A stretch of 64,000 nucleotides of DNA, taken from Myxococcus guangdongensis. Lineage in GTDB: Bacteria; Myxococcota; Myxococcia; Myxococcales; Myxococcaceae. Below the pieces are notes generated by a model, which did no database searches, had not been told where the DNA came from, and saw nothing but the letters and a program-made list of their open reading frames with translations. Position numbers and translations under genes: made by a program. Location: NCBI RefSeq assembly GCF_024198255.1, contig NZ_JAJVKW010000007.1, positions 186,001 through 250,000 on the forward strand, read 5' to 3'. Shown here piece after piece: positions 1 through 64,000 of this stretch. Numbering within the stretch: the stretch's first letter is position 1; each line of letters begins with the position of its first letter.

Positions 1-584
1 TCAATCTGGCGGACCTGCTGCGCGAGAAGGGCCTGGAGGTGGTGCTGACCCGCGAAGATGATCGCTTCATCCGCCTGGAGGACCGCGCCAAGTTCGCCAA
101 CACCGAGCGCGGCGACCTGTTCATCTCCGTCCACTGCAACGCGGCCAGCAGCCGGAAGCTGCGCGGCATCGAGACGTACACGCTGAACACGTCCGCGGAC
201 CGCTACTCCATCCGCCTCGCCGCGCGCGAGAACGCGTCGTCGGAGAAGGGCATCAGCGACCTGCAGTTCATCCTCGCGGACCTGGCGACCAAGGCGAACA
301 CCGAGGAGTCCTCGCGGCTGGCGAACCAGGTGCAGCGCAGCCTGGTGACGGAGCTGTCCGGCAAGTACTCGGACATCAAGGGTCTGGGCCACAAGGAGGC
401 GCTGTTCTACGTGCTGCTCGGCGTGAAGATGCCGGCCATCCTCGTGGAGACCGCGTTCCTGTCCAACCCGGACGAGGAGAAGCGGCTGGCCTCCGGCGCG
501 TACCAGACGGACGTCGCCAAGGCGATTGCGCACGGCGTGGAGGAGTTCCTCGGCGACCGCAACCGCGTGGCGAAGGTGGACTGA
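1..584 (+). CDS. N-acetylmuramoyl-L-alanine amidase, C-terminal part (gene starts before the window)
   Basis: This is the 3' end of a zinc amidase of the Amidase_3 (AmiC/CwlM-like) family, which cuts the amide bond between MurNAc and L-Ala in peptidoglycan. The frame is open from base 3, so about 193 residues are visible and the start lies to the left. Family landmarks are the block LFISVHCNA, whose His is a zinc ligand, and the distal block ILVETAFLSN, whose Glu is the catalytic or zinc-binding acid. The segment between them (GIETYTLN, then a helical insertion rich in charged residues) is usual for the family. The signal peptide and any AMIN domain would be upstream. The role is cell separation or envelope turnover in the periplasm. 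The stop is followed by 13 bp and then the end of a convergent gene. Confidence 0.93.
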   Translation, partial: NLADLLREKGLEVVLTREDDRFIRLEDRAKFANTERGDLFISVHCNAASSRKLRGIETYTLNTSADRYSIRLAARENASSEKGISDLQFILADLATKANTEESSRLANQVQRSLVTELSGKYSDIKGLGHKEALFYVLLGVKMPAILVETAFLSNPDEEKRLASGAYQTDVAKAIAHGVEEFLGDRNRVAKVD

Positions 585-597
585 GGCCGCGCCCGCC

Positions 598-1077
598 TCA
601 GTCTCGCGAGAGCACCAGGCTCACCAGCGCACCCAGACACGCCAGGGTCCGCACGTGATTCCACGCCGTCCATTCTGACTGGTAGCGCTCCCAGTACGCC
701 GGAGCCTCCGCGCTGTCCGCCTGGAGCCTCGCCAGCGCATCGTTGCGCGGGACGTTGAACCCGGCCGTCACCCCGAAGCAGCCCACCAGGTAGAGCATGC
801 CGCCCAGCAGTCGCAGGCGCGCGGCCGGTTGGGCCCAGGTGAACACGCAGGAGACCACCAGTCCCGCGCACACCAGCGCCGTGGCCATGAACACCACCAG
901 GAACACGCTCGGCATCACGGCGGTGTTGATGCCTTGCATGGCGGCGATGCCCGTCGCCGGAGGCACTCGCTCCAGGCCCTTCATCACGAAGGTGGAGAAG
1001 GCGAAGAACACTCCGGCCATCAGACCGCAGCCGAGCAGGGACGCCCACGTCAGGAGGGGCAGCAGGGTTTCGAGCAT
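598..1077 (-). CDS. DUF1772 (anthrone-oxygenase-like) membrane protein
   Basis: A 159-residue integral membrane protein with about four hydrophobic segments. The N-terminal pattern (LLTWASLLGCGLMAGVFFAF, then FVMKGLERVPP and an AMQGIN motif) is typical of DUF1772 proteins, which are related to fungal anthrone oxygenases; the bacterial function is unknown. It starts 15 bp after the stop of the NmrA-type gene on the same strand, with a GAGGAAGAA ribosome-binding site ahead of the ATG. The two are therefore probably one transcript, controlled by the divergent AraC gene. The family call is from pattern recognition; the biochemical role is not inferred. Confidence 0.85.
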   Translation of the reverse strand: MLETLLPLLTWASLLGCGLMAGVFFAFSTFVMKGLERVPPATGIAAMQGINTAVMPSVFLVVFMATALVCAGLVVSCVFTWAQPAARLRLLGGMLYLVGCFGVTAGFNVPRNDALARLQADSAEAPAYWERYQSEWTAWNHVRTLACLGALVSLVLSRD

Positions 1078-1092
1078 GGTGGTCGTTCTTCC

Positions 1093-1977
1093 TCAGTGGG
1101 ACGCGGGGAGTCGCAGCGCGGCGACGAAGTCCTCGAACCGCGTCGGGGTCGTGTTGTCGCGAGTCCTGCCCGCCCGAGGTTGGATGCGCCCCTCGTTGAA
1201 GGCGCGCGTCATCTCGACATAGAGCCCGGCGAACGTCTCGGAGATTCCAGCCTGCATGAGCGCCTGGCGCATCGCCTCGGGCGGGAGCTGCACGTAGTCG
1301 AGGCCGGGGCGACCCAGTCGCGCACCGAGGATGCGGGTGGCCTCGCGGTAGCTGATGTCCCTTGGACCGAGCAGCTCGCGGACGGAGACGCCCGTCCAGT
1401 CGCGCCGAACGAGCGCTCGGGCAGCGACCTCCGCGATGTCGCGTGAGGCGATCATCGGGAGCGCGAGGTCCGGCGTGACGGAGTCCGCGTTGACGCCCTC
1501 GTGCTCGATGACGGGGAGCGCGTCGAGGAAGTTCTCGAAGAAGGACACGGGACGCAGCAACATCACGTGCGTGTCCTTCAGCGTCCCGAGCCGCTGCTCC
1601 TGCGCATGCAACGTGGCGAGCAGGCCCGTGCCCTCGGCGAGCTCCGCGCCCAGGCTGCTCAGCGCGACGACGTGTCGCACGCCGCTGTCACGCAGGGCCT
1701 GGACGATGGCCTCGCCCTTGCGGCGCTGGGATTCGTGGTAGCTCGCGGACTCGCGGTCCGTGGGGAGCAGCGTGTAGACAGCCTCCGCTCCACGGAAGGC
1801 CCGCGTCAGGTACGCCGCGTCCTCGGACTCCCCCGCGAGCACCTTCGCGCCTCGCGCGGCCAGCTCACTCAGACGCTCCTTCGAACGCCCCAGGGCCAGC
1901 ACTTCCTGGCCCTCGGCCAGCAACAACTCCACCACCTTCTTGCCGGTGTTCCCGGTCGCTCCCATCACGGTCAGCAT
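1093..1977 (-). CDS. NmrA-like NAD(P)-binding oxidoreductase/sensor
   Basis: A 294-residue Rossmann-fold protein of the atypical short-chain dehydrogenase (NmrA/HSCARG/YtfG quinone reductase) group. The dinucleotide loop is right at the N-terminus (MLTVMGATGNTGKK, a GxxGxxG variant). It is followed by an ALGRS segment that probably contacts the cofactor, and by a YTLLPTD region. The frame is open further upstream, but the ATG at 1977 is chosen because GGGAGA precedes it at good spacing and the Rossmann beta-strand begins at residue 2. The gene is divergent from a cupin-AraC regulator (156-bp gap) and is followed at 15 bp by a DUF1772 gene. That arrangement suggests a small inducible redox-stress or xenobiotic response unit (inference). 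Confidence 0.85.
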   Translation of the reverse strand: MLTVMGATGNTGKKVVELLLAEGQEVLALGRSKERLSELAARGAKVLAGESEDAAYLTRAFRGAEAVYTLLPTDRESASYHESQRRKGEAIVQALRDSGVRHVVALSSLGAELAEGTGLLATLHAQEQRLGTLKDTHVMLLRPVSFFENFLDALPVIEHEGVNADSVTPDLALPMIASRDIAEVAARALVRRDWTGVSVRELLGPRDISYREATRILGARLGRPGLDYVQLPPEAMRQALMQAGISETFAGLYVEMTRAFNEGRIQPRAGRTRDNTTPTRFEDFVAALRLPASH

Positions 1978-2133
1978 GTGTTCTCCCAGGGCCTGGGGCC
2001 CCACGGCATTGGCTTGCCTGGAGTCCAATATCGGGCCGGGAGACAGGACTCTCAATGACGCCAAGTCGCTGGTTCATGCTCATTCGTCCAGGCTGGGCTG
2101 GACTTGGAGGAGGGCAGGGCGCATCGTCGCGGC

Positions 2134-3093
2134 ATGGCGGAACTCAGACCTCCAGTCGACGCGCTGGGCGAGGCGCTGCACTTCCTGCGGATGAGCGGCA
2201 CGTTCTATTGCCGCTCGGAGCTGACGGCGCCGTGGGGGCTCGACCTTCCCGCGACCGAGGGGAGCCTCATGTTCCATGTCGTCACCACGGGACAGTGTTG
2301 GCTCGAGGTCGACGGCGTGGAGGCGCGGCTGCTCCAGCCGGGCACGTTCGCGCTCGTGCCACACGGCGCGGGTCATCGACTGGTGCACGAGCGAGGCGGG
2401 TCGGCGCGCAGGCTCGAGGAGCTCCACGAGGAACTCGTGAGCGAGCGCTACTCCATCCTGCGGCACGGCGGCGGCGGCGCACCCACGACGCTCATCTGCG
2501 GTGCTGTCCGCCTGGACCATCCCGCCGCGCGACACCTCATGTCCCTGCTGCCGGGCATCATCCTGGTGGAGCCGTCCAACTCACCGCGCATGGACTGGCT
2601 CCAGAGCACGCTGCGCTTCATGGCCGCCGAGGCGCAGGAGCTGCGGCCCGGTGGCGAGACGGTCATCACGCGGCTCGCGGACGTGCTCGTGGTGCAGGCC
2701 CTGCGCGAGTGGATGGCCCAGGACTCCCAGGCGAAGTCCGGTTGGTTGGGCGCGCTTCAGGACCCGGACGTGGGCCGCGCGCTCGCGCTCATCCACCGTG
2801 AGCCCACGCGGCCGTGGACGGTGGCTTCGCTGGCATCGAGCGTGGCGATGTCCCGCTCCGCGTTCTCCGCGCGCTTCACCCAGCGGATCGGCGAGCCGCC
2901 CATGCACTACCTCGCGCGCTGGCGGATGTACGTCGCGCACTCGGCGCTCAAGGACGAGCGTCCCGGGCTGGGAGAGCTCGCCACTCGCATGGGCTATCAA
3001 TCCGAGGCCGCGTTCAGTCGCGCCTTCAAGCGCTTCATGGGCGTGTCTCCCGGCGCGGTCCGGAAGACGGGCACGTCCATTCTCCGAGCCTGA
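2134..3093 (+). CDS. AraC-family transcriptional regulator with N-terminal cupin
   Basis: A 319-residue regulator. Residues about 1-190 form a cupin_6-type sensing domain (GTFYCRSEL, then an LQPGTFALVPHG turn). Residues about 215-315 contain two helix-turn-helix motifs of the AraC/XylS type, with VASLASSVAMSRSAFSARF as the first and ATRMGYQSEAAFSRAFKR as the second. The second is close to the family signature. A TTG ten codons upstream is possible, but the ATG at 2134 matches the family N-terminus (ELRPPVDALGEALHFLRM). It diverges from the NmrA/DUF1772 pair and is likely their local activator (inference from arrangement). The stop is 2 bp from the stop of the convergent PD40 gene. Confidence 0.92.
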   Translation: MAELRPPVDALGEALHFLRMSGTFYCRSELTAPWGLDLPATEGSLMFHVVTTGQCWLEVDGVEARLLQPGTFALVPHGAGHRLVHERGGSARRLEELHEELVSERYSILRHGGGGAPTTLICGAVRLDHPAARHLMSLLPGIILVEPSNSPRMDWLQSTLRFMAAEAQELRPGGETVITRLADVLVVQALREWMAQDSQAKSGWLGALQDPDVGRALALIHREPTRPWTVASLASSVAMSRSAFSARFTQRIGEPPMHYLARWRMYVAHSALKDERPGLGELATRMGYQSEAAFSRAFKRFMGVSPGAVRKTGTSILRA

Positions 3094-3095
3094 GG

Positions 3096-4085
3096 TCAGA
3101 GCCCGATGGCGCTCATCGGGATGCGGTACATGTCGCCCGTGCCGCTGCCGATGCCCTGGAGGTTGGCGTCATCCCGGGGCGAGTCGAAGCGCTCGCCCGT
3201 GTCTCCGGTGAAGGGCCGCGTGCTGCTGAAGTAGAGCCACTTCCCGTCGGGCGACACGCTGTGGTTGTACTCGCTGTCGCGCGTGTTGATGCCTTCGCAC
3301 AGTCGCCGTGCGGGCTCCCACTTCCCGTCGACCTTGCGGCTGAGGAACAAGTCGTACCGGCCCAGTCCTTCGGGGCGTCGCAGCGCGCTGAAGAGGAGGT
3401 AGCTCTCGTCGGGGGCGATCCACGGCTCCAGCTCGTGCAGCGTGGAGTTGATGGCGGGCCCCAGATTCTCCGGTGCCTGGTAAGCCCCATCGACCCAGCG
3501 GGAGACCCAGAGGTCGCTGCCGCCCCGCGTGCCCTCCCGGTCTCCGCCGAAGTAGAGGTTGCCGTTGGCGGCGACCGCAGGAGACCACTCGTCGCGGCTC
3601 TTGTCGTTGACGGGGGCGGGCAAGCGGCGCGCGTCCTCCCACTCGCCATCGGCCCCCAGCGACGCGGACCAGATGTCATAGGTGGCGCGAGGCCCGGGCT
3701 CACCTGGCTCGGGACGGTCCGAGATGAAGAACACCGTGCGCCCATCGGGCGACAGATGCGGGTCCGCGTTGCTCCACTCAGTGGCGAAGCGCGGATGTGT
3801 CGGACGGGACCAGTGTCCCTTCGCGTCGAGCCGTGTCTCGTACATCGCGAAGCGCTCGAAGGCGTCATCCGCCCGGCCGAAGAGCACGCGCCGCTGGTCC
3901 GGCGAGAACGCCATGAAGAAATCCCAGGCCCCGGTGGTGAAGAGCCCCGCGCCGTAGAGCTCCGGCGTGCAGGGCTCCGCGTGCTTCGCCGGTGTCACCC
4001 GCTCACCGCCGAGGTGCGCGCCGCACCCCAGGCCCCACAACCCCAACGTCAGAAGCACGCCGCGCATCGACGACAACCCCGCCAT
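3096..4085 (-). CDS. TolB/PD40-type beta-propeller lipoprotein
   Basis: About 329 residues. The N-terminus (LLTLGLWGLGCG) is a lipoprotein signal peptide with a Cys acceptor, so the mature protein is probably membrane anchored. The body consists of PD40 (WD40-like) blades of the TolB family, seen as repeated FSPDQRRVLF, LSPDGRTVFFISDR, ELEPWIAPDESYLLFSA and SPDGKWLYFSSTR. The ATG at 4085 follows GGGAGGAG and sits directly on the signal peptide; the longer open frame upstream lacks signal-peptide character. It diverges from an AraC gene (57-bp gap) that may regulate it. No catalytic domain is visible, so the role is probably binding or scaffolding. Confidence 0.88.
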   Translation of the reverse strand: MAGLSSMRGVLLTLGLWGLGCGAHLGGERVTPAKHAEPCTPELYGAGLFTTGAWDFFMAFSPDQRRVLFGRADDAFERFAMYETRLDAKGHWSRPTHPRFATEWSNADPHLSPDGRTVFFISDRPEPGEPGPRATYDIWSASLGADGEWEDARRLPAPVNDKSRDEWSPAVAANGNLYFGGDREGTRGGSDLWVSRWVDGAYQAPENLGPAINSTLHELEPWIAPDESYLLFSALRRPEGLGRYDLFLSRKVDGKWEPARRLCEGINTRDSEYNHSVSPDGKWLYFSSTRPFTGDTGERFDSPRDDANLQGIGSGTGDMYRIPMSAIGL

Positions 4086-4142
4086 GTGCCACTCCTCCCG
4101 AGCAACGATTCCGTCCTTCGGAGGTCGGAGTAGCATCGGCCC

Positions 4143-5018
4143 ATGACGCGAAACTTTGGGAATGTTGCCATGCTCCCCGAGCGCGCCCCCGGCTACCACG
4201 TGCTGGAGGAGGGCGACGCGTTCGACGTCAGCGACTGCGTCTGTCGCGCGGGCTGCCACAGTCCCGTCGTCGAAGGCATGCACACCCGGGTCTGCGTCAG
4301 CGTGGTGCTGTCGGGCGTCTTTCATGCGCGAGGACCCGAAGGAGACGCGGTGGTGGGGCCAGGCGCGCTGCTGCTCGGCAATCGCGCGGCGCCCTATGAG
4401 TTCCGCCACGTCGATGAGGGAGGAGACCGCTCACTCGTCATCGAGTGCTCGGACGCGATGCTGGACGAGGCCCTGGATTCACGGGGCGATGACGTGAGGA
4501 GCACGCGTCCCTTCGAGCGGACCTGCGTCCCCGCCTCGCTCGCGTCACTGGAGGCGGTCCTCCTGGCGCGACAGGCCCTGGAGCCGGGCGACGCGGAGGA
4601 CCTGCGTCAGGTGGTGCTGGCGGTGGTGGACGTCGCGCTGCGCCTGGGCGGTGAGCGCGCCGATTCGCGGGTGGAGCGCTCCGAGCGACAGGTCCGGAGC
4701 GTGGCGCGTGTGCTGCGCTACCTGGAGTCCCATGTCGCGGAGGACTGCTCGCTGGAGACGCTGGCGAGCATCGCGGGACTGACGCGCTTCCACTTCCTGC
4801 GCGTGTTCCGCGCGGTGACGGGACAGACGCCCCGGCAGCTCGTCATCGCCACGCGATTGCGCCTGGCTGCGAATCTACTCAGGGCAAGTCGGACCCGGGT
4901 CACGGATATCGCACTGGAATCGGGCTTCGGTGACCTGTCCCATTTCACGATGAGCTTCACGAGAGCGTTCGGTATTTCACCTCGCGCCTACCGGGTGCGT
5001 GCTCTTGGACGCGGGTGA
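4143..5018 (+). CDS. AraC-family transcriptional regulator
   Basis: A 291-residue regulator with an N-terminal AraC-type cupin ligand domain (VVLSGVFHARG, GALLLGNRAAPYEF) and a C-terminal pair of HTH motifs. These are LETLASIAGLTRFHFLRVF and VTDIALESGFGDLSHFTMSF, followed by the conserved FGISPRAYR ending. The start at 4143 is used; an internal ATG at 4170 is an alternative. The gene is divergent from the PD40 lipoprotein gene and is not closely linked to the following HEAT-repeat gene. The ligand is unknown. Confidence 0.9.
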   Translation: MTRNFGNVAMLPERAPGYHVLEEGDAFDVSDCVCRAGCHSPVVEGMHTRVCVSVVLSGVFHARGPEGDAVVGPGALLLGNRAAPYEFRHVDEGGDRSLVIECSDAMLDEALDSRGDDVRSTRPFERTCVPASLASLEAVLLARQALEPGDAEDLRQVVLAVVDVALRLGGERADSRVERSERQVRSVARVLRYLESHVAEDCSLETLASIAGLTRFHFLRVFRAVTGQTPRQLVIATRLRLAANLLRASRTRVTDIALESGFGDLSHFTMSFTRAFGISPRAYRVRALGRG

Positions 5019-5086
5019 ACACCCGCCTTGGAATCCATCGGCACCGGCGGGATGATTCCAGGGCACCCTTCGAGATGTGAGGACCC

Positions 5087-6148
5087 GTGGTGAACCGTGC
5101 CCAGTCGTTGGATGAATCCGTGTCCCGCCTTTCCTCCTCGGACCCGCGAGGTGTGTCGGAGGCGCTGGAGACGCTGGGCGACGCGCTCTGCGCGGAGGAC
5201 CATCAGGTCCGTGAACGCGTCGCGCGGCTCCTGCTGAAGGAGCTGGAGCGTCCGGAGGCGACGAAGGCGTATGGCCCCATCCTCCACCTGCTCCAGACGA
5301 CCTGGTGGCCGCCGCCCGTGTCGCTGACCCAGCCCGCGATGGTGGCGGTGCTGTCCGCGGTGTCCCGCATGGATGCCGATGCGCCCCCGCTCGATGACGC
5401 GGCGCTGCTCGTGGCGAACCTCTACCGAATGGCGCCCCTGCCGCTGAGCGCGTTGGAGCAGGCGCTGGGGCACTCGCAGGCCTCGGTCCGCCGCGTGGCC
5501 GCGGGCGTCGTGGGCCGCGTGGGCGAGTCCGCCGTGTCGTTGCTGCCGCGTCTGCTGACGGCGCTGGAGGATGTCGAGCCCGTGGCGGGGGCCGCGCTGG
5601 AGTCCCTGGGTTCGCTCGCGCCGGCGGCGCCGCAGCTCGCCGTGCCCGCGCTCGTGGACCAGGTGGGCCGCGCGGACGGCACGCGTCAGTACCTGGCGCT
5701 GATGTCCCTGCGCAGCCTGCTGGAGGATGACCGCCGCGAGGGCCAGGCCGCGCCCGAGCTGGCCGCGCTGGAGCCCGTGCTGTTGAAGGCGGCCGAGGAC
5801 CCGCAGGCGCCCATCCGGTTGGAGTCCGTGTCGTTGCTCGGACTGGGGCGGCTGTCCTCGCTCGCGACGGTGGCCACGCTGCGTCGTCATCTGCTGGACG
5901 AGAGCCCTCGCGTGGCCGCCAGCGCCGCCGTGGCGCTGCTGCGCGTCGGCGCGCCTCCGCAAGAAGCCGCCACGCTGTTGTCGACGCTGCTCACGTCGGA
6001 GGACTCGGAGAAGGACACCGCGGCGCTCACCGCGCTGGAGGGCGTGGAGTCCGCCACGATCGGCCGCATCCGGGACGCGCTGGAGCAGGCCGCGAACAGG
6101 GCGAAGGGGCTGGTCGCGGAGGCCATCCGCGAGCTCCTGCTGGCATGA
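5087..6148 (+). CDS. HEAT-repeat protein
   Basis: A 353-residue, Ala/Leu-rich protein made of paired helices about 30-40 residues long, with HEAT-like spacing: repeated LxxAL..LG..(A/P)..VP.L segments such as SVRRVAAGVVGRVGESAVSLLPRLL and PRVAASAAVALLRVG. There is no signal peptide or catalytic motif. Such proteins are usually cytoplasmic scaffolds or binding adaptors; the partner cannot be told from the neighbours. Two adjacent GTG codons (5087, 5090) are candidate starts. Confidence 0.8.
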   Translation: MVNRAQSLDESVSRLSSSDPRGVSEALETLGDALCAEDHQVRERVARLLLKELERPEATKAYGPILHLLQTTWWPPPVSLTQPAMVAVLSAVSRMDADAPPLDDAALLVANLYRMAPLPLSALEQALGHSQASVRRVAAGVVGRVGESAVSLLPRLLTALEDVEPVAGAALESLGSLAPAAPQLAVPALVDQVGRADGTRQYLALMSLRSLLEDDRREGQAAPELAALEPVLLKAAEDPQAPIRLESVSLLGLGRLSSLATVATLRRHLLDESPRVAASAAVALLRVGAPPQEAATLLSTLLTSEDSEKDTAALTALEGVESATIGRIRDALEQAANRAKGLVAEAIRELLLA

Positions 6149-6275
6149 GACAATTCCGGAAATTCTAATAATCCGGCTTCAAGTCCTCCGCATGAAGTGA
6201 TGGAGTCCCGGGCCGCAGCGCCCGGCGTGTGTCCGCGCTCGCCGGGAATCACCCGTTGTCCTGGGGGCGAACGTC

Positions 6276-7517
6276 ATGCGCCAGCAAGCGATTCTTCGTG
6301 TCGTGTTGAGCAGTGCCTCGCTGTGCCTGGGAGGCTTCGGTGGAGCAGCGTGGGCCGGTGGGCCGACCACGGAGCCGGCCAACGTTTCTCCTGCCGCCCG
6401 TCCTCGGACGTTGGACGACGCGCTGCTCGAGGTGGAGCGCTCGGCGCCGGGCTTCGCCGGCATGTACCACGATGAGAAGGGGCGCCTGGTGGTGCGGCTG
6501 GTGAATGCCTCCGCGGCCCCGGCGGCGCGCGGCGCCATCGCCTCCGTGTTCGGCGCGGAGAAGATCCCCGCGGCCGGCGTGGTGACGGAGCCGGCGACGC
6601 GGACGTTCTCCCAGCTGAAGGCGATTCAGGAGCGGCTCACGCCGGAGGTGCTCGCGCTGCCGGGCGCCGTCTTCACGGACGTGGACGAGAAGTCGAACCG
6701 CGTGGCCATCGGCGTCGAGCGCGCCGAGTCGCGCGCCCGCGTGGAGTGGACGCTCGGGCGGCTGGCGGTGGACCGCGACGCGGTGGACGTCGTCGAGGTG
6801 GGCCCCATCCGCCCCGCCAGCGTGCAGAGCGGATGGACGCCGGTCGCGGGCGGACTTCAAATCGAGACGCCGGGCAAGTACTGCACGCTCGGCTTCGCGG
6901 CCCTGCAGGGCGGGACGCTGGGCTTCGTGACCAACTCCCACTGCACCACGGTGCAGGGCGGCGTGGAGTCGACGATTGCGTATCAGGCGGTGTACCCGTG
7001 GCAGGTGGGGACGGAGACGACGGACCCGTTCTACGCGACAGGGGGCAGCTGTCCCGCGGGGCGTCGTTGCCGCTACAGCGACAGCGCCTTCTTCCGCGCG
7101 GATGCGGCCATCAGCTCCCGCGTGGTCCAGACGCCTGGGGCGTTCAACCTGAACATCTCCGCCTGGAACGAGGTGACGGGGAAGGTGCTCTACCCGTCGC
7201 AGGGGCAGACGGTGTTCAAGACGGGCCGCACCTCGGGCACCACCAGCGGCACCATCCAGTGGGCCTGCGCCACGGTGAACGGCGGCGGAGTCCCCGACAC
7301 GTTCTACTGCAACTACATCGCGACCAGCGGCGCGCAGAACGGCGCGGGCGGTGACAGCGGCTCTCCCGTGTACGTCTTCACCGCGAACGGCGTGGCGCTG
7401 ACGGGCCTCATGTGGGGCGCGGGCTCCAACCCCTGGAACTTCGGCTTCGCGCCCCTGGGCGGCGTGGAGTTCGAGCTGGGCATCGTCCCGTACTGCTGGG
7501 GCAACGTGGGCTGCTGA
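6276..7517 (+). CDS. Secreted S1-family serine protease (alpha-lytic protease-like, with prodomain)
   Basis: A 413-residue preproprotease. A signal peptide (residues 1-27, ending AAWAGG) is followed by an alpha-lytic-type prodomain of about 160 residues and then a chymotrypsin-fold domain. The visible triad is His222 in TNSHCTT, Asp276 in RADAAIS and Ser361 in GGDSGSPV. Several Cys in the mature part (YCTLGF, SHC, SCPAGRRC, WACATV, FYCNY, YCWGNVGC) suggest disulphides, consistent with secretion. It probably takes part in extracellular protein digestion, a usual trait of predatory myxobacteria (inference). It is monocistronic and followed by a GC-rich hairpin. Confidence 0.93.
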   Translation: MRQQAILRVVLSSASLCLGGFGGAAWAGGPTTEPANVSPAARPRTLDDALLEVERSAPGFAGMYHDEKGRLVVRLVNASAAPAARGAIASVFGAEKIPAAGVVTEPATRTFSQLKAIQERLTPEVLALPGAVFTDVDEKSNRVAIGVERAESRARVEWTLGRLAVDRDAVDVVEVGPIRPASVQSGWTPVAGGLQIETPGKYCTLGFAALQGGTLGFVTNSHCTTVQGGVESTIAYQAVYPWQVGTETTDPFYATGGSCPAGRRCRYSDSAFFRADAAISSRVVQTPGAFNLNISAWNEVTGKVLYPSQGQTVFKTGRTSGTTSGTIQWACATVNGGGVPDTFYCNYIATSGAQNGAGGDSGSPVYVFTANGVALTGLMWGAGSNPWNFGFAPLGGVEFELGIVPYCWGNVGC

Positions 7518-7523
7518 GCTGCG

Positions 7524-7554
7524 CGCGCCCCTGGGGGAGGGACCTGGGGGCGCG
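7524..7554. terminator. Inverted repeat between convergent genes
   Basis: Perfect 8-bp arms CGCGCCCC and GGGGCGCG with a 15-nt loop, placed between the stops of the protease gene and the convergent gene at 7566. No T-run follows, so it is a terminator-like hairpin rather than a classical intrinsic terminator. Confidence 0.55.
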
Positions 7555-7565
7555 TGGAGGGCGGG

Positions 7566-8336
7566 TTACTTCCGCCGGCGGCTCGGAGACGTATACGCGA
7601 GCACGGGCTGGCCGCGTCGGACGTAGGCGGCCAGCTTCTCCGTGTCGATGGCGTCGATCCACGGCTCATCAGGGTCGACCTCCTCGTCCTCAAACATCTC
7701 GTCGGCGAAGCGCTTGAGCAGCTTGGGCGAGAGGAGGTCGCGGACCTCGCGCTCGGTCTCCTCGATGAAGGCGACCTTCTGAGGGCTCCGGATGTACTTC
7801 CCGTCTCCGGTGACGAGGCGGGCCTTCACGCCGCCGTGCACCTTCACCGCGTGGGAGCTGGTGTAGACGAAGGGCGCGCGGACATCTCCGAAGACCTCGC
7901 AGCACGCGTCGTTGTCGAGGAAGAGGATCGACCGCTCGGCGATCAGCTCGCCCTGGACCTCGAGGAAGCCCCTGGTGATGACATCCCCCGCGCGGAGGGT
8001 GCCCGTGACGATGACGACGGACTCGGGGTCGAGCGAGTCCTCGTAACGTCCCTTCACGTGGAGGTCTCCCTCGACGATGAGCAGGCCGAGCCGAGGCCGC
8101 TTGCCGGTGGCGAGCTCGTCGAGGACCAGCCGTCCCTCGTGATGGAGGATGTCGCTGTCCTTCCGGGCCCCCGCGAGGCGCTCCTCGACGAAGCGTCGGG
8201 CCGCGCGCAGGGTGCTCGACTGCGCGAACCTCCCACGGAGGGTCCGCTTCAGGAGCGCTGGGAGGTCCTCCGGAAGGAGGGTTCCATCCGTGAGTCGCTT
8301 CGCCTTCGAGCGTGGCTGCTTCTTCGTGGTGGGCAC
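7566..8336 (-). CDS. Hypothetical protein with a beta-helix-like central region
   Basis: A 256-residue protein that I do not recognise. The N-terminus is basic (KKQPRSKAKR). The middle (about residues 75-165) is a run of short beta-strand-like steps, LGLLIVEGDLHVKG, VVIVTGTLRAG, FLEVQGELIAERS and EVFGDVRAP, resembling the stacked turns of polymer-forming or beta-helix proteins such as bactofilins. The C-terminus is acidic (FEDEEVDPDEP). There is no signal peptide or membrane segment. GTG at 8336 is the start. Immunity-type or cytoskeletal roles are possible but unsupported. Confidence 0.7.
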   Translation of the reverse strand: MPTTKKQPRSKAKRLTDGTLLPEDLPALLKRTLRGRFAQSSTLRAARRFVEERLAGARKDSDILHHEGRLVLDELATGKRPRLGLLIVEGDLHVKGRYEDSLDPESVVIVTGTLRAGDVITRGFLEVQGELIAERSILFLDNDACCEVFGDVRAPFVYTSSHAVKVHGGVKARLVTGDGKYIRSPQKVAFIEETEREVRDLLSPKLLKRFADEMFEDEEVDPDEPWIDAIDTEKLAAYVRRGQPVLAYTSPSRRRK

Positions 8337-8393
8337 GTCACCACCCTACTGCGGGCTGGCGGTCTCCCGCCAACCCGCGACACCCCGCGCACT

Positions 8394-11195
8394 TCAGCGG
8401 GGGCGCTTGCTCTCCTGGAACGTGACCTCGAGCGGCAGCTCCTTGCCGTCGCGAACCACGCGGGCCTCCACCGTCTCACCGGGCTTGGAGGCGTTGAGCA
8501 CGAACATCAGGTCCTCCACGCCGCCGATGACGTGCTTGCCCAGCTTCACCAGCACGTCGCCGCGCAGCATGCCGGCCTGGTCCGCCGCGCCGCCCGCGCG
8601 CACGCCGGCCAGCAGCATGCCCTTCAGTCCGTTCGGCGGGCCCGCGTAGTCCGGCACCGTGCCGAGCGACGCGTTGAAGCTGCGCATGTCTCCGCGCGGC
8701 GTGGGGGAGGGGACCTTGCGGTACGTCAGCGTGGTGGCGCCATCCAGGCCCAGCGCGACGACGGACGCGACCTGCGCCACCTGCGCGGTGCCCACGGCGT
8801 TGAGCCCCTCCACCGTGTCGGAGGGCTTGTGGTAGTCCGTGTGCGTCCCCGTGAAGAAGTGCAGCACCGGCACGCCCGACGCGTAGAAGGGCGAGTGGTC
8901 GCTGGGGCCATAGCCATCACCGCTCGGGTTGCACGAGACGCGCGCCTCGGCGCACGCGCGGGTGAGCAGCGGGGCCCACTCGCTCGCGGACTCGGCGCCC
9001 AGCACGGAGAGCCCGCCCGCGCGCAGCCGGCCCACCATGTCCAGGTTCAGCATCGCGGCCACCTGCTTCATGCCCGCGTCGCCCCGCTGACGGGTGAAGT
9101 GCGTGGAGCCCAAGAGGCCCGACTCCTCACCGGAGAAGGCCAGGAAGAGCACGTCGCGCTTCAGCTCCGCGCGGCGCTCCTTCAGCGTGCGGGCAATCTC
9201 CAGGAGGCCCGCGACGCCCGAGGCGTTGTCGTCCGCGCCAACGTGCGGCTCGTGCCGGTCCGGCGTCAGCGAGCCACGACCGCCGAAGCCCAGGTGGTCA
9301 TAGTGCGCGCCCACCACGATGACGCCGGGCGCCTTGCCCTCGCCGGCCTCCAGCAGGCCCGCGACGTTGAACGCCGAGCGCTGCTCGACCTCCAGCTTCA
9401 CGCCGACCTTCGCGTCCACGCGCTGGCCCTTGGTGAGCGAGGCCCACACCGGCTCCAGCGCCGCGCGCTTCACCACGACGACAGGCAGCCCCGCATCGCC
9501 AGGGCCCTCGGGGTGCAGCGTGGGCAGCGTCGCCTCGGGCGGTATCTGCCACTCCTTGGGCGCGGGCGTCGGGGCCTGCGGCCAGTCCACCACGATGAGC
9601 GCCTTCGCGCCCCGCTGCGCCGCCTGCCACGCCTTGTAACGGAGGTCACCGAAGCGCCGCTGCTTGTCCGTGTCGGAGAACGCCGCCGTGTCCGGGACGA
9701 AGCGCCGCACCACGACGATCTTCCCCTTCACCGACAGCTTCGCGTAGTCGTCCACGTCGAGCGACGGCTCGACGATGCCGTAGTTGGCGAAGACCAGCGC
9801 CCCTTGCGCCTGCTGCTGCGCGGAGAAGCCGAGCACCGAGAACGCGTCGCCCGTCAGCGCCGTCTTCCCGATGCGCACCTCGGTGCCGACAGCGGGCCGC
9901 ACCGCGGTGACGACGGGGAACGCCTGACGGAAGGAGTCCGTGTCCCCCGCGGGCTTCAGGCCCAGCTCCTGGAAGCGCTTCTCGATGTAGCCGCCGGCGG
10001 CCTCGATGCCATCCGTGCCGATGCCACGGCCCTCGCGCTCGGACGAGGCCAGCCAGGTGACATCCTGACGGACGCGGTCCGCGGCGGCGGACGCGGCGGC
10101 CACGGGCTTCGCGTCCTCCACCCACCGGGCGATGAACAGGTTGGTGTCGCTCTTGCCCGGCGCGGTGGCGCGGTTGCTGGAGAACGCCAGCCACTTGCCG
10201 TCCGGCGAGAACATGGGGAAGCCGTCGAAGCCCGGCGCGTGGGTGATGCGCTCCAGATTGGAGCCGTCGACGTCCACCGCCCAGATGTCGAACTCGCGGC
10301 CCTTCGGGTCGCCGTGGTTGGACGAGAACAGGATGCGCCGGCCGTTGGGGTGGAAGAAGGGCGCGAAGGCGGCGCCGTTCAGCCAGGTGATCTGCTTCGC
10401 CTCGGAGCCGTCCGCGTTGGCCACGTACAGCTCCAACTTGGTGGGGCGCACCAGCCCCTTCTCGAGCAGGGCCTTGTAGTCGTCCAGCGCCTTGCCCGGC
10501 GCCGGCCGCGACGCGCGCCAGACAATCTTGGAGCAGTCCGCGTTGAAGAACGCGCCGCCGTCATAGCCGGGCGTGTTCGTCAGTCGCTTCACGTTCTTCC
10601 CATCGCGGTCCATCCGGTACAGCTCCAGGTCTCCATCCCGCACGGAGGTGAAGATGATGGAGCCGTCCTTCGCGCAGACGGTGCCCTCGGCGTCGTAGCC
10701 CGGCGTCTCCGTCAGCCGCGTCAGGCCCGAGCCATCCGCGTTCGACTTGAAGACGTCGTACGAGTCATAGAGGGCCCACACGTAGCCCATCGAGTGGTCC
10801 GGCCGGGGAGGGCACGCGGCGCCGCCCAGGTGCGTGGACGCGTAGATGACCTCCTGGTCACCGGGCAGGAAGTGCGCGCACGTCGTGGCGCCCTGGCCGC
10901 TGGAGACGGGCGTCACCTTGGCGGCCGCGCCGCTCGCCGGGTCCACCTCCATCCGGTAGATGCGGTCACAATCCATGCCCTCGTGCCGGGCCTGGAGCGA
11001 GAGCTGCTTGCCGTCGAAGGACCAGTACGCCTCCGCGTTCTCACCGCCGAACGTCATCTGCCGCAGGTCCGCCAGCCGGACCTCTTCCGGCAACGCGGGG
11101 ACCTGCGACGCGGTGGTGTCCGAGCCCGGTGTCGTGGTGCTCGAGGGAGTGGCGCAGGACGCCAGTGCCAATAAGGAGAGGAGTGAACGCTTCAT
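8394..11195 (-). CDS. M28-family zinc aminopeptidase lipoprotein with TolB propeller and PDZ domain
   Basis: A protein of about 933 residues. The N-terminus (SLLSLLALASC) is a lipoprotein signal. Residues about 40-400 are PD40/TolB propeller blades (FHPNGRRILFSSN, FSPDGKWLAFSSN). The middle and C-terminal half is an M28 peptidase: zinc ligands are expected in GAHYDHLG (His, about residue 629), GADDNASG (Asp), SGEESG (catalytic Glu pair), NLDMVG (Asp) and DYHKPSD (His). The last 100 residues form a PDZ domain (GLKGMLLAGVRAGGAADQAG, VLVKLGKHVIGG). It probably degrades peptides at the cell surface. ATG 11195 is chosen because the signal peptide begins there; it lacks a strong ribosome-binding site. 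Confidence 0.92.
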   Translation of the reverse strand: MKRSLLSLLALASCATPSSTTTPGSDTTASQVPALPEEVRLADLRQMTFGGENAEAYWSFDGKQLSLQARHEGMDCDRIYRMEVDPASGAAAKVTPVSSGQGATTCAHFLPGDQEVIYASTHLGGAACPPRPDHSMGYVWALYDSYDVFKSNADGSGLTRLTETPGYDAEGTVCAKDGSIIFTSVRDGDLELYRMDRDGKNVKRLTNTPGYDGGAFFNADCSKIVWRASRPAPGKALDDYKALLEKGLVRPTKLELYVANADGSEAKQITWLNGAAFAPFFHPNGRRILFSSNHGDPKGREFDIWAVDVDGSNLERITHAPGFDGFPMFSPDGKWLAFSSNRATAPGKSDTNLFIARWVEDAKPVAAASAAADRVRQDVTWLASSEREGRGIGTDGIEAAGGYIEKRFQELGLKPAGDTDSFRQAFPVVTAVRPAVGTEVRIGKTALTGDAFSVLGFSAQQQAQGALVFANYGIVEPSLDVDDYAKLSVKGKIVVVRRFVPDTAAFSDTDKQRRFGDLRYKAWQAAQRGAKALIVVDWPQAPTPAPKEWQIPPEATLPTLHPEGPGDAGLPVVVVKRAALEPVWASLTKGQRVDAKVGVKLEVEQRSAFNVAGLLEAGEGKAPGVIVVGAHYDHLGFGGRGSLTPDRHEPHVGADDNASGVAGLLEIARTLKERRAELKRDVLFLAFSGEESGLLGSTHFTRQRGDAGMKQVAAMLNLDMVGRLRAGGLSVLGAESASEWAPLLTRACAEARVSCNPSGDGYGPSDHSPFYASGVPVLHFFTGTHTDYHKPSDTVEGLNAVGTAQVAQVASVVALGLDGATTLTYRKVPSPTPRGDMRSFNASLGTVPDYAGPPNGLKGMLLAGVRAGGAADQAGMLRGDVLVKLGKHVIGGVEDLMFVLNASKPGETVEARVVRDGKELPLEVTFQESKRPR

Positions 11196-11259
11196 GGGCG
11201 CGACCATGTCAAAGGCCGCGCCCGCACTCAACGTTCCACCCCGGTTTCGTGAAGCGCCC

Positions 11260-14200
11260 CTACTGGAGCACCGCGAGCAGGTCTCCGCCCTGGACCGCGG
11301 CCTTCAGCGTGGTGGCCACCTCCGCGAGGGTGCCCGCGCGAGGAGCGCGCACCACCGTCTCCATCTTCATGGCCTCCAGCGTGACGAGCGGCGCGCCGGC
11401 CTCCACGCTGGCCCCGGCCTTCACGTGCACCGCGATGACCGTGCCCGGCATGCTCGCGGCGACGTGGTTGGGGTTGGCGCGGTCCGCCTGCCGACGGGCC
11501 TCCACGCGCGCGGCGCGGCTCCGGTCGCGCACCTGCACGGTGCGGTTGTGGCCGTTGAGCGCGAAGTAGACGGTGCGCAGGCCATCCTCGTCCGGCTCGC
11601 CCACCGCGGACAGGCTGATGACCAGCGTCTTGCCCGGCTCCAGGTCCACCCAGATCTCCTGGCCCACCTCCATGCCGTAGAAGTAGTTCGGCGTGTCCAG
11701 GATGGACACGTCCTCGAAGCGGCCCGCGTCGTCCAGGTAGCCCGCCATGACGCGCGGATAGAGCGCGCTGGAGATGGCGTCCGCGTGGGAGATGGGCTGG
11801 CCCGTCTTCTTCGCCAGCTCCGCGCGCAGCGCCTCCAGGTCGAGCGCGGGCATGCTGGCCGAGGGACGTCCCTCCACGCGCGGCAGCCCCTTGAGCACCG
11901 CGGCGCGCAGGTCCTCGGGGAAGCCGTTGGGTGGCTGGCCCAGCTCGCCTCGGAAGTAGCCCACGACGCTGGAGGGGAAGTCGAGGCGGGGCGCCTCGAC
12001 GATGAGCTTCTGGTGGGTGAGCGTCGCCGCCTCCGCGAGCGTGGCCGCGCGCACCATCAGGTCGTTCTTCAGGAGGAAGATGGCGAAGTCGCCCACCATC
12101 TTCGACGACGGCGTCACCTTGGGGATGTCGCCCACCAGCACGTTGACCAGCGCGAACGCGTCCTTCACGTCGTTCCACCGGTTGAGCAGACCCATCTCCG
12201 CCACCTGCGGCCGGAGGTTGGAGTACTGACCGCCCGGAATCTCGTGGTAGTAGACCTCGCTCGTCGTGCTCTTGAGGCCGCTCTCGAAGGGGGCGTAGTA
12301 CTCGCGCACGTCCTCCCAGTAGTTGGCGAGCGGCTGCAGTCGCGCGTTGGCCAGCCCCGTCTCACGCGGGTGGCCCCGCAGGGCGCTGACCAGCGCGTTG
12401 AGGCTGGGCTGGCTGGTGAGGCCCGCCATGCTGCCCAGCGCCACGTCGACGATGTGCACGCCGTGCTCGATGGCCTCCAGGTAGCTGGCGACGCCGTTGC
12501 CCGCGGTGTCGTGCATGTGCAGGTGGATGGGCAGCTTGGTCACCTCGCGCAGGCGGTCCATCAGCATGGCCGCGGCGCGGGGACGCAGCAGGCCCGCCAT
12601 GTCCTTGATGCACAGGAAGTGCGCGCCCGAGTCCTCGATGCGCTTCGCCAGGTCCGCGTAGTAGTCCAGCGTGTACTTCTTGCGCTTGGGGTTGGCGACG
12701 TCGCCCGTGTAGCAGATGGCCACCTCCGCCACCTTGCCCGTCTTGAGCACACGCTGGATGGACACCTCCATGCTGCCCAGGTCGTTGAGGCTGTCGAAGA
12801 TGCGGAAGACGTCCACGCCCGCCTCCGCCGCCTCGTCGATGAAGGCCTCCACCACGTTGTTCGGATAGCTGGTGTAGCCCACGGCGTTGGCGCCGCGCAG
12901 GAGCATCTGGAGCAGCAGGTTCGGCGCGGCGGCCTTGAGCGAGCGCAGGCGCGCCCACGGGTCCTCGTTGAGGAAGCGGTACGACGTGTCGAACGTGGCG
13001 CCGCCCCAGCTCTCCAGGCTGAACAGCTCCGAGGCTAGGTGCGCGGTCGCCGGGGCCACCCGCAGGATGTCGCGGGTGCGCATGCGCGTGGCGAGCAGCG
13101 ACTGGTGTGCGTCCCGCATGGTGGTGTCCGTCAGGAGCACGCGCTTCTGCGCGAGCACCCACTCGGCCAGACCCCTGGGGCCCTTCTCCGCGAGGATCTG
13201 CGCGGTGCCCTTCGGCACGGGGCCAGGGGGCGCCACCGGCACGCGGGGCTCCATGAACTGGGTGGGCTTGAGCCGCTGGTGCTTCTTGATGGTGGGGTGG
13301 CCGTTGACGATGACCTCGGCCAGGTACGTGAGCAGCTTGCTCGCCCTGTCTCTCCGGGGCGTGAGCTGGAACAGCTCCGGCGTCTCGTCGATGAAGCGCG
13401 TGTACGTCTCACCGGCCAGGAAGGCCGGGTGGCGCAGCACGTTCTCCAGGAAGGGGAGGTTGGTCTTCACGCCGCGGATGCGGAACTCGCGCAGCGCGCG
13501 CTGGCCCTTCATCACCGCGCCCTCGAACGTCGGCGCGTAGGCGATGACCTTCACCAGCATGGAGTCGTAGAACGGCGAGATGTGCGCGTTGGTGTAGCCG
13601 TTGGAGCCGTCCAGGCGGATGCCGAAGCCGGTGGCCGCGCGCCACGCGGTGATGATGCCCGCGTCCGGCATGAAGTTGTTGGTCGGGTCCTCCGTGGTGA
13701 CGCGCAGCTGCACCGCGTAGCCGCGCGGCTGGAGCGACTCCTGCGAGGTGATGCCCACCTCGGGCGAGCCGAGCGCGTAGCCCTCCGCGATGCGAATCTG
13801 GCTCTGCACCAGGTCCACGCCCGTCACCTGCTCGGTGACGGTGTGCTCCACCTGGAGCCGCGCGTTGCACTCGATGAAGTAGAAGTGGCCCTCGGAGACC
13901 AGGAACTCCGCGGTGCCCGCGCTGCTGTAGCCCGCCTCGCGCGCCAGCCGCACCGCCGCGTCGCAGATGGCGCTCCGCAGGGCCGGGGCCAGGTTGGGCG
14001 CGGGGGCGATTTCGATGACCTTCTGGTGCCGCCGCTGCACCGAACAGTCGCGCTCGTGCAGGTGGACCAGGCCGCCGTGCAGGTCGCCGAGCAGCTGCAC
14101 CTCGATGTGGCGCACGCGCTCCAGGAACTTCTCCAGGAACACCGCCGAGGAGCCGAAGGCGCTCTTCGCTTCGGAGCGCGCGGACGTGAGCGCCGCCTCC

Positions 14201-14763
14201 AGCTCCTTCTCCTCGCGCACCACGCGCATGCCGCGTCCGCCGCCGCCGTGGGCCGCCTTCACCAGCACCGGGCCGCCGTGCTCCTGGAAGAACTGGCGGG
14301 CCTGGGCGAGCACGCTCGCGTCGTCGCCCTCCAGCGTGGTGCCCGGGACGGTGGGCACGCCGACCTGCTTCGCCAGCTGCTTGGCGGCGACCTTGTCGCC
14401 CATGGTCCGCACGACGGCGGACGTGGGGCCGATGAACCGGATGCCCCGGCGCTCACAGGCCTCGGCGAAGCCAGCGTTCTCCGACAGGAAGCCGTAGCCG
14501 GGGTGGATGGCGTCCACGCCGGCGCGCTCGGCCACGTCGAGGATTTCGTCGATGCCCAGGTAGGCCTCCACGGGGCGCTTGCCGCGGCCCACCAGGTAGG
14601 CCTCGTCCGCCTTGTGGCGGTGCTCGTGGGTCCGGTCCTCGTCGCTGTAGATGGCGACGGTCCGGATGCCGAGCTCGTTGCAGGCCCGGAACACGCGGAT
14701 GGCGATCTCACCGCGATTGGCGCACAGCACTTTCTGGATGGGTCGGATGGAAGAGGGAGCCAT
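11260..14763 (-). CDS. pyc: Pyruvate carboxylase (single-chain)
   Basis: 1167 residues, the full length of alpha4-type pyruvate carboxylase, which converts pyruvate, bicarbonate and ATP to oxaloacetate. Domains in order: biotin carboxylase (residues about 10-460, VLCANRGEIAIRVFRAC at the start, ATP-grasp glycine loop AHGGGGRGM, the ERDCSVQRRHQK and EFIECNARLQVEH-type motifs); carboxyltransferase starting at about residue 545 (TDTTMRDAHQS) with the metal-site HLHMHDTAGNG motif; and a C-terminal biotin domain with Lys1133 in EAMKMET. It is an anaplerotic enzyme of the cytoplasm and looks intact. It stands alone, between the M28 peptidase gene and a divergent P450 gene. Confidence 0.97.
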   Translation of the reverse strand: MAPSSIRPIQKVLCANRGEIAIRVFRACNELGIRTVAIYSDEDRTHEHRHKADEAYLVGRGKRPVEAYLGIDEILDVAERAGVDAIHPGYGFLSENAGFAEACERRGIRFIGPTSAVVRTMGDKVAAKQLAKQVGVPTVPGTTLEGDDASVLAQARQFFQEHGGPVLVKAAHGGGGRGMRVVREEKELEAALTSARSEAKSAFGSSAVFLEKFLERVRHIEVQLLGDLHGGLVHLHERDCSVQRRHQKVIEIAPAPNLAPALRSAICDAAVRLAREAGYSSAGTAEFLVSEGHFYFIECNARLQVEHTVTEQVTGVDLVQSQIRIAEGYALGSPEVGITSQESLQPRGYAVQLRVTTEDPTNNFMPDAGIITAWRAATGFGIRLDGSNGYTNAHISPFYDSMLVKVIAYAPTFEGAVMKGQRALREFRIRGVKTNLPFLENVLRHPAFLAGETYTRFIDETPELFQLTPRRDRASKLLTYLAEVIVNGHPTIKKHQRLKPTQFMEPRVPVAPPGPVPKGTAQILAEKGPRGLAEWVLAQKRVLLTDTTMRDAHQSLLATRMRTRDILRVAPATAHLASELFSLESWGGATFDTSYRFLNEDPWARLRSLKAAAPNLLLQMLLRGANAVGYTSYPNNVVEAFIDEAAEAGVDVFRIFDSLNDLGSMEVSIQRVLKTGKVAEVAICYTGDVANPKRKKYTLDYYADLAKRIEDSGAHFLCIKDMAGLLRPRAAAMLMDRLREVTKLPIHLHMHDTAGNGVASYLEAIEHGVHIVDVALGSMAGLTSQPSLNALVSALRGHPRETGLANARLQPLANYWEDVREYYAPFESGLKSTTSEVYYHEIPGGQYSNLRPQVAEMGLLNRWNDVKDAFALVNVLVGDIPKVTPSSKMVGDFAIFLLKNDLMVRAATLAEAATLTHQKLIVEAPRLDFPSSVVGYFRGELGQPPNGFPEDLRAAVLKGLPRVEGRPSASMPALDLEALRAELAKKTGQPISHADAISSALYPRVMAGYLDDAGRFEDVSILDTPNYFYGMEVGQEIWVDLEPGKTLVISLSAVGEPDEDGLRTVYFALNGHNRTVQVRDRSRAARVEARRQADRANPNHVAASMPGTVIAVHVKAGASVEAGAPLVTLEAMKMETVVRAPRAGTLAEVATTLKAAVQGGDLLAVLQ

Positions 14764-14864
14764 GGCTTGAGTCCAGGGGATAGGGCGGCGGGGGTACCGG
14801 GTGCAACCGGCCCGAGGGCGGACGTCGGGTTCAGGTCAGTGGAGGACACCTTGACGGCTCGGAG

Positions 14865-16256
14865 ATGACCAGCGCAAATCGGGCCATGGACACCTCCGTG
14901 AACTCACCCTCCGGGCGCCGCGTGGCCGGCCCCCGGGGACTGCCCGTCCTGGGGAGCTTCTTCCCCATGCTCAACGAGCCCCTGGCGCTCGCGAACAAGC
15001 TCCATGCCGAGTACGGCGACGTGTCCCTGGTCCGGGTCTACGGCACCCCCATCGCGTTCCTGCGAAACCCCGTGGACGTCAAGCGGGTGCTCATCGACGA
15101 GCCCCACCTGTTCCCCAAGCCGCGCATCGAAAACCCCTTCAACGGCAATGGGTTGACGGTGAGCCGGGGGGACCACTGGAAGCGCCAGCGGCACATGGTC
15201 CAGCCGCTGTTCAGCAAGGAGAAGGTGCGCCTGTGGTCCGGGCTGTTCTCGGACGAGCTGCACAAGGGCGTGGAGCGGTGGATGGCGCTGGGCGCCAAGG
15301 GACAGTCCTTCGACATGTACACGGAGGCCGCGCGCCTGATGTTCGGGGTGATGTGGCGCACGTGCTTCGACGAGAACCCCCGCGAGGAGCACTTCGCGCG
15401 CATCATGGACGCCATCGACGTGTTCGGCCGGCGCCACTCGGCGTGGGGCGTGCTGTTCTACAAGCTGCTGCCCCGGTTGGACCCCAAGTCCGAGCGGATG
15501 GGCATGGCGCTGTGGCTCATCAACGGGTGGATCTACGGCCGGCTGAGCAAGCGCCGTGAGCGCGGCACCCGCGACGGCGACATCACGCTGCTGTCCATGC
15601 TGGTGGAGGCCCGCGCGCGGGAGACGGCCGAGTCGATGAACGACAAGGAGGTGCGCGATGAAATCGTGAACCTCTTCGGCGCGAGCTTCGAGATGATCGC
15701 CACGTCGCTCACCTGGGCGGTGCACGCGTGCACCCAGCACCCGGAGGTGGTGCGCCGCATCCGCGAGGAGGTCCAGGAGGTCTGCGGGGCGGAGGCGCCC
15801 AGGTACGAGGACGTGGCGAAGCTGACGTACACCACGCGGGTGGTGCAGGAGATCAACCGGCTGAGCCCTCCGGCGTGGACCATCCTGCGCGAGACGGCGG
15901 AGGACGTGGAGGTGGGCGGCGTGGCGCTGCCCAAGGGCACGCAGCTGCTCATGTGCCCGTACGCCATCCACCGGCACCCGGACCACTGGAAGGACGCGGA
16001 GACGTTCGACCCGGACCGCTTCCTGCCGGAGCGGCAGGTGGGGCAGCACAAGTGCGCCTACGTGCCCTTCGGGGCCGGGCAGCGCATCTGCGTGGGCCAG
16101 CACATGTCCCAGGTGGACACGGTGCAGACGCTGGCCTTGCTGCTCCAGCGCTGCGACGTGGAGTACCTGGGCCGCTCGCCGGTGGAGTGGCAGACGCGGC
16201 TGACCTTCGTGCCCAAGCGCGGCATGCCCATGCGGGTGCGCGCGCGCCAGGGCTGA
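14865..16256 (+). CDS. Cytochrome P450 monooxygenase
   Basis: A 463-residue P450. The heme-binding loop is FGAGQRICVG with thiolate ligand Cys409. The K-helix ExxR is EINR, followed by the usual RLSPPAW segment, and FDPDRFLPER is the meander. The I-helix stretch FGASFEMIATSLTW keeps the glycine of the oxygen-activation region but has Ala-Thr placed unusually. The proline-rich hinge RGLPVLGSF is at the N-terminus without a membrane anchor, so the enzyme is soluble. The substrate is unknown. It ends 8 bp before the stop of the convergent MFS gene. The start could be 14865 or the ATG at 14886. Confidence 0.94.
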   Translation: MTSANRAMDTSVNSPSGRRVAGPRGLPVLGSFFPMLNEPLALANKLHAEYGDVSLVRVYGTPIAFLRNPVDVKRVLIDEPHLFPKPRIENPFNGNGLTVSRGDHWKRQRHMVQPLFSKEKVRLWSGLFSDELHKGVERWMALGAKGQSFDMYTEAARLMFGVMWRTCFDENPREEHFARIMDAIDVFGRRHSAWGVLFYKLLPRLDPKSERMGMALWLINGWIYGRLSKRRERGTRDGDITLLSMLVEARARETAESMNDKEVRDEIVNLFGASFEMIATSLTWAVHACTQHPEVVRRIREEVQEVCGAEAPRYEDVAKLTYTTRVVQEINRLSPPAWTILRETAEDVEVGGVALPKGTQLLMCPYAIHRHPDHWKDAETFDPDRFLPERQVGQHKCAYVPFGAGQRICVGQHMSQVDTVQTLALLLQRCDVEYLGRSPVEWQTRLTFVPKRGMPMRVRARQG

Positions 16257-16264
16257 AGGGCGGC

Positions 16265-17530
16265 TCAGGAGGCCTGGGGGCCGGTGCTCGGCGCGGTGGC
16301 CGCGTCGGGGCCGGTCTCCTCGTAGTCGAGGTCGCGGTGGAAGGTCTCCTCGATGCGGGTGAGCGCGATGAGGGCCAGGCCGAAGCAGATGGTGCCCACG
16401 GTGAGGGCGGCGGCGGGCACGCTGATGTGGCCCTTGAGGACGGCGAACCCGCTGGCGGCGATGGCGGCGGAGCCCCGGACGAAGTTGGGCACCGTCGTGG
16501 CCACCGTGCCGCGGATGTTGGTGCCGAACTGCTCGGCGGCCATCGTCACCAGCACCGCCCAGTAGCCCACCATGATGCCGATGAGGAAGCTGAGGATGTA
16601 GACCATGGTGCTGGTGAGCCCGGGCACCAGCCCGTAGACGAGCATCAGCAGGAAGCCGCCGACCAGGTTGAGCGCCACGGCGCGCTTGCGGCTCTTGAGC
16701 CACTGGCTGAAGAGGCCCGCGAGCAGGTCGCCAATCGTCAGGCCGATGGAGCCGTAGAGGATGGCGTTGCCGGCCGTCACGGTGCCCTGGACGTTGAGGC
16801 CCGCGGTGAGCTCCGGCGCGAAGGTGAAGAGGATGCCCGTGGTGAAGTAGATGGGCACGCCGATGAGGATGCAGCAGATGTACTTGAGGAAGCGGTTGCC
16901 CTGCAGCAGCAACAGCGGGTTGGCGCGCGACGGGTCCGTCTTCTTGGTGAAGAGCTCCGACTCGGAGACCTTGAAGCGGGCGAACAGCAGCGCGATGCCC
17001 ATGATGCCGCCGGTGAAGTAGGCGACCTTCCAGTTGAGGTGCTGGCCCACGAAGGCCGCGGCGACGATGCCGAGCATGCCCAGCGTCGCGACGATGGTGG
17101 TGCCCAGGCCGCGCTTCTCCTTGGGGAGTGACTCCGCGACCAGGGTGATGGCCGCGCCCAGCTCGCCCGCGAGCCCCACGCCGCCCAGGAAGCGGAACAC
17201 CGCGTAGCTCGTCACGTCCCACGCGAAGGCGTTGGCCAGGTTGGCGAACGAGTACAGCAGGATGGAGCCGAACATGACGGACAGCCGTCCGCGCTTGTCG
17301 GCGAGCACGCCCCACAGCAGGCCGCCCACCATCATCCCCACCATCTGGCAGTTGTAGATGAGGATGCCCTTCGACAGCACCTCCTCCGGGCTGGTGATGC
17401 CGATGTCGCGGAGCGAGGCGGCGCGCACCACGCCGAACAACGTGATGTCGAAGAGGTCGACGAAGTAGCCGAGCCCCGCCACCAGCACCGTCAGGTTCAG
17501 GACCGAGCGCAGCTCACGCAGGAATTTCAT
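16265..17530 (-). CDS. MFS transporter (metabolite:H+ symporter-like)
   Basis: About 421 residues with 12 predicted membrane helices. The first helix carries FVDLFDITLFGVVR. The loop 2-3 motif is GVLADKRGRL, a typical MFS GxxxDRxGRR variant, and a central cytoplasmic loop (KVSESELFTKKTDPSRANP) separates the halves. It resembles the sugar and MHS-type importers. ATG 17530 is taken, with an upstream ATG at 17539 possible. The substrate cannot be told. It converges on the P450 gene and may be unrelated to it. Confidence 0.88.
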   Translation of the reverse strand: MKFLRELRSVLNLTVLVAGLGYFVDLFDITLFGVVRAASLRDIGITSPEEVLSKGILIYNCQMVGMMVGGLLWGVLADKRGRLSVMFGSILLYSFANLANAFAWDVTSYAVFRFLGGVGLAGELGAAITLVAESLPKEKRGLGTTIVATLGMLGIVAAAFVGQHLNWKVAYFTGGIMGIALLFARFKVSESELFTKKTDPSRANPLLLLQGNRFLKYICCILIGVPIYFTTGILFTFAPELTAGLNVQGTVTAGNAILYGSIGLTIGDLLAGLFSQWLKSRKRAVALNLVGGFLLMLVYGLVPGLTSTMVYILSFLIGIMVGYWAVLVTMAAEQFGTNIRGTVATTVPNFVRGSAAIAASGFAVLKGHISVPAAALTVGTICFGLALIALTRIEETFHRDLDYEETGPDAATAPSTGPQAS

Positions 17531-17785
17531 GAGCACCATTCAATGGGTTGGGTCGCTCTGCGGCAAGGCCGATTCTTTCGACGCAGCGCGTGCAAGACAG
17601 GCCCGCTTGCAAGGGGCTGGAAAATATGAACTTTGATTCAGGTCTCATCCCTGGCGGGGGCGGTTTCGTCCCGCCTCCGGGCCGTTTCGTCACTCTCCTC
17701 CCGGCCGTTTTCCGGGGGGCCGGTATCTCCGTGGACCACCGGGACCCCATTGGCGGGGCCCGTGGCGGGTCGAAGGAGAGACACC

Positions 17786-19648
17786 ATGAGAGGCGTGAAG
17801 GCGGTACCAGGGTGGGCGTTGTTCGGCGCGCTGGCGCTGGGGGGCTGCCAGGGTGGTGAGCCACCTGTCGACGGCCTCCAGGAAGAGCTGGCGAGCTCGG
17901 CGCGGGCGCTCGACAACTGCGTGAACATCCTGCCGGTGATGACGAGCGCGACGAGCCCTTCGGGCATCGTCACCAGCTCCGGTGGATGGGCGTCGAACCC
18001 CACGATCTACGAGGCGTACAAGGCGTTCGACAACACGAGCGCCTTCTGGCTGTCCACGAAGAACGTCGCGCCCGCGTGGTTGGCGTACGAGTTCCCGGGG
18101 CTGCCGCGCATCATCCGGCGCTATGCGATCAGCTACAACAACGGCGGCATCACCTCGAGGGCGCCGCGCAACTGGACGATGGAGGGCTGGAGCGGCAGCG
18201 CCTGGGTGGTGGTGGACACGCGCACCGCGCAGACGGGCTGGGCGGGCGTCGAGCGGCGTCAGTTCGATGTGGCCTCGCCCGGGTCCTACAAGAAGTACCG
18301 GCTGAACATCACGGATGACAACGATGCTCGCGCGGGCATCGAGGCCATCGCGATCAACCTGGTGGAGATGTACGAGTGCCGGGCCTTCCCGACGGTGGAT
18401 GACCTGTGGACGAACACCTCGGGCGCCACGGGTGGGTTCACCCGCATCCACGACATGGCGGGCGACCCGGCGGCGCGGACGTACACCACGGGCATGACCA
18501 ACGTGGGGCTGCATGGCTCACCGCTGGTGGGTGGCATGGACGCGTTCCTCACCTCGAGAGACCCGAACGGCACCGTCAGCTTCCACAAGCAGTTGGGCGT
18601 GCCGAACGGCATCGTCGTGGGTGAGAGCGTGGCGCGCAATCGGCGGTTCGAGGAGATCTACGTCGCCGGCTACACGAGCGGCTCGCTGCAGGGGGCGCCC
18701 CTGATTGGCAGCAAGGACGCGTTCCTGCTGCGCTACCGCTACACGGGGGTGCACGGCTGGACGCGGCAGGTGGGCGCGCCGGGGGCTGGGACGGAGGGGC
18801 TCGGGGTGTCCATCGACCACGTCGACAACGCGTTCCTGGTGGGGCAGACGGAGGGGGCGCTGCCGGGCAACACGAAGACGGGGGTCGCGGATGGGTTCGT
18901 GAGCAAGTTCGACGCGGCGGGCACGCTGCTGTGGACGCGGCAGTTCGGCGTCGCGGGGCAGCGCACGCGCGCCAATCGGGCCGCCGCGGATGACTCGGGC
19001 AACGTCTACGTCGCCGGCATCACCGCGGGCAACCTGGACGGGCAGGTGCTGACCGGTCCGGAGGATGCGTTCATCATCAAGTACGACGCGGATGGCGTGA
19101 AGCAGTGGACGCGGCTGTTGGGGGCGCCGGGCACGAACGCCAGCCTCCGGGACGCGGTGGTGGATGTGAACGGCCAGCTCTACGTGACGGGGTACAGCGG
19201 CGGAGGCATGGATGGGCTGCCGGTGGGCACGCCCCAGGTCTCGACCTTCGTCGCGCGCTACAACCCGGCGGGCACGCGGCTGTGGGTGAAGGAGCTGGAC
19301 TCCGGGGCGGGCAACTACGCCTGGAGCATCTTCAGCGACCCGTTCGACGCCGTCCTCTACGTGGCGGGGACGGGCCACGGGGACGTGAGCACTCCTTCGG
19401 ACACCACGGGAGGCGCGGGACATCCCTTCGTCTTCAAGATGGACACGGCGGGCACCATCCAGTGGCTGCGGCAGACGGCGCCGGCGGTGCTCGGCGGCGT
19501 GGAGAAGCCGGTGTACCCGATGGGCGTCGTCCTGGACCAGAACGACAACGTGTACCTGGGCGGCTACCTGGAGGGGAACTACGAGGGCAACACGCTGCTG
19601 GGCAATCCGGACGGGTTCGTGACGAAGCTGCCCGCGGTCGTGCCGTGA
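17786..19648 (+). CDS. SBBP-repeat lipoprotein with discoidin-like N-terminal domain
   Basis: A 620-residue exported protein. The ATG at 17786 follows AAGGAGAG. The signal peptide ends in LALGGC, a lipobox. Residues about 35-200 resemble a coagulation factor 5/8 (discoidin) carbohydrate-binding domain (WASNPTIYEAYKAFDNTSAFWLS, RRYAISYNN, NWTMEGWSG). Residues about 225-615 form a beta-propeller of SBBP repeats, each about 50 residues, with blocks of the kind NVYVAGITAG NLDG, DAFIIKYDADG and WTRLLG. Such lipoproteins are abundant in myxobacteria; the role is probably surface binding. It stops 8 bp from a convergent gene. Confidence 0.9.
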   Translation: MRGVKAVPGWALFGALALGGCQGGEPPVDGLQEELASSARALDNCVNILPVMTSATSPSGIVTSSGGWASNPTIYEAYKAFDNTSAFWLSTKNVAPAWLAYEFPGLPRIIRRYAISYNNGGITSRAPRNWTMEGWSGSAWVVVDTRTAQTGWAGVERRQFDVASPGSYKKYRLNITDDNDARAGIEAIAINLVEMYECRAFPTVDDLWTNTSGATGGFTRIHDMAGDPAARTYTTGMTNVGLHGSPLVGGMDAFLTSRDPNGTVSFHKQLGVPNGIVVGESVARNRRFEEIYVAGYTSGSLQGAPLIGSKDAFLLRYRYTGVHGWTRQVGAPGAGTEGLGVSIDHVDNAFLVGQTEGALPGNTKTGVADGFVSKFDAAGTLLWTRQFGVAGQRTRANRAAADDSGNVYVAGITAGNLDGQVLTGPEDAFIIKYDADGVKQWTRLLGAPGTNASLRDAVVDVNGQLYVTGYSGGGMDGLPVGTPQVSTFVARYNPAGTRLWVKELDSGAGNYAWSIFSDPFDAVLYVAGTGHGDVSTPSDTTGGAGHPFVFKMDTAGTIQWLRQTAPAVLGGVEKPVYPMGVVLDQNDNVYLGGYLEGNYEGNTLLGNPDGFVTKLPAVVP

Positions 19649-19656
19649 GGTGAGGA

Positions 19657-21096
19657 TCACTCCTCTTCGTGGGCGCCGATGTTGAGCACCGTGGCGCGGG
19701 CGCGGCTGATGCGCTCGCCGTCGGGGTCCTCCTGGCGGAAGGCGGCGAGGCGCTCGCGGGCCTCGGCGTAGCGGCGCAGACCGACGAGGGAGGTGAGCTC
19801 CGCCTCCCTCGCGTAGCGCAGGTCGGCCTTCTGCGCGGGGGTCGTCGCGCTGGCGCCCCAGGTCTCGTAGTACGTGCGGCACGGAGCCAGGGCATGGACG
19901 CGGAAGCGCGGGTGGTTGTTGTGCTCCAGGCAGCGACGGATCGCGAGCTTGCGGTGCTCCTCCTTGACGGGCTTGCCCTTCTTCTCCAGTTCGGCGATGC
20001 GCAGGGCCACGGCCTGTTCTTCCGTGGCGAGGTCGGCGCGCATCTTCTCGAAGTTCCGTTGGCCGTCAGCCACGTTGCTCGCGGTGGTGCGCAGCATCAT
20101 GTCCACAAAGGCCGACAAGGGGCTGAGCGGCCAGCGGCGCAGGAAGTCCTCGCCCGCGACACGTTGAGATGCCCAGTCGTCGAGGTAGCCGAAGGCCTGG
20201 AAGCGATAGATCGAGGCCTCCTCGGAGGGACGGCGACCGAGGTGCTCGGGCAGGTCGAACGCGAGGATGCGCTCCGAATCACGGATCAGCGTGCGCCAGC
20301 GTCCTCGCGTGCGGGTCAGGTGGATGAGCTGGAGGGCCGCGGCCGAGCGCTCGTCAGGGGGACGCTTCAAGTCCTCCATGACGACGCGCAGGCGAGCCTC
20401 TTCGTCCTTCACCTCGGGCTCGACCTTGCGCGCGAGTTCGGCCAGGCGCTGGTCCATCCGGGACAGCTCCTCCTGGGCGTAGGCGAAGTCCGGCGATCCG
20501 GCCAGCGTCGCACGCAACAGCCAGGCGCGCTCATCGGGCGAGGTGGTGGCCAGGGCGCGCCCGTAGGTCTCGAGCGCGAGCACGGCCGCCTTGCCCGAGG
20601 GGCGCCCCGCGCGTGGCTTCACGGGCTCACGGAGCAGCCGGCCACAGACCTCGTCCTGGAGTGCGAAGATGCGCTCCAGGGGTCCGGTGACCTTGGCGGT
20701 GTCCAGGACGACGCCTGTCTCCACGTCGATGAAGCGCGCGTTGATGCGGACCTGCTGGTCCGCGCGCTGGATGCTGCCGAGCACCAGGGTCCGGGCCCCG
20801 ACGAGCCGGCCCACGCGGACGGCCGAGGACTCGGTGAGCTGTTGTCGCTCCGCGGCGTTCAGCTCGGCGAGCGCCGCTTCGAGTTGCTCACGTTCGACGA
20901 CCTGGACGTGTCCGCTGGCGCGCAGGTCGGAGATCAACGTCTCCGTCATGCCGCGCGCGAGCCAGTCCATGGACGTGTCGCCATTGAGGTTGCGGAACGG
21001 CATCACCGCGGCGGGGCCGGGCGGGGGCTTGGGCGGGGTGGCCGCGAGGGCGGTCTGGGCGAGAAGGAGGAGCAGGAGCGCGCGAGCGGGGCTCAT
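19657..21096 (-). CDS. CsgG/FlgO-like secreted protein (third gene of operon)
   Basis: A 479-residue protein with a signal peptide (RALLLLLLAQTALA). Residues about 30-160 form a CsgG/FlgO-type domain (AVMPFRNLNGDTSMDWLARGM, VVEREQL, RLVGARTLVLGSIQ, GVVLDTAKVTG). The remainder is an alpha-helical, TPR-like region with many Glu/Arg/Leu. Members of this fold sit in the periplasm or outer membrane and help assemble curli or flagellar parts; here no fibre gene is present. Its start overlaps the stop of the preceding paralogue by 4 bp (ATGA), so the two are translationally coupled. Confidence 0.85.
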   Translation of the reverse strand: MSPARALLLLLLAQTALAATPPKPPPGPAAVMPFRNLNGDTSMDWLARGMTETLISDLRASGHVQVVEREQLEAALAELNAAERQQLTESSAVRVGRLVGARTLVLGSIQRADQQVRINARFIDVETGVVLDTAKVTGPLERIFALQDEVCGRLLREPVKPRAGRPSGKAAVLALETYGRALATTSPDERAWLLRATLAGSPDFAYAQEELSRMDQRLAELARKVEPEVKDEEARLRVVMEDLKRPPDERSAAALQLIHLTRTRGRWRTLIRDSERILAFDLPEHLGRRPSEEASIYRFQAFGYLDDWASQRVAGEDFLRRWPLSPLSAFVDMMLRTTASNVADGQRNFEKMRADLATEEQAVALRIAELEKKGKPVKEEHRKLAIRRCLEHNNHPRFRVHALAPCRTYYETWGASATTPAQKADLRYAREAELTSLVGLRRYAEARERLAAFRQEDPDGERISRARATVLNIGAHEEE

Positions 21097-21743
21097 GGAC
21101 GCAGCCTCGCGCTCAGTGCAGGGAGGAGCGCGCGCACCTGCGCGGTGAGGGCGTCCTGCACCTCGAAGGGCTGCTGTGCGGGGCCTTCGACGCGCGCGGT
21201 GTCGAGCACCTCGCCGGTCTCCACGTGGACGAACCGGGCGGCGACGCGGAGCAGGGGACCGGAGCGCTGGATGCTGCCGAGCACGACGACCTCGGCGCCG
21301 ATGAGGCGGCCCAGGCGCGCGCGGGTCTCCGGGTCCACGCGGTCCGACTGGTGGAAGTCCTGTTCCTTCATTGGCAGGTCGAGCTGCTCTCGCTCGACGA
21401 TGCGCAGGCCGGGGTGCGCGCCGATGTCCGTGATGACAGCCTCGGCGAGGGCGAGCTCGAGTGAGGAGTCCTCGTTGATGTCGCGGAACTTCAGGACGCA
21501 GATGCGCACGGGGCCCGTGGGGGCGACGGCGCTGGCCGCGGGTGCGGACACAGCGGGGTGTTCGCGGGCCGGGGCCGCTGTGACGGGGCGCAGCAGGTAG
21601 GCCGTCATCCCCGGGAGCGCGAGCCCCACGGCGACGAGGATGGCGGTCCCCGCCTGTCGAGCGAGCCCGCCCCTCGCGGGTGGAGCCTCCATCAGGTTCG
21701 CTCCCTGAGAGCCGACGTCACGCAAGGAGCGGTGACGGCTCAT
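21093..21743 (-). CDS. CsgG/FlgO-like protein with N-terminal membrane anchor
   Basis: 216 residues, a shorter paralogue of the downstream gene. An N-terminal transmembrane segment (TAILVAVGLALPGMTAYLL, about residues 31-50) anchors it. A single CsgG/FlgO domain follows, with the same landmarks: ICVLKFRDINEDSSLE, IVEREQLDL, RLIGAEVVVLGSIQ and GEVLDTARVEG. It overlaps its neighbours on both sides by 4 bp and is the middle gene of a three-gene operon. A GGGAGG site lies right before the ATG. Confidence 0.85.
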   Translation of the reverse strand: MSRHRSLRDVGSQGANLMEAPPARGGLARQAGTAILVAVGLALPGMTAYLLRPVTAAPAREHPAVSAPAASAVAPTGPVRICVLKFRDINEDSSLELALAEAVITDIGAHPGLRIVEREQLDLPMKEQDFHQSDRVDPETRARLGRLIGAEVVVLGSIQRSGPLLRVAARFVHVETGEVLDTARVEGPAQQPFEVQDALTAQVRALLPALSARLRP

Positions 21744-22378
21744 CCTCCCTCGGAGGTTCCACCCCCGTTGCCGCAGCTATAGCAGGACGGCTCGCGCCCG
21801 CAGGCGTTCGGGCCACGCGTGGTCGAGCACCACGGTCCGCACGCCTCACAGTTGGGCTCCGTGCCGCACCACCAATCGCTGCTCCGGGTCTCGGAGCAGG
21901 CCGGACAGGCGTAGCAGTTGGGCTCGGTCCCGCACCAACCCGCGCCGCGCCCCTGAGAGCACGCCACCGGGCACAGGGAGCAGCTGGGCTCGATGCCACA
22001 CCAGGTCGGGCCCCGGGTCGACGCGCAGGACTGCGGGGTTCCAGGTTCGGCTTCCCACTCAGGAGGAGAGGGCGGGCTTCCGAACTTCGTGCACCAGGGT
22101 TCCATCCCTCCCCAGCCCGCGCCGCGGGTCTGGTAGCACGGCGCATCCCACATCGTGCGGCACCGCGACATGGAGGCATCCCACTCCTGACCCGCGGGAC
22201 AGTTCTGGAGGGTGTAGAGGGATTCGGCGAATCCCTCGCCGCCGACGGCTTCATCGTCCTGCTGGGTCCAGGACGCCTGTGTCTCCACGTCCTCGTCGAC
22301 ACAGCCGGACTGGAGGAGGGCAAGACACAGACAGCTCAAGAGCCCGATTCGGGGCAGCACGTCGAGTCGCGTCCACAT
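21740..22378 (-). CDS. Cys-rich tandem-repeat lipoprotein (first gene of operon)
   Basis: A 212-residue protein starting at the ATG at 22378 (preceded by GGGAG). A lipoprotein signal has the lipobox LQSGC with Cys26. From about residue 80 to the end there are about five imperfect 20-25-residue repeats with the pattern C..(T/Q)RG..WCG.EP.C..C, for example RGPTWCGIEPSC, RGAGWCGTEPNC and SDWWCGTEPNC. The even, dense cysteines suggest a disulphide-knitted surface domain. I do not recognise a named family. It is coupled by a 4-bp overlap to the two CsgG-like genes, so the three products probably act together at the envelope (inference). Confidence 0.8.
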   Translation of the reverse strand: MWTRLDVLPRIGLLSCLCLALLQSGCVDEDVETQASWTQQDDEAVGGEGFAESLYTLQNCPAGQEWDASMSRCRTMWDAPCYQTRGAGWGGMEPWCTKFGSPPSPPEWEAEPGTPQSCASTRGPTWCGIEPSCSLCPVACSQGRGAGWCGTEPNCYACPACSETRSSDWWCGTEPNCEACGPWCSTTRGPNACGREPSCYSCGNGGGTSEGG

Positions 22379-22489
22379 GTCGTCGTCTCCCGATAGGGCA
22401 CGAGAAGCCCCCCCACGGACGCCGCCATTATTCTGGGGTTCGAACGGGCGCACAAGGTCGCACGAACCCCAACCGACGCGTCATCGCCG

Positions 22490-22993
22490 CTACTCGTAGT
22501 CGGCCTGTTCGTAGAACAGCACCGTCCCGGAATGGGCGAAGAGGATGACGTAACCCTGGTAGTACCGGGGGAGCCGATGGTGTTGATAGGCGGCGACGAA
22601 GACCTCCTCCTCACCGTCCCACCAGTTGTTCAGGTAGGCGTCCGCGAGTGGTTGGAAGGGGTAGTAGAGCCGGGTCGCGAACTGCTCATACGTGAGCGTG
22701 CCAGCGCTGATGAAGTTGGGATTGAAGCCCGGCATCGCCGCGATGGCGCGCGCGGCCATCTCCACCGTGGGCGCGTCCTCGAACTCCCAGGAGAAGGTGA
22801 AGACACGCGTCCACCCCTGGCACTGGCCGAGACAGCGGTGGTACCCCTGCATCTCCAAGTCCTGGATGTCCCCAGGCGTGAACTGCTCCTCCAAATCCAG
22901 TGCATGGCCCGGGGGCGCCGTCTGGGCATTCGCGGCGAGCGGGGTCACCCACAGAAACAGCGCCACACACATGAGCGACAGTCTGCGATGCAT
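22490..22993 (-). CDS. Hypothetical secreted protein
   Basis: A 167-residue protein with a signal peptide (SLMCVALFLWVTPLAANAQ). The mature part begins with an acidic stretch and has YHRCLGQCQGW with a Cys pair four apart. It is rich in Trp, Tyr and Phe (LYYPFQPLADAYLNNWW, YYQGYVILFAH). No family is recognised. The ATG at 22993 follows AAGGAG. It lies on the same strand upstream of the Cys-rich/CsgG operon with a 111-bp gap, so it may be a separate unit. Confidence 0.7.
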   Translation of the reverse strand: MHRRLSLMCVALFLWVTPLAANAQTAPPGHALDLEEQFTPGDIQDLEMQGYHRCLGQCQGWTRVFTFSWEFEDAPTVEMAARAIAAMPGFNPNFISAGTLTYEQFATRLYYPFQPLADAYLNNWWDGEEEVFVAAYQHHRLPRYYQGYVILFAHSGTVLFYEQADYE

Positions 22994-23242
22994 GCGTTCT
23001 CCTTGAGGATTGTGTCGCGACGAGGGTCTCACGCAACACGCCTATCCAGAAAGAGCGGGAACTGTGACATCGCGATGGCCCTCGGTGAAGCAGGGGCCGC
23101 AACATCCGTGACCCACGGCATCCTCAGGGCCTCCTGGAGAAACGCCGCGCGCCAACGAAATAGCTCGCGCTGAACGTTCGTTGTGCCAGAGGGGTGGGTA
23201 ACCGGCGACACGGAGCCGTCTTCCACTGAGGGAGTTCAACGA

Positions 23243-24652
23243 ATGAGCCGCATGGTATCCCAAACCTGGCGCCTCCGGATGCTCTCGCTTGTGGCGCTGG
23301 GGAGTGCCGCGTGCGCCGCGCCGTCCGTGCGTGCCGTGTCTGCCTCCGGGGTACCCGCGTTCAGCGAAGACATGCTGTCGCCCGAATTCTGGATCCGCCG
23401 CGCCCCCGCTCCTGACGAGGTGCTGCTCGATGCCGAGCAGGTGGCGGCCAAACGCACGCGCGCCTTCGGTCCGGAGGGCGGCCTGATGGATTTGAAGCGC
23501 ATGCCGACCGCGCTGACGCGGGCGCAGGTCGCCGGGTGGATCAAGGATGCGCAACAGACACCCATTCAGGCCGTCATCGACGAGCAGGGCCAGCCGGTGA
23601 CGGAGGCGATGCTCGAGGAGCTGCGCCGGAACGCCGCGACCGGGCACCTCCCCGAAGCCTCGCCTGCGCGCTACGGCCTGAGCGTGCGGCGCACGCCCCT
23701 GCGGTCACTGCCGTCCGACCGGCGGTTCTTCGCGGCGGAGGACCTGCGCGACTACGAGAGCCTGCAGGCCGGCATCCTGTTCCCGGGTGAGCCCGTCGTC
23801 ATCGCGCACCACAGCGCGGACCAGCTCTGGTTGTTCGTCCAGACCGCCCAGGGCCCCGCGTGGGTCCGGCGAGAGGACGTCGCGGAGGGCACGGCGGACG
23901 CGGTGTTCTCGTACGTGGCGAAGGCGCCCGGACGTGTCGTCACGGGCGACCAGGTGCGCACGGTCTTCACACCGGAAGCGCCCGGGGTGTCCGAGATCGA
24001 ACTCGACATGGGGGTCGCGCTGCCTCGGGCCGACGTGGCACCCGGCGAGCCTGTCAACGGCGCCAGCAGCTATGCGTCGTGGCCGGTGATGCTGCCGGTC
24101 CGCGAGCAGGACGGCACGCTGGCCTTCCAGAGTGCGCTGCTGCGCCGTACCGCCGACACCGCGCCAGGCTATCTGCCGGTGACCCGCGCCAACATCCTCC
24201 GTCAGGCGTTCAAGTTCCTCGGCGAGCGCTACGGTTGGGGGCACCAGTTCAATGCGCGCGACTGCAGCGGACTGACCAGCGAGGTGTACCGCAGCCTGGG
24301 CCTGTTCCTGCCGCCCAACTCCGGGATGCAAGGCAAGAGCGCGGCGCTCAGCCACCGCCTCTTCACGGCGCGCGACTCGCATGCCGAGCGGCTGCGCGCG
24401 GTCGCCCAGGCGCAGGTGGGTGACCTCATCGTCGTTCCCGGTCATGTCTTGATGATCATCGGCCACGTGGATGGCGAGCCCTACGTCATCCAGGATGTTC
24501 CGTTCGCCGTGTTCAGGGACCCGGCCACGCAGCAGCTCCGCAAGACGAAGCTGAACCAGGTGGCGGTCACCCCGTTGCTGCCGCTGCATGCCGATGACAC
24601 GACCCTGTACGTGGACGCGATGACGAGCCTCGTGCACGTCACGCGCCCATAG
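23243..24652 (+). CDS. NlpC/P60-family peptidoglycan hydrolase with SH3 domains
   Basis: About 469 residues. A signal peptide (MLSLVALGSAACAAP) carries a possible lipobox Cys. An N_NLPC_P60-like segment (about 95-135) and two bacterial SH3 domains (about 145-310; YGLSVRRTPLRSLPSD, LWLFVQTAQGPAWVRREDV) precede the C-terminal NlpC/P60 catalytic domain. The catalytic Cys341 is in RDCSGL and His401 in PGHVLMIIG; the third polar residue is probably Gln417. The layout is that of YkfC-type gamma-D-Glu-diamino-acid endopeptidases acting on murein peptides in the periplasm. The start at 23243 follows GAGGGAG. Confidence 0.92.
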   Translation: MSRMVSQTWRLRMLSLVALGSAACAAPSVRAVSASGVPAFSEDMLSPEFWIRRAPAPDEVLLDAEQVAAKRTRAFGPEGGLMDLKRMPTALTRAQVAGWIKDAQQTPIQAVIDEQGQPVTEAMLEELRRNAATGHLPEASPARYGLSVRRTPLRSLPSDRRFFAAEDLRDYESLQAGILFPGEPVVIAHHSADQLWLFVQTAQGPAWVRREDVAEGTADAVFSYVAKAPGRVVTGDQVRTVFTPEAPGVSEIELDMGVALPRADVAPGEPVNGASSYASWPVMLPVREQDGTLAFQSALLRRTADTAPGYLPVTRANILRQAFKFLGERYGWGHQFNARDCSGLTSEVYRSLGLFLPPNSGMQGKSAALSHRLFTARDSHAERLRAVAQAQVGDLIVVPGHVLMIIGHVDGEPYVIQDVPFAVFRDPATQQLRKTKLNQVAVTPLLPLHADDTTLYVDAMTSLVHVTRP

Positions 24653-24750
24653 CCCCAGGGCACCGCGACGGACGGGCGCCTTCAACCGGCGAGAAGTGTG
24701 GTGAAGTCACGAGCGCCCGGCGACAGCCTGAAGCCGAGAGGGGGCGCACC

Positions 24751-25842
24751 GTGAGAAAGGCCTGGCTGTTGGGGATGGGGCTCGGCCTGCTCGCCGCGTT
24801 GCCGCAGGCGCTGACGGCACAAGTGCGTGGGCAGCAAGGCTTCTTCCTGGCGTTGGCGATGGCCCTGGTTCCCTACAGCGTCTGGGCGCTGCTGGCGACG
24901 CTCCTGCTGGCGACGTTCCGCCGGGTGTCGCGCGATGCACCGCTCGAGGCTCGGACGTGGGGATGGCTCATCGCGCTGGGCGGCGGCTTCGTCCTGGCCC
25001 ATGCGGTGCTGCTCGCAATGGGCCTCTCGGCGCTCGAATCGTGGTCGGCTCGCGGGCTCTCGTTCACCGAGGGGCTCAGGAGACTCCTGTTGGAGCGAGG
25101 CGTGCTCGGGGCCTTCGAGTACCTGCTGTTCCTCGCGGCCTGGGCGACGCTGGGCGCGTTCCGCCGGGCCCGTGAACGCGAGTTGAGTGAAGCGCGGCTC
25201 GCGGCTCGGCTGGCTGAGGCGCGGCTGGAGGCGCTCCGGGCGCAGCTCGACCCACACTTCCTCTTCAACACGTTGAACGGCGTCGTCTCGCTCGTTCGCC
25301 AGACGCGGAACGCGGAGGCCGAGGATGCGCTCGTGGAGCTGGGAGCGCTGCTGCGAGCCAGTCTGGAAGGACGACACGAGCACTCCATCACGCTGTCCGA
25401 GGAGCTGGACCTGGTCCGCCGATATCTCGGCATCGAACGTCTCCGCTTCGGCAGCCGTCTGGGTTTCCATCTGGACCCGGAGCCGGAGACGCTCGGCGCA
25501 CGCGTGCCCATGCTCATCCTTCAACCCCTGGTCGAGAACGCCATCAAGCACGGCACCTCACGCCGCGCGGCCCGAGGGAACATCTGGGTGCGGTGCATGC
25601 GCCGGGGCGAACGGCTGGTGCTCGAGGTCCGCGACGACGGTCCCGGGCTGCGTCCGGGGAGCGCTCCCGGAACGGGAATCGGCGTGGCGAACACGCAGGA
25701 GCGCATCCTGCAACTCCATGGTGAAGGCTATGGTGTGACCCTCCAGGACGCACCGGGCGGCGGCGCCCTGGTCCGCGTGGAGCTGCCGTTCCAGGTGTCC
25801 ACGGCGGAGCCGTTACAGCAGGGGAGGGCAGCGCATGGGTGA
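24751..25842 (+). CDS. LytS-type sensor histidine kinase
   Basis: A 363-residue membrane kinase beginning at GTG 24751. Four hydrophobic segments in the first 145 residues (YSVWALLATLLLATF, WLIALGGGFVLAHAVLLAM and others) have no large extracellular domain. A short coiled coil precedes the His_kinase domain, with the phospho-acceptor His169 in DPHFLFNTLN. The HATPase domain follows (LVENAIKHGT N-box, DDGPGL G1 box, GIGVANTQERI G2 box). It overlaps the LytTR regulator gene by 8 bp, so the pair is co-translated. Confidence 0.95.
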   Translation: MRKAWLLGMGLGLLAALPQALTAQVRGQQGFFLALAMALVPYSVWALLATLLLATFRRVSRDAPLEARTWGWLIALGGGFVLAHAVLLAMGLSALESWSARGLSFTEGLRRLLLERGVLGAFEYLLFLAAWATLGAFRRARERELSEARLAARLAEARLEALRAQLDPHFLFNTLNGVVSLVRQTRNAEAEDALVELGALLRASLEGRHEHSITLSEELDLVRRYLGIERLRFGSRLGFHLDPEPETLGARVPMLILQPLVENAIKHGTSRRAARGNIWVRCMRRGERLVLEVRDDGPGLRPGSAPGTGIGVANTQERILQLHGEGYGVTLQDAPGGGALVRVELPFQVSTAEPLQQGRAAHG

Positions 25843-26641
25843 GGGGAGCGAGGCAGGCTGGCGGGTGCTGGTGGTGGATGACGAGCCGCTGGCCCGCGAC
25901 AACGTGCGCCACCTCTTGTCGCGCGCGCCCGACGTCACGGCGCTCTGGGAATGCGAGAGCGGCGGTGACGCGGTGGACGTCATCCTCCGCGAGAAGCCGG
26001 ACCTGGTGTTCCTCGACGTCCAGATGCCCGAGGTCGACGGCTTCGACGTCCTGCGCGAAGTCGGGCCCGAGCTGATGCCCCCCGTCATCTTCGTCACTGC
26101 CTTCGACCAGCACGCCGTGCGCGCCTTCGAGGCGAATGCCCTCGACTACCTCCTCAAGCCCTTCAGCGCGGTCCGCTTCCAGGAGGCACTCTCACGCGCC
26201 CGCAAACAGCGTGAACAGGGCCGGGAGCGGGCGCTCCTGGAGCGACTGTCCTCCCTGCTCGCGGGCTACACACCGGCGAACGAGCCGCCCCCGGACAGCG
26301 GACAGTACCTGGAGCGCATCGCGGTGAAGACGGACGGCAAGGTGGTTGTCGTGCCCGTCGCCGAGCTGGATTGGTGCGAAGCGGAGGGCAACTACGTCGT
26401 GCTGCACTCCGCGGGCAAGCGCCCCATGTTGCGCGAGACACTCCACCGGGTGGAGCAGTGGCTGGACCCAAAGAGCTTCGTGCGCGTCCACCGGTCCACC
26501 CTGGTGAACGTGAACCGCATCAAGGAGCTTGAGCCCGACGTGGACAAGGGCTGGGTCGTCATCCTGCGCGACGGCACCCGCCTGCGCCTCAGCCCGGGGC
26601 GCAAGGCCGCGGTGGAGGCCGTGCTGCGCCAGTCGTTCTGA
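25835..26641 (+). CDS. LytTR-family response regulator
   Basis: 268 residues. The receiver domain (1-125) has acidic pocket VVDDEP, phospho-acceptor Asp61 in FLDVQMPEVDG, and the VTAFDQ and LLKPFS segments. The C-terminal LytTR DNA-binding domain (about 165-265) has the characteristic WCEAEGNYVVLH, RVHRSTLVNVNRI and LSPGRK motifs. It binds promoter repeats in response to its overlapping kinase. Targets are not evident nearby. The stop is only 3 bp from the stop of the convergent AraC gene. Confidence 0.95.
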   Translation: MGEGSEAGWRVLVVDDEPLARDNVRHLLSRAPDVTALWECESGGDAVDVILREKPDLVFLDVQMPEVDGFDVLREVGPELMPPVIFVTAFDQHAVRAFEANALDYLLKPFSAVRFQEALSRARKQREQGRERALLERLSSLLAGYTPANEPPPDSGQYLERIAVKTDGKVVVVPVAELDWCEAEGNYVVLHSAGKRPMLRETLHRVEQWLDPKSFVRVHRSTLVNVNRIKELEPDVDKGWVVILRDGTRLRLSPGRKAAVEAVLRQSF

Positions 26642-26644
26642 GCC

Positions 26645-27691
26645 TCACTCCCCCGAGCGCTGGAGCCGCTGTCGGTACTCGCTCGGCGACTCTCCGGTCC
26701 ACTGCTTGAACGCTCGCGAGAAGATCTTCTCGTCCGCGTACCCCACGTCCAGCGCCACGTGCTTGATGGGCACCGAGGAGCGCCCGAGCAACTCCAGCGC
26801 CTGCCGTCGCCGCACGTCGTCCTTGAGGTTCTGCAGCGACGTCCCCTCGAGCGCCAGCTGTCGATGCAGCGAGCGCACCGAGACATGCAGCGCGGACGCC
26901 ACGTGCTGCGCGGTGGTCCCCGAGGCGCGAGGGTCGCTCAGCTGCGTGCGCACCCGCTCGACGAGCCGCCGGTCCCTCCGGTACTGCCGCACCGTCAGCG
27001 GCAGCGCCCGCTTGAGCATCGCCCGCAGCGCCTGCTCGTCACGCTTGGCCGCCAGCTCCAGGTAGCCCACGTCGAAGCTCATGCTGGCGCGGGTGGCCGA
27101 AAAGCGCACCGGCCCCGGGAACAGGAGCGGGTACACGGACTGATGGGCCGGCGTCGCGAAGGGGAACGTCACCTCTCGCAGCGGCAGCTGGGAGTTGACC
27201 AGCCAACAGGCGAACCCGTGCACGTAGCGCAGGCTGCTGAGCAGACAGAACTCGCGCATCGCCCGCAGCTCGTGCCGCTCCTCGAGGACGAGCCGCGCCG
27301 TCGCGCCCTCCACCTCGAGCGAGAGCAGGACGTCCTCGGTGAGCAGCCGGTGGTGGCGGCACCAGCGCTGCAGCGCGATGCCCAGCGTCGGTGAGCTGAG
27401 CGAGGCCCGACACAGCATCCCGTACGTCCCCCAGGGCAGCCTGCGGGTGAACCAACCCAGGGCCTCGTCATCCAGCTCCTGCATCGCCGTGGCCGACAGC
27501 GTCTCGAACTGACCGGCGTTGATTCGCGCCGAGACCCGGCCGAGCTGCGCCCGCGTGATCTCCGCCTTTCGCAGTGCGTCGTGCGGGTCGACCCCGTACT
27601 TCTCGTAGGCGAGCACGATGGCCCGGACGAAGGCCATGGGCGTCTCCGCGCGCGGCAGGGGTTCGGGGGAGCGCTGGAGGCGTCGAGGCAT
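26645..27691 (-). CDS. AraC-family regulator (arabinose-binding-like N-terminal domain)
   Basis: About 348 residues. The N-terminal domain (FVRAIVLAYEKYGVDP, AITRAQLG-like segment, PWGTYGMLCRASLSSPTLG) is the PF12625-type domain seen in OruR/ArgR-like AraC proteins. The C-terminal HTH pair is present (TTAQHVASALHVSVRSLHRQL, DVGYADEKIFSRAFKQWTG). The ATG at 27691 is chosen, with 27637 possible. It is divergent from the isovaleryl-CoA dehydrogenase gene with a 114-bp shared promoter region, so it is the likely regulator of the leucine operon (inference). Confidence 0.88.
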   Translation of the reverse strand: MPRRLQRSPEPLPRAETPMAFVRAIVLAYEKYGVDPHDALRKAEITRAQLGRVSARINAGQFETLSATAMQELDDEALGWFTRRLPWGTYGMLCRASLSSPTLGIALQRWCRHHRLLTEDVLLSLEVEGATARLVLEERHELRAMREFCLLSSLRYVHGFACWLVNSQLPLREVTFPFATPAHQSVYPLLFPGPVRFSATRASMSFDVGYLELAAKRDEQALRAMLKRALPLTVRQYRRDRRLVERVRTQLSDPRASGTTAQHVASALHVSVRSLHRQLALEGTSLQNLKDDVRRRQALELLGRSSVPIKHVALDVGYADEKIFSRAFKQWTGESPSEYRQRLQRSGE

Positions 27692-27805
27692 CGGCGAGCA
27701 GCATGGCCGGGTTGGCACGATTTGCAACCACCCTGGCGCACCCGGGCCCTCCCTCATACCTAATGTCCGCAAGCCACCTCGAGACGCTGGTTGGGAAACG
27801 ACTTC

Positions 27806-28981
27806 ATGGCTCACTTCGCAGAGCTGGGCTTCGCGCTCGGTGAATCCGTCGAGATGTTGCGCAGCACCGTGCGTGCCTTCGCCGCCAAGGAGATTGCTCC
27901 CCGGGCGGCGGACATCGACCGGGAGAACCTGTTCCCGGAGGACCTCTGGACGAAGATGGGCGCCCTGGGCGTCCTCGGCATGACGGTGAGCGAGGAGTAT
28001 GGGGGGGCGGGCCTCGGCTACCTGGCGCACATCGTCGCCATGGAGGAGATCTCCCGCGCCTCCGCGTCCGTCGGCCTGTCCTACGGCGCGCACTCGAACC
28101 TGTGCGTGAACCAGGTCTACCGCAACGGCAACGAGGCCCAGCGGCGCAAGTACCTGCCCGGGCTCATCAGCGGCGAGCACGTGGGCGCGCTGGCCATGAG
28201 CGAGCCGGACGCGGGCTCGGACGTCGTCAGCATGAAGCTGAAGGCCGAGAAGCGCGGGGACCGGTACATCCTCAACGGCGCCAAGATGTGGATCACCAAC
28301 GGCGCCAACGCCAACGTGCTGGTGGTCTACGCCAAGACGGACGAGGCCCTGGGCCCCAAGGGAATCACCGCCTTCATCGTCGAGGGCGGCTCCCCGGGGC
28401 TGAGCTTCGGCACCAAGCTGGACAAGCTGGGCATGCGCGGCTCCAACACGTACCCGGTCTTCTTCGAGGACTGCGAGGTGCCGGAGGAGAACGTGCTGGG
28501 CGGCGTGGGCGCGGGCGTGAAGGTGCTCATGTCGGGGCTCGACTACGAGCGCGCGGTGCTCGCCGGGGGCCCGCTGGGCATCATGGGCTCCTGCATCGAC
28601 GTGGTGCTGCCGTACGTCCACGAGCGCAAGCAGTTCGGGGAGAGCATCGGTCAGTTCCAGCTCATCCAGGCGAAGCTGGCGGACATGTACACGTCCTGGT
28701 CGGCGTGCCGCGCGTACGTCTACGCGGTGGGCCAGGCGTGTGATCGGGCGGACCACGCGCGCACGCTGCGCAAGGACGCCGCGGGCGCCATCCTCTACTC
28801 CGCGGAGAAGGCGACGTGGATGGCGGGGCAGGCCATCCAGATCCTCGGCGGCAACGGCTACGTCAACGAGTACCCCACGGCGCGCCTGTGGCGTGACGCC
28901 AAGCTGTATGAGATCGGCGCCGGGACGTCCGAGATCCGCCGCATGCTCATCGGGCGCGAGCTGTTCGCCGAGACCGCCTAG
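27806..28981 (+). CDS. liuA: Isovaleryl-CoA dehydrogenase
   Basis: A 391-residue acyl-CoA dehydrogenase. Signatures [12 protein letters not shown] (FAD side) and [13 protein letters not shown] are present. The decisive block is [17 protein letters not shown]: isovaleryl-CoA dehydrogenases place their catalytic Glu here (Glu248) rather than late in the sequence as in short- and medium-chain enzymes. It oxidises isovaleryl-CoA to 3-methylcrotonyl-CoA in leucine breakdown, passing electrons to ETF. It is the first gene of an operon with both subunits of the next enzyme (11-bp gap). The ATG at 27806 is used. Confidence 0.94.
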
Positions 28982-28992
28982 GGAACCCCATC

Positions 28993-30600
<1,608 letters not shown>

Positions 30601-30609
30601 GGCTCGACC

Positions 30610-32622
30610 ATGTTCGAAAGTCTGCTCATCGCGAATCGCGGCGAGATTGCCTGCCGCATCATCCGCACGGCGCGTCGGCTCGGTATCCGCACGGTGGCCG
30701 TCTATTCGGACGCCGACGCGGGCGCCCGTCATGTCCGGCTGGCGGACGAGGCCGTCCGGCTGGGGCCTCCGGCCGCGCGCGAGTCGTATCTAGTGGTCGA
30801 GAAGCTCATCGACGCGGCGAAGAAGACGGGCGCCCAGGCCATCCACCCGGGCTACGGCTTCCTGTCGGAGAACGCTGTGCTCCCCGAGGCCTGCGCGGCG
30901 GCGGGAATCGTCTTCGTGGGGCCGAGCGCCGAGTCCATCCGGGCGATGGGCTCCAAGTCCGCGTCCAAGGCGCTGATGGAGCGGGCGAAAGTGCCGACGA
31001 CGCCGGGCTATCACGGCGACGAGCAGGGCGTGGATCGGCTCCGGGAGGAGGCGAAGCGCATCGGCTTCCCGGTGCTCATCAAGGCGAGCGCGGGCGGCGG
31101 CGGCAAGGGCATGCGCCGCGTGGACCGGGTGGAGGACCTGGAGGCGCAGCTGGCGTCGTGCCGGCGCGAGGCGCTGGGCGCGTTCGGTTCGGACCTGGTG
31201 CTCATCGAGAAGTACGTCGAGCGGCCCCGGCACATCGAGGTGCAGGTGTTCGGTGACACGCACGGCAACTACGTGCACCTGTTCGAGCGGGACTGCTCGG
31301 TGCAGCGGCGTCACCAGAAGGTGCTCGAGGAGGCGCCTGCGCCGGGGATGACGGAGGCCCTGCGCGCGAAGATGGGCGAGACGGCCATCCTCGCCGCCAA
31401 GGCGGTGAACTACGTGGGCGCCGGCACGGTGGAGTTCATCGCGGACCCCTCGGGGACCTTCTACTTCATGGAGATGAACACGCGTCTCCAGGTGGAGCAC
31501 CCCGTCACGGAGGAGATCACCGGGCTGGATTTGGTGGAGTGGCAGCTGCGGGTGGCTTCGGGTGAGCGGCTGCCGAAGACGCAGGCAGAGCTGTCCATCC
31601 GGGGCCATGCGATGGAGGCGCGCATCTACGCGGAGAACCCGGACGCGGGCTTCATCCCGTCCGTGGGTCGGCTGGTGCACCTGGTGCCGCCGGAGACGTC
31701 GCGGCACGTGCGCGTGGACACGGGCGTGGAGCAGGGGGATGAGATCTCCACGCACTACGACCCGATGATCGCGAAGCTCATCGTCTGGGGCGAGGACCGG
31801 CAGGCGGCGCTGCGGCAGCTGCGCGAGGCGCTGGAGCGCTACCAGGTCGTCGGCGTGGCGAACAACGTGGAGTTCCTGGGGCGACTGGTGAGGACGGCGT
31901 CGTTCTCCCAGGCGAACCTGGACACGAGCCTCATCGAGCGTGAGCGCGAGGCGTTGCAGCCGCCCAAGGGGGAGATTCCCGACGACATCTGGCGGCTGGG
32001 CGCGGTGGCGGTGCTCTCGCGGGCGCGTGACGAGGCCGCGAAGGAGGAGCCGGGCTCGCCGTGGGCGCAGTTGGATGGCTTCCGCCTGGGCGCGGTGGCG
32101 CCGTTCCTGGTGACGCTGCGCCAGGGGGACGTGGTGCGGGAGATTCGAGCCGAGCAGACCGGGCCTGGGGCCTATGTGATGCGGGTGTCCTCGCCAGGGG
32201 GGCAGGACAGCGCGGCGCGGGTGCCGGTGCGGTTCACGGTGGGCGAGCGGGACGCGGTGACGCTGGCGTCGCCCGACGGGACGGTGCACGCGACGGTGGT
32301 CCCGGTGGGGGCTCGCTGGAGTGTGTTCGCGTTGGGGCGGCGGTGGGAGCTGGAGTCGTTCGATCCGCTCGACGTCGAGGCGTCGGCTCCGGAGGCGGAG
32401 GGTGGGCTGCGCGCGCCGATGCCCGGCAAGGTGATCGCGCACCTGGCCGAGGTGGGGGCAAAGGTCTCCAAGGGCACGCCGCTGCTGGTGATGGAGGCGA
32501 TGAAGATGGAGATCACCATCTCCGCCCCGCGCGACGGCGTGCTCGCGAGCTTCCGTCATCACCCCGGTGAGCAGGTGAGCGAGGGGACGGAGCTGGCGGT
32601 CATCGAGGAGAAGGTGGCCTGA
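30610..32622 (+). CDS. liuD: Methylcrotonyl-CoA carboxylase, biotin (alpha) subunit
   Basis: 670 residues. The biotin carboxylase domain (1-450) has LIANRGEIACRIIRTARRLG, the ATP-grasp loop ASAGGGGKGMR, FERDCSVQRRHQKV, EMNTRLQVEHPVTE and VDTGVEQGDE. A linker (about 460-590) is the MCC-type BT domain. The C-terminal biotinyl domain (about 595-670) contains Lys632 in EAMKME. With the adjacent beta subunit it makes the alpha6beta6 enzyme that converts 3-methylcrotonyl-CoA to 3-methylglutaconyl-CoA. The operon stops here; no methylglutaconyl-CoA hydratase or HMG-CoA lyase follows. Confidence 0.95.
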   Translation: MFESLLIANRGEIACRIIRTARRLGIRTVAVYSDADAGARHVRLADEAVRLGPPAARESYLVVEKLIDAAKKTGAQAIHPGYGFLSENAVLPEACAAAGIVFVGPSAESIRAMGSKSASKALMERAKVPTTPGYHGDEQGVDRLREEAKRIGFPVLIKASAGGGGKGMRRVDRVEDLEAQLASCRREALGAFGSDLVLIEKYVERPRHIEVQVFGDTHGNYVHLFERDCSVQRRHQKVLEEAPAPGMTEALRAKMGETAILAAKAVNYVGAGTVEFIADPSGTFYFMEMNTRLQVEHPVTEEITGLDLVEWQLRVASGERLPKTQAELSIRGHAMEARIYAENPDAGFIPSVGRLVHLVPPETSRHVRVDTGVEQGDEISTHYDPMIAKLIVWGEDRQAALRQLREALERYQVVGVANNVEFLGRLVRTASFSQANLDTSLIEREREALQPPKGEIPDDIWRLGAVAVLSRARDEAAKEEPGSPWAQLDGFRLGAVAPFLVTLRQGDVVREIRAEQTGPGAYVMRVSSPGGQDSAARVPVRFTVGERDAVTLASPDGTVHATVVPVGARWSVFALGRRWELESFDPLDVEASAPEAEGGLRAPMPGKVIAHLAEVGAKVSKGTPLLVMEAMKMEITISAPRDGVLASFRHHPGEQVSEGTELAVIEEKVA

Positions 32623-32631
32623 GGGCGAAGC

Positions 32632-32659
32632 GGGCCGCGCCAGGAGGACCGCGCGGCCC
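32632..32659. terminator. Inverted repeat between convergent genes
   Basis: Perfect 9-bp arms GGGCCGCGC and GCGCGGCCC with a 10-nt loop, between the stop of the leucine operon and the stop of the convergent Zn-ribbon gene. It probably ends transcription from both sides; there is no T-run. Confidence 0.6.
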
Positions 32660-32664
32660 AGGCG

Positions 32665-33687
32665 TCACTCGTCCAGGAGGTCCCTTTTCCTGTTCGCCGC
32701 AGTCAGCGTGTCGACGAAGGTCGGCTGGAGGGGAAACCTGAGTGGCAGGGCCACGCTGTCGTCGAGCAGGTGCAGCGAGACCTCTTTCCGCCAGTGCTCT
32801 GGTACGCCCACCATCATGTTGGCCTTGCGCAGCTTCTCATCCCAGAGCTGCAAGGGGAGCCGCCGCGAGCGGCGCCCGAGGATTTGCTTCATCTTCTCAC
32901 TGGCGAGCAGTTCGTCGCAGGCGTACTCGGACAAACGCCAAACGGTCACCTCGGCGACGCTGATGTTCATCGCCTTTCGCTTGGCAGCATGCCTCCTGAT
33001 GTCACGAGGGAGCGTCGATGCCGGCTTCACGACTGGAAGAAGGTAGAACTGGATGTCTCCCAAGGGGGCGAGCTGGAGGAGGTCGACAAGGCCCATGAAA
33101 GTCTTGCCGGTGGCGGAGTAATCCACGAAGCCGACCTGGAGCCCTCTTGCATCCGGTACGCCGTCCTGCGCGATCTTGCCTCGGAGGTACGCGAACCACG
33201 CAGCCAGCTCATCCTGGGAGAACGCTTCGATGGCGACGCCACTGAAGCTCCCGGAGACTTTCTTGATGACAGTGGTCCCTTTGCCATCCCTCATCTGCGC
33301 GGCCACGAAGTGCTTGATAGGCGCCAGGCTTTCTCCCAGGAAGAGGAGGGTGTCGAGCTCGCATTCGTTGCAAACACCGATGATCTCCTTGGCGATCTCC
33401 TTGGCCGCCGTCCGGTCCTTGTCCGTCCATTCGATGGTCGACTCGTGCGAGTCGGGATCCAGCCAGGGGATGGCGTGAGCCGATTCCTCTGCGGCTCTCC
33501 CCAGGAGTCTCATTCGTGCGGCCAGCTTCCTCTGGCGTCTGCCCTCCTCGTTGGCGAGCTGTTGCTGTGCCTCGAACTGGCGAACGCAGTCATCGTTACC
33601 ACAGGTATCGCGCTCGACGAGGCCGAAGAGGATGTCGTCCTCCTCGGGGCGATCCTTGACCTTGCAGATGGGGCATAGGGCGGGCAC
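32665..33687 (-). CDS. Unrecognised Zn-ribbon protein with a PRPP-loop-like motif
   Basis: A 340-residue protein starting at GTG 33687 (AGAGAGG upstream). The N-terminus has a CPIC knuckle (Cys5, Cys8) paired with Cys29 and Cys34 (DTCGNDDC), a likely zinc ribbon. Residues 40-100 look helical and charged. The middle has TLLFLGESLAP (about 113-123) and GFVDYSATGKT (186-196). The latter fits the hydrophobic-strand, D-x-x-x-T-G-x-T pattern of phosphoribosyltransferase PRPP loops, with Asp189, Thr193, Gly194 and Thr196. This is pattern similarity only. Base composition is visibly lower in GC than its neighbours, which suggests horizontal acquisition. Upstream lies a structured repeat block. I cannot name the family. 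Confidence 0.75.
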   Translation of the reverse strand: MPALCPICKVKDRPEEDDILFGLVERDTCGNDDCVRQFEAQQQLANEEGRRQRKLAARMRLLGRAAEESAHAIPWLDPDSHESTIEWTDKDRTAAKEIAKEIIGVCNECELDTLLFLGESLAPIKHFVAAQMRDGKGTTVIKKVSGSFSGVAIEAFSQDELAAWFAYLRGKIAQDGVPDARGLQVGFVDYSATGKTFMGLVDLLQLAPLGDIQFYLLPVVKPASTLPRDIRRHAAKRKAMNISVAEVTVWRLSEYACDELLASEKMKQILGRRSRRLPLQLWDEKLRKANMMVGVPEHWRKEVSLHLLDDSVALPLRFPLQPTFVDTLTAANRKRDLLDE

Positions 33688-33910
33688 GGCGCACCTCTCT
33701 TTCGCGACGCGTCGTCGCTGGGACAGGGGCCACGGCTTCCGTCAGGCGGGGGCGTGATTCGGTGCGCCATGGACCCTTTGGGGATCTGCCGCCACTGCAC
33801 CCGCCATGCCTTATCCGCTTTTAAGTAGAATTCAGGAGATGCATTTTTTGCAGGCACCACTGGGCGTCAAAAAAGAACGCCTGTGCGTCACAGCGAGACG
33901 CAGTCGCAGA

Positions 33911-34135
33911 CACTGAACGAACTCTCAGGCATTTTCGCGAGAGATTTGGACGACCATCGGCCGCATCTTCGGCGCACAATGCCTACATGAACTAATTATC
34001 AGGGGTTTTTCGCGGGCAGTCGCCCATCGCGAGGCGATCCCTGGCCCCCAATACCTACATGAACAGCTCTTCAGCCATTTTCCAGGGCCCGTGTCTCGGG
34101 CCGCGCACAGCCCTGCCTACATGCACGCAACAGCA
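33911..34135. repeat. Three to four imperfect structured repeats with a CCTACATGAAC core
   Basis: The exact core CCTACATGAAC occurs at 33982 and 34054. A degenerate copy (CCTACATGCAC) is at 34116, and a weaker one (CACTGAACGAAC) is at 33911. The TGAAC elements are 74, 72 and 62 bp apart. After the core each of the first three units shows a TCAG then an (A/T)TTTTC element and then GC-rich complementary stretches: CTCTC/GAGAG in unit 1, CAGGG/CCCTG with an inner GGGC/GCCC in unit 2, and CAGGG/CCCTG with CCCG/CGGG in unit 3. The sequence before two of the cores is also shared (GCACAAT-, CCCCAAT-). The units are too divergent for a CRISPR array. Confidence 0.65.
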
Positions 34136-34176
34136 GGTAGGGCAGGGGCGCAGGGAATCAGAGGGCATTCGCCCAC

Positions 34177-34228
34177 AAATAAAGACAGACATCTCGTAAA
34201 TCAAAGCAAGACATGTCTGTCTTTATTT
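34177..34228. terminator. Perfect 16-bp inverted repeat with T-rich flank (intrinsic terminator-like)
   Basis: Arms AAATAAAGACAGACAT (34177-34192) and ATGTCTGTCTTTATTT (34213-34228) are perfectly complementary and separated by 20 nt. The distal arm ends in a U-rich run on either strand. It lies 15 bp beyond the stop of the leftward oxygenase gene, so it can terminate that gene; it could equally end a rightward transcript of the repeat block. Such an AT-rich stem stands out in this genome. Confidence 0.75.
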
Positions 34229-34243
34229 TGATGTGTCGTGAAA

Positions 34244-35350
34244 CTACTCGCCCGCGCGCTGGCGGTTGAGCCGGTCGTAGTGGCGGTAACCCAGCTTGTC
34301 GAGAGCGCTCGGCGGCGCCAGGCCGATGTCCACGAGCGTCTTGATGTCATACGTCCCCGCGAGCACCGGCGGCGCGTAGCTGCGAATCGCCGAGGGCGTG
34401 CGGAACTTCTCCAACGGGAACAGCACCGCACTGGTGTGCACGTGCACGAAGTGCGCGGCGGACTGCCGCTGCCATCCAGCAACTCCGGGCGCCGTAATCA
34501 CGTGGGGCGTCGCCAGGAACGTGCCGCCCGTGAGGATCTCCAGCTGCTGCCCCACCTGCGCCACGATGCAGCCCGCCGGCGCGGTGCCACGGACCTTGCG
34601 ACCCTGCGGATCCTCATCCGTCGCGCGCGTGCGCAGATACAGCCCACTCTTGTCATCCGGGCTCGGCGCCGCCTTGCCCTCGGGGTTCAGGAACCGTCCA
34701 CCGGGCAGCAGCGTGAGCAGGTTGAAGTCCGTGTGCTCCTCGCCCCAGACGATGTCCGTGTTCACCTGCTCCGGCCGCAGCGGCAGGTACTGGAGCGCGC
34801 GGGTGATGTGCGGCGCCCGCTCGCACAGCGCCGTGAAGGTGTCCTCGGGCAGCCCCAGCGCCACCGCCGAGCCTCGCAGCAGCTTGAGGCCCGCCTCGTG
34901 GAGCGAGCGCCCCAAAGTCACGATGCCTTCCTGGAAGTACTCCGGCGCGTCGGGGGGCCAGACGTTCTCCGGATACAGCTCCGGGAACTCCATCGCCGCC
35001 ACCTCGTCGTTGGGGTAGGGCGCGACGAAGTAGCACTCCTTGAAGTCCGGCTGACCATTGCCGGCCACCGCCACCTCGGTGTTCGGCGGCGTCCAACCGC
35101 GCTGGTACCAGAGCTCCGCGCGACCGTAGGGCTTCTTCGCCTCGGCCGAGCGCGCGATGAAGGCCGCGAAGGCGTCGTAGTAGCGGTGGAGCGCCTGCGT
35201 GTCGACCCCGTGGTTCTTGATGTAGACCAGACCGAAGACGCCGAACGCCTCACGCAGCGCCGCCGCGGCGCGCTCGATGCGGCTCGCATCGCCCGAGGCA
35301 AGGTCTGCAAGGTCGACAGTGGGGATGTTCAGCGAAGAGGTCTCGGCCAT
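34244..35350 (-). CDS. Isopenicillin N synthase-like 2-oxoglutarate/Fe(II) oxygenase
   Basis: A 368-residue enzyme with the DIOX_N region (LNIPTVDLADLASGD, AFGVFGLVYIKNHGV) and a 2OG-FeII_Oxy double-stranded beta-helix. The iron-binding residues are His206 and Asp208 in EEHTDFNLLTLLPGG and His283 in ATPHVI. Arg295 and Ser297 (QRQSAAHF) occupy the position of the RxS co-substrate site. The family includes many biosynthetic hydroxylases and desaturases; no beta-lactam genes are nearby, so the substrate is unknown. ATG 35350 is chosen over a longer frame because the IPNS N-terminal motif starts at residue 7. It lies downstream of the formate dehydrogenase operon on the same strand, separated by a hairpin. 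Confidence 0.9.
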   Translation of the reverse strand: MAETSSLNIPTVDLADLASGDASRIERAAAALREAFGVFGLVYIKNHGVDTQALHRYYDAFAAFIARSAEAKKPYGRAELWYQRGWTPPNTEVAVAGNGQPDFKECYFVAPYPNDEVAAMEFPELYPENVWPPDAPEYFQEGIVTLGRSLHEAGLKLLRGSAVALGLPEDTFTALCERAPHITRALQYLPLRPEQVNTDIVWGEEHTDFNLLTLLPGGRFLNPEGKAAPSPDDKSGLYLRTRATDEDPQGRKVRGTAPAGCIVAQVGQQLEILTGGTFLATPHVITAPGVAGWQRQSAAHFVHVHTSAVLFPLEKFRTPSAIRSYAPPVLAGTYDIKTLVDIGLAPPSALDKLGYRHYDRLNRQRAGE

Positions 35351-35423
35351 GGTGCCCCCAGGTTTATCGCTCCTGGCGACCAAAAGGGAGGGCCTCGTGG
35401 GAGCCACTACCCCTGGTATCAGC

Positions 35424-35442
35424 GCCCCGCTCCAGGCGGGGC
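35424..35442 (-). terminator. GC hairpin after the formate dehydrogenase operon
   Basis: Perfect 7-bp arms GCCCCGC and GCGGGGC with a 5-nt loop, 20 bp past the stop of the NrfD-type gene and before the oxygenase gene. It suggests the oxygenase is a separate transcription unit. No T-run is present. Confidence 0.5.
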
Positions 35443-35461
35443 CGAACCACCAGGACGCCCC

Positions 35462-36616
35462 TCACCGCACCACGGGCAGCGGGAAACTCCAGGGCTTCCC
35501 ATCCGAGGCCACCGCGTGCCCCGTCACCTCCGCCGCCCCATGGCCCTGTCGCTGTGGCCTGAACGTGGCTTGCGGATTCCTCGCGGAGGCCTGCCCGCCA
35601 TGGAACACGGCGAAGCGCGCCGCCACCGCACCCACCGTCGTCAGCATGTCCGCCGCCACCTGCTTCCAGCGCTGCCTCCCCGGGAGCGCATCCACCACCA
35701 GCCCCGCCAATGAGCAGGCCCGGGACGTCTTCCAGAGCGTCCCAGACAGGCCCTCGGACAGCGGCCGGGCGACCTCCGGGGCTCGGCGCGCGTCGAGCTC
35801 CACCGCGTGCGCCATGACCACCTCCGCGGCCTTGCCCGCGAGGCGATAGGGCCGCAGCACCTCCGCCTCACGCTCGGTGTGCGGGGCCAGGGACAACAGG
35901 CTCCCCGCGCTCGCGCTCGCCGAGGCCATGAAGAACAAGGGCAGGGTGCGACGCGTGGACTGCCACAGCGGTATCGCCGTGTTGTTCAGCAGCACCGCCG
36001 TGTACCCGGCCAGCGGCATTCCCAGCATCGCGGCCGAATACCCCGCGACCTTGCCCGTGACCCCCAACACACCTCGCGAGCGCCCCAGCACCAGGCCCAC
36101 CGAGTTGAGCGCCCCCGACAACGCCAGCACCCACGAGCCCACGCTCATGGGCGACGTGGGCCGGAACACCCGGAGCATGTTCAGGAAGCGCGTGGGGCGA
36201 CCGAGGTCGGCGATCAACAACCCCGCACTCAGCATGTCCCCCGCGGTCCCCAACAGACGACAGCGTCGCGCGAGCGGCTCCATCGACTTCTCGCCGAGCA
36301 CATCGATGGCCAGTCCCAGCAGGCTCGCCGCACCCGCGACACCGCCCACGAAGAGATACGCCGGCACCGTGGCGATCCACACCGGCTGCTTGATGGCGGC
36401 CAGCCCGTGGTAGCTCGGCGCCTCCGCGGTGTCCGCGACGAAGTGGGACGGAACCTGTGCCTGGAAGCCATGGGCCGGATTGGCGCGGTCCAGGTCCGTC
36501 ACCCGTTGCTGGGCTCCCTCGCCGAGCAAGGTCCCCAGCGCGGGGTTCACGTTGCGGCCATCCGAGCGCCGCTGGAGCCTGTCCAGGAAGGTGTCGTCGC
36601 CGTCACGCGCGCTCAT
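35462..36616 (-). CDS. NrfD/PsrC-type membrane anchor of formate dehydrogenase
   Basis: A 384-residue integral membrane protein with about eight hydrophobic helices. The NrfD family core is seen in PVWIATVPAYLFVGGVAGAASLLG, then the IADLGRPTRFLNMLRVFRPTSPMSVGSW block. That block is the quinone-proximal signature of PsrC/NrfD proteins. It would pass electrons from the iron-sulfur subunit to the quinone pool. This replaces the cytochrome b556 (FdnI) anchor of the E. coli enzyme. Its start overlaps the stop of the iron-sulfur gene by 4 bp. It is the last gene of the three-gene operon. Confidence 0.92.
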   Translation of the reverse strand: MSARDGDDTFLDRLQRRSDGRNVNPALGTLLGEGAQQRVTDLDRANPAHGFQAQVPSHFVADTAEAPSYHGLAAIKQPVWIATVPAYLFVGGVAGAASLLGLAIDVLGEKSMEPLARRCRLLGTAGDMLSAGLLIADLGRPTRFLNMLRVFRPTSPMSVGSWVLALSGALNSVGLVLGRSRGVLGVTGKVAGYSAAMLGMPLAGYTAVLLNNTAIPLWQSTRRTLPLFFMASASASAGSLLSLAPHTEREAEVLRPYRLAGKAAEVVMAHAVELDARRAPEVARPLSEGLSGTLWKTSRACSLAGLVVDALPGRQRWKQVAADMLTTVGAVAARFAVFHGGQASARNPQATFRPQRQGHGAAEVTGHAVASDGKPWSFPLPVVR

Positions 36617-37410
36617 GAGTCCCCTCGGCGGCCGAGCAACACCGCGCCCACGGCCATGGCCGCCATCCCGAGCGCTCCCACGGCCACGGCGCCCCAGGCC
36701 TGTCCGGCCTTCATCGTCGGGACCACGGGGTCGGGTGGCAGGTTGTAGGCCTCCGGGCGATCCACGAGCAGGAAGAAGGCGTTGAGCCCGCCCGTCCCCG
36801 GCTGGTTCTTCGCGTCCTTGCCGTAGAGATAGGCGCTGATGATGCCCTGTGAGTGCAGCTCACGCAGTCGGTTGTCCGCGCGCTCATGCAGCACATCGAG
36901 GTCCCCGTAGACGATGGACTCGGTGGGGCACGCCTTCGCGCACGCGGGCGTCATGCCCTCGCCAATCCGGTCGTAGCAGAGGGTGCACTTCCACGCCCGA
37001 CCGTCATCCGGTCTCCGGTCGATGACGCCGAAGGGACAGCCCACCACGCAGTAACCGCAGCCGTTGCAGACATCCGGCTGGACGTAGACGGTGTCGAACT
37101 CGGTGCGGACGATGGCGCCCGTGGGACACGCCTCCAGACAGCCCGCGCGCTGACAGTGCTTGCAGACGTCCGACACCATCAACCACGAGAAGTCGCCCAC
37201 ACCCGTCGAGTGGCCCGGCATCGGCACCGGACGCTCCACGAAGGCCACGTGCCTCCAGGTCGAACAGCCCAAGTCCCCGGTCTGGTCATAGGACATCCCG
37301 GTGAACTGGAAGCCGTCATCGGGGAGCTGGTTCCATTGCTTGCAAGCCACCTCACAGGCCTTGCAACCAATGCACACCGTCGAATCGGTGAAGAAGCCCT
37401 TGCGACTCAT
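36613..37410 (-). CDS. Formate dehydrogenase iron-sulfur (beta) subunit
   Basis: 265 residues. Four [4Fe-4S] binding groups are visible: CIGCKACEVAC near the N-terminus, CKHCQRAGCLEACP, CNGCGYCVVGCP, and CTLCYDR with CAKACP. A hydrophobic C-terminal helix (WGAVAVGALGMAAMAVGAVLLG) anchors it, as in FdnH and HybA relatives. It carries electrons from the molybdenum/tungsten subunit to the NrfD anchor. The ATG has a GAGGAG site and lies 3 bp after the alpha stop; its own stop overlaps the next gene. Confidence 0.94.
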   Translation of the reverse strand: MSRKGFFTDSTVCIGCKACEVACKQWNQLPDDGFQFTGMSYDQTGDLGCSTWRHVAFVERPVPMPGHSTGVGDFSWLMVSDVCKHCQRAGCLEACPTGAIVRTEFDTVYVQPDVCNGCGYCVVGCPFGVIDRRPDDGRAWKCTLCYDRIGEGMTPACAKACPTESIVYGDLDVLHERADNRLRELHSQGIISAYLYGKDAKNQPGTGGLNAFFLLVDRPEAYNLPPDPVVPTMKAGQAWGAVAVGALGMAAMAVGAVLLGRRGDS

Positions 37411-37413
37411 GCG

Positions 37414-40400
37414 CTATTGCTCCTCGTCCTTCTTCTCCTGCCAGGGGACATGATCGATTTCGCCGACCGACAGGCGGTCGCGTCGGTGCGGCGCCAGGTC
37501 CGCGGGCAGGGCAGGGGGCGTGGCACCCGTCGCCGCCCGAGCCCCGGTGGCGTGTCGGCCCGCGATGACGTCGCAGGTGAGCGCCTTCGACTCCTGGATG
37601 TCCACGTTGGGGTCCGCGACGAAGCCCAGCAGCTCGTTGGCGCCATCCGCGCGCGTGCGTCCCGTCACGCCCCAGTGATACGGGATGCCCACCTGGTGAA
37701 CCGACGTCCCGTTGAGCTTCAGCGGGCGCAGCCGCTCGGTGACGAGCACCCGGCACTCCAGGTCTCCGCGCGCCGTGCGCAGCGTGGCCCAGCCTCCGTT
37801 GCGCAGCCCCCGCTCGCGCGCCAGCTCCACGGAGACCTCGCAGAACTGTTCGGGCTGGAGCTCGCTGAGCCAGGACAGCCAGCGACTCATTCCGCCCGCC
37901 GTGTGGTGCTCGGTGAGTCGGTATGTGGTGAGGATGAAGGGGAAGCGCGGGTCGCCCCACGCGCGGTGGTAGGGGTTGCCCTTGCGGCGCCACTCCAAGC
38001 GCGTCGGATTGCACTGCTGCCCGTAGAGCGCGTTCTTCACCGGCGACTCCATGGGCTCGTAGTGCGTGGGCAACGGGCCATCGAGCATCCCGCTCGGCGC
38101 GAAGAGCCAGGCCTTGCCGTCGGCCTGCATGATGAATGGCTCGTCCCCCGCCAGGGACTCGATGCCCTTGGCGCCGGGCGGAGGTCGGTAGTCCGGTGGC
38201 CGGTCCGCGATGCAGTCGGGCACGTCCTCGCCGGTCCACTGGCGCTGCGTCTCGTCCCACCAGACGTACTTCTTGCGCTCGCTCCAGGGACGGCCTTGCG
38301 GGTCCGCGGAGGCGCGGTTGTAGAGGATGCGGCGGTTGGCGGGCCATGCCCAGCCCCACTCGGGCGCCACCCAGGTCTGCGCGTGTCCCGGCTTGCGGCG
38401 CGCGGCCTGGTTCACGCCGTCCGCGTAGGCTCCGGAGTAGATCCAACAGCCGCACGCGGTGGTGCCGTCATCCTTCAGCGCGGTGAAGCCGCTCACGGGC
38501 TGGCCGTCCGCCACGGTGTAGCCGTTGATCTCCCGGAGCACCGCCTCGGCGCTCGGCTCCTCGAGTGCGCCGTGGGTCGGATAGTCCCACGTCAGGTGGC
38601 GCAGGGCCTGGTCCTTCGGCGCTCCCGAGGCCGCGTACAGACGCTTGAGCCTGCGGCCCAGGTGGAAGGCGAAGTGCAGCTCGCTGCGCACGTCCTCGCG
38701 GGGCTCCACCGCCGCGTGGTGCCATTGGAGCATCCGCTGCGTGTTGGTGAAGGAGCCGTCCTTCTCCGTGTGCGCGGCGGCCGGGAAGAAGAAGACCTCC
38801 GTGCGGATGTCCTCCGTCTTCACGTCGCCTCGCTGGATTTCGGGGGCCGTGCGCCAGAACTCGGCCGTCTCGATGAGCGTGAAGTCGCGCACCACCAGCC
38901 ACTCGAGCTGGCGCAGGCCCTTGCGTTGGAGCGCTCCGTTCATCGAGCCCACCGCCGGGTTCTCGCCCATGACGAAGTAGCCCTGGACGCGGCCCTCGGC
39001 CATGTCGACCACCGTCTGCATGTGCGAGTGATTGCCGGTGAGCCGGGGCAGGTGGCGGAAGCCGAACTCGTTCTCCTCGGTCGCCGCGTCCCCGAACCAG
39101 GCCTTCAGGAGCGAGACGACGTATTTGGGATAATTGCTCCACCAGCCCGTGCTGGACGTGTGTGACTCCAGGTAGTCGGCCAGCGCGGGCGACTGCGCGG
39201 AGCTCGGCATGGGGAGGTAGCCGGGCAGCAGGTTGAACAGGGTGGGGATGTCCGTGGAGCCCTGGATGGACGAGTGCCCGCGCAGCGCGAGGATTCCGCC
39301 GCCGGGCCGGCCGATGTTTCCCAACAGGAGCTGGAGGATGGTCGCGGTGCGGATGTACTGCACGCCCACCGAGTGCTGCGTCCAGCCCACCGCGTAACAG
39401 AAGGCCGTGGTGCGCTCGCGGCCGGAGTTGTCGCAGAGCGTCTGGGCGACCTTCAGGAACTGCTCCTCGGGGACGCCGCAGACCTTGGCGACGATGGCCG
39501 GGGTGTAGCGCTGGAAGTGGCGCCGGAGGACCTGGAACACGCAGCGCGGGTGCTGGAGCGTGGGGTCCTTGGTGGCCTCGGTGATGAGGGTGGCGTGCGT
39601 CTCGCCTTCGCCCGCGCCGGGCTCCGAGTAGAGCTCCTTGTGGCCGGAGGCAGGGGTGGGGCCCTCGACGCCCTCGTAGCTCCAAGAGCGGACGTCGTAC
39701 TTGTTCTCCTTCGGCAGGAAGCCGCTGAAGAGCCCGTCCAGGTCCTCCGTGTCTTGAAAGTCCTCGCGCACCAGGTTGGCGGCGTTGGTGTAGTGGACGA
39801 CGTACTCCTTGAAGTAGCGCTCGTACTCGAGCACGTAGCGCACGAGCCCTCCGAGGAACGCGATGTCCGAACCGACGCGAATGGGCACGTGTTGATTCGC
39901 CACGGCGCTGGTGCGCGTGTAGCGAGGGTCCACGTGGATGACCGTCGCACCCCGGGCCTTGGCCTCCATCACCCACTGGAAGCCCACCGGGTGACACTCG
40001 GCCATGTTGGAGCCCTGGATGAGGATGCAGTCAGAGTTGCGCAGGTCTTGTTGGAAGGTCGTGGCCCCGCCACGCCCGAGCGTGATGCCCAGACCGGGCA
40101 CCGTGGACGAGTGTCATATTCGAGCCTGGTTCTCCACCTGGACGATGCCGAGGGAGGTGAAGAGCTTCTTGAGGAGGTAGTTCTCCTCGTTGTCGAGCGT
40201 GGCGCCGCCCAGGTGCGCGATGCCCAGCGTGCGCTGGACGCTGAAGCCGTTGACGTCGGCGGCCTCCCAGGTCGCGTCGCGGGTGCGCTTCACGCGCGCG
40301 GCGACCATGTCCATGGCCTGCTCGAGGGGGAGGCGTTCCCACGCGGTGCCGCCGGGACGGCGGTAGAGGACGTGTTGGACGCGGTGGGTGCCGGTGACGA

Positions 40401-40683
40401 GTTGGAAGGTGGCGGAGCCCTTGGGGCACAGGCGGCCTCGGGAGATGGGCGAGTCCGGGTCGCCTTCGATGTCGATGATGCGCTCGTCCTTGACGTAGAT
40501 GTCCTGCCCGCAGCCCACGGCGCAGTACGGGCAGACGGATTTGACGACACGGTCCGCGAGGGAGGTGCGGGGCGTGAGCGTCCGACTGCGCTCCGTCATG
40601 GCCGTCTCGCCGAGCGCCTTGACGTCGCCACGTGCGATTTGACGCAGGACGGGCCAGCGGAACAGCAGGTCGAGGATTCCCAC
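37414..40683 (-). CDS. fdnG: Formate dehydrogenase alpha subunit, selenocysteine-containing (UGA read as Sec)
   Basis: One gene of 1089 residues read through an in-frame TGA at 40116-40114 (Sec190). The sequence on either side is contiguous with the family: VENQARI, then Sec, then HSSTVPGLG, matching the formate dehydrogenase-N active site (NQARI-U-H). An N-terminal [4Fe-4S] cluster has Cys51, Cys54, Cys58 and Cys86 (CPYCAVGCGQ, RLCPKG). Downstream are molybdopterin-bis-MGD motifs (LIQGSNMAECHPVGFQW, GENPAVGSMNG) and a C-terminal molydop-binding domain (PYHWGVTGRT). GTG 40683 is chosen because AGGAGG lies 6 bp upstream. No twin-arginine motif is seen at the N-terminus. It oxidises formate to CO2 and feeds electrons to the beta and NrfD subunits. 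The selenium-insertion genes (selA, selB, selC, selD) are not in the window. Confidence 0.95.
40084..40116 (-). promoter_or_regulatory. Bacterial SECIS element directly after the Sec codon
   Basis: Immediately downstream of the TGA (40116-40114) the mRNA can form a stem GGUGCCC (40102-40096) with GGGCAUC (40090-40084), including one G-U pair. The apical loop is GGUCU, the same as in the E. coli fdhF SECIS loop that binds SelB. The spacing of 11 nt from UGA to the stem is in the usual range. It would direct selenocysteine insertion instead of termination. Confidence 0.85.
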
Positions 40684-41031
40684 GGTGGACCTCCTGGTCG
40701 GCGTCACGCCGGCTTCTGCGCCGTGATGATGGAGGTCGAGCGCGCATGAAGCCTTGCACAAGAGGGCGCGCGCCCCCGCACACGTCAGCGGCCGGACGGT
40801 TCCGCGGATGAGTTGTCTTCAGGTGGATGGGTGTCTCACGTCGCCCCCGCACCCGGCTGTCGTCATTCCCCGCACCGCTCGGAGATGTGAGTCATTCCGC
40901 CGGACACACTTCGGGTTGTTGCTGAACATTGAGCTGATTATCGTGCGTGGACGCGACCAGCGATTCCGCGGACAGGCATTCCCTATCCGTCTGCCATCAG
41001 CCTGGTGCTGATTCTCCCCTGGACAGCCAGA
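40684..41031. other. 348-bp divergent intergenic region
   Basis: Separates the leftward formate dehydrogenase operon from the rightward terpene synthases and must hold both promoters. An AT-richer patch around 40915-40945 lies on the terpene side. I see no gene and no operator I can name. Confidence 0.5.
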
Positions 41032-42063
41032 ATGACACCCTCGAAGACAGGTCTGCCTCGTGTAGAAATTCCGTATCCAGCTGGGTTCAGCCCGGACCTG
41101 GAGCGCACCCATACGATTCATCTGCACTGGATGGAGGCACAGGGGCTGGTCGTCGGCCCCGACGCCCTGAGGGCTTACGACTCGATAGGCGCCGAGGTGC
41201 TTGGTGCAAGGGCGTACCGAGATGCCCGCGGGGCCGGACTCGAACTCGCGACTGACTTGATGGGCTGGTTCTTCATCTTTGATGACCAGTTCGATGGGCC
41301 ACTGGGGCGAGACATCGAGGCGACCCGCTCCACGCTGGAGGAGTTCCTGGCGATGGCGCGAGTCGGCGGGAGGGTGCGCCATCCCTCGTCTGTCCTGTGC
41401 ACATCCTGGCTCGACCTGTGGTGTCGAGCGACTCGAGGAATGAGTGACGCCTGGATCGAGCGCTATGCCGGAGACTTCTTCCGGTTCTTCCAATCGTTCG
41501 AGCAGGAGGCACTGGACCGATCTCGAGGCCTGCCCGTCGAGATGGAAGGCTACCTGGCGAATCGACGGGTTTCGATTGGCGTGGTACCCGCGCTGGACCT
41601 CTGTGAGCCAGTGGGAGGTTACGAACTCCCGCAGGAGATTCACGCCTGCGAGCCGATGGTCACCATGCGGCAGGCGTGTACGGACGTCATCCTGCTGGAA
41701 AACGACATCTACTCGGCGTCGAAGGAAGCAGCGATGGGGCAGGTGCACAACGTCGTGCTGCTACGGATGCGCGATGTGGGGTGCGGTCAGGAGGAGGCTT
41801 CGCAGTGGGCAATGGCTCTCCTCCAGGAACGACTCCTCCTCTTCGCGAAGGCCGAGCAGCAGCTGCGAGAAGGTGTCCGGTCCCTCAAGACCTGGGGCGC
41901 GATCAATCGTGGCATCTCCGCGATGAAGAACTGGATGCAAGGCCACCACGACTGGACCCTTGCGTCGGGTCGATACAACGACACCCGCCTTCAATTCCCC
42001 GAAGGACCGGAGCGATGGGCGTCGCTGCTCAACCCAGCGCAGGAACAAACCAAGGCGTCATGA
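41032..42063 (+). CDS. Class I terpene synthase (first of tandem pair)
   Basis: A 343-residue bacterial terpene cyclase. The aspartate-rich metal motif is DDQFD (Asp84-Asp88), and the NSE/DTE triad is NDIYSASKE (Asn224, Ser228, Glu232). The C-terminal RY pair is in SGRYND, and LATDLMGWFFIFDDQFDGP is typical of sesquiterpene synthases. It cyclises a linear prenyl diphosphate (probably farnesyl or geranyl) in the cytoplasm with Mg2+. The start at 41032 is preferred. It is followed 18 bp later by a paralogue. No prenyltransferase or P450 is adjacent. GC content is a little lower than the surroundings. Confidence 0.93.
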   Translation: MTPSKTGLPRVEIPYPAGFSPDLERTHTIHLHWMEAQGLVVGPDALRAYDSIGAEVLGARAYRDARGAGLELATDLMGWFFIFDDQFDGPLGRDIEATRSTLEEFLAMARVGGRVRHPSSVLCTSWLDLWCRATRGMSDAWIERYAGDFFRFFQSFEQEALDRSRGLPVEMEGYLANRRVSIGVVPALDLCEPVGGYELPQEIHACEPMVTMRQACTDVILLENDIYSASKEAAMGQVHNVVLLRMRDVGCGQEEASQWAMALLQERLLLFAKAEQQLREGVRSLKTWGAINRGISAMKNWMQGHHDWTLASGRYNDTRLQFPEGPERWASLLNPAQEQTKAS

Positions 42064-42081
42064 AGGCAAATGGGAGGTTCC

Positions 42082-43059
42082 ATGCATGCCGCTGCTCCTC
42101 AAATCGACCTTCGCCATGTCGCGGGCATCAGTCCTGATGTCGAGGCCACTCGGGCGCATACCCTTCATTGGCTGGCCGTCCATGGACTCATCGTCCAGCC
42201 AGCGGCCCTTCAGACCTACGACGCGAGTCGGTTCGATCGGCTGTCCGCGAGAATGTGTCCGAATGGTCGAGGAGCTGGCCTCGACCTGGTGAGCGACTGG
42301 ATGGGGTGGTTCTTCGTCTTCGACGATCAGTTCGATGGACCGATTGGGCTCGACCTCGATGCGACCCGCGCCTTGCTGGACGAGTTGTTGTTGGTGACCC
42401 AGAGCACGGCCGCCCAGCGGTATCCTTCATCGCTCCTGGGAGCCGCCCTGGTGGAGTTGTGGGGGCGGTCGACGTCTGGAGCGAGTGCGTCCTGGAGGGC
42501 GCGGTTCACCCAAGACCTCGCGGAGTACCTCGAGTCCTACTACCAGGAAGCTCGGGAGCGCACGCAGGGATGGCCCGTGGACATCGAGACCTATCTGCGC
42601 ACGCGACGTCTATCGATCGGCGTCCTACCGAGCCTCGACATCTGCGAACGGGCCGAGGGGCTCGACGTTCCGCCCGCCGTGCATGGCACCGACGACATGA
42701 CGACGCTGCGCTCGCTGTGCACGGACGTCGTGGTGATGGTCAACGACATCTACTCGGCGCCCAAGGAGGCCGCGAGCGGGCAGTTGCACAACATGGTGCT
42801 CCTCCAGGTGCGTGATGCGGGCTGCGGGCAAACCGCCGCCATGGACTGGGTCGCGGGTGAAATCGCGAAGCGGGTGGAGTCCTTCGCGGCCGTGGAGCGG
42901 CGGATACGACAAGGTGTCCAGAGCGTCGAGACCTGGAGCGCCGTCGACCGGGAGATCGCCGCGATCAAGAACCTGATGCAGGGCACCACGGATTGGACAC
43001 TCGAGTCTGCTCGCTACGCCCATCCCGCTCAGGGCGCCCGCGTGAGGGTGACAGGATAG
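42082..43059 (+). CDS. Class I terpene synthase (second of tandem pair)
   Basis: 325 residues, clearly a diverged duplicate of the preceding gene: same order and spacing of the motifs DDQFD (Asp81-Asp85) and NDIYSAPKE (Asn221, Ser225, Glu229), and a closing MQGTTDWTLESARY. The ATG at 42082 follows GGGAGG; a less likely ATG is 12 bp upstream. Its 3' end overlaps the convergent gene by 31 bp. The two enzymes may make different products, or form a pair from recent subfunctionalisation; the sequence does not decide. The product is unknown. Confidence 0.92.
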   Translation: MHAAAPQIDLRHVAGISPDVEATRAHTLHWLAVHGLIVQPAALQTYDASRFDRLSARMCPNGRGAGLDLVSDWMGWFFVFDDQFDGPIGLDLDATRALLDELLLVTQSTAAQRYPSSLLGAALVELWGRSTSGASASWRARFTQDLAEYLESYYQEARERTQGWPVDIETYLRTRRLSIGVLPSLDICERAEGLDVPPAVHGTDDMTTLRSLCTDVVVMVNDIYSAPKEAASGQLHNMVLLQVRDAGCGQTAAMDWVAGEIAKRVESFAAVERRIRQGVQSVETWSAVDREIAAIKNLMQGTTDWTLESARYAHPAQGARVRVTG

Positions 43060-45908
43060 GTCCTCGTGTCGCGCCGGATGAGCAGGATGGCGGGGCTGCC
43101 CGGCGCTCCCAGCTCGCGCTCGCGGGCCTCGCCCGCCGTGAGCACCGTCGCTCCATCGATGGACTGGACGATGTCTCCCACGCGGAGCGCGTCGCCGTGC
43201 ATGCTCTCGAGCACACCGCGCACCAGGACGGCATCTCCGGCCATTCCGAAGAAGATGCCCAACCGCCCGGGCTCGATGCGCGGTGGACCGAGCTTCCAAT
43301 CGCCCACGTCCTGCGGCTTCCCCACCACCAGCGTGAGCTTCTTCTCCGCGCGCTCCGTCTTCTCACTCCAGGCAATGAGCCGGTGCTGGCCGGGCGCGGC
43401 GTCCTCCACGCGGAAGCGCCCATCCGCGCCCGTCGGCGCCGAGGTCAGTCCATCCACATCCACGAAGGCCTGCGCAATGGGCTTGCCCGCATTGTCGACC
43501 AGCCGGCCCGTGATGGCGCCTCCCGCCTCCACCATGACGTCGACCTGGGTCGTCTGTCCCGCGACGCTCGTCGTGTCCACCTTGCCCGCGCGGCCGTCGG
43601 GCAGTGTCACGGACACCGTCACGGCCCCTGGGTTGACGTCCTCGACCACGAAGCGATCTCCCGCGAGCTCCAGCTCCTGTCGCGAGAGGAAGTCGTCCTC
43701 GCTCTTCGTCGCGGAGACCACCAGGCGGAAGCCCTCGATGCTCCGGCCTCCCGCCGAGCGGACTGTTCCCGTGAGTCGTCCCGCCGGCTGGAGCTGGAGG
43801 ACCAGTGTCTTCTGCGTGGCAGGCACGGAGGGCAGGTCACCTCGGCGCCCGCCATTCGTGGCCCAGAGGTGCAGCGGCTGCGTACCCAGGGAGTCCGCCA
43901 CGAGCGTGACGTGCCCAGAGGCATCCGTGGAGTCCTCGAGGAAGATCTCGTTCTTGCCCGCCTCGGCCCCCATGACCGTGGCCGAGACGCTCGGCGCGCC
44001 ATTGGGCTCCAGCACCGTGACGGAGAGGGGACGCGCCGCCTCGCGGACCTGCAGGTCCACGCGCTCGGTCACGCCCACCTTCAGGTCGACCACCTTCTCC
44101 TGATCGCCGTTCTGATTGCCCACGTCGACGAGCCACGCGGCGACGCGATAACGCCCGGCGCGCACGCGCATGCTCCACGTTCCGTCCGCCGCGGTGGGGA
44201 CTTGATGCGCCTCCGTGCGCGCCGTGTCCTTGAGCTGCGCGAAGACCGTGACGGCCGCCGTGGGGACGCGCCCGTCCGCGAGCTTCACGGTGCCCTCGAG
44301 CGTGCCTTCGCCTCCCAGTTTGAGCTTCACCTGGTGCGTCTGGCCGGGGCTCACCGCCACGCGCTCGCGGACGTGGATCTGACTGCCTGGCCTTCGCGCG
44401 GCGACGAAGACGTCACCCGGGGAGACGTCCTCGAGGACGAAGGCTCCTTGTGCATCGGTCACCACCGTGATCACGCCCTCCATCGGCATCATCCGCCAAC
44501 GACGTTCGGGGGTGACCTGGACTCCCGAGAGGGGCTGGTCGCTCTCGTCGACGATTGTGCCCTCGATGCGTCCATTGGCGTCCATTTCGGCCAACAACTC
44601 GAAGCGCTGGCCCGCGAGCACCGTAATGCCTTCTCGTCGCAGAGCGCGAAAGCCCTTCGCTCGGACCGTCACTGAGTAGGAACCCGGCGCGAGGCTCCCT
44701 GCCTCGAAGCGTCCGTCCACACCACTCGTGGCGCTCGCGACCTCGGCGGGAGCGGAGTCGAAGGTCGCCACCATGGCGCCTGGGGCGATGGACACGGTGG
44801 CTCCCGCGATGGGTTCGGCGGTGCCCTTGCCGCGGACGACTCCCGTGAGAGCCGCGGCGGCGCCCAGTCGGATGCGGACATCGCGCAGGGTCATCCCCGC
44901 GCCTACGACCGCTCGGTCCTGCGCGGTGCCCGTCAGGGCGTCCAACCGCGCTGACACCTGATAGACGCCCGGGGGCACATCGATCGAGAAACCACCGCCT
45001 GCGCTGGTTTCCGTCTCGAACGTCTCGCCCATGCCCGTCGCGGTGACGCGGGCTCCCGGGGCGGGCTTGCCCTCCGGTCGCTCGACGTAACCTTCGATGA
45101 AGGCGGAGCCATCCAACTCGACGACGAGTCCGGAGGCTGGCACCTGGACCCGCGCGATGCGTCGGGCCGAATGGGCGGGCGCTGAGATCTCGAGCTGATA
45201 CTCGCCAGGCGCGAGGCCCTCGCACCGGAAGCGGCCGCGCTCGTCGGCGGCGGCTTCGTGACGTTCTTCTTCGGGGACGGAGGTCGTCGCGACAGAGGCA
45301 GAGGCCAGCACCGTGCGCGGCGTGAGCGTGAGCCTCGCGAGCGGGACGGGGGCCTTCGAGGCTCGCTCGACGACCGAGCCCGTCAAGGTCGCACCTTCGC
45401 CGAGGGTGAGGCGTACAGGGGTGAGCGCTTCGCCACGAGGACGGGTGAGCGAGAGTCTCGCGGTGGCGAACCCCTGCGCCTTCGCGGTGACGAGATACGC
45501 CCCGGGCCTCGCGGGAAATCTCAGTGTGCCCGCGGCATCCGTGGTTCCTCGCCCCGCGACGAACCACATGGGACGGCCCGTGGCGGGCGAGCGCGGCCCC
45601 TGGAAATAGAGCGCCACCTGCGCTCCCGCGACGGGACGAGAAGCTCCGTGGACCTCGACCTGGACCGCCCCTTCCTCGTCGCGCATGGCTTCGGCGACCG
45701 GCGGCGTGCCTGTCATGAGGGCCTGGGTCCCCACCCATCGCGTGGAAGAGGACGCACGCTTCGCTTCGGTCGACTCGCCGCGCGAGGCGGAATCGGACAC
45801 GGCGGGGAGTGGAGTGTCTCCACCCTCGGTCGACGACGCACGCCAGACGAAGAGCGCACCCACGAGCGCAAGGCCAAGCGACACCGCGAAGACAGTCTTT
45901 CGACTCAT
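43029..45908 (-). CDS. Large carboxypeptidase-regulatory-like repeat protein with C-terminal PDZ
   Basis: 959 residues from the ATG at 45908 (GGGAGGG upstream). An N-terminal signal or anchor (TVFAVSLGLALVGALFVW) leads to about eight CarboxypepD_reg-type beta-sandwich units, each with the shape GRIEGTIVDESDQPLSGVQVT, then G.F.L.DV.PG. The final 80 residues resemble a PDZ domain (LGIFFGMAGDAVLVRGVL, LRVGDIVQSIDGATVLT). Such proteins are exported and thought to act in adhesion or as envelope scaffolds; no catalytic site is seen. The gene end overlaps the convergent terpene synthase by 31 bp. Confidence 0.85.
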   Translation of the reverse strand: MSRKTVFAVSLGLALVGALFVWRASSTEGGDTPLPAVSDSASRGESTEAKRASSSTRWVGTQALMTGTPPVAEAMRDEEGAVQVEVHGASRPVAGAQVALYFQGPRSPATGRPMWFVAGRGTTDAAGTLRFPARPGAYLVTAKAQGFATARLSLTRPRGEALTPVRLTLGEGATLTGSVVERASKAPVPLARLTLTPRTVLASASVATTSVPEEERHEAAADERGRFRCEGLAPGEYQLEISAPAHSARRIARVQVPASGLVVELDGSAFIEGYVERPEGKPAPGARVTATGMGETFETETSAGGGFSIDVPPGVYQVSARLDALTGTAQDRAVVGAGMTLRDVRIRLGAAAALTGVVRGKGTAEPIAGATVSIAPGAMVATFDSAPAEVASATSGVDGRFEAGSLAPGSYSVTVRAKGFRALRREGITVLAGQRFELLAEMDANGRIEGTIVDESDQPLSGVQVTPERRWRMMPMEGVITVVTDAQGAFVLEDVSPGDVFVAARRPGSQIHVRERVAVSPGQTHQVKLKLGGEGTLEGTVKLADGRVPTAAVTVFAQLKDTARTEAHQVPTAADGTWSMRVRAGRYRVAAWLVDVGNQNGDQEKVVDLKVGVTERVDLQVREAARPLSVTVLEPNGAPSVSATVMGAEAGKNEIFLEDSTDASGHVTLVADSLGTQPLHLWATNGGRRGDLPSVPATQKTLVLQLQPAGRLTGTVRSAGGRSIEGFRLVVSATKSEDDFLSRQELELAGDRFVVEDVNPGAVTVSVTLPDGRAGKVDTTSVAGQTTQVDVMVEAGGAITGRLVDNAGKPIAQAFVDVDGLTSAPTGADGRFRVEDAAPGQHRLIAWSEKTERAEKKLTLVVGKPQDVGDWKLGPPRIEPGRLGIFFGMAGDAVLVRGVLESMHGDALRVGDIVQSIDGATVLTAGEARERELGAPGSPAILLIRRDTRTYPVTLTRAP

Positions 45909-46312
45909 TGTCCCTCCCGAAGTCATTCTCTCGCCAGACGGTCGGAGGTTGCCAGTCCCTCGCCTGTTCCCCGTGACGCGACAGGCGCTCGATGCACTTC
46001 TTCTTTTCGCTTCTCCCGCGCGCAGCCTGAGTCGCCGTGTCAGCGCAGGCCTGCTCGAAGCAAGGACGGAGCAACCCCATGCAACCGGTGCGACATGGCC
46101 GGGTGGCGGTGGAGTGGGGTGCCGATGCGACCGAGGGGCGCCTCGACGTCGACAGGCACCAGCGCTGCATGCACACGGTGCGGGCCGCCGAGGGCTGAAC
46201 CAGCGCTGAAGGGCCCAGGGGAGGACAGCGGGCCCGCGCCCTCGGGCGATACCGGGCCTCGGGCACCGTGCCTATCTCCGGCTTCCCGCCGTCCCCAGCG
46301 AGGTAGCTCCGC
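45909..46312. other. 404-bp divergent intergenic region
   Basis: Lies between the leftward repeat protein and the rightward patatin gene and must contain both promoters. High-GC throughout. No gene, repeat or recognisable operator was seen. Confidence 0.5.
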
Positions 46313-47257
46313 ATGTCGAACCGTCCCGCGACGCTCGTGCTGTCAGGTGGTGGAGGCAAGGGCGCCTTCCAGGTCGGCGCCGAGCGGGTGCTGCGTGAGG
46401 TGCACGGCTTCCGCTGGGAGCGTGTCTTCGGTGTCTCCGTGGGCGCGTTCAACGGCGCCGTCATCGCCCAGCGCGAGTACGAGCGCCTGACGGACCTCTG
46501 GATGAACCTCCGTGAATCCGACGTGTACCGGCGAGTCCCGTGGCTCGTCGTCGCCCTGCGCATCGGCCTGCTCAACAAGCTGGGCCTCTACGACAACACC
46601 CCCTTGAGAGACCTCGTCGAGCGCAACCTCGCCGGACGTCCCTTCGCCATCCCCGCTCACGTGGGCCGCGTGTCGCTCACCTCCGGGCAGTACGAGCTGG
46701 TGTCGAGCGACGCGAGCGACTTCCTCTCCGCCGTCTGGCAGAGCGCGACCATGCCCGTCATCTGGGAGCCCATCGGCCCCCAGGCCATCGTCGACGGAGG
46801 ACTGCGCAACGTGACGCCGCTGGGCGACGCGCTCGGGTACTCGCCCACGGAGATCGTCGTCATCGCCTGTTCATCCTCGCGCATGGAGCCCATCCGCTAT
46901 CCCGCCAACATCCTGGATGTGGCCCGCCGCAGCCTCACGGACATCACCTTCAACGAAATCCTGATGAACGACGTGGATGTCTTCGTGCGCATCAATGACA
47001 TGGTGAGACAGGCCCACGAGCAGGGCACGGAGCTCCGCGCCCCCGACGGTCAGCCGTATGTCTATTGCCGCATCACCGTCATCGAGCCCACCGCGCCCAT
47101 GGGCGATACGCTCGACTTCTCGCCAGAGATGATTCGCATGCGCCTGCGCCACGGCGAGGACCGGGCCCGCGCGGTGATGCGGCCGACGGGCGTGGGCCCC
47201 GGGGAGCGCATGCCTCCGCGCATCGCCGCCCAACTCGAGCCCATCCTCCATTCCTGA
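46313..47257 (+). CDS. Patatin-like phospholipase
   Basis: A 314-residue serine lipase with a catalytic dyad. The oxyanion glycine loop is SGGGGKGAFQ near the N-terminus. The nucleophile is Ser42 in GVSVGAFNG (GxSxG) and the partner is Asp161 in VDGGLRN. No signal peptide is visible, so it acts in the cytoplasm or is exported in another way. Patatins hydrolyse phospholipid acyl chains. It is followed 76 bp later by a membrane protein gene on the same strand. Confidence 0.93.
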   Translation: MSNRPATLVLSGGGGKGAFQVGAERVLREVHGFRWERVFGVSVGAFNGAVIAQREYERLTDLWMNLRESDVYRRVPWLVVALRIGLLNKLGLYDNTPLRDLVERNLAGRPFAIPAHVGRVSLTSGQYELVSSDASDFLSAVWQSATMPVIWEPIGPQAIVDGGLRNVTPLGDALGYSPTEIVVIACSSSRMEPIRYPANILDVARRSLTDITFNEILMNDVDVFVRINDMVRQAHEQGTELRAPDGQPYVYCRITVIEPTAPMGDTLDFSPEMIRMRLRHGEDRARAVMRPTGVGPGERMPPRIAAQLEPILHS

Positions 47258-47333
47258 GCCTCCATTTTCGCGACGTGGGGGGCTCGCTACGATGCTTCCC
47301 GCCCTGGCTCAACCAGCGCGCGGGAGGAGCACC

Positions 47334-48110
47334 GTGGGTGAGGTTCAGCGAGGGGCGGTATCAGGACCTGGCGAGGAGGACTCCACGACCGAGCGGCTCG
47401 AAGCCCTGGTCCGCCGGGCGCAAGAAGCCTCGGAGGAGGAGCGAGGGCTGCTGGGCGAGGACATCAACACCCTGCTCCTCCAGTTGCCCTCCGCGCCCGA
47501 GCCCCAGCGCGGCGCGACGCTGGTGCGCTCCTTCCTGGATTCCCATGCCCTGGCGGGACTCGGCACGCCGGCGATGCCGTCGAACATCGCCGCCACCCAG
47601 GCGCTCCTGGGTCTGGGCTACCCCGACGCGCTCACCCTGACGCCCGAGGAGCTCGACTCCCTGCGCCAATGGCAGCGCCAGCGCTTCGCCGTCCCCTGGC
47701 TGGCCCTCCTCGTGACGTTGTTCGGGGTCATCCTCATCCAGGTCTTCATCCTGACCCTGGGGACGGACAACGCGCTCGTCATCCGCTTCAACGCGACGCT
47801 CCGGGCCCTGTCCGGCGAGCCTCCGGCGCCGCCCACCCTCATGGAGCTCCATGAGGAGTTCGTGCGGAACTCCGCCTACCGGTTCCTGTTCGCCCAGTTC
47901 GTCGCGGGAGCGGCGGCCTTCTTCTACACGGTGACCGCCGGTCGTCGAGGCGGGGGCCGGGTGCGCGCGCGCCGCGTCTTCCTGACGATGGCTGGGGTCG
48001 GGGCGGCCATGGCGCTGTTCCAACTCCCCGCGAATGGGTGGATCGCCGCCACCACCTTCACCGCCGCCGCCGGTGCCTTCATCTGCGCCGCAAACCTGAA
48101 GCCCACCTGA
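47334..48110 (+). CDS. Hypothetical membrane protein with three to four helices
   Basis: About 258 residues from a GTG that follows GGGAGGA. The N-terminal 110 residues are cytoplasmic and Glu/Leu-rich (TTERLEALVRRAQEASEEERG). One helix (VPWLALLVTLFGVILIQVFILTLG) is followed by a short loop and then two or three further helices (YRFLFAQFVAGAAAFFYTV, FLTMAGVGAAMALFQL, WIAATTFTAAAGAFICAA). The family is not recognised. It may share a transcript with the patatin gene upstream. Confidence 0.7.
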   Translation: MGEVQRGAVSGPGEEDSTTERLEALVRRAQEASEEERGLLGEDINTLLLQLPSAPEPQRGATLVRSFLDSHALAGLGTPAMPSNIAATQALLGLGYPDALTLTPEELDSLRQWQRQRFAVPWLALLVTLFGVILIQVFILTLGTDNALVIRFNATLRALSGEPPAPPTLMELHEEFVRNSAYRFLFAQFVAGAAAFFYTVTAGRRGGGRVRARRVFLTMAGVGAAMALFQLPANGWIAATTFTAAAGAFICAANLKPT

Positions 48111-48182
48111 AGGCGCGCGTGACCGTCGAGTCGTGACGTCTCTGTTGAAGTCTCCGTCGGACACCTGATGTACACGGTTTCC

Positions 48183-49394
48183 ATGACCATCAACTTGATG
48201 CGGTATCTGCCGCTTTCCCTTCTTCCCTTGATGTTGGGCTGTGGTACCCCCGCCGACGAGAAGCCCGCCGCGGTGCTGATGACGCGCGCCCAGGCCCTGA
48301 TGACGGGGACTCCGGCGTCCACGGGCGTGCTGGCGTTCCTCAACAGCCGCTCGACGACGGTGGCCGTGTTGGACAACGAGGTGCCGCTCAACCTGCTCAC
48401 CGCGCAGAACCTCGTCGCGTACCGCAACGGCCCCGACGGCATCGAGTACACGGCGGATGATCGCCACTTCGTCTCCATCGCGCAGGTGGACGCGGTTGCC
48501 CAGGTGGGCCCGGCCGCGCTGGAGGCGCTCGAGGCCTATGTCCGGGGCACCGGCCGCGTGGAGATGCCGCTGGACGAGCAGGTCGGCATCTTCCACGGCG
48601 TCGCCTTCAACCTCGCCGAGGCCCGCCGGGTCATCGCCGCCTCCAACACGGCGCCGCTCAACGTCCTGCAGGGCACCGTGGGCCTGAGCGCGGCCCAGGC
48701 GCAGGCCATCATCGACGCGCGCCGCATCGACCACCTGGTGGAGCTGTCCCGTCTGCCGTTCATGGACGGCGCGGGGCTCCAGGCGCTCAAGAACCACGTC
48801 GCGCTCGCGCCGGAAGGTGACCCTTGCACCGGGCCGAACACGTGTCAGGCGGGCCTGTCGTGCACGGGCCGGGCCTTCGGCGGTCCCATCGCCTACGGCC
48901 GCTGCCGCAACACGGCGTACGTGCCGGGCGACGGCGACAGCTGCTCCGTGCTGCGTCCGTGCTCCGCGGGCCTGACGTGCTCGGGGCCCCAGTCCGGCGC
49001 GGACGACGGGCTCTGCCGTCCGTCGTGGATGGCGGGCACGTTCACGAACCACGCGGACCTGTCGCTGCCGGCCTCGACGACGACGCCCTGGGTGTCCTCC
49101 GTGGGCGTGGTGGGGCTCGCGTCCGTGCCCGAGGACATCACCGTGGAGCTGGACCTGGTGCACGCCCAGCCGTCCAAGCTGGTCCTGACGCTGGTGGACC
49201 CGGGGGGTGAGACGGCCCTGCTGTGGGACGGCCCCAACGAGGGCGTGCCCCCGGCGCGCATCCCGGTGACGCGTGGCATCCCGCGCGACGGCATCATCAA
49301 CGGCCAGTGGCTGCTGCGCATCTCCAACCCCACGGGGCAGGGCAGCGGCACGCTGCGCTCCTGGTCCGTGAAGCTCACCAGTCGCTGGGACTGA
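48183..49394 (+). CDS. Lipoprotein with helix-hairpin-helix region and P-proprotein-like domain
   Basis: About 403 residues. The signal peptide ends in LPLMLGC, a lipobox. Two ComEA-like helix-hairpin-helix segments follow (VPLNLLTAQNLVAYRNGPDG and LNVLQGTVGLSAAQAQAIIDAR). A Cys-rich linker (about 220-285) comes next. The C-terminal domain (about 285-403) resembles a P/Homo B domain of proprotein convertases (LVLTLVDPGGETALLWDG, GQWLLRISNPTGQGSGTLRSWSV) without the protease. The role is unknown; the P domain suggests interaction with exported proteins. The start could also be 48168 or 48198. Confidence 0.8.
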   Translation: MTINLMRYLPLSLLPLMLGCGTPADEKPAAVLMTRAQALMTGTPASTGVLAFLNSRSTTVAVLDNEVPLNLLTAQNLVAYRNGPDGIEYTADDRHFVSIAQVDAVAQVGPAALEALEAYVRGTGRVEMPLDEQVGIFHGVAFNLAEARRVIAASNTAPLNVLQGTVGLSAAQAQAIIDARRIDHLVELSRLPFMDGAGLQALKNHVALAPEGDPCTGPNTCQAGLSCTGRAFGGPIAYGRCRNTAYVPGDGDSCSVLRPCSAGLTCSGPQSGADDGLCRPSWMAGTFTNHADLSLPASTTTPWVSSVGVVGLASVPEDITVELDLVHAQPSKLVLTLVDPGGETALLWDGPNEGVPPARIPVTRGIPRDGIINGQWLLRISNPTGQGSGTLRSWSVKLTSRWD

Positions 49395-49416
49395 AGTCGG
49401 CGGGAACCTTCGGGGC

Positions 49417-49440
49417 CGCGCGGGTGTCCACGCCCGCGCG
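49417..49440. terminator. Inverted repeat between convergent genes
   Basis: Perfect 8-bp arms CGCGCGGG and CCCGCGCG with an 8-nt loop, between the stops of the P-domain lipoprotein and the VTT membrane protein. Terminator-like, without a T-run. Confidence 0.55.
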
Positions 49441-49444
49441 CGCC

Positions 49445-50227
49445 TCAATACGTGGCAGGGACGCCGCCGCTCTTGGCCTGAGTGGCTGGCACCGCCGCGG
49501 CCGTCACGTTCCGCACGCCGGGAACCGTCGAATCCCCTCGCGCATCTGAAGGCGGTGAAGGGACTTCCGGAGCCTCATTGAGCTCCTTGTAGAAGCGACG
49601 GCCGATGAACACGCCCAGCACCAACGACAGGACGAGGCCCGCGGCGGACACCGCGGTCATCACCGTGCGGCCCTGGGCCAACCCGCTGCCGAACTGCGCG
49701 GTGAGGAAGGTGCCGGGGATGGTGCCGAGCATCACGCCGGCCACCGAGGGCCAGAAGCGCGCGCCACTGGCGGCCGCCGCGGCCAGCATCACGTCGGTGG
49801 GGCACAGCGGGTTGATGCACATGGTGAAGGAGAAGAGGAAGTCATTGCGCTTCGCCGCGCGCGCGAGCGCCGGGTACTTGCCTCCCGCCAGGCGCTTCAT
49901 CGGCCGGGTCCCCAGCTTGCGTGCCAGCACGAAGAGCAACATGGCGGCCAGGAAGCTGCCCGTTAGTGAATAGAGGGTCGCTGCGAGCGTCCCGAACATC
50001 ATTCCGCCCACGGCGGTCATGAGCTGCCCGGGCAGCAACGTCAGGGGACGTACGGCGAGGAAGGCGATGTATGCCAAAGGCGCTGCATCACCCAGTGGGG
50101 CCAGCAGATCCGAGAAGTGTCGCTGGTCGATGAAGTCCGGCCCCAAGAGCCGGAGCGTCAACAGTCCGCCCACGGACACGAGCATCGGGGCCAGGACCCG
50201 AAGCCATGTCTTCGCACCCTGCGCCAC
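49445..50227 (-). CDS. TVP38/TMEM64 (VTT-domain) membrane protein
   Basis: 260 residues from the GTG at 50227, which follows GGGGAGG. Five or six hydrophobic helices are present. The DedA/VTT (SNARE-associated) core is seen in LLPGQLMTAVGGMMFGTLAATLYSLTGS and FTMCINPLCPTDVMLAAAAAS, an R.(P/L)..P.D..(N/A)...G type loop. Relatives are lipid scramblases or transporters of the inner membrane. The C-terminal tail is Pro/Ser-rich and cytoplasmic. It diverges from the KGG-repeat gene. Confidence 0.88.
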   Translation of the reverse strand: MAQGAKTWLRVLAPMLVSVGGLLTLRLLGPDFIDQRHFSDLLAPLGDAAPLAYIAFLAVRPLTLLPGQLMTAVGGMMFGTLAATLYSLTGSFLAAMLLFVLARKLGTRPMKRLAGGKYPALARAAKRNDFLFSFTMCINPLCPTDVMLAAAAASGARFWPSVAGVMLGTIPGTFLTAQFGSGLAQGRTVMTAVSAAGLVLSLVLGVFIGRRFYKELNEAPEVPSPPSDARGDSTVPGVRNVTAAAVPATQAKSGGVPATY

Positions 50228-50539
50228 GCAACGCCTCCCCGCGGCACGAGAGCGCGCGCCGCGGGCATGAAAGTGAGAATCGGTTCGGGAATCGGCAATG
50301 CGGAGGGAATTGTTTTCAACAAGAGAGCGTCCTGCCGGGCATGCCTCCGCCGGGAAAGTAAGCAGGGCGAGCTTGACGAACCCTCCGGAATCATTGGGGT
50401 TTTGGTGTGGTGGGTCAGGCGAGAACGGCTGGCGGTGTACGGAGCTTGCTTGCATCGGGGCGCTTCCGTCCCAAGGTTTCAGGCAAGGGGCAATCGCGGT
50501 GAGGGATGGGGGCAGGCAGCCAAGAGAGGAGAGGGCGCA
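50228..50539. other. 312-bp divergent intergenic region
   Basis: Shared upstream region of the VTT membrane gene and the KGG-repeat gene. A short AT-richer patch lies at about 50306-50322. I see no gene and no binding site that I can name with support. Confidence 0.45.
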
Positions 50540-50995
50540 ATGTCGGACAAGGACAACAAGGGCAGCATGACGGTGGCCGAGGCGGGCCGTAAGGGTGGCG
50601 AGACGGTCCGGAACGAGCGAGGTCGCGAGTTCTACGAGACCATCGGCCGCAAGGGCGGAGCGACCGTGAAGGCGGAGCGAGGTCGCTCGTTCTACGAGGA
50701 GATTGGCCGCAAGGGCGGCGAGACGGTGAAGGCCGAGCGCGGCGCCAAGTTCTACGAGGAGATCGGCAAGAAGGGTGGCGACCGGGTCAAGGCCACCCGC
50801 GGGCCGAACTTCTACGAGGAGATTGGCCGCAAGGGTGGGCAGAAGGTGAAGAAGCTCATCGAAGAGGGCAAGCGCGCGGCCCGCGCGGCGATGGCGGCAC
50901 AGGAGGGCGGCGCCGCGGCGCCACAGCAGGAGGGCTCCACCACGCCTCCGGCGGCTCCTTCCGGTGAGACGGCGGGCCCCGGCCAGAACGAGTAG
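50540..50995 (+). CDS. KGG-repeat stress-type protein
   Basis: A 151-residue basic hydrophilic protein starting at the ATG after AGAGGAGAGGG. It contains five tandem copies of a 20-residue unit of the form RKGGETVKAERGRxFYEEIG (about residues 12-110), the KGG motif of the con-10/YciG general stress family. The tail is Ala/Pro/Gly-rich. Members are induced by stationary phase or desiccation in other organisms. The 60-bp repeats are regular in DNA as well. It stands alone between a divergent gene and the antiporter cluster. Confidence 0.88.
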   Translation: MSDKDNKGSMTVAEAGRKGGETVRNERGREFYETIGRKGGATVKAERGRSFYEEIGRKGGETVKAERGAKFYEEIGKKGGDRVKATRGPNFYEEIGRKGGQKVKKLIEEGKRAARAAMAAQEGGAAAPQQEGSTTPPAAPSGETAGPGQNE

Positions 50996-51033
50996 CGTGG
51001 CGAACAGCGCGCGGACCCGGTAAGACGGCCCGC

Positions 51034-51372
51034 GTGTACCTGGTCATCACGTTCCTCGAGCAGGTGGAAGGCACCGAGCGAGCCATCCGTCGGCTCCGGG
51101 AGTTTGGAATCCCGGAGCCGCTGGTGGTCCGAGCTCGCAGCGCGGCCGCGGCGCTGTCCGCCGAGGTCCCCGTGTTCGCGGGGCTTCGCAGTCTGGCCCT
51201 CGGCGCGGACGAGGACCGGGTGTTGTTGGTGAGCACGCTCCCCGGCGTCTCCGCCGAGGAGATGGAGCGGATGATCCAACGTGTCCAGCTGGAGATGGAC
51301 GCGGATGATCCCCCGATGGGCCGGCTGGTGGCCCTGCCGGTGATCGCCGCACCCACCCACCGGCGCTCGTGA
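51034..51372 (+). CDS. Small protein, possibly PII-like
   Basis: 112 residues from a GTG. The order of elements (YLVITFLEQVEGTERAIRRLREFGI, then VVRARSAAAALSAEVPVFAGL, then EDRVLLVSTL and a helix) resembles the beta-alpha-beta fold of PII-like regulators. No T-loop or nucleotide motif can be confirmed by eye. It lies 32 bp upstream of two antiporter genes on the same strand. PII-like proteins encoded beside Na+/H+ antiporters are known, so a role in gating the transporter is plausible (inference). Confidence 0.6.
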   Translation: MYLVITFLEQVEGTERAIRRLREFGIPEPLVVRARSAAAALSAEVPVFAGLRSLALGADEDRVLLVSTLPGVSAEEMERMIQRVQLEMDADDPPMGRLVALPVIAAPTHRRS

Positions 51373-51404
51373 CGAGCGGGGCGCGGCCGGTGTAAGCAAG
51401 CCCC

Positions 51405-52625
51405 GTGCAAGCGCTGCTCGTCTTCCTCGCCATCGCGGCGCTCTCCCTGCTGGCGTCGAGTCCGGCGCTGGACCCGGGGCGCTTCCCCGCGTTGGCGCGG
51501 CTGGCGGCGGGCGGCTTCCTCTTCTTGTTGTTCGGCGTGGTGTTGGGCCCCTCCATGGTGGGGGTGCTCTCCCCGGAGGACCTCCAGCTGATGCGCCCGG
51601 TGATGGCGCTCGGGCTGGGCACCGCGGGGGTCATCCTGGGGTTGAACCTGGAGCCGCGGCTGCTGCGGCTGTTGCCACGGCCCGTGTACGCGGCGGCGCT
51701 GGCGCACTCGGGCACGGCGTTCCTGTTCGTGGCGGTGCCGTTGGTGGTGCCGCTGGTGCTGACGTCGCGGCCCTCGGTGGTGGCGGCGGTGGGCGCGGCG
51801 TCGTTGCTGGGCGCGGCGGCGAGCCTGTCCTCCGGACACTTCGCGGTGCTGGCGTACCGGGGCGGGCGGATGGACCGGGCGCGGGGGCTGGGCGTGGCGC
51901 TCCTGACGATGCTCGACGATGCGCTGGGGCTGGCGGTGCTGGCGGTGGCGCTGGTGTTGGGCGCGGGCTCCAACCCGGGAGAGGGGCTGGGGTTGGTGTG
52001 CCTGGCCATGCTGCTGGGCGTCCTGTGCGGCGCGCTGCTGGCGTTCCTGACCCACGCGATGAACGACCTGGCGGAGCTAACCACGGTGACGTTGGGCATG
52101 GTGGCGCTCGTGGGCGGCGCGGCGGCGTACCTGCGGGTGTCCGCGCTGCTGGCGGGCGTGGCGTGTGGGGCGACGCTCGCGCTGGTGGGCGGGCGCACGG
52201 TGGAGCGGGTGGCGCGCGCGCTGGGGCGGGTGGAGCGGCCGGTGTTCCTGGTGGTGGTGTTCCTGGTGGGCAGCGGGCTGTACACGCGCGACTGGGCGGC
52301 CTGGGCGCTGGTGCCGGGCTTCGTGGGGCTGCGCTTCCTGGGGAAGGTGGTGGGGGGACGGCTGACGCAGCGGCTGGCGAGGGGCGTGTTGGAGCTGCCG
52401 CCCCGGGTGGGCTACGCGCTCATCGCGCAGGGCGGGCTCGCGCTGTGTCTGGTGGCCGAGTACGAGTTCCTGGTGCCGGGCACGCTGGCGCGTCGGGTGC
52501 TGGACGTGGTGGTGGTGGGCGCGGTGGTGAACGAGCTGCTCGCGGGGCCAGCCTTCCGACAGGTCCTCCCGCCACCGCCTCCGCGTGAGCCTCCGGCGTC
52601 CGCGGGCGTGGGGGTGGCGACATGA
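51405..52625 (+). CDS. Cation:proton antiporter (CPA2-type), first of pair
   Basis: A 406-residue membrane protein starting at GTG 51405, with about 12 hydrophobic helices. The hydrophobic pattern and the central segments (LLGAAASLSSGHFAVLAYRGGRMDRARG, LLTMLDDALGLAVLAVAL) fit the Na+/H+ exchanger fold, where LDDALGL is at the place of the ion-binding acidic residues. There is no TrkA or NAD domain. The C-terminus is short and Pro-rich. Its stop overlaps the start of the second antiporter (4 bp). Confidence 0.88.
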   Translation: MQALLVFLAIAALSLLASSPALDPGRFPALARLAAGGFLFLLFGVVLGPSMVGVLSPEDLQLMRPVMALGLGTAGVILGLNLEPRLLRLLPRPVYAAALAHSGTAFLFVAVPLVVPLVLTSRPSVVAAVGAASLLGAAASLSSGHFAVLAYRGGRMDRARGLGVALLTMLDDALGLAVLAVALVLGAGSNPGEGLGLVCLAMLLGVLCGALLAFLTHAMNDLAELTTVTLGMVALVGGAAAYLRVSALLAGVACGATLALVGGRTVERVARALGRVERPVFLVVVFLVGSGLYTRDWAAWALVPGFVGLRFLGKVVGGRLTQRLARGVLELPPRVGYALIAQGGLALCLVAEYEFLVPGTLARRVLDVVVVGAVVNELLAGPAFRQVLPPPPPREPPASAGVGVAT

Positions 52626-53920
52626 AGGGCGCGGTGGTGCGGCTGCTGCTGTTGGTGGGTCTGCTGGCCATCATCAGCCGCGCCCAGGTGCTGCGCGAGG
52701 ACGCGGGCACGCCGGTGACGCTGGCGGCCGGAGCGCTGCTGCTGTGCGGTCTGTTCGCGGGCAAGGTGGCCAAGGGGTTGGGACTGCCCCGGCTCACGGG
52801 CTACCTGCTGGTGGGCGTGGCGGTGGGGCCGTATGCGCTGGGCTTCATCCCGGGCGAGGGCGTCAAGGGGTTGGACCTGGTGAAGGGGCTGGCGGTGAGC
52901 CTCATCGCGCTGGTGGCGGGCACGGAGCTGCGGCTGGGGCTCATCCGCCGCGTGGGCGCGAGGGTGGCGCTCCTGTGCGCCGCGGTGTGCGGCGTGACCT
53001 TCACCGTCTGCCTCGCGGCGACGTTCGCGCTCAAGCCGGTGTTGCCGTTCCTGGCGCCCATGACGTGGCAGCAGGCGTTGGCGGTGAGCGCGCTGGTGTC
53101 CACGGTGGTGGTGTCGTTCTCGCCCACGGTGACCATCGCCATCGTCCAGGAGACGAGCGCGAAGGGCTCGTTCACCGAGTTCCTGATGGCGCTGGTCATC
53201 ATCGGCGACTTGTTCGTCATGGTGGCCTTCGCGCTGGCGGCCGGCCTGACGCGGGCGAGCTTCGGCGGCGGGCTGGACGTGACGGGCCTGCTGAGCGGGG
53301 TGGGGTGGGAGCTGTTCGGCTCGGTGGTGGTGGGTGGGGTGCTCGCGCTGGTGATGCTCCTCTACATGCGGGGAGTGAAGCAGGAGCTGCCGCTGTTCCT
53401 GGTGGGGCTGTCCTTCGCGGCGGCGGAGGGTGGCACGCGGCTGCACCTGTCCCCGCTGCTGGTGTCGCTGGCGGCGGGCGCGCTCATCGCCAACCTGGAT
53501 GAGCGCGAGGGCGAGCGCATCCACCACGCCATCCAACGCGCGGGCCTGCCGGTGTTCGCGCTCTTCTTCGCGGCGGCCGGCGCGGGGTTGAAGCTGGACG
53601 CGTTGATGACGGTGGGGCCGGCGGCGCTGTTGTTGGTGGTGCTGCGGGGGCTGGCCATCTGGTTCGCCTGTCGACGTTTCGCGCCCGCCGATGACCCGCG
53701 ACTGAAGCAGTACCTGTGGATGGGGCTCATCTCGCAGGCGGGCGTGACGTTCGGCCTGGCGGCGCTGGTGTCGCGCACGTTCCCGACGTTCGGTCCCCAG
53801 GTGGAGGTGCTCATCGTCGCGATGATCACCGCGCACGAACTGGTGGGGCCGGTGTTGACGCGACGTGCACTGACGGCCAGTGGAGAAGTCAGGACGGACG
53901 AGGCACAGGCAACCGCGTAG
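52622..53920 (+). CDS. Cation:proton antiporter (CPA2-type), second of pair
   Basis: A 432-residue protein with about 12 membrane helices, from the same superfamily as its upstream neighbour but only distantly similar to it. Helix-rich blocks include LTGYLLVGVAVGPYALGFIPG, the first-helix region typical of CPA2 exchangers, and FLMALVIIGDLFVMVAFALA, with an acidic residue in the transport core. LFFAAAGAGLKLDAL is a late conserved helix. Translational coupling to the first antiporter suggests that the two work together, perhaps as a heteromer (inference). Confidence 0.9.
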   Translation: MKGAVVRLLLLVGLLAIISRAQVLREDAGTPVTLAAGALLLCGLFAGKVAKGLGLPRLTGYLLVGVAVGPYALGFIPGEGVKGLDLVKGLAVSLIALVAGTELRLGLIRRVGARVALLCAAVCGVTFTVCLAATFALKPVLPFLAPMTWQQALAVSALVSTVVVSFSPTVTIAIVQETSAKGSFTEFLMALVIIGDLFVMVAFALAAGLTRASFGGGLDVTGLLSGVGWELFGSVVVGGVLALVMLLYMRGVKQELPLFLVGLSFAAAEGGTRLHLSPLLVSLAAGALIANLDEREGERIHHAIQRAGLPVFALFFAAAGAGLKLDALMTVGPAALLLVVLRGLAIWFACRRFAPADDPRLKQYLWMGLISQAGVTFGLAALVSRTFPTFGPQVEVLIVAMITAHELVGPVLTRRALTASGEVRTDEAQATA

Positions 53921-53955
53921 GCTCCAGGGCCGCACGCAGGAGGGATACACGAATC

Positions 53956-54567
53956 ATGGCCGCACCCATCCTCGAGGTGGACATGGAGCACCCGTCACCG
54001 CGCCACATCCAGCGCGCGGTGGAGGTGCTCGAGCGCGGCGGGCTCATCGCCTATCCGACGGACACGTACTACGGCATGGGCTGTGATCTGGGCTCGAAGA
54101 AGGCCATCGAGCGGCTCTACCAGCTCAAGGGACGCGACAAGAAGAAGCCGCTGTCCTTCCTGTGCCCGGACCTGTCGGACGTGGCCCGTTATGCTCACGT
54201 CAGCAATTTCGCGTATCGGACGATGAAGGGGCTCACTCCAGGTGCGTTCACCTTCATCCTCGAGGCGACGCGGCTGGTGCCCGATTTGATGATGTCGAAA
54301 CAGAAACAGGTGGGTATCCGGGTCCCGGATGCCCCCCTGGCGCGCGAGCTGGCGCGTGCGCTCGGGCGCCCTCTGGTGACGACGTCGGTGAGCAATACGG
54401 ACGGTGAGCCGCTCACGGACGCTCGGGAGATCAAGGACGCGTTCGGCCACGGGCTGGAGCTCATCCTCGACGGGGGCGTGACATTGAACGAACCGTCGAC
54501 GGTGGTTTCACTCATCGGCGATACGCTTGAAATCCTCAGGCAGGGCAAGGGTAGGCTGGAGGACTGA
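53956..54567 (+). CDS. L-threonylcarbamoyladenylate synthase (Sua5/YciO/YrdC family)
   Basis: 203 residues, the single YrdC domain without a Sua5 extension. Signatures are GGLIAYPTDTYYGMGCD, KKPLSFLCPDLSDVARYA, GAFTFILEA, QKQVGIRVPDAP and PLVTTSVSNTDGEP. The family makes threonylcarbamoyl-AMP for the t6A37 modification of ANN-decoding tRNAs. The KGRDKKKPLSF block and the length lie near YciO, a subgroup of less certain function. It follows the antiporters by 35 bp. Confidence 0.92.
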   Translation: MAAPILEVDMEHPSPRHIQRAVEVLERGGLIAYPTDTYYGMGCDLGSKKAIERLYQLKGRDKKKPLSFLCPDLSDVARYAHVSNFAYRTMKGLTPGAFTFILEATRLVPDLMMSKQKQVGIRVPDAPLARELARALGRPLVTTSVSNTDGEPLTDAREIKDAFGHGLELILDGGVTLNEPSTVVSLIGDTLEILRQGKGRLED

Positions 54568-54591
54568 AACTCGAACAAGAGGGGGGCCGCC

Positions 54592-55578
54592 GTGGAATCA
54601 GGGGCCGCGGAGCCAACGCGCACGGACATGCCGCAGCACGTTCCGTCGCTGATGAGGTTGCTATTGCTACTGTTGTTCCGCCCGGTGGACCTGCACTACA
54701 GGCTCCGGGCGGCAGGAATCCTCGCGCCGGGTGGGCGCATCGGCCAGCTGTGGCGTGAGCAGGCCAACGGCGGCAGGGCCGCGGGGCTCTACGTGCGGCG
54801 GATGCTGGTGATGCTGGTGGTCGGCTCACCGCTGGTGACGGGGCTCCTGGGGCTGGGGCTGTACTGCGCCGGCATTCCACTTCGCGGCGGCTGGGCGGTG
54901 TCCGCGTTGTGTTGTTCGGCCGTGGGTCTGGCGCTCGCGCAAGTGTCGGGGCTCGCGGCCGGGGTGATGCTGGGCTCACTCGCGAGCCTGTCCATGCTGG
55001 TGGGGTTGCACGCGACGGCGGCGGGGGCCTTCGGGCCGGTGCTCGGGGGCGCGGCGGGGGTGGCGGTGGGCATCTGCCTGGGCATGGTGTCCGGACTGTC
55101 GGTGGGCAGCATCGCGAGCATCAGCGGTGGGCGGGGCCCGTCCGTGTGGCGGGTGCAGGTGGCGGCCATCGTCACCAGCGTGGTGCCCATGGTGGTGTGG
55201 AGCCGGCAGGCCAACATGTCGTTCGCGGGCGCGGTGGCGGCGTCGGCGCTGGTGGCCTTCCTGGTGAGCGCGTTCCGGTTGCCGCTGTACGCGCTGGAGG
55301 TGCTCGCGTCGGCGGTGGCGTACGCGGTGGAGAAGTGGACGGGGCGCCCGACGCTGCACTGGGTGCCGGTGCGCCATCACAACCTGAGCTACCTGCCGCA
55401 CCCGTTCCTGAGCCGACACCTGGCGCTGGCGGTGCGCTCGCGGCCCGCGGAGGTGCTGGCGGTGGCGGATGCCTGCCTGCGCTCGCCGGGGAACATCCTG
55501 GTCGGCTGGCCGTGGGTGGTGCAGGCGCTGGAGCGCGCCTCGACGACGGAGGGTGCCACGGGCGGTCCGCATGGCTGA
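54592..55578 (+). CDS. Hypothetical multi-pass membrane protein
   Basis: 328 residues from a GTG. About six Gly/Ala-rich hydrophobic helices occupy residues 60-250 (LVTGLLGLGLYCAGIPL, GPVLGGAAGVAVGICLGMVSGL, SFAGAVAASALVAFLVSAF). The N-terminal cytoplasmic part has FRPVDLHYRLRAAGILAPG. The C-terminal part (RHHNLSYLPHPFLSRHL, SPGNILVGWPWVVQALE) looks like a linker that in larger proteins would precede another domain. I do not recognise a family, and the product may be a stand-alone version of a membrane module. Confidence 0.7.
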   Translation: MESGAAEPTRTDMPQHVPSLMRLLLLLLFRPVDLHYRLRAAGILAPGGRIGQLWREQANGGRAAGLYVRRMLVMLVVGSPLVTGLLGLGLYCAGIPLRGGWAVSALCCSAVGLALAQVSGLAAGVMLGSLASLSMLVGLHATAAGAFGPVLGGAAGVAVGICLGMVSGLSVGSIASISGGRGPSVWRVQVAAIVTSVVPMVVWSRQANMSFAGAVAASALVAFLVSAFRLPLYALEVLASAVAYAVEKWTGRPTLHWVPVRHHNLSYLPHPFLSRHLALAVRSRPAEVLAVADACLRSPGNILVGWPWVVQALERASTTEGATGGPHG

Positions 55579-55643
55579 CGGACGCGAAGGGAAGTGGGGG
55601 GCATTGGATTGCCTCGGCGCGAGGGTCCGCTAGCCTCGCGCCC

Positions 55644-56570
55644 ATGGAAGGTTTGCTCGACGCGTTCATCGCGTTCATCCGCGCCGAGCGCGGGCTGTCC
55701 GGCAAGACGGTGGATGCCTACGCCGCGGACCTCACCGTGTACTTCGAGGACCTGCGCGGGCGCGGCGTCGACGACGTCACCCGCGCGCGCCAGGAGGATG
55801 TGACCGCGCACCTGTCCGCGTTGACGAAGGGCGGCCTGGGCAAGCGCAGCCAGGCGCGACATCTGGCCGCGCTGCGTGGCTTCCACCGGTTCCTCGTCGC
55901 CGAGCGGCTGGCGGACAAGGACCCGACGGAGGACGTGGACACGCCGCGCTCGGCGCGCAAGCTGCCCTCGTTCCTGACGCTCGAGGAGGTGGAGCAGCTG
56001 CTCGCCGCGCCCGACGAGGGCTCACCCGCGGGCCTGCGGGACAAGGCGATGCTGGAGGTGCTCTACGCCACGGGGCTGCGCGTCAGCGAGCTGTGCGGCC
56101 TGGGCGTCAACGACGTGCAGCTGAGCGCGGGCTACCTGGTCGCGAAGGGCAAGGGCGCCAAGGAGCGCGTCGTCCCGCTGGGGCGCGTGGCGGTGGAGAA
56201 GGTCCGCGAGTACCTGGCCAGCTCGCGTCCGGCGATGCTCGGGCGGCGCGAGGCGCGGGCGTTGTTCGTGACGCCTCGGGGCGCGGGCTTCACCCGGCAG
56301 GGATTCTGGAAGCTCATCAAGCGCTACGCGCTGAAGGCGGGCATCCTCAAGCCGCTGTCTCCACACAAGCTGCGGCACTCGTTCGCCACGCACCTGGTGG
56401 AGCGCGGCGCGGACCTGAGGGCCGTGCAGCAGATGCTCGGTCACGCGGACCTGGCCACGACGCAAATCTATACGCACGTGAACAGCGCCCGGCTGCGCTC
56501 GGTCTACGACGAGTTCCATCCGCGCAGTGATGCGTTCACCCCCAAGAAGAAGCGCAAGGCGGGGACGTAG
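55644..56570 (+). CDS. xerD: XerC/XerD-type tyrosine recombinase
   Basis: 308 residues, normal length. The N-terminal SAM-like DNA-binding domain covers 1-90. In the catalytic domain all the expected residues are present: Arg146 (TGLRVSEL), Lys170, His241 and Arg244 (HKLRHSFATHL), His267 (LGHADLATTQ), and nucleophile Tyr276 (IYTHV). It resolves chromosome dimers at dif with a partner recombinase. There is no sign of an integron or mobile-element context. The start is the ATG at 55644. The symbol is by family resemblance; XerC is not excluded. Confidence 0.93.
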   Translation: MEGLLDAFIAFIRAERGLSGKTVDAYAADLTVYFEDLRGRGVDDVTRARQEDVTAHLSALTKGGLGKRSQARHLAALRGFHRFLVAERLADKDPTEDVDTPRSARKLPSFLTLEEVEQLLAAPDEGSPAGLRDKAMLEVLYATGLRVSELCGLGVNDVQLSAGYLVAKGKGAKERVVPLGRVAVEKVREYLASSRPAMLGRREARALFVTPRGAGFTRQGFWKLIKRYALKAGILKPLSPHKLRHSFATHLVERGADLRAVQQMLGHADLATTQIYTHVNSARLRSVYDEFHPRSDAFTPKKKRKAGT

Positions 56571-56698
56571 CCGCGAGGGCGGGGCCGGTGGACCCGACAT
56601 GTCAGACCGGGCGTTAGACTGCCTACGTATCAGGTCGACATCCCGTGAGGTGGGGTGTCGCGCGAGGGACGCTGGGAGTCCCATCGACGGAGGCAGGC

Positions 56699-57355
56699 GT
56701 GGGAGACATCCGAGGAAAGAAGCCCAGGACGTACGAGGACATCGAGGCGCCACCCCTGCCGTGGGTGGCGGAGACCCTCGAGGGATTGTGGCCGGAGCCC
56801 TCGCCTCGCGCGGCGGTGGAGCTGCTCCCGCTGGTGCATCGGGTGGGCGCGCTGCTCGTGCGGCCCTTCGACTGGGCCCGGGGGGGTCCTGGGGGCTGGT
56901 GGTTCCTGGAGACGCCAAAGCTGCATCTGGAGTCGGGAGTCGTCGTCCCCGCGTTGGCGGCCTGGCGACGGGCCGAGGTGCCGGAGCCTCCCGAGCCACG
57001 GACACCCTGGCTCACGCCCGCGCCAGACTGGGTCTGCGAAGTGCTCTCGACCCGGAGTCGGGACCTCGCGTCGCGGATGCAGGCGTACCACCAGGCCCGC
57101 GTGGGCCATGTCTGGCTCATCGACCCGGACGGGTGTCGGGTCGAGGTGTACCGGCGTGGGACCCGCGGCTGGGCGCGGGTGGGGCTGCATGAAGGCTCCG
57201 CCCGGATGCGCGCGGAGCCCTTCGACGCGGTGGTCCTGGACCTGGGGGCCCTCTGGCTTCAGGAGCCCACGTTGACCGCGGGGGCGACGAAGGCGTCCGC
57301 GCTGGTGCGCCGTGCCTCGGAGGTGGCGTCGGAGCCGGGCAGGGGCGCGACATGA
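56699..57355 (+). CDS. Uma2-family (DUF820) putative endonuclease
   Basis: About 218 residues from the GTG at 56699 (GGAGG upstream). The restriction-endonuclease-like core is seen in WLTPAPDWVCEVLST, whose Glu is the metal-binding acid, and RMQAYHQARVGHVWLIDPDG. The usual catalytic Lys of Uma2 proteins before the helix appears replaced by Arg (SRMQAYH), so activity is uncertain. Uma2 genes are numerous in myxobacteria and cyanobacteria, and their role is unsettled. Its last 97 bp overlap the convergent DUF4388 gene. Confidence 0.82.
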   Translation: MGDIRGKKPRTYEDIEAPPLPWVAETLEGLWPEPSPRAAVELLPLVHRVGALLVRPFDWARGGPGGWWFLETPKLHLESGVVVPALAAWRRAEVPEPPEPRTPWLTPAPDWVCEVLSTRSRDLASRMQAYHQARVGHVWLIDPDGCRVEVYRRGTRGWARVGLHEGSARMRAEPFDAVVLDLGALWLQEPTLTAGATKASALVRRASEVASEPGRGAT

Positions 57356-58443
57356 ATGAGCCCGGAGGCCATCAGCCGGTGCACCGAACGCGACGCGGCC
57401 AGCTCTCCCATGGCCGCCGTGCGCAGGGCCTGGCGGATGCTCCGGCTGCCTCGCAGCTTCGAGTACAGGTAGAGGTCATCCGCCGTGAGCTGCGATGGGG
57501 TGGGGCGAGGGATGGGCTCGAAGACGAGCCGCCCGTCCAGGGCGAACAGCTCGTCGCTCAGGGCCAGCGTCAGGCGGACCTCGGCCTCGCGGTAGAGGGC
57601 GTGGGCCTCGGGAACGGGGCCTCGCTCGAGGATCTGCGCCGCCAGCGCCACGGCGTGGTCGAACTTGCCCGACTCCAGGAAGCGCTTCACCAGGTTCAAG
57701 AGCTCGGCCAGCTCCGCGGCCTCTCCCAGCCTGGGGCCCTTGGGCAGGCGCGGCGCCAGGGCGCCCCGGCGATAGAGGTGGAGGATCCACCGGGCGGCGA
57801 ACAGCGGGGCCTCCTTCGCCGTGGCCAGCATCTCCCCCAGCGTGGCGCCGCCCGCGGCCAGCTCCAGCAGCTTGTCCTCCTCCTCGGAGAATGTCTCCAC
57901 GGCGAACTCACGGAACACCCTGAAGGTGGCGTCCAGGTGCGGGAAGACCTCCCGGAACACGGACCACTCGCGCAGCCGCGTCACCGCGTCGCGGTGCAGG
58001 CCGTTCAACGAGAGCTTCAACCCCACGGCGCGGGCGGACGACGGGAGCTTCGGGGTGAACTCCACCTCGCCCGACTCCCAGCCGTAGCAGTCGAAGAGGG
58101 CCTCGCGGGCCTTGTGCTCCATCGCCTCGATGAGGCGGGGCAGCTCCACGAAGCAGCGCTGCACCAGGAAGGTGCCGTAGGGCGAGCCCGCACCCTCCGC
58201 CGCCTCGAAGGCCGCCGCGGCCCGGGGCGCATCCAGGATGCGCAGGTTCACCAACACCTGGGACAGGTGCTCGCGCGGGTCATTCGAGCTCTCGCCGACC
58301 AGGAAGCCGTCCTTCACCTGGAAACAGCGCCGGATGGCGCCGCGCTCCACGCGCAGGGTGCCTTCCACCCCCGCGGTCGAGAACAACGGCGGCATCACCA
58401 TCTGCAGGCGATAGCTGGCGAGACTTCCCTTGAATGACTCCAT
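57259..58443 (-). CDS. DUF4388 (PATAN-like) domain protein
   Basis: 394 residues. The N-terminal DUF4388 domain (MESFKGSLASYRLQMVMPPLFSTAGVEGTLRVE at about 1-33, then FLVGESSNDPREHLSQVL) is a common myxobacterial signalling module. Two further helical regions (RLIEAMEHKAREALFDCYGWESGEVEF; LLNLVKRFLESGKFDHAV with TPR-like spacing) follow. It is cytoplasmic and probably a partner of regulatory proteins. It overlaps the convergent Uma2 gene by 97 bp and diverges from trpS (283-bp gap). Confidence 0.85.
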   Translation of the reverse strand: MESFKGSLASYRLQMVMPPLFSTAGVEGTLRVERGAIRRCFQVKDGFLVGESSNDPREHLSQVLVNLRILDAPRAAAAFEAAEGAGSPYGTFLVQRCFVELPRLIEAMEHKAREALFDCYGWESGEVEFTPKLPSSARAVGLKLSLNGLHRDAVTRLREWSVFREVFPHLDATFRVFREFAVETFSEEEDKLLELAAGGATLGEMLATAKEAPLFAARWILHLYRRGALAPRLPKGPRLGEAAELAELLNLVKRFLESGKFDHAVALAAQILERGPVPEAHALYREAEVRLTLALSDELFALDGRLVFEPIPRPTPSQLTADDLYLYSKLRGSRSIRQALRTAAMGELAASRSVHRLMASGLIHVAPLPGSDATSEARRTSADAFVAPAVNVGS

Positions 58444-58726
58444 GCCGGTCCGTCCTCCCGAGGTGAGGTTGCTCGCAGGTGCGACGGCCAGGGTACCGCT
58501 CCACCCACCGCTGCTTCAACCGCAAGGGCCTGGAATCACTCAGGATTTCCGTGCGCGCCGCAATTTTCCATGAAGGCTCGCGGCGGGCGGGCGTCAGGGA
58601 CGGGGAGTGCCCGCGACTGAACGGAAGATTGCAGGGGCGCGGCGGGTGTGCGAACCACCGCGACACCACAGAACACACGACGCGCGAAAACGACTCTGCG
58701 CGCTGACTCCCGACTCGGAAACCGAC

Positions 58727-59773
58727 ATGCGGACCCTCTCAGGCGTGCAGTCCTCCGGCAAGCTGCACATCGGCAACTACTTCGGCGCCATTCGCCAGTT
58801 CGTGCAGCTCCAGGAGGAGGGCGAGGCGTACTACTTCATCGCCAACCTGCACGCGCTCACCACGGTGCGCGACGCGAAGCTCGCGCTGGAGCTCACCCGC
58901 GAGGCGGCGCTGGCGTACCTGGCGCTCGGGGTGGACCCGAAGAAGGCGGTGCTCTTCCGCCAGAGCGACGTGCGCGAGGTGCTCGAGCTCAACTGGATTC
59001 TTGGCACCGTGGTTCCGCACGCGCACCTGGAGCGGGCCCACAGCTACAAGGACAAGGTGGCCAAGGGCATCAGCCCCGACTTCGGCCTCTTCGCCTACCC
59101 GGTGCTGATGGCGGCGGACATCCTGCTGTACAGCACGGACTTCGTCCCCGTGGGCAAGGACCAGATCCAGCACGTGGAGTTCGCGCGCGACTGGGCGGTG
59201 AAGTTCAACACCGAGTACGTGAAGGGCTACGACCCGGCGGACCCGGACGGCAAGGAGCGGGGCCACGCGCCCGGCATCCTCAAGCTGCCCCAGGCTCGCA
59301 TCCAGGAGGCCACCCAGACGGTGCCCGGCGTGGACGGCAAGAAGATGTCCAAGTCCTACGGGAACACCATCGAGATGTTCGGGGACGAGAAGGAGATCAA
59401 GAAGCGCATCATGTCCATCAAGACGGACTCCACGCCGGTGGAGGCGCCCAAGCCGGTGCCCGAGGGGAAGCCGGCGGACCCGTCCCTGGTCAGCGAGGTG
59501 CCGCTCTACGACTTGCTCAAGCTGATGCTGCCGGAGTCGGAGTTCGCGGAGGTGGACGCGTCGTGGAGGGCGGGAGGGAAGGGCTACGGGGACTACAAGA
59601 AGAAGCTCCTGGAGGCCTTCCACACGACCTTCGGACCGGCCCGTCAGCGGTACGCCGAGCTGGCGGGCGACCCCGCGGAGCTGGAGCGCATCCTCCAGGA
59701 CGGAGCCCAGCGGGCCCGCCAGGAGGCCTCCGTCCTGATGGACAAGGTCCGGCGCGCGGTGGGCATCCCCTGA
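58727..59773 (+). CDS. trpS: Tryptophan--tRNA ligase
   Basis: 348 residues. Class I aminoacyl-tRNA synthetase motifs are GKLHIGNYFGA (HIGH, residues 14-17) and GKKMSKSYGN (KMSKS). YPVLMAADILLY and VGKDQIQHVEFARD are typical TrpRS blocks. It charges tRNA-Trp in the cytoplasm. The ATG at 58727 is chosen because the HIGH motif must lie near the N-terminus; the longer open frame upstream has no family match. No leader peptide or T-box was seen in the upstream region. Confidence 0.96.
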   Translation: MRTLSGVQSSGKLHIGNYFGAIRQFVQLQEEGEAYYFIANLHALTTVRDAKLALELTREAALAYLALGVDPKKAVLFRQSDVREVLELNWILGTVVPHAHLERAHSYKDKVAKGISPDFGLFAYPVLMAADILLYSTDFVPVGKDQIQHVEFARDWAVKFNTEYVKGYDPADPDGKERGHAPGILKLPQARIQEATQTVPGVDGKKMSKSYGNTIEMFGDEKEIKKRIMSIKTDSTPVEAPKPVPEGKPADPSLVSEVPLYDLLKLMLPESEFAEVDASWRAGGKGYGDYKKKLLEAFHTTFGPARQRYAELAGDPAELERILQDGAQRARQEASVLMDKVRRAVGIP

Positions 59774-59938
59774 GGTTCAGGGCCTGAACGGGTGTTTACC
59801 GCCGTTTGTTTGACCCACCTGGGACCCACTGTTAAGGAGGTGTGTCCCCCGGTTCGCGCTCGAAGAATCACGCGAATCCGGGCCCTTGCGTGATGACCAG
59901 CAGCCACCGACAGCCAGAAGGGCCGCCAGGACACGCCG

Positions 59939-60808
59939 GTGAGTGACGGCCGCCCGCCATCGGCCGATGAAGGCCTCGGCGAAGGCGCTCCGCCCCGGAC
60001 CCCGGCGGACGCCTTCCGCGTCGCGCTGCCCAACTTCGAGGGTCCGCTCGACCTGCTGCTCCATCTCATCAAGGAGCACCGGGTCGACATCTTCGACATC
60101 CCCCTGGCGCTCATCACCGAGAAGTACCTGGAGCACCTGGAGCGGATGCGGGAGATCAACCTGGACATCGCCGGGGAGTTCCTGGTGATGGCGTCCACGT
60201 TGGCCCACTTGAAGAGCCGCATGCTGCTGCCCCGCCAGGACGCGGTGGCGGTGCCCGAGGGCGGCGAGGCCCTGGCGGCGGTGGAGGAGCCCGAGGACCC
60301 CCGCGCGGAGCTGGTCCGCCGGCTGCTCGAGTACCAGAAGTACAAGGACGCCGCCGAACACATGGCCCGCCAGGACATCCTGGGCCGGGACGTGTTCTCG
60401 CGCAGCGTCCCGGTGGAGGCGGTGCCCATCCCGGAGGAGGAAGTGGGCCTGCAGGAGTTCAGCGTCCTCAAGCTCATCGAGGCGCTGGACCGGGTGCTGG
60501 AGCGGCTGACGCCCAAGGTCCAGCACGAGGTGGTCCGGGAGAAGATCACCCTCTCCGAGGCCATCCTGCGCATCGTCGGGCGGCTGCGTCCCCAGGGACA
60601 GGTCCTCTTCGAGAGCCTGTTCACCGAGGAGGACACGCCCACCCGCCAGGAGATTGTCGTCACCTTCCTGGCGATTCTGGAAATGGTGAAACGCCGGCTC
60701 ATCCGTGTGGTACAGGACGAGCCGCTCGGGCCCATCCTGTTGTTGCCCAACGGGGATGCCCTGGAGCGGCTGGCCCCCACGGAGGTCGACGAGAGTGACT
60801 ACCGGTAG
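59939..60808 (+). CDS. scpA: Segregation and condensation protein A
   Basis: 289 residues from GTG 59939. The conserved N-terminal block FEGPLDLLLHLIKEHRVDIFDIPLALITEKYLEHL is the kleisin region that binds the SMC neck. IAGEFLVMASTLAHLKSRMLLP follows, and the C-terminal winged helix (about 205-285; RQEIVVTFLAILEMVKRRLI) binds the other SMC head. With ScpB and SMC it condenses and segregates the chromosome. It overlaps scpB by 14 bp. A near-palindromic stretch at about 59850-59882 lies in its upstream region. Confidence 0.95.
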   Translation: MSDGRPPSADEGLGEGAPPRTPADAFRVALPNFEGPLDLLLHLIKEHRVDIFDIPLALITEKYLEHLERMREINLDIAGEFLVMASTLAHLKSRMLLPRQDAVAVPEGGEALAAVEEPEDPRAELVRRLLEYQKYKDAAEHMARQDILGRDVFSRSVPVEAVPIPEEEVGLQEFSVLKLIEALDRVLERLTPKVQHEVVREKITLSEAILRIVGRLRPQGQVLFESLFTEEDTPTRQEIVVTFLAILEMVKRRLIRVVQDEPLGPILLLPNGDALERLAPTEVDESDYR

Positions 60809-61778
60809 GAAAGGCTCCCGAGGCGGAGACGGCGAGGAGTCCGCCGCGTCCGGGGGGCCGAGCCCCTTTTCCGAGGAGGAGCTGGCGGCCGTCACGGGCC
60901 CCGGCCCGGCGGACGAGCTGGACGAGCTGGAGGCGGCGGCCATCGAGGAGGACTCGGAGGCCACCCCCGACCTGGAGACCTCCTTCGAGAAGCTGGTCTC
61001 CAAGAGCCGCAAGCTGTCTGGGGATCGCGTCCGGACGGTCATCGAGAGCGTGCTCTTCGTGTCGGAGCGGCCCCTGTCCGTGGACGAGCTGTACCAGGCG
61101 ACCGGCATCGAGCAGACGCTCATCGCCGAGGCGCTCAACCAGCTGTCCGGCATCCACCGGGACGGCATCAGCGGCATCGTCCTGTACGAGGTGGCCGGCG
61201 GCTGGCAGTTCCGCACGGACCCCCACTCGGGCGAGTACGTCCGGCGCTACCTGCGCGTGAAGCCCCAGCGGCTCACCCGGGCGGCGGTGGAGACCCTGGC
61301 CATCATCGCCTACCGGCAGCCGGTGACGCGGCCGGAGCTGGAAGACATCCGCGGCGTGGATTGCGGCGCCGTGCTCAAGGCGTTGATCGACCGCAAGCTG
61401 GTGAAGATCCTCGGCAAGCGCGAGGAGGTGGGGCGACCCATCCTCTATGGCACTACGCGTGAATTCCTGGAGTTCTTCGCCCTGAAGGACCTGTCGGCGT
61501 TGCCCACGCTGCGGGAATTCCACGAGCTCACGCAGGAGCATCGCGAAATCGTGGAGAAAGAAGTACGACCCGCACCGGCAGCGGCGGGGACGGTGGAAGC
61601 ACTCTCCGACCCGGGATTCACGAAGCGGATGGAGAAGAGCGCGGCGGCGAGCGAGGCCGCGCTGGAGGACCTGGAGGAAGCCATGGCGGCGGCTGACCAG
61701 ATACAGAAGGCCAGCTCCAGTGTCCTGGACACAGCCCCCAAGCCCGAGACGGGCACCGAGGGGCAGAAGCCCGAGTGA
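60795..61778 (+). CDS. scpB: Segregation and condensation protein B
   Basis: 327 residues from GTG 60795. After an acidic leader of about 70 residues come two winged-helix domains (about 75-245): RVRTVIESVLFVSERPLSVDELYQATG, then RLTRAAVETLAIIAYRQPVTRPELEDIRGVDCGAVL and GRPILYGTTREFLEFF, which define the family. The C-terminal 80 residues are Ala/Glu-rich and probably disordered, longer than in most ScpB. It overlaps scpA and is followed 24 bp later by the pseudouridine synthase, the usual scpA-scpB-rluB order. Confidence 0.95.
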   Translation: MTTGRKGSRGGDGEESAASGGPSPFSEEELAAVTGPGPADELDELEAAAIEEDSEATPDLETSFEKLVSKSRKLSGDRVRTVIESVLFVSERPLSVDELYQATGIEQTLIAEALNQLSGIHRDGISGIVLYEVAGGWQFRTDPHSGEYVRRYLRVKPQRLTRAAVETLAIIAYRQPVTRPELEDIRGVDCGAVLKALIDRKLVKILGKREEVGRPILYGTTREFLEFFALKDLSALPTLREFHELTQEHREIVEKEVRPAPAAAGTVEALSDPGFTKRMEKSAAASEAALEDLEEAMAAADQIQKASSSVLDTAPKPETGTEGQKPE

Positions 61779-61802
61779 CGGGCAGCAAGTGAAGGGGAAG
61801 TA

Positions 61803-64000
61803 ATGGCGGCCGAACGACTACAGAAGTACCTGGCCCGCGCGGGAGTTGCTTCGCGCCGGCACGCAGAAGAACTGATTACCGCGGGCCGCGTGGCGGTGAA
61901 CAACACGACGGTGACGGAGCTGGGGAGCCGGGTGGAGCCGGGGACGGACCTGGTCTCCGTGGACGGCAAGCTCGTCACGCCGCCGGACGAATCGTCCTAC
62001 TTCCTGCTCTACAAGCCCGTGGGCGTGGTGACCACGCTGTCGGACCCCCAGGGGCGGCCGACGGTGGCGAACTACGTGGAGGAGACGGGCAAGCGCCTGT
62101 TCCCCGTGGGCCGGCTGGACTACGACGCCGAGGGAGCGCTGCTCTTCACGGATGATGGCGCGCTGGCGCACAAGCTGACGCACCCGAGCTTCCAGGTGCC
62201 TCGCACGTATCTGGCGAAGGTGAAGGGTCAGCCCGACGTGCCGACGCTGGAGAAGCTGCGCGGCGGCGTGCGGTTGGAGGACGGCATGGCCACGCCGGTG
62301 TCGGTGGGCGTGTTCGAGGCCGCCGAGAAGAACACGTGGCTCAAGATTGTCGTGGCGGAGGGCCGTCCGCACCTCATCAAGCGCCTGTGCGCCGCCGTGG
62401 GTCACCCGGTGGTGCGCCTGTTCCGTCCGGCCTACGCGGGTGTCGGCGTGGAGGGCTTGCGTCCGGGTGAGCTGCGGCCGCTGAAGAAGACCGAGGTCGA
62501 GCTGCTGAACGAGGTGGCTGACGGGAAGACGTCGCCTCCGTCGGCGGACCTGCGGCTGCCGCCTCGGCGTCATGGTCGCGCGGCGCCGGGCTTCGATGAG
62601 TCGGATGAGGACGAGTTGGCCGTGGATGATGAGGCGCCTGTGCGCCGCAAGCCGGCGGCTCGTGCGGAGCGGAAGCCGGCGGGTGAGGGTGGCTCGGGGC
62701 TCGCGCGCTTCGGTCGGGACCGCGCGGGTGCGGGTCGTCCTGCGCGCAAGGAGTTCGGGAGCGGGGATGCTCCGCGCTCGCGTGGACCGCGTGCCGAGGG
62801 TGGCGCGTCGCGCTTCGGTCGTCCTGCTCGGAAGGAGTGGGGCGAGGGTGCTCGCGGTGAGGGGCGTCCGGCTCGCAAGTCCTTCGGTGGTGACGAGGGG
62901 CCTCGTGGCGCTCGGAGCGCCGGAGGCGAGGGGCGTCCTGCGCGCAAGACGTGGGGCGCGGGTGGCGAGGATCGTCCGGCTCGCAAGTCCTTCGGGGCCG
63001 GTGGCGAGGATCGTCCGGCGCGTAGGTCCTTCGGGGCGGGCAGCGAGGATCGCCCGGCTCGCAAGTCCTTCGGTGCCGGTGGCGAGGATCGTCCGGCGCG
63101 TAGGTCCTTCGGCGCTGGTGGCGCTGACCGTCCGGCTCGTAAGTCCTTCGGCGGTGACGAGGGTCGCCCCGCTCGTAAGTCCTTCGGTGGTGACGAGGGT
63201 CGCCCGGCTCGTAAGTCCTTCGGCGGTGACGAGGGTCGTCCGGCCCGTAAGTCCTTCGGCGCGGGCGGTGCGGATCGCCCGGCTCGCAAGTCCTTCGGTG
63301 CCGGTAGCGAGGATCGTCCGGCCCGTAGGTCCTTCGGAGCGGGCAGCGAGGATCGTCCGGCTCGCAAGTCCTTCGGTGCCGGCGGCGAGGATCGTCCGGC
63401 CCGTAGGTCCTTCGGAGCGGGCAGCGAGGATCGTCCGGCTCGCAAGTCCTTCGGTGCCGGCGGCGAGGATCGTCCGGCCCGTAGGTCCTTCGGAGCGGGC
63501 AGCGAGGATCGTCCGGCTCGCAAGTCCTTCGGTGCCGGTAGCGAGGATCGTCCGGCCCGGAAGTCCTTCGGCGCCGGCGGCACGGATCGCCCGGCTCGCA
63601 AGTCCTTTGGCAGTGACGAGGGTCGTCCGGCCCGTAGGTCCTTCGGTGCCGGTAGCGAGGACCGTCCGGCCCGGAAGTCCTTCGGTGCCGGTGGCGAGGA
63701 TCGCCCGGCTCGCAAGTCCTTCGGCGCGGGCAGCGAGGATCGTCCTCGGGGTCCCCGTGGTGCGGGTGGCACGGGCCAGGCCCGGTTCGGTCGTGGCGGG
63801 AGCTCCGATCGCGCGGCCAGCGGCGAAGGCCGTCCTCGCTTCGGCGGGCCTCGGAGCGCGGGTGGCCCGGCGCGTCGTTCGTTCGGCGACAAGGGCGCTC
63901 CGCGCGGCCGCGCCGAGGGACGTCCGTCTCGGGGTCCTCGTGACGCGGAGGGCTCCGGCCCTCGGGGTCGCGGAGGCTTCGGCGCGAAGCCCGGCGGCAG
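61803..64000 (+). CDS. rluB: RluB-type rRNA pseudouridine synthase with very long Arg-rich repeat tail (3' end beyond the window)
   Basis: The frame is open from the ATG at 61803 to the end of the window (732 codons seen). Residues 1-60 form an S4 RNA-binding domain (RLQKYLARAGVASRRHAEELI). Residues about 65-240 form the RsuA/RluB catalytic domain, with Asp106 in GRLDYDAEGALLFT and a YLAKVKG motif. It makes a pseudouridine in 23S rRNA. From about residue 255 a basic low-complexity tail begins. It includes twenty 12- or 13-residue repeats of RPAR(K/R)SFG type (62967-63734) and then irregular RGPRG/GRGGFG stretches. Such tails resemble RNA-chaperone RGG regions. The strand opposite shows a long open frame that is a by-product of the repeats. 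Confidence 0.93.
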   Translation, partial: MAAERLQKYLARAGVASRRHAEELITAGRVAVNNTTVTELGSRVEPGTDLVSVDGKLVTPPDESSYFLLYKPVGVVTTLSDPQGRPTVANYVEETGKRLFPVGRLDYDAEGALLFTDDGALAHKLTHPSFQVPRTYLAKVKGQPDVPTLEKLRGGVRLEDGMATPVSVGVFEAAEKNTWLKIVVAEGRPHLIKRLCAAVGHPVVRLFRPAYAGVGVEGLRPGELRPLKKTEVELLNEVADGKTSPPSADLRLPPRRHGRAAPGFDESDEDELAVDDEAPVRRKPAARAERKPAGEGGSGLARFGRDRAGAGRPARKEFGSGDAPRSRGPRAEGGASRFGRPARKEWGEGARGEGRPARKSFGGDEGPRGARSAGGEGRPARKTWGAGGEDRPARKSFGAGGEDRPARRSFGAGSEDRPARKSFGAGGEDRPARRSFGAGGADRPARKSFGGDEGRPARKSFGGDEGRPARKSFGGDEGRPARKSFGAGGADRPARKSFGAGSEDRPARRSFGAGSEDRPARKSFGAGGEDRPARRSFGAGSEDRPARKSFGAGGEDRPARRSFGAGSEDRPARKSFGAGSEDRPARKSFGAGGTDRPARKSFGSDEGRPARRSFGAGSEDRPARKSFGAGGEDRPARKSFGAGSEDRPRGPRGAGGTGQARFGRGGSSDRAASGEGRPRFGGPRSAGGPARRSFGDKGAPRGRAEGRPSRGPRDAEGSGPRGRGGFGAKPGG
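62967..63734 (+). repeat. In-frame tandem repeat array in the pseudouridine synthase gene
   Basis: Twenty consecutive units, sixteen of 39 bp and four of 36 bp (768 bp in all). They encode (E/A/T)DRPAR(K/R)SFGAG(G/S) or DEGRPAR(K/R)SFGG. A higher-order period of 78 bp (one Arg-Arg unit plus one Arg-Lys unit) is present: three copies at 63309, 63387 and 63465 differ only at the last bases. The near-identity points to recent slippage or unequal exchange. Looser copies lie upstream at 62737, 62821, 62865 and 62934. Confidence 0.95.

Follow-up and report, generated by a model that had tools for sequence, protein, structure and literature searches.

Does an in-frame UGA in a formate dehydrogenase (FDH) gene of Myxococcus guangdongensis mark a broken reading frame, or is it decoded as selenocysteine (Sec)? 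The gene, fdhA, lies on the minus strand of the 64-kb stretch of DNA analysed here (the window), where it occupies positions 37414..40683 and encodes an alpha subunit of 1089 amino acids that would contain Sec. Profile matches, conservation of the TGA, covariation and the presence of the decoding machinery support the original prediction of a Sec formate dehydrogenase with UGA recoding and a SECIS element, and no evidence of weight speaks against it. On these grounds, fdhA is almost certainly a classical bacterial selenoprotein gene, in which UGA would be decoded as Sec through the SECIS and SelB.

The frame runs from a GTG start at 40683, with AGGAGG 5 nt upstream, to a stop at 37414, and comprises 1,089 codons with no second stop and no frameshift; its sole in-frame TGA is codon 190 (minus strand, 40114..40116). 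Standard ORF calling yields two pieces, an ORF of 215 aa that stops at the TGA and one of 895 aa that starts from GTG 40101, which is the split in two that had been foreseen for gene finders. Read through, FdhA matches NF041513 at 1870.1 bits (cut-off 1400; profile positions 3-1058 of 1067) and TIGR01553 (FDH-N alpha) at 992.4 bits (cut-off 814.2). Both halves, in the same frame, belong to one family match, and this continuity on either side of the TGA bears out the reading of a single alpha-subunit gene interrupted by an in-frame UGA (Sec190). The solved structures nearest to FdhA are Sec formate dehydrogenases, and in the alignment to them the UGA residue falls on the Sec of Desulfovibrio 1h0h (printed as X), at the position of the Cys/Sec ligand of Mo. 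The surrounding residues, NQARI-U-H, had been described as the exact active-site context of FDH-N; they are near-identical rather than exact, since E. coli FdnG has NQARV-U-H.

Beyond the UGA lies a hairpin (minus strand, 40084..40102) that is identified as a bacterial SECIS by its fold, covariation, silent-site invariance, loss in Cys homologues and E. coli register. It begins 11 nt after the UGA and consists of a 7-bp stem and a 5-nt apical loop, GGUCU, as was predicted and as folding confirms. Published constraints on bacterial SECIS elements are a loop of 3-9 nt, a stem of 4-16 bp, a G in the first two loop positions, a distance from UGA to loop of 16-37 nt and an MFE <= -7.5 (PMC13188914). 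The hairpin lies within them, with 18 nt between UGA and loop and an energy of -10.8 to -12.3 kcal/mol, and its stem covaries, so the suggested SECIS check on the sequence after the UGA gave a positive result. With nucleotides counted from the U of the UGA, it shares its register with the E. coli fdhF and fdnG SECIS (U17, G23, U24, loop nucleotides 22-26), and its loop sequence is that of fdhF, whereas fdnG has AGUCU. The likeness to the fdhF SECIS that had been proposed therefore holds for register and loop, but does not extend to the one-base bulge that minimum-energy folding places in the upper stem of E. coli fdhF, as the stem here is continuous over 7 bp. The two strands of the window together contain 1,390 TGAs, of which that of fdhA is the only one with a 6-bp stem in the same register and GU at 23-24, and an Rfam scan of the window returned no match. 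In single-sequence folding, the hairpin is modestly more stable than shuffled sequences (z of -2.6 for 21 nt, and of -0.5, not significant, for 53 nt). Because folding energy is weak by itself, the case for the hairpin rests on comparative data, which are decisive.

These data come from 36 diverse relatives and the 6-bp core of the stem, with 500 shuffles and slid controls; the seventh, outermost pair is not conserved. Stem-core cells are paired in 99.5% of cases, against 91% in shuffles and 30-62% in slid controls, double changes number 16 against 3.8 in shuffles, and the covariation score was reached by none of the 500 shuffles and lies above all slides. It could be argued that the hairpin is a by-product of the conserved peptide V-P-G-L-G and not an RNA element, given that GTN CCN GGN CTN GGN has some inherent pairing potential. 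Such an origin is difficult to reconcile with pair 18-30, which occurs as C-G, G-C, U-A and U-G and links a Val (GTN) with a Gly (GGN) codon, each through its third position, so that changes are synonymous in both codons and yet compensated. Nor would it account for codons +4 to +10, which do not vary in 30 myxobacterial copies and include GGT, the Gly codon that these genes use least. No other run of this length in the gene is invariant throughout, and +4 to +10 is the top 7-codon window among invariant-residue codons, at 1.00 (mean 0.82, sd 0.07). Furthermore, five distant actinobacterial copies, of about 60-63% identity, carry TGC (Cys) at the Sec site and have broken stems (60% paired) despite encoding nearly the same peptide. 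Silent-site invariance, covariation and the Cys homologues together rule out the by-product, to which we assign practically no probability, and point to the hairpin as a real and genuine RNA element.

A further form of the enzyme is found in six copies from the Geodermatophilaceae, in which the codon at the Sec site is TAG and the hairpin is kept. These copies belong to the genera Blastococcus, Geodermatophilus and Modestobacter. All five of their genomes that were searched contain a long-arm tRNA that fits the tRNA-Sec model and has a CUA anticodon, in line with the UAG-encoded Sec already published for this family (PMC5330540); ARAGORN labels these tRNA-Sec-like genes tRNA-Pyl. As the hairpin is retained with TAG and lost with Cys, it tracks selenocysteine rather than the letters of the codon or the peptide, and the UGA, UAG and Cys forms of one enzyme make a clean natural comparison, in which only the Cys form has lost the hairpin. 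A tRNA-Sec model search of the five genomes with Cys copies gave no match in three. The genomes of Actinomadura logoneensis and Actinacidiphila acididurans encode a Cys formate dehydrogenase yet retain a UCA tRNA-Sec, as if the change to Cys had come first and the machinery were yet to be lost, or as if further selenoproteins were left.

The Sec machinery of M. guangdongensis was sought in its 11.2-Mb genome, where tRNA-Sec, selA, selB, selD and fdhD lie on different contigs. All four genes named for checking in the original prediction were found above their cut-offs: selA at 553 bits (cut-off 268), selB at 292 bits on its main stretch (cut-off 242) and with SelB-wing_2 and wing_3 domains, selD at 385 bits (cut-off 125), and selC, the tRNA-Sec, at 62.1 bits (cut-off 47) with a UCA anticodon according to ARAGORN. 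The presence of selB and tRNA-Sec removes the objection that the machinery might be absent. The selD of this genome is a Cys form.

Two other explanations of the UGA have to be weighed against decoding as Sec. Versions of the family with TGC at the site exist, so a Cys codon (TGC or TGT) might have been mutated to TGA in a pseudogene, or misread as TGA in sequencing, leaving a truncated enzyme. The distribution of the TGA argues strongly against this, as codon 190 is TGA at the DNA level in 30 of 30 myxobacterial copies from independent assemblies, and each of about 52 near relatives from the order has exactly one internal stop, a TGA. These 30 copies also keep the hairpin; close homologues with a Cys codon, which had been named as potential counter-evidence, do not occur among them. 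Also at odds with decay or error are the 1089 codons free of any other stop or frameshift, the silent-site constraint and covariation downstream, and the complete Sec machinery in the genome. The earlier judgement that a frameshift or pseudogene does not fit is thus upheld by the same-frame match across the TGA and its conservation in relatives; with TGA and hairpin conserved across phyla, a frameshift, pseudogene or sequencing error is refuted, its remaining probability being negligible.

Alternatively, the UGA could be read by a near-cognate tRNA (e.g., that for Trp) or be reassigned to an amino acid other than Sec, given that UGA read-through is possible in principle. However, the codon stands at the Mo-ligand Cys/Sec site, the genome encodes tRNA-Sec (UCA), selA, selB and selD, and the SECIS is kept. 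In addition, the swap to TAG in relatives together with a CUA tRNA-Sec makes sense only for Sec, which renders near-cognate reading or reassignment extremely improbable. Decoding of codon 190 as Sec is by far the better reading of the locus.

Downstream of fdhA, the operon continues with fdhB (minus strand, 36613..37410), which begins 3 nt after fdhA. Its product is a beta subunit of the ferredoxin type (multi-4Fe-4S), with matches to Fer4_11 and further Fer4 domains and one C-terminal TM helix (TM-like stretch 238-261). Its best match is TIGR01582 (FDH-beta), at 182.7 bits and thus below the cut-off of 334.7. Overlapping fdhB by 4 nt is a gene for an NrfD/PsrC-type membrane subunit (minus strand, 35462..36616), with matches to PF14589 and PF03916 (NrfD/NrfD_2 only). 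The order of alpha, ferredoxin-type beta and NrfD-like genes recurs in the ORF lists of two relatives. A simple motif scan of FdhA found no TM-like stretch and, over the 80 N-terminal residues, no RRx motif followed by a hydrophobic residue. Without a Tat motif, and with a membrane subunit that is not FdnI-like, the system resembles FDH-N in the alpha subunit, whereas the complex as a whole is not of the E. coli FDH-N type: its anchor is NrfD-type, its beta subunit scores under the cut-off and no Tat signal was found. At 35428-35509, across the 3' end of the NrfD-type gene, ARAGORN also calls a tRNA-His. This call is probably false, as Rfam detects no tRNA at that place and no tRNA-His lies close to the operon in the relatives that were scanned. 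On the other side, two tandem terpene synthases (41005-43059) are divergent from fdhA, with isoafricanol synthase as the closest match, well below cut-off.

In the mechanism that these genes suggest, a ribosome would arrive at UGA 190 of the fdhA mRNA, and SelB-GTP-Sec-tRNA(UCA) would bind the hairpin 11 nt downstream and deliver Sec in place of release. The Sec would then ligate the Mo or W of the bis-MGD cofactor, aided by FdhD, whose gene is present in the same genome. The enzyme would oxidise formate, and electrons would pass through the alpha subunit's Fe4S4 cluster, the ferredoxin-like beta subunit and the NrfD-type membrane subunit to the quinone pool. As no Tat signal was seen, the catalytic alpha subunit would face the cytoplasm. 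There is an even chance that aerobic predatory myxobacteria and actinobacteria of the soil have a Sec formate dehydrogenase that combines a cytoplasm-facing alpha subunit with delivery to quinone via an NrfD-type anchor, and that the genus keeps Sec decoding even in species without the enzyme. If true, the combination of cytoplasm-facing alpha subunit and NrfD-type anchor would be a bioenergetic arrangement unlike that of FDH-N.

Within the genus, the formate dehydrogenase gene is missing from 12 of 27 genomes (E 1e-100), and selA and tRNA-Sec are present in all 27. Since species that lack the gene keep selA and tRNA-Sec, the enzyme is not the sole reason for which the genus keeps the Sec machinery, and one or more further selenoproteins are to be expected in the genus. 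A search for the UGSC family, a possible other selenoprotein, gave no match, and neither did its control, so this negative carries no weight. The literature found on myxobacterial selenoproteins contained nothing on this formate dehydrogenase.

Among bacterial selenoproteins, formate dehydrogenase is the most widespread family (PMC13188914, PMC5029168). The mechanism of UGA-Sec decoding and the enzyme family are both well known, the decoding is standard, and the understanding of selenocysteine decoding is unchanged by this case. Its main value is for annotation, as standard gene calling halves the enzyme and hides its active site.

Compared with known systems, the closest match to FdhA over its full length is NF041513 (NCBIfam 'formate dehydrogenase', an exception model). 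The close relatives of this type, Sec formate dehydrogenases from Actinomycetota, Myxococcota and others, share the TGA and hairpin and, among those named, 60-89% identity; the only difference of note is the myxobacterial host. The UAG-Sec formate dehydrogenases of the Geodermatophilaceae have the enzyme family and the hairpin in common with fdhA, but use a TAG codon and a CUA tRNA-Sec anticodon where M. guangdongensis has TGA and UCA. A presumably related membrane formate dehydrogenase, dependent on selenium, is backed by physiology and proteomics in Actinomycetospora chiangmaiensis, in which formate removal is selenite-dependent and membrane FDH subunits occur in the proteome (PMC7176365). 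E. coli FdnGHI and the W/Se formate dehydrogenase of Desulfovibrio (1h0h) share with the complex described here the alpha family (TIGR01553), the Sec position and a Fer4-type beta subunit. However, E. coli FDH-N has a cytochrome b556-type membrane subunit, FdnI, and a Tat-exported alpha subunit, whereas the M. guangdongensis operon encodes an NrfD-type subunit and an FdhA in which the simple motif scan found no twin-arginine motif.
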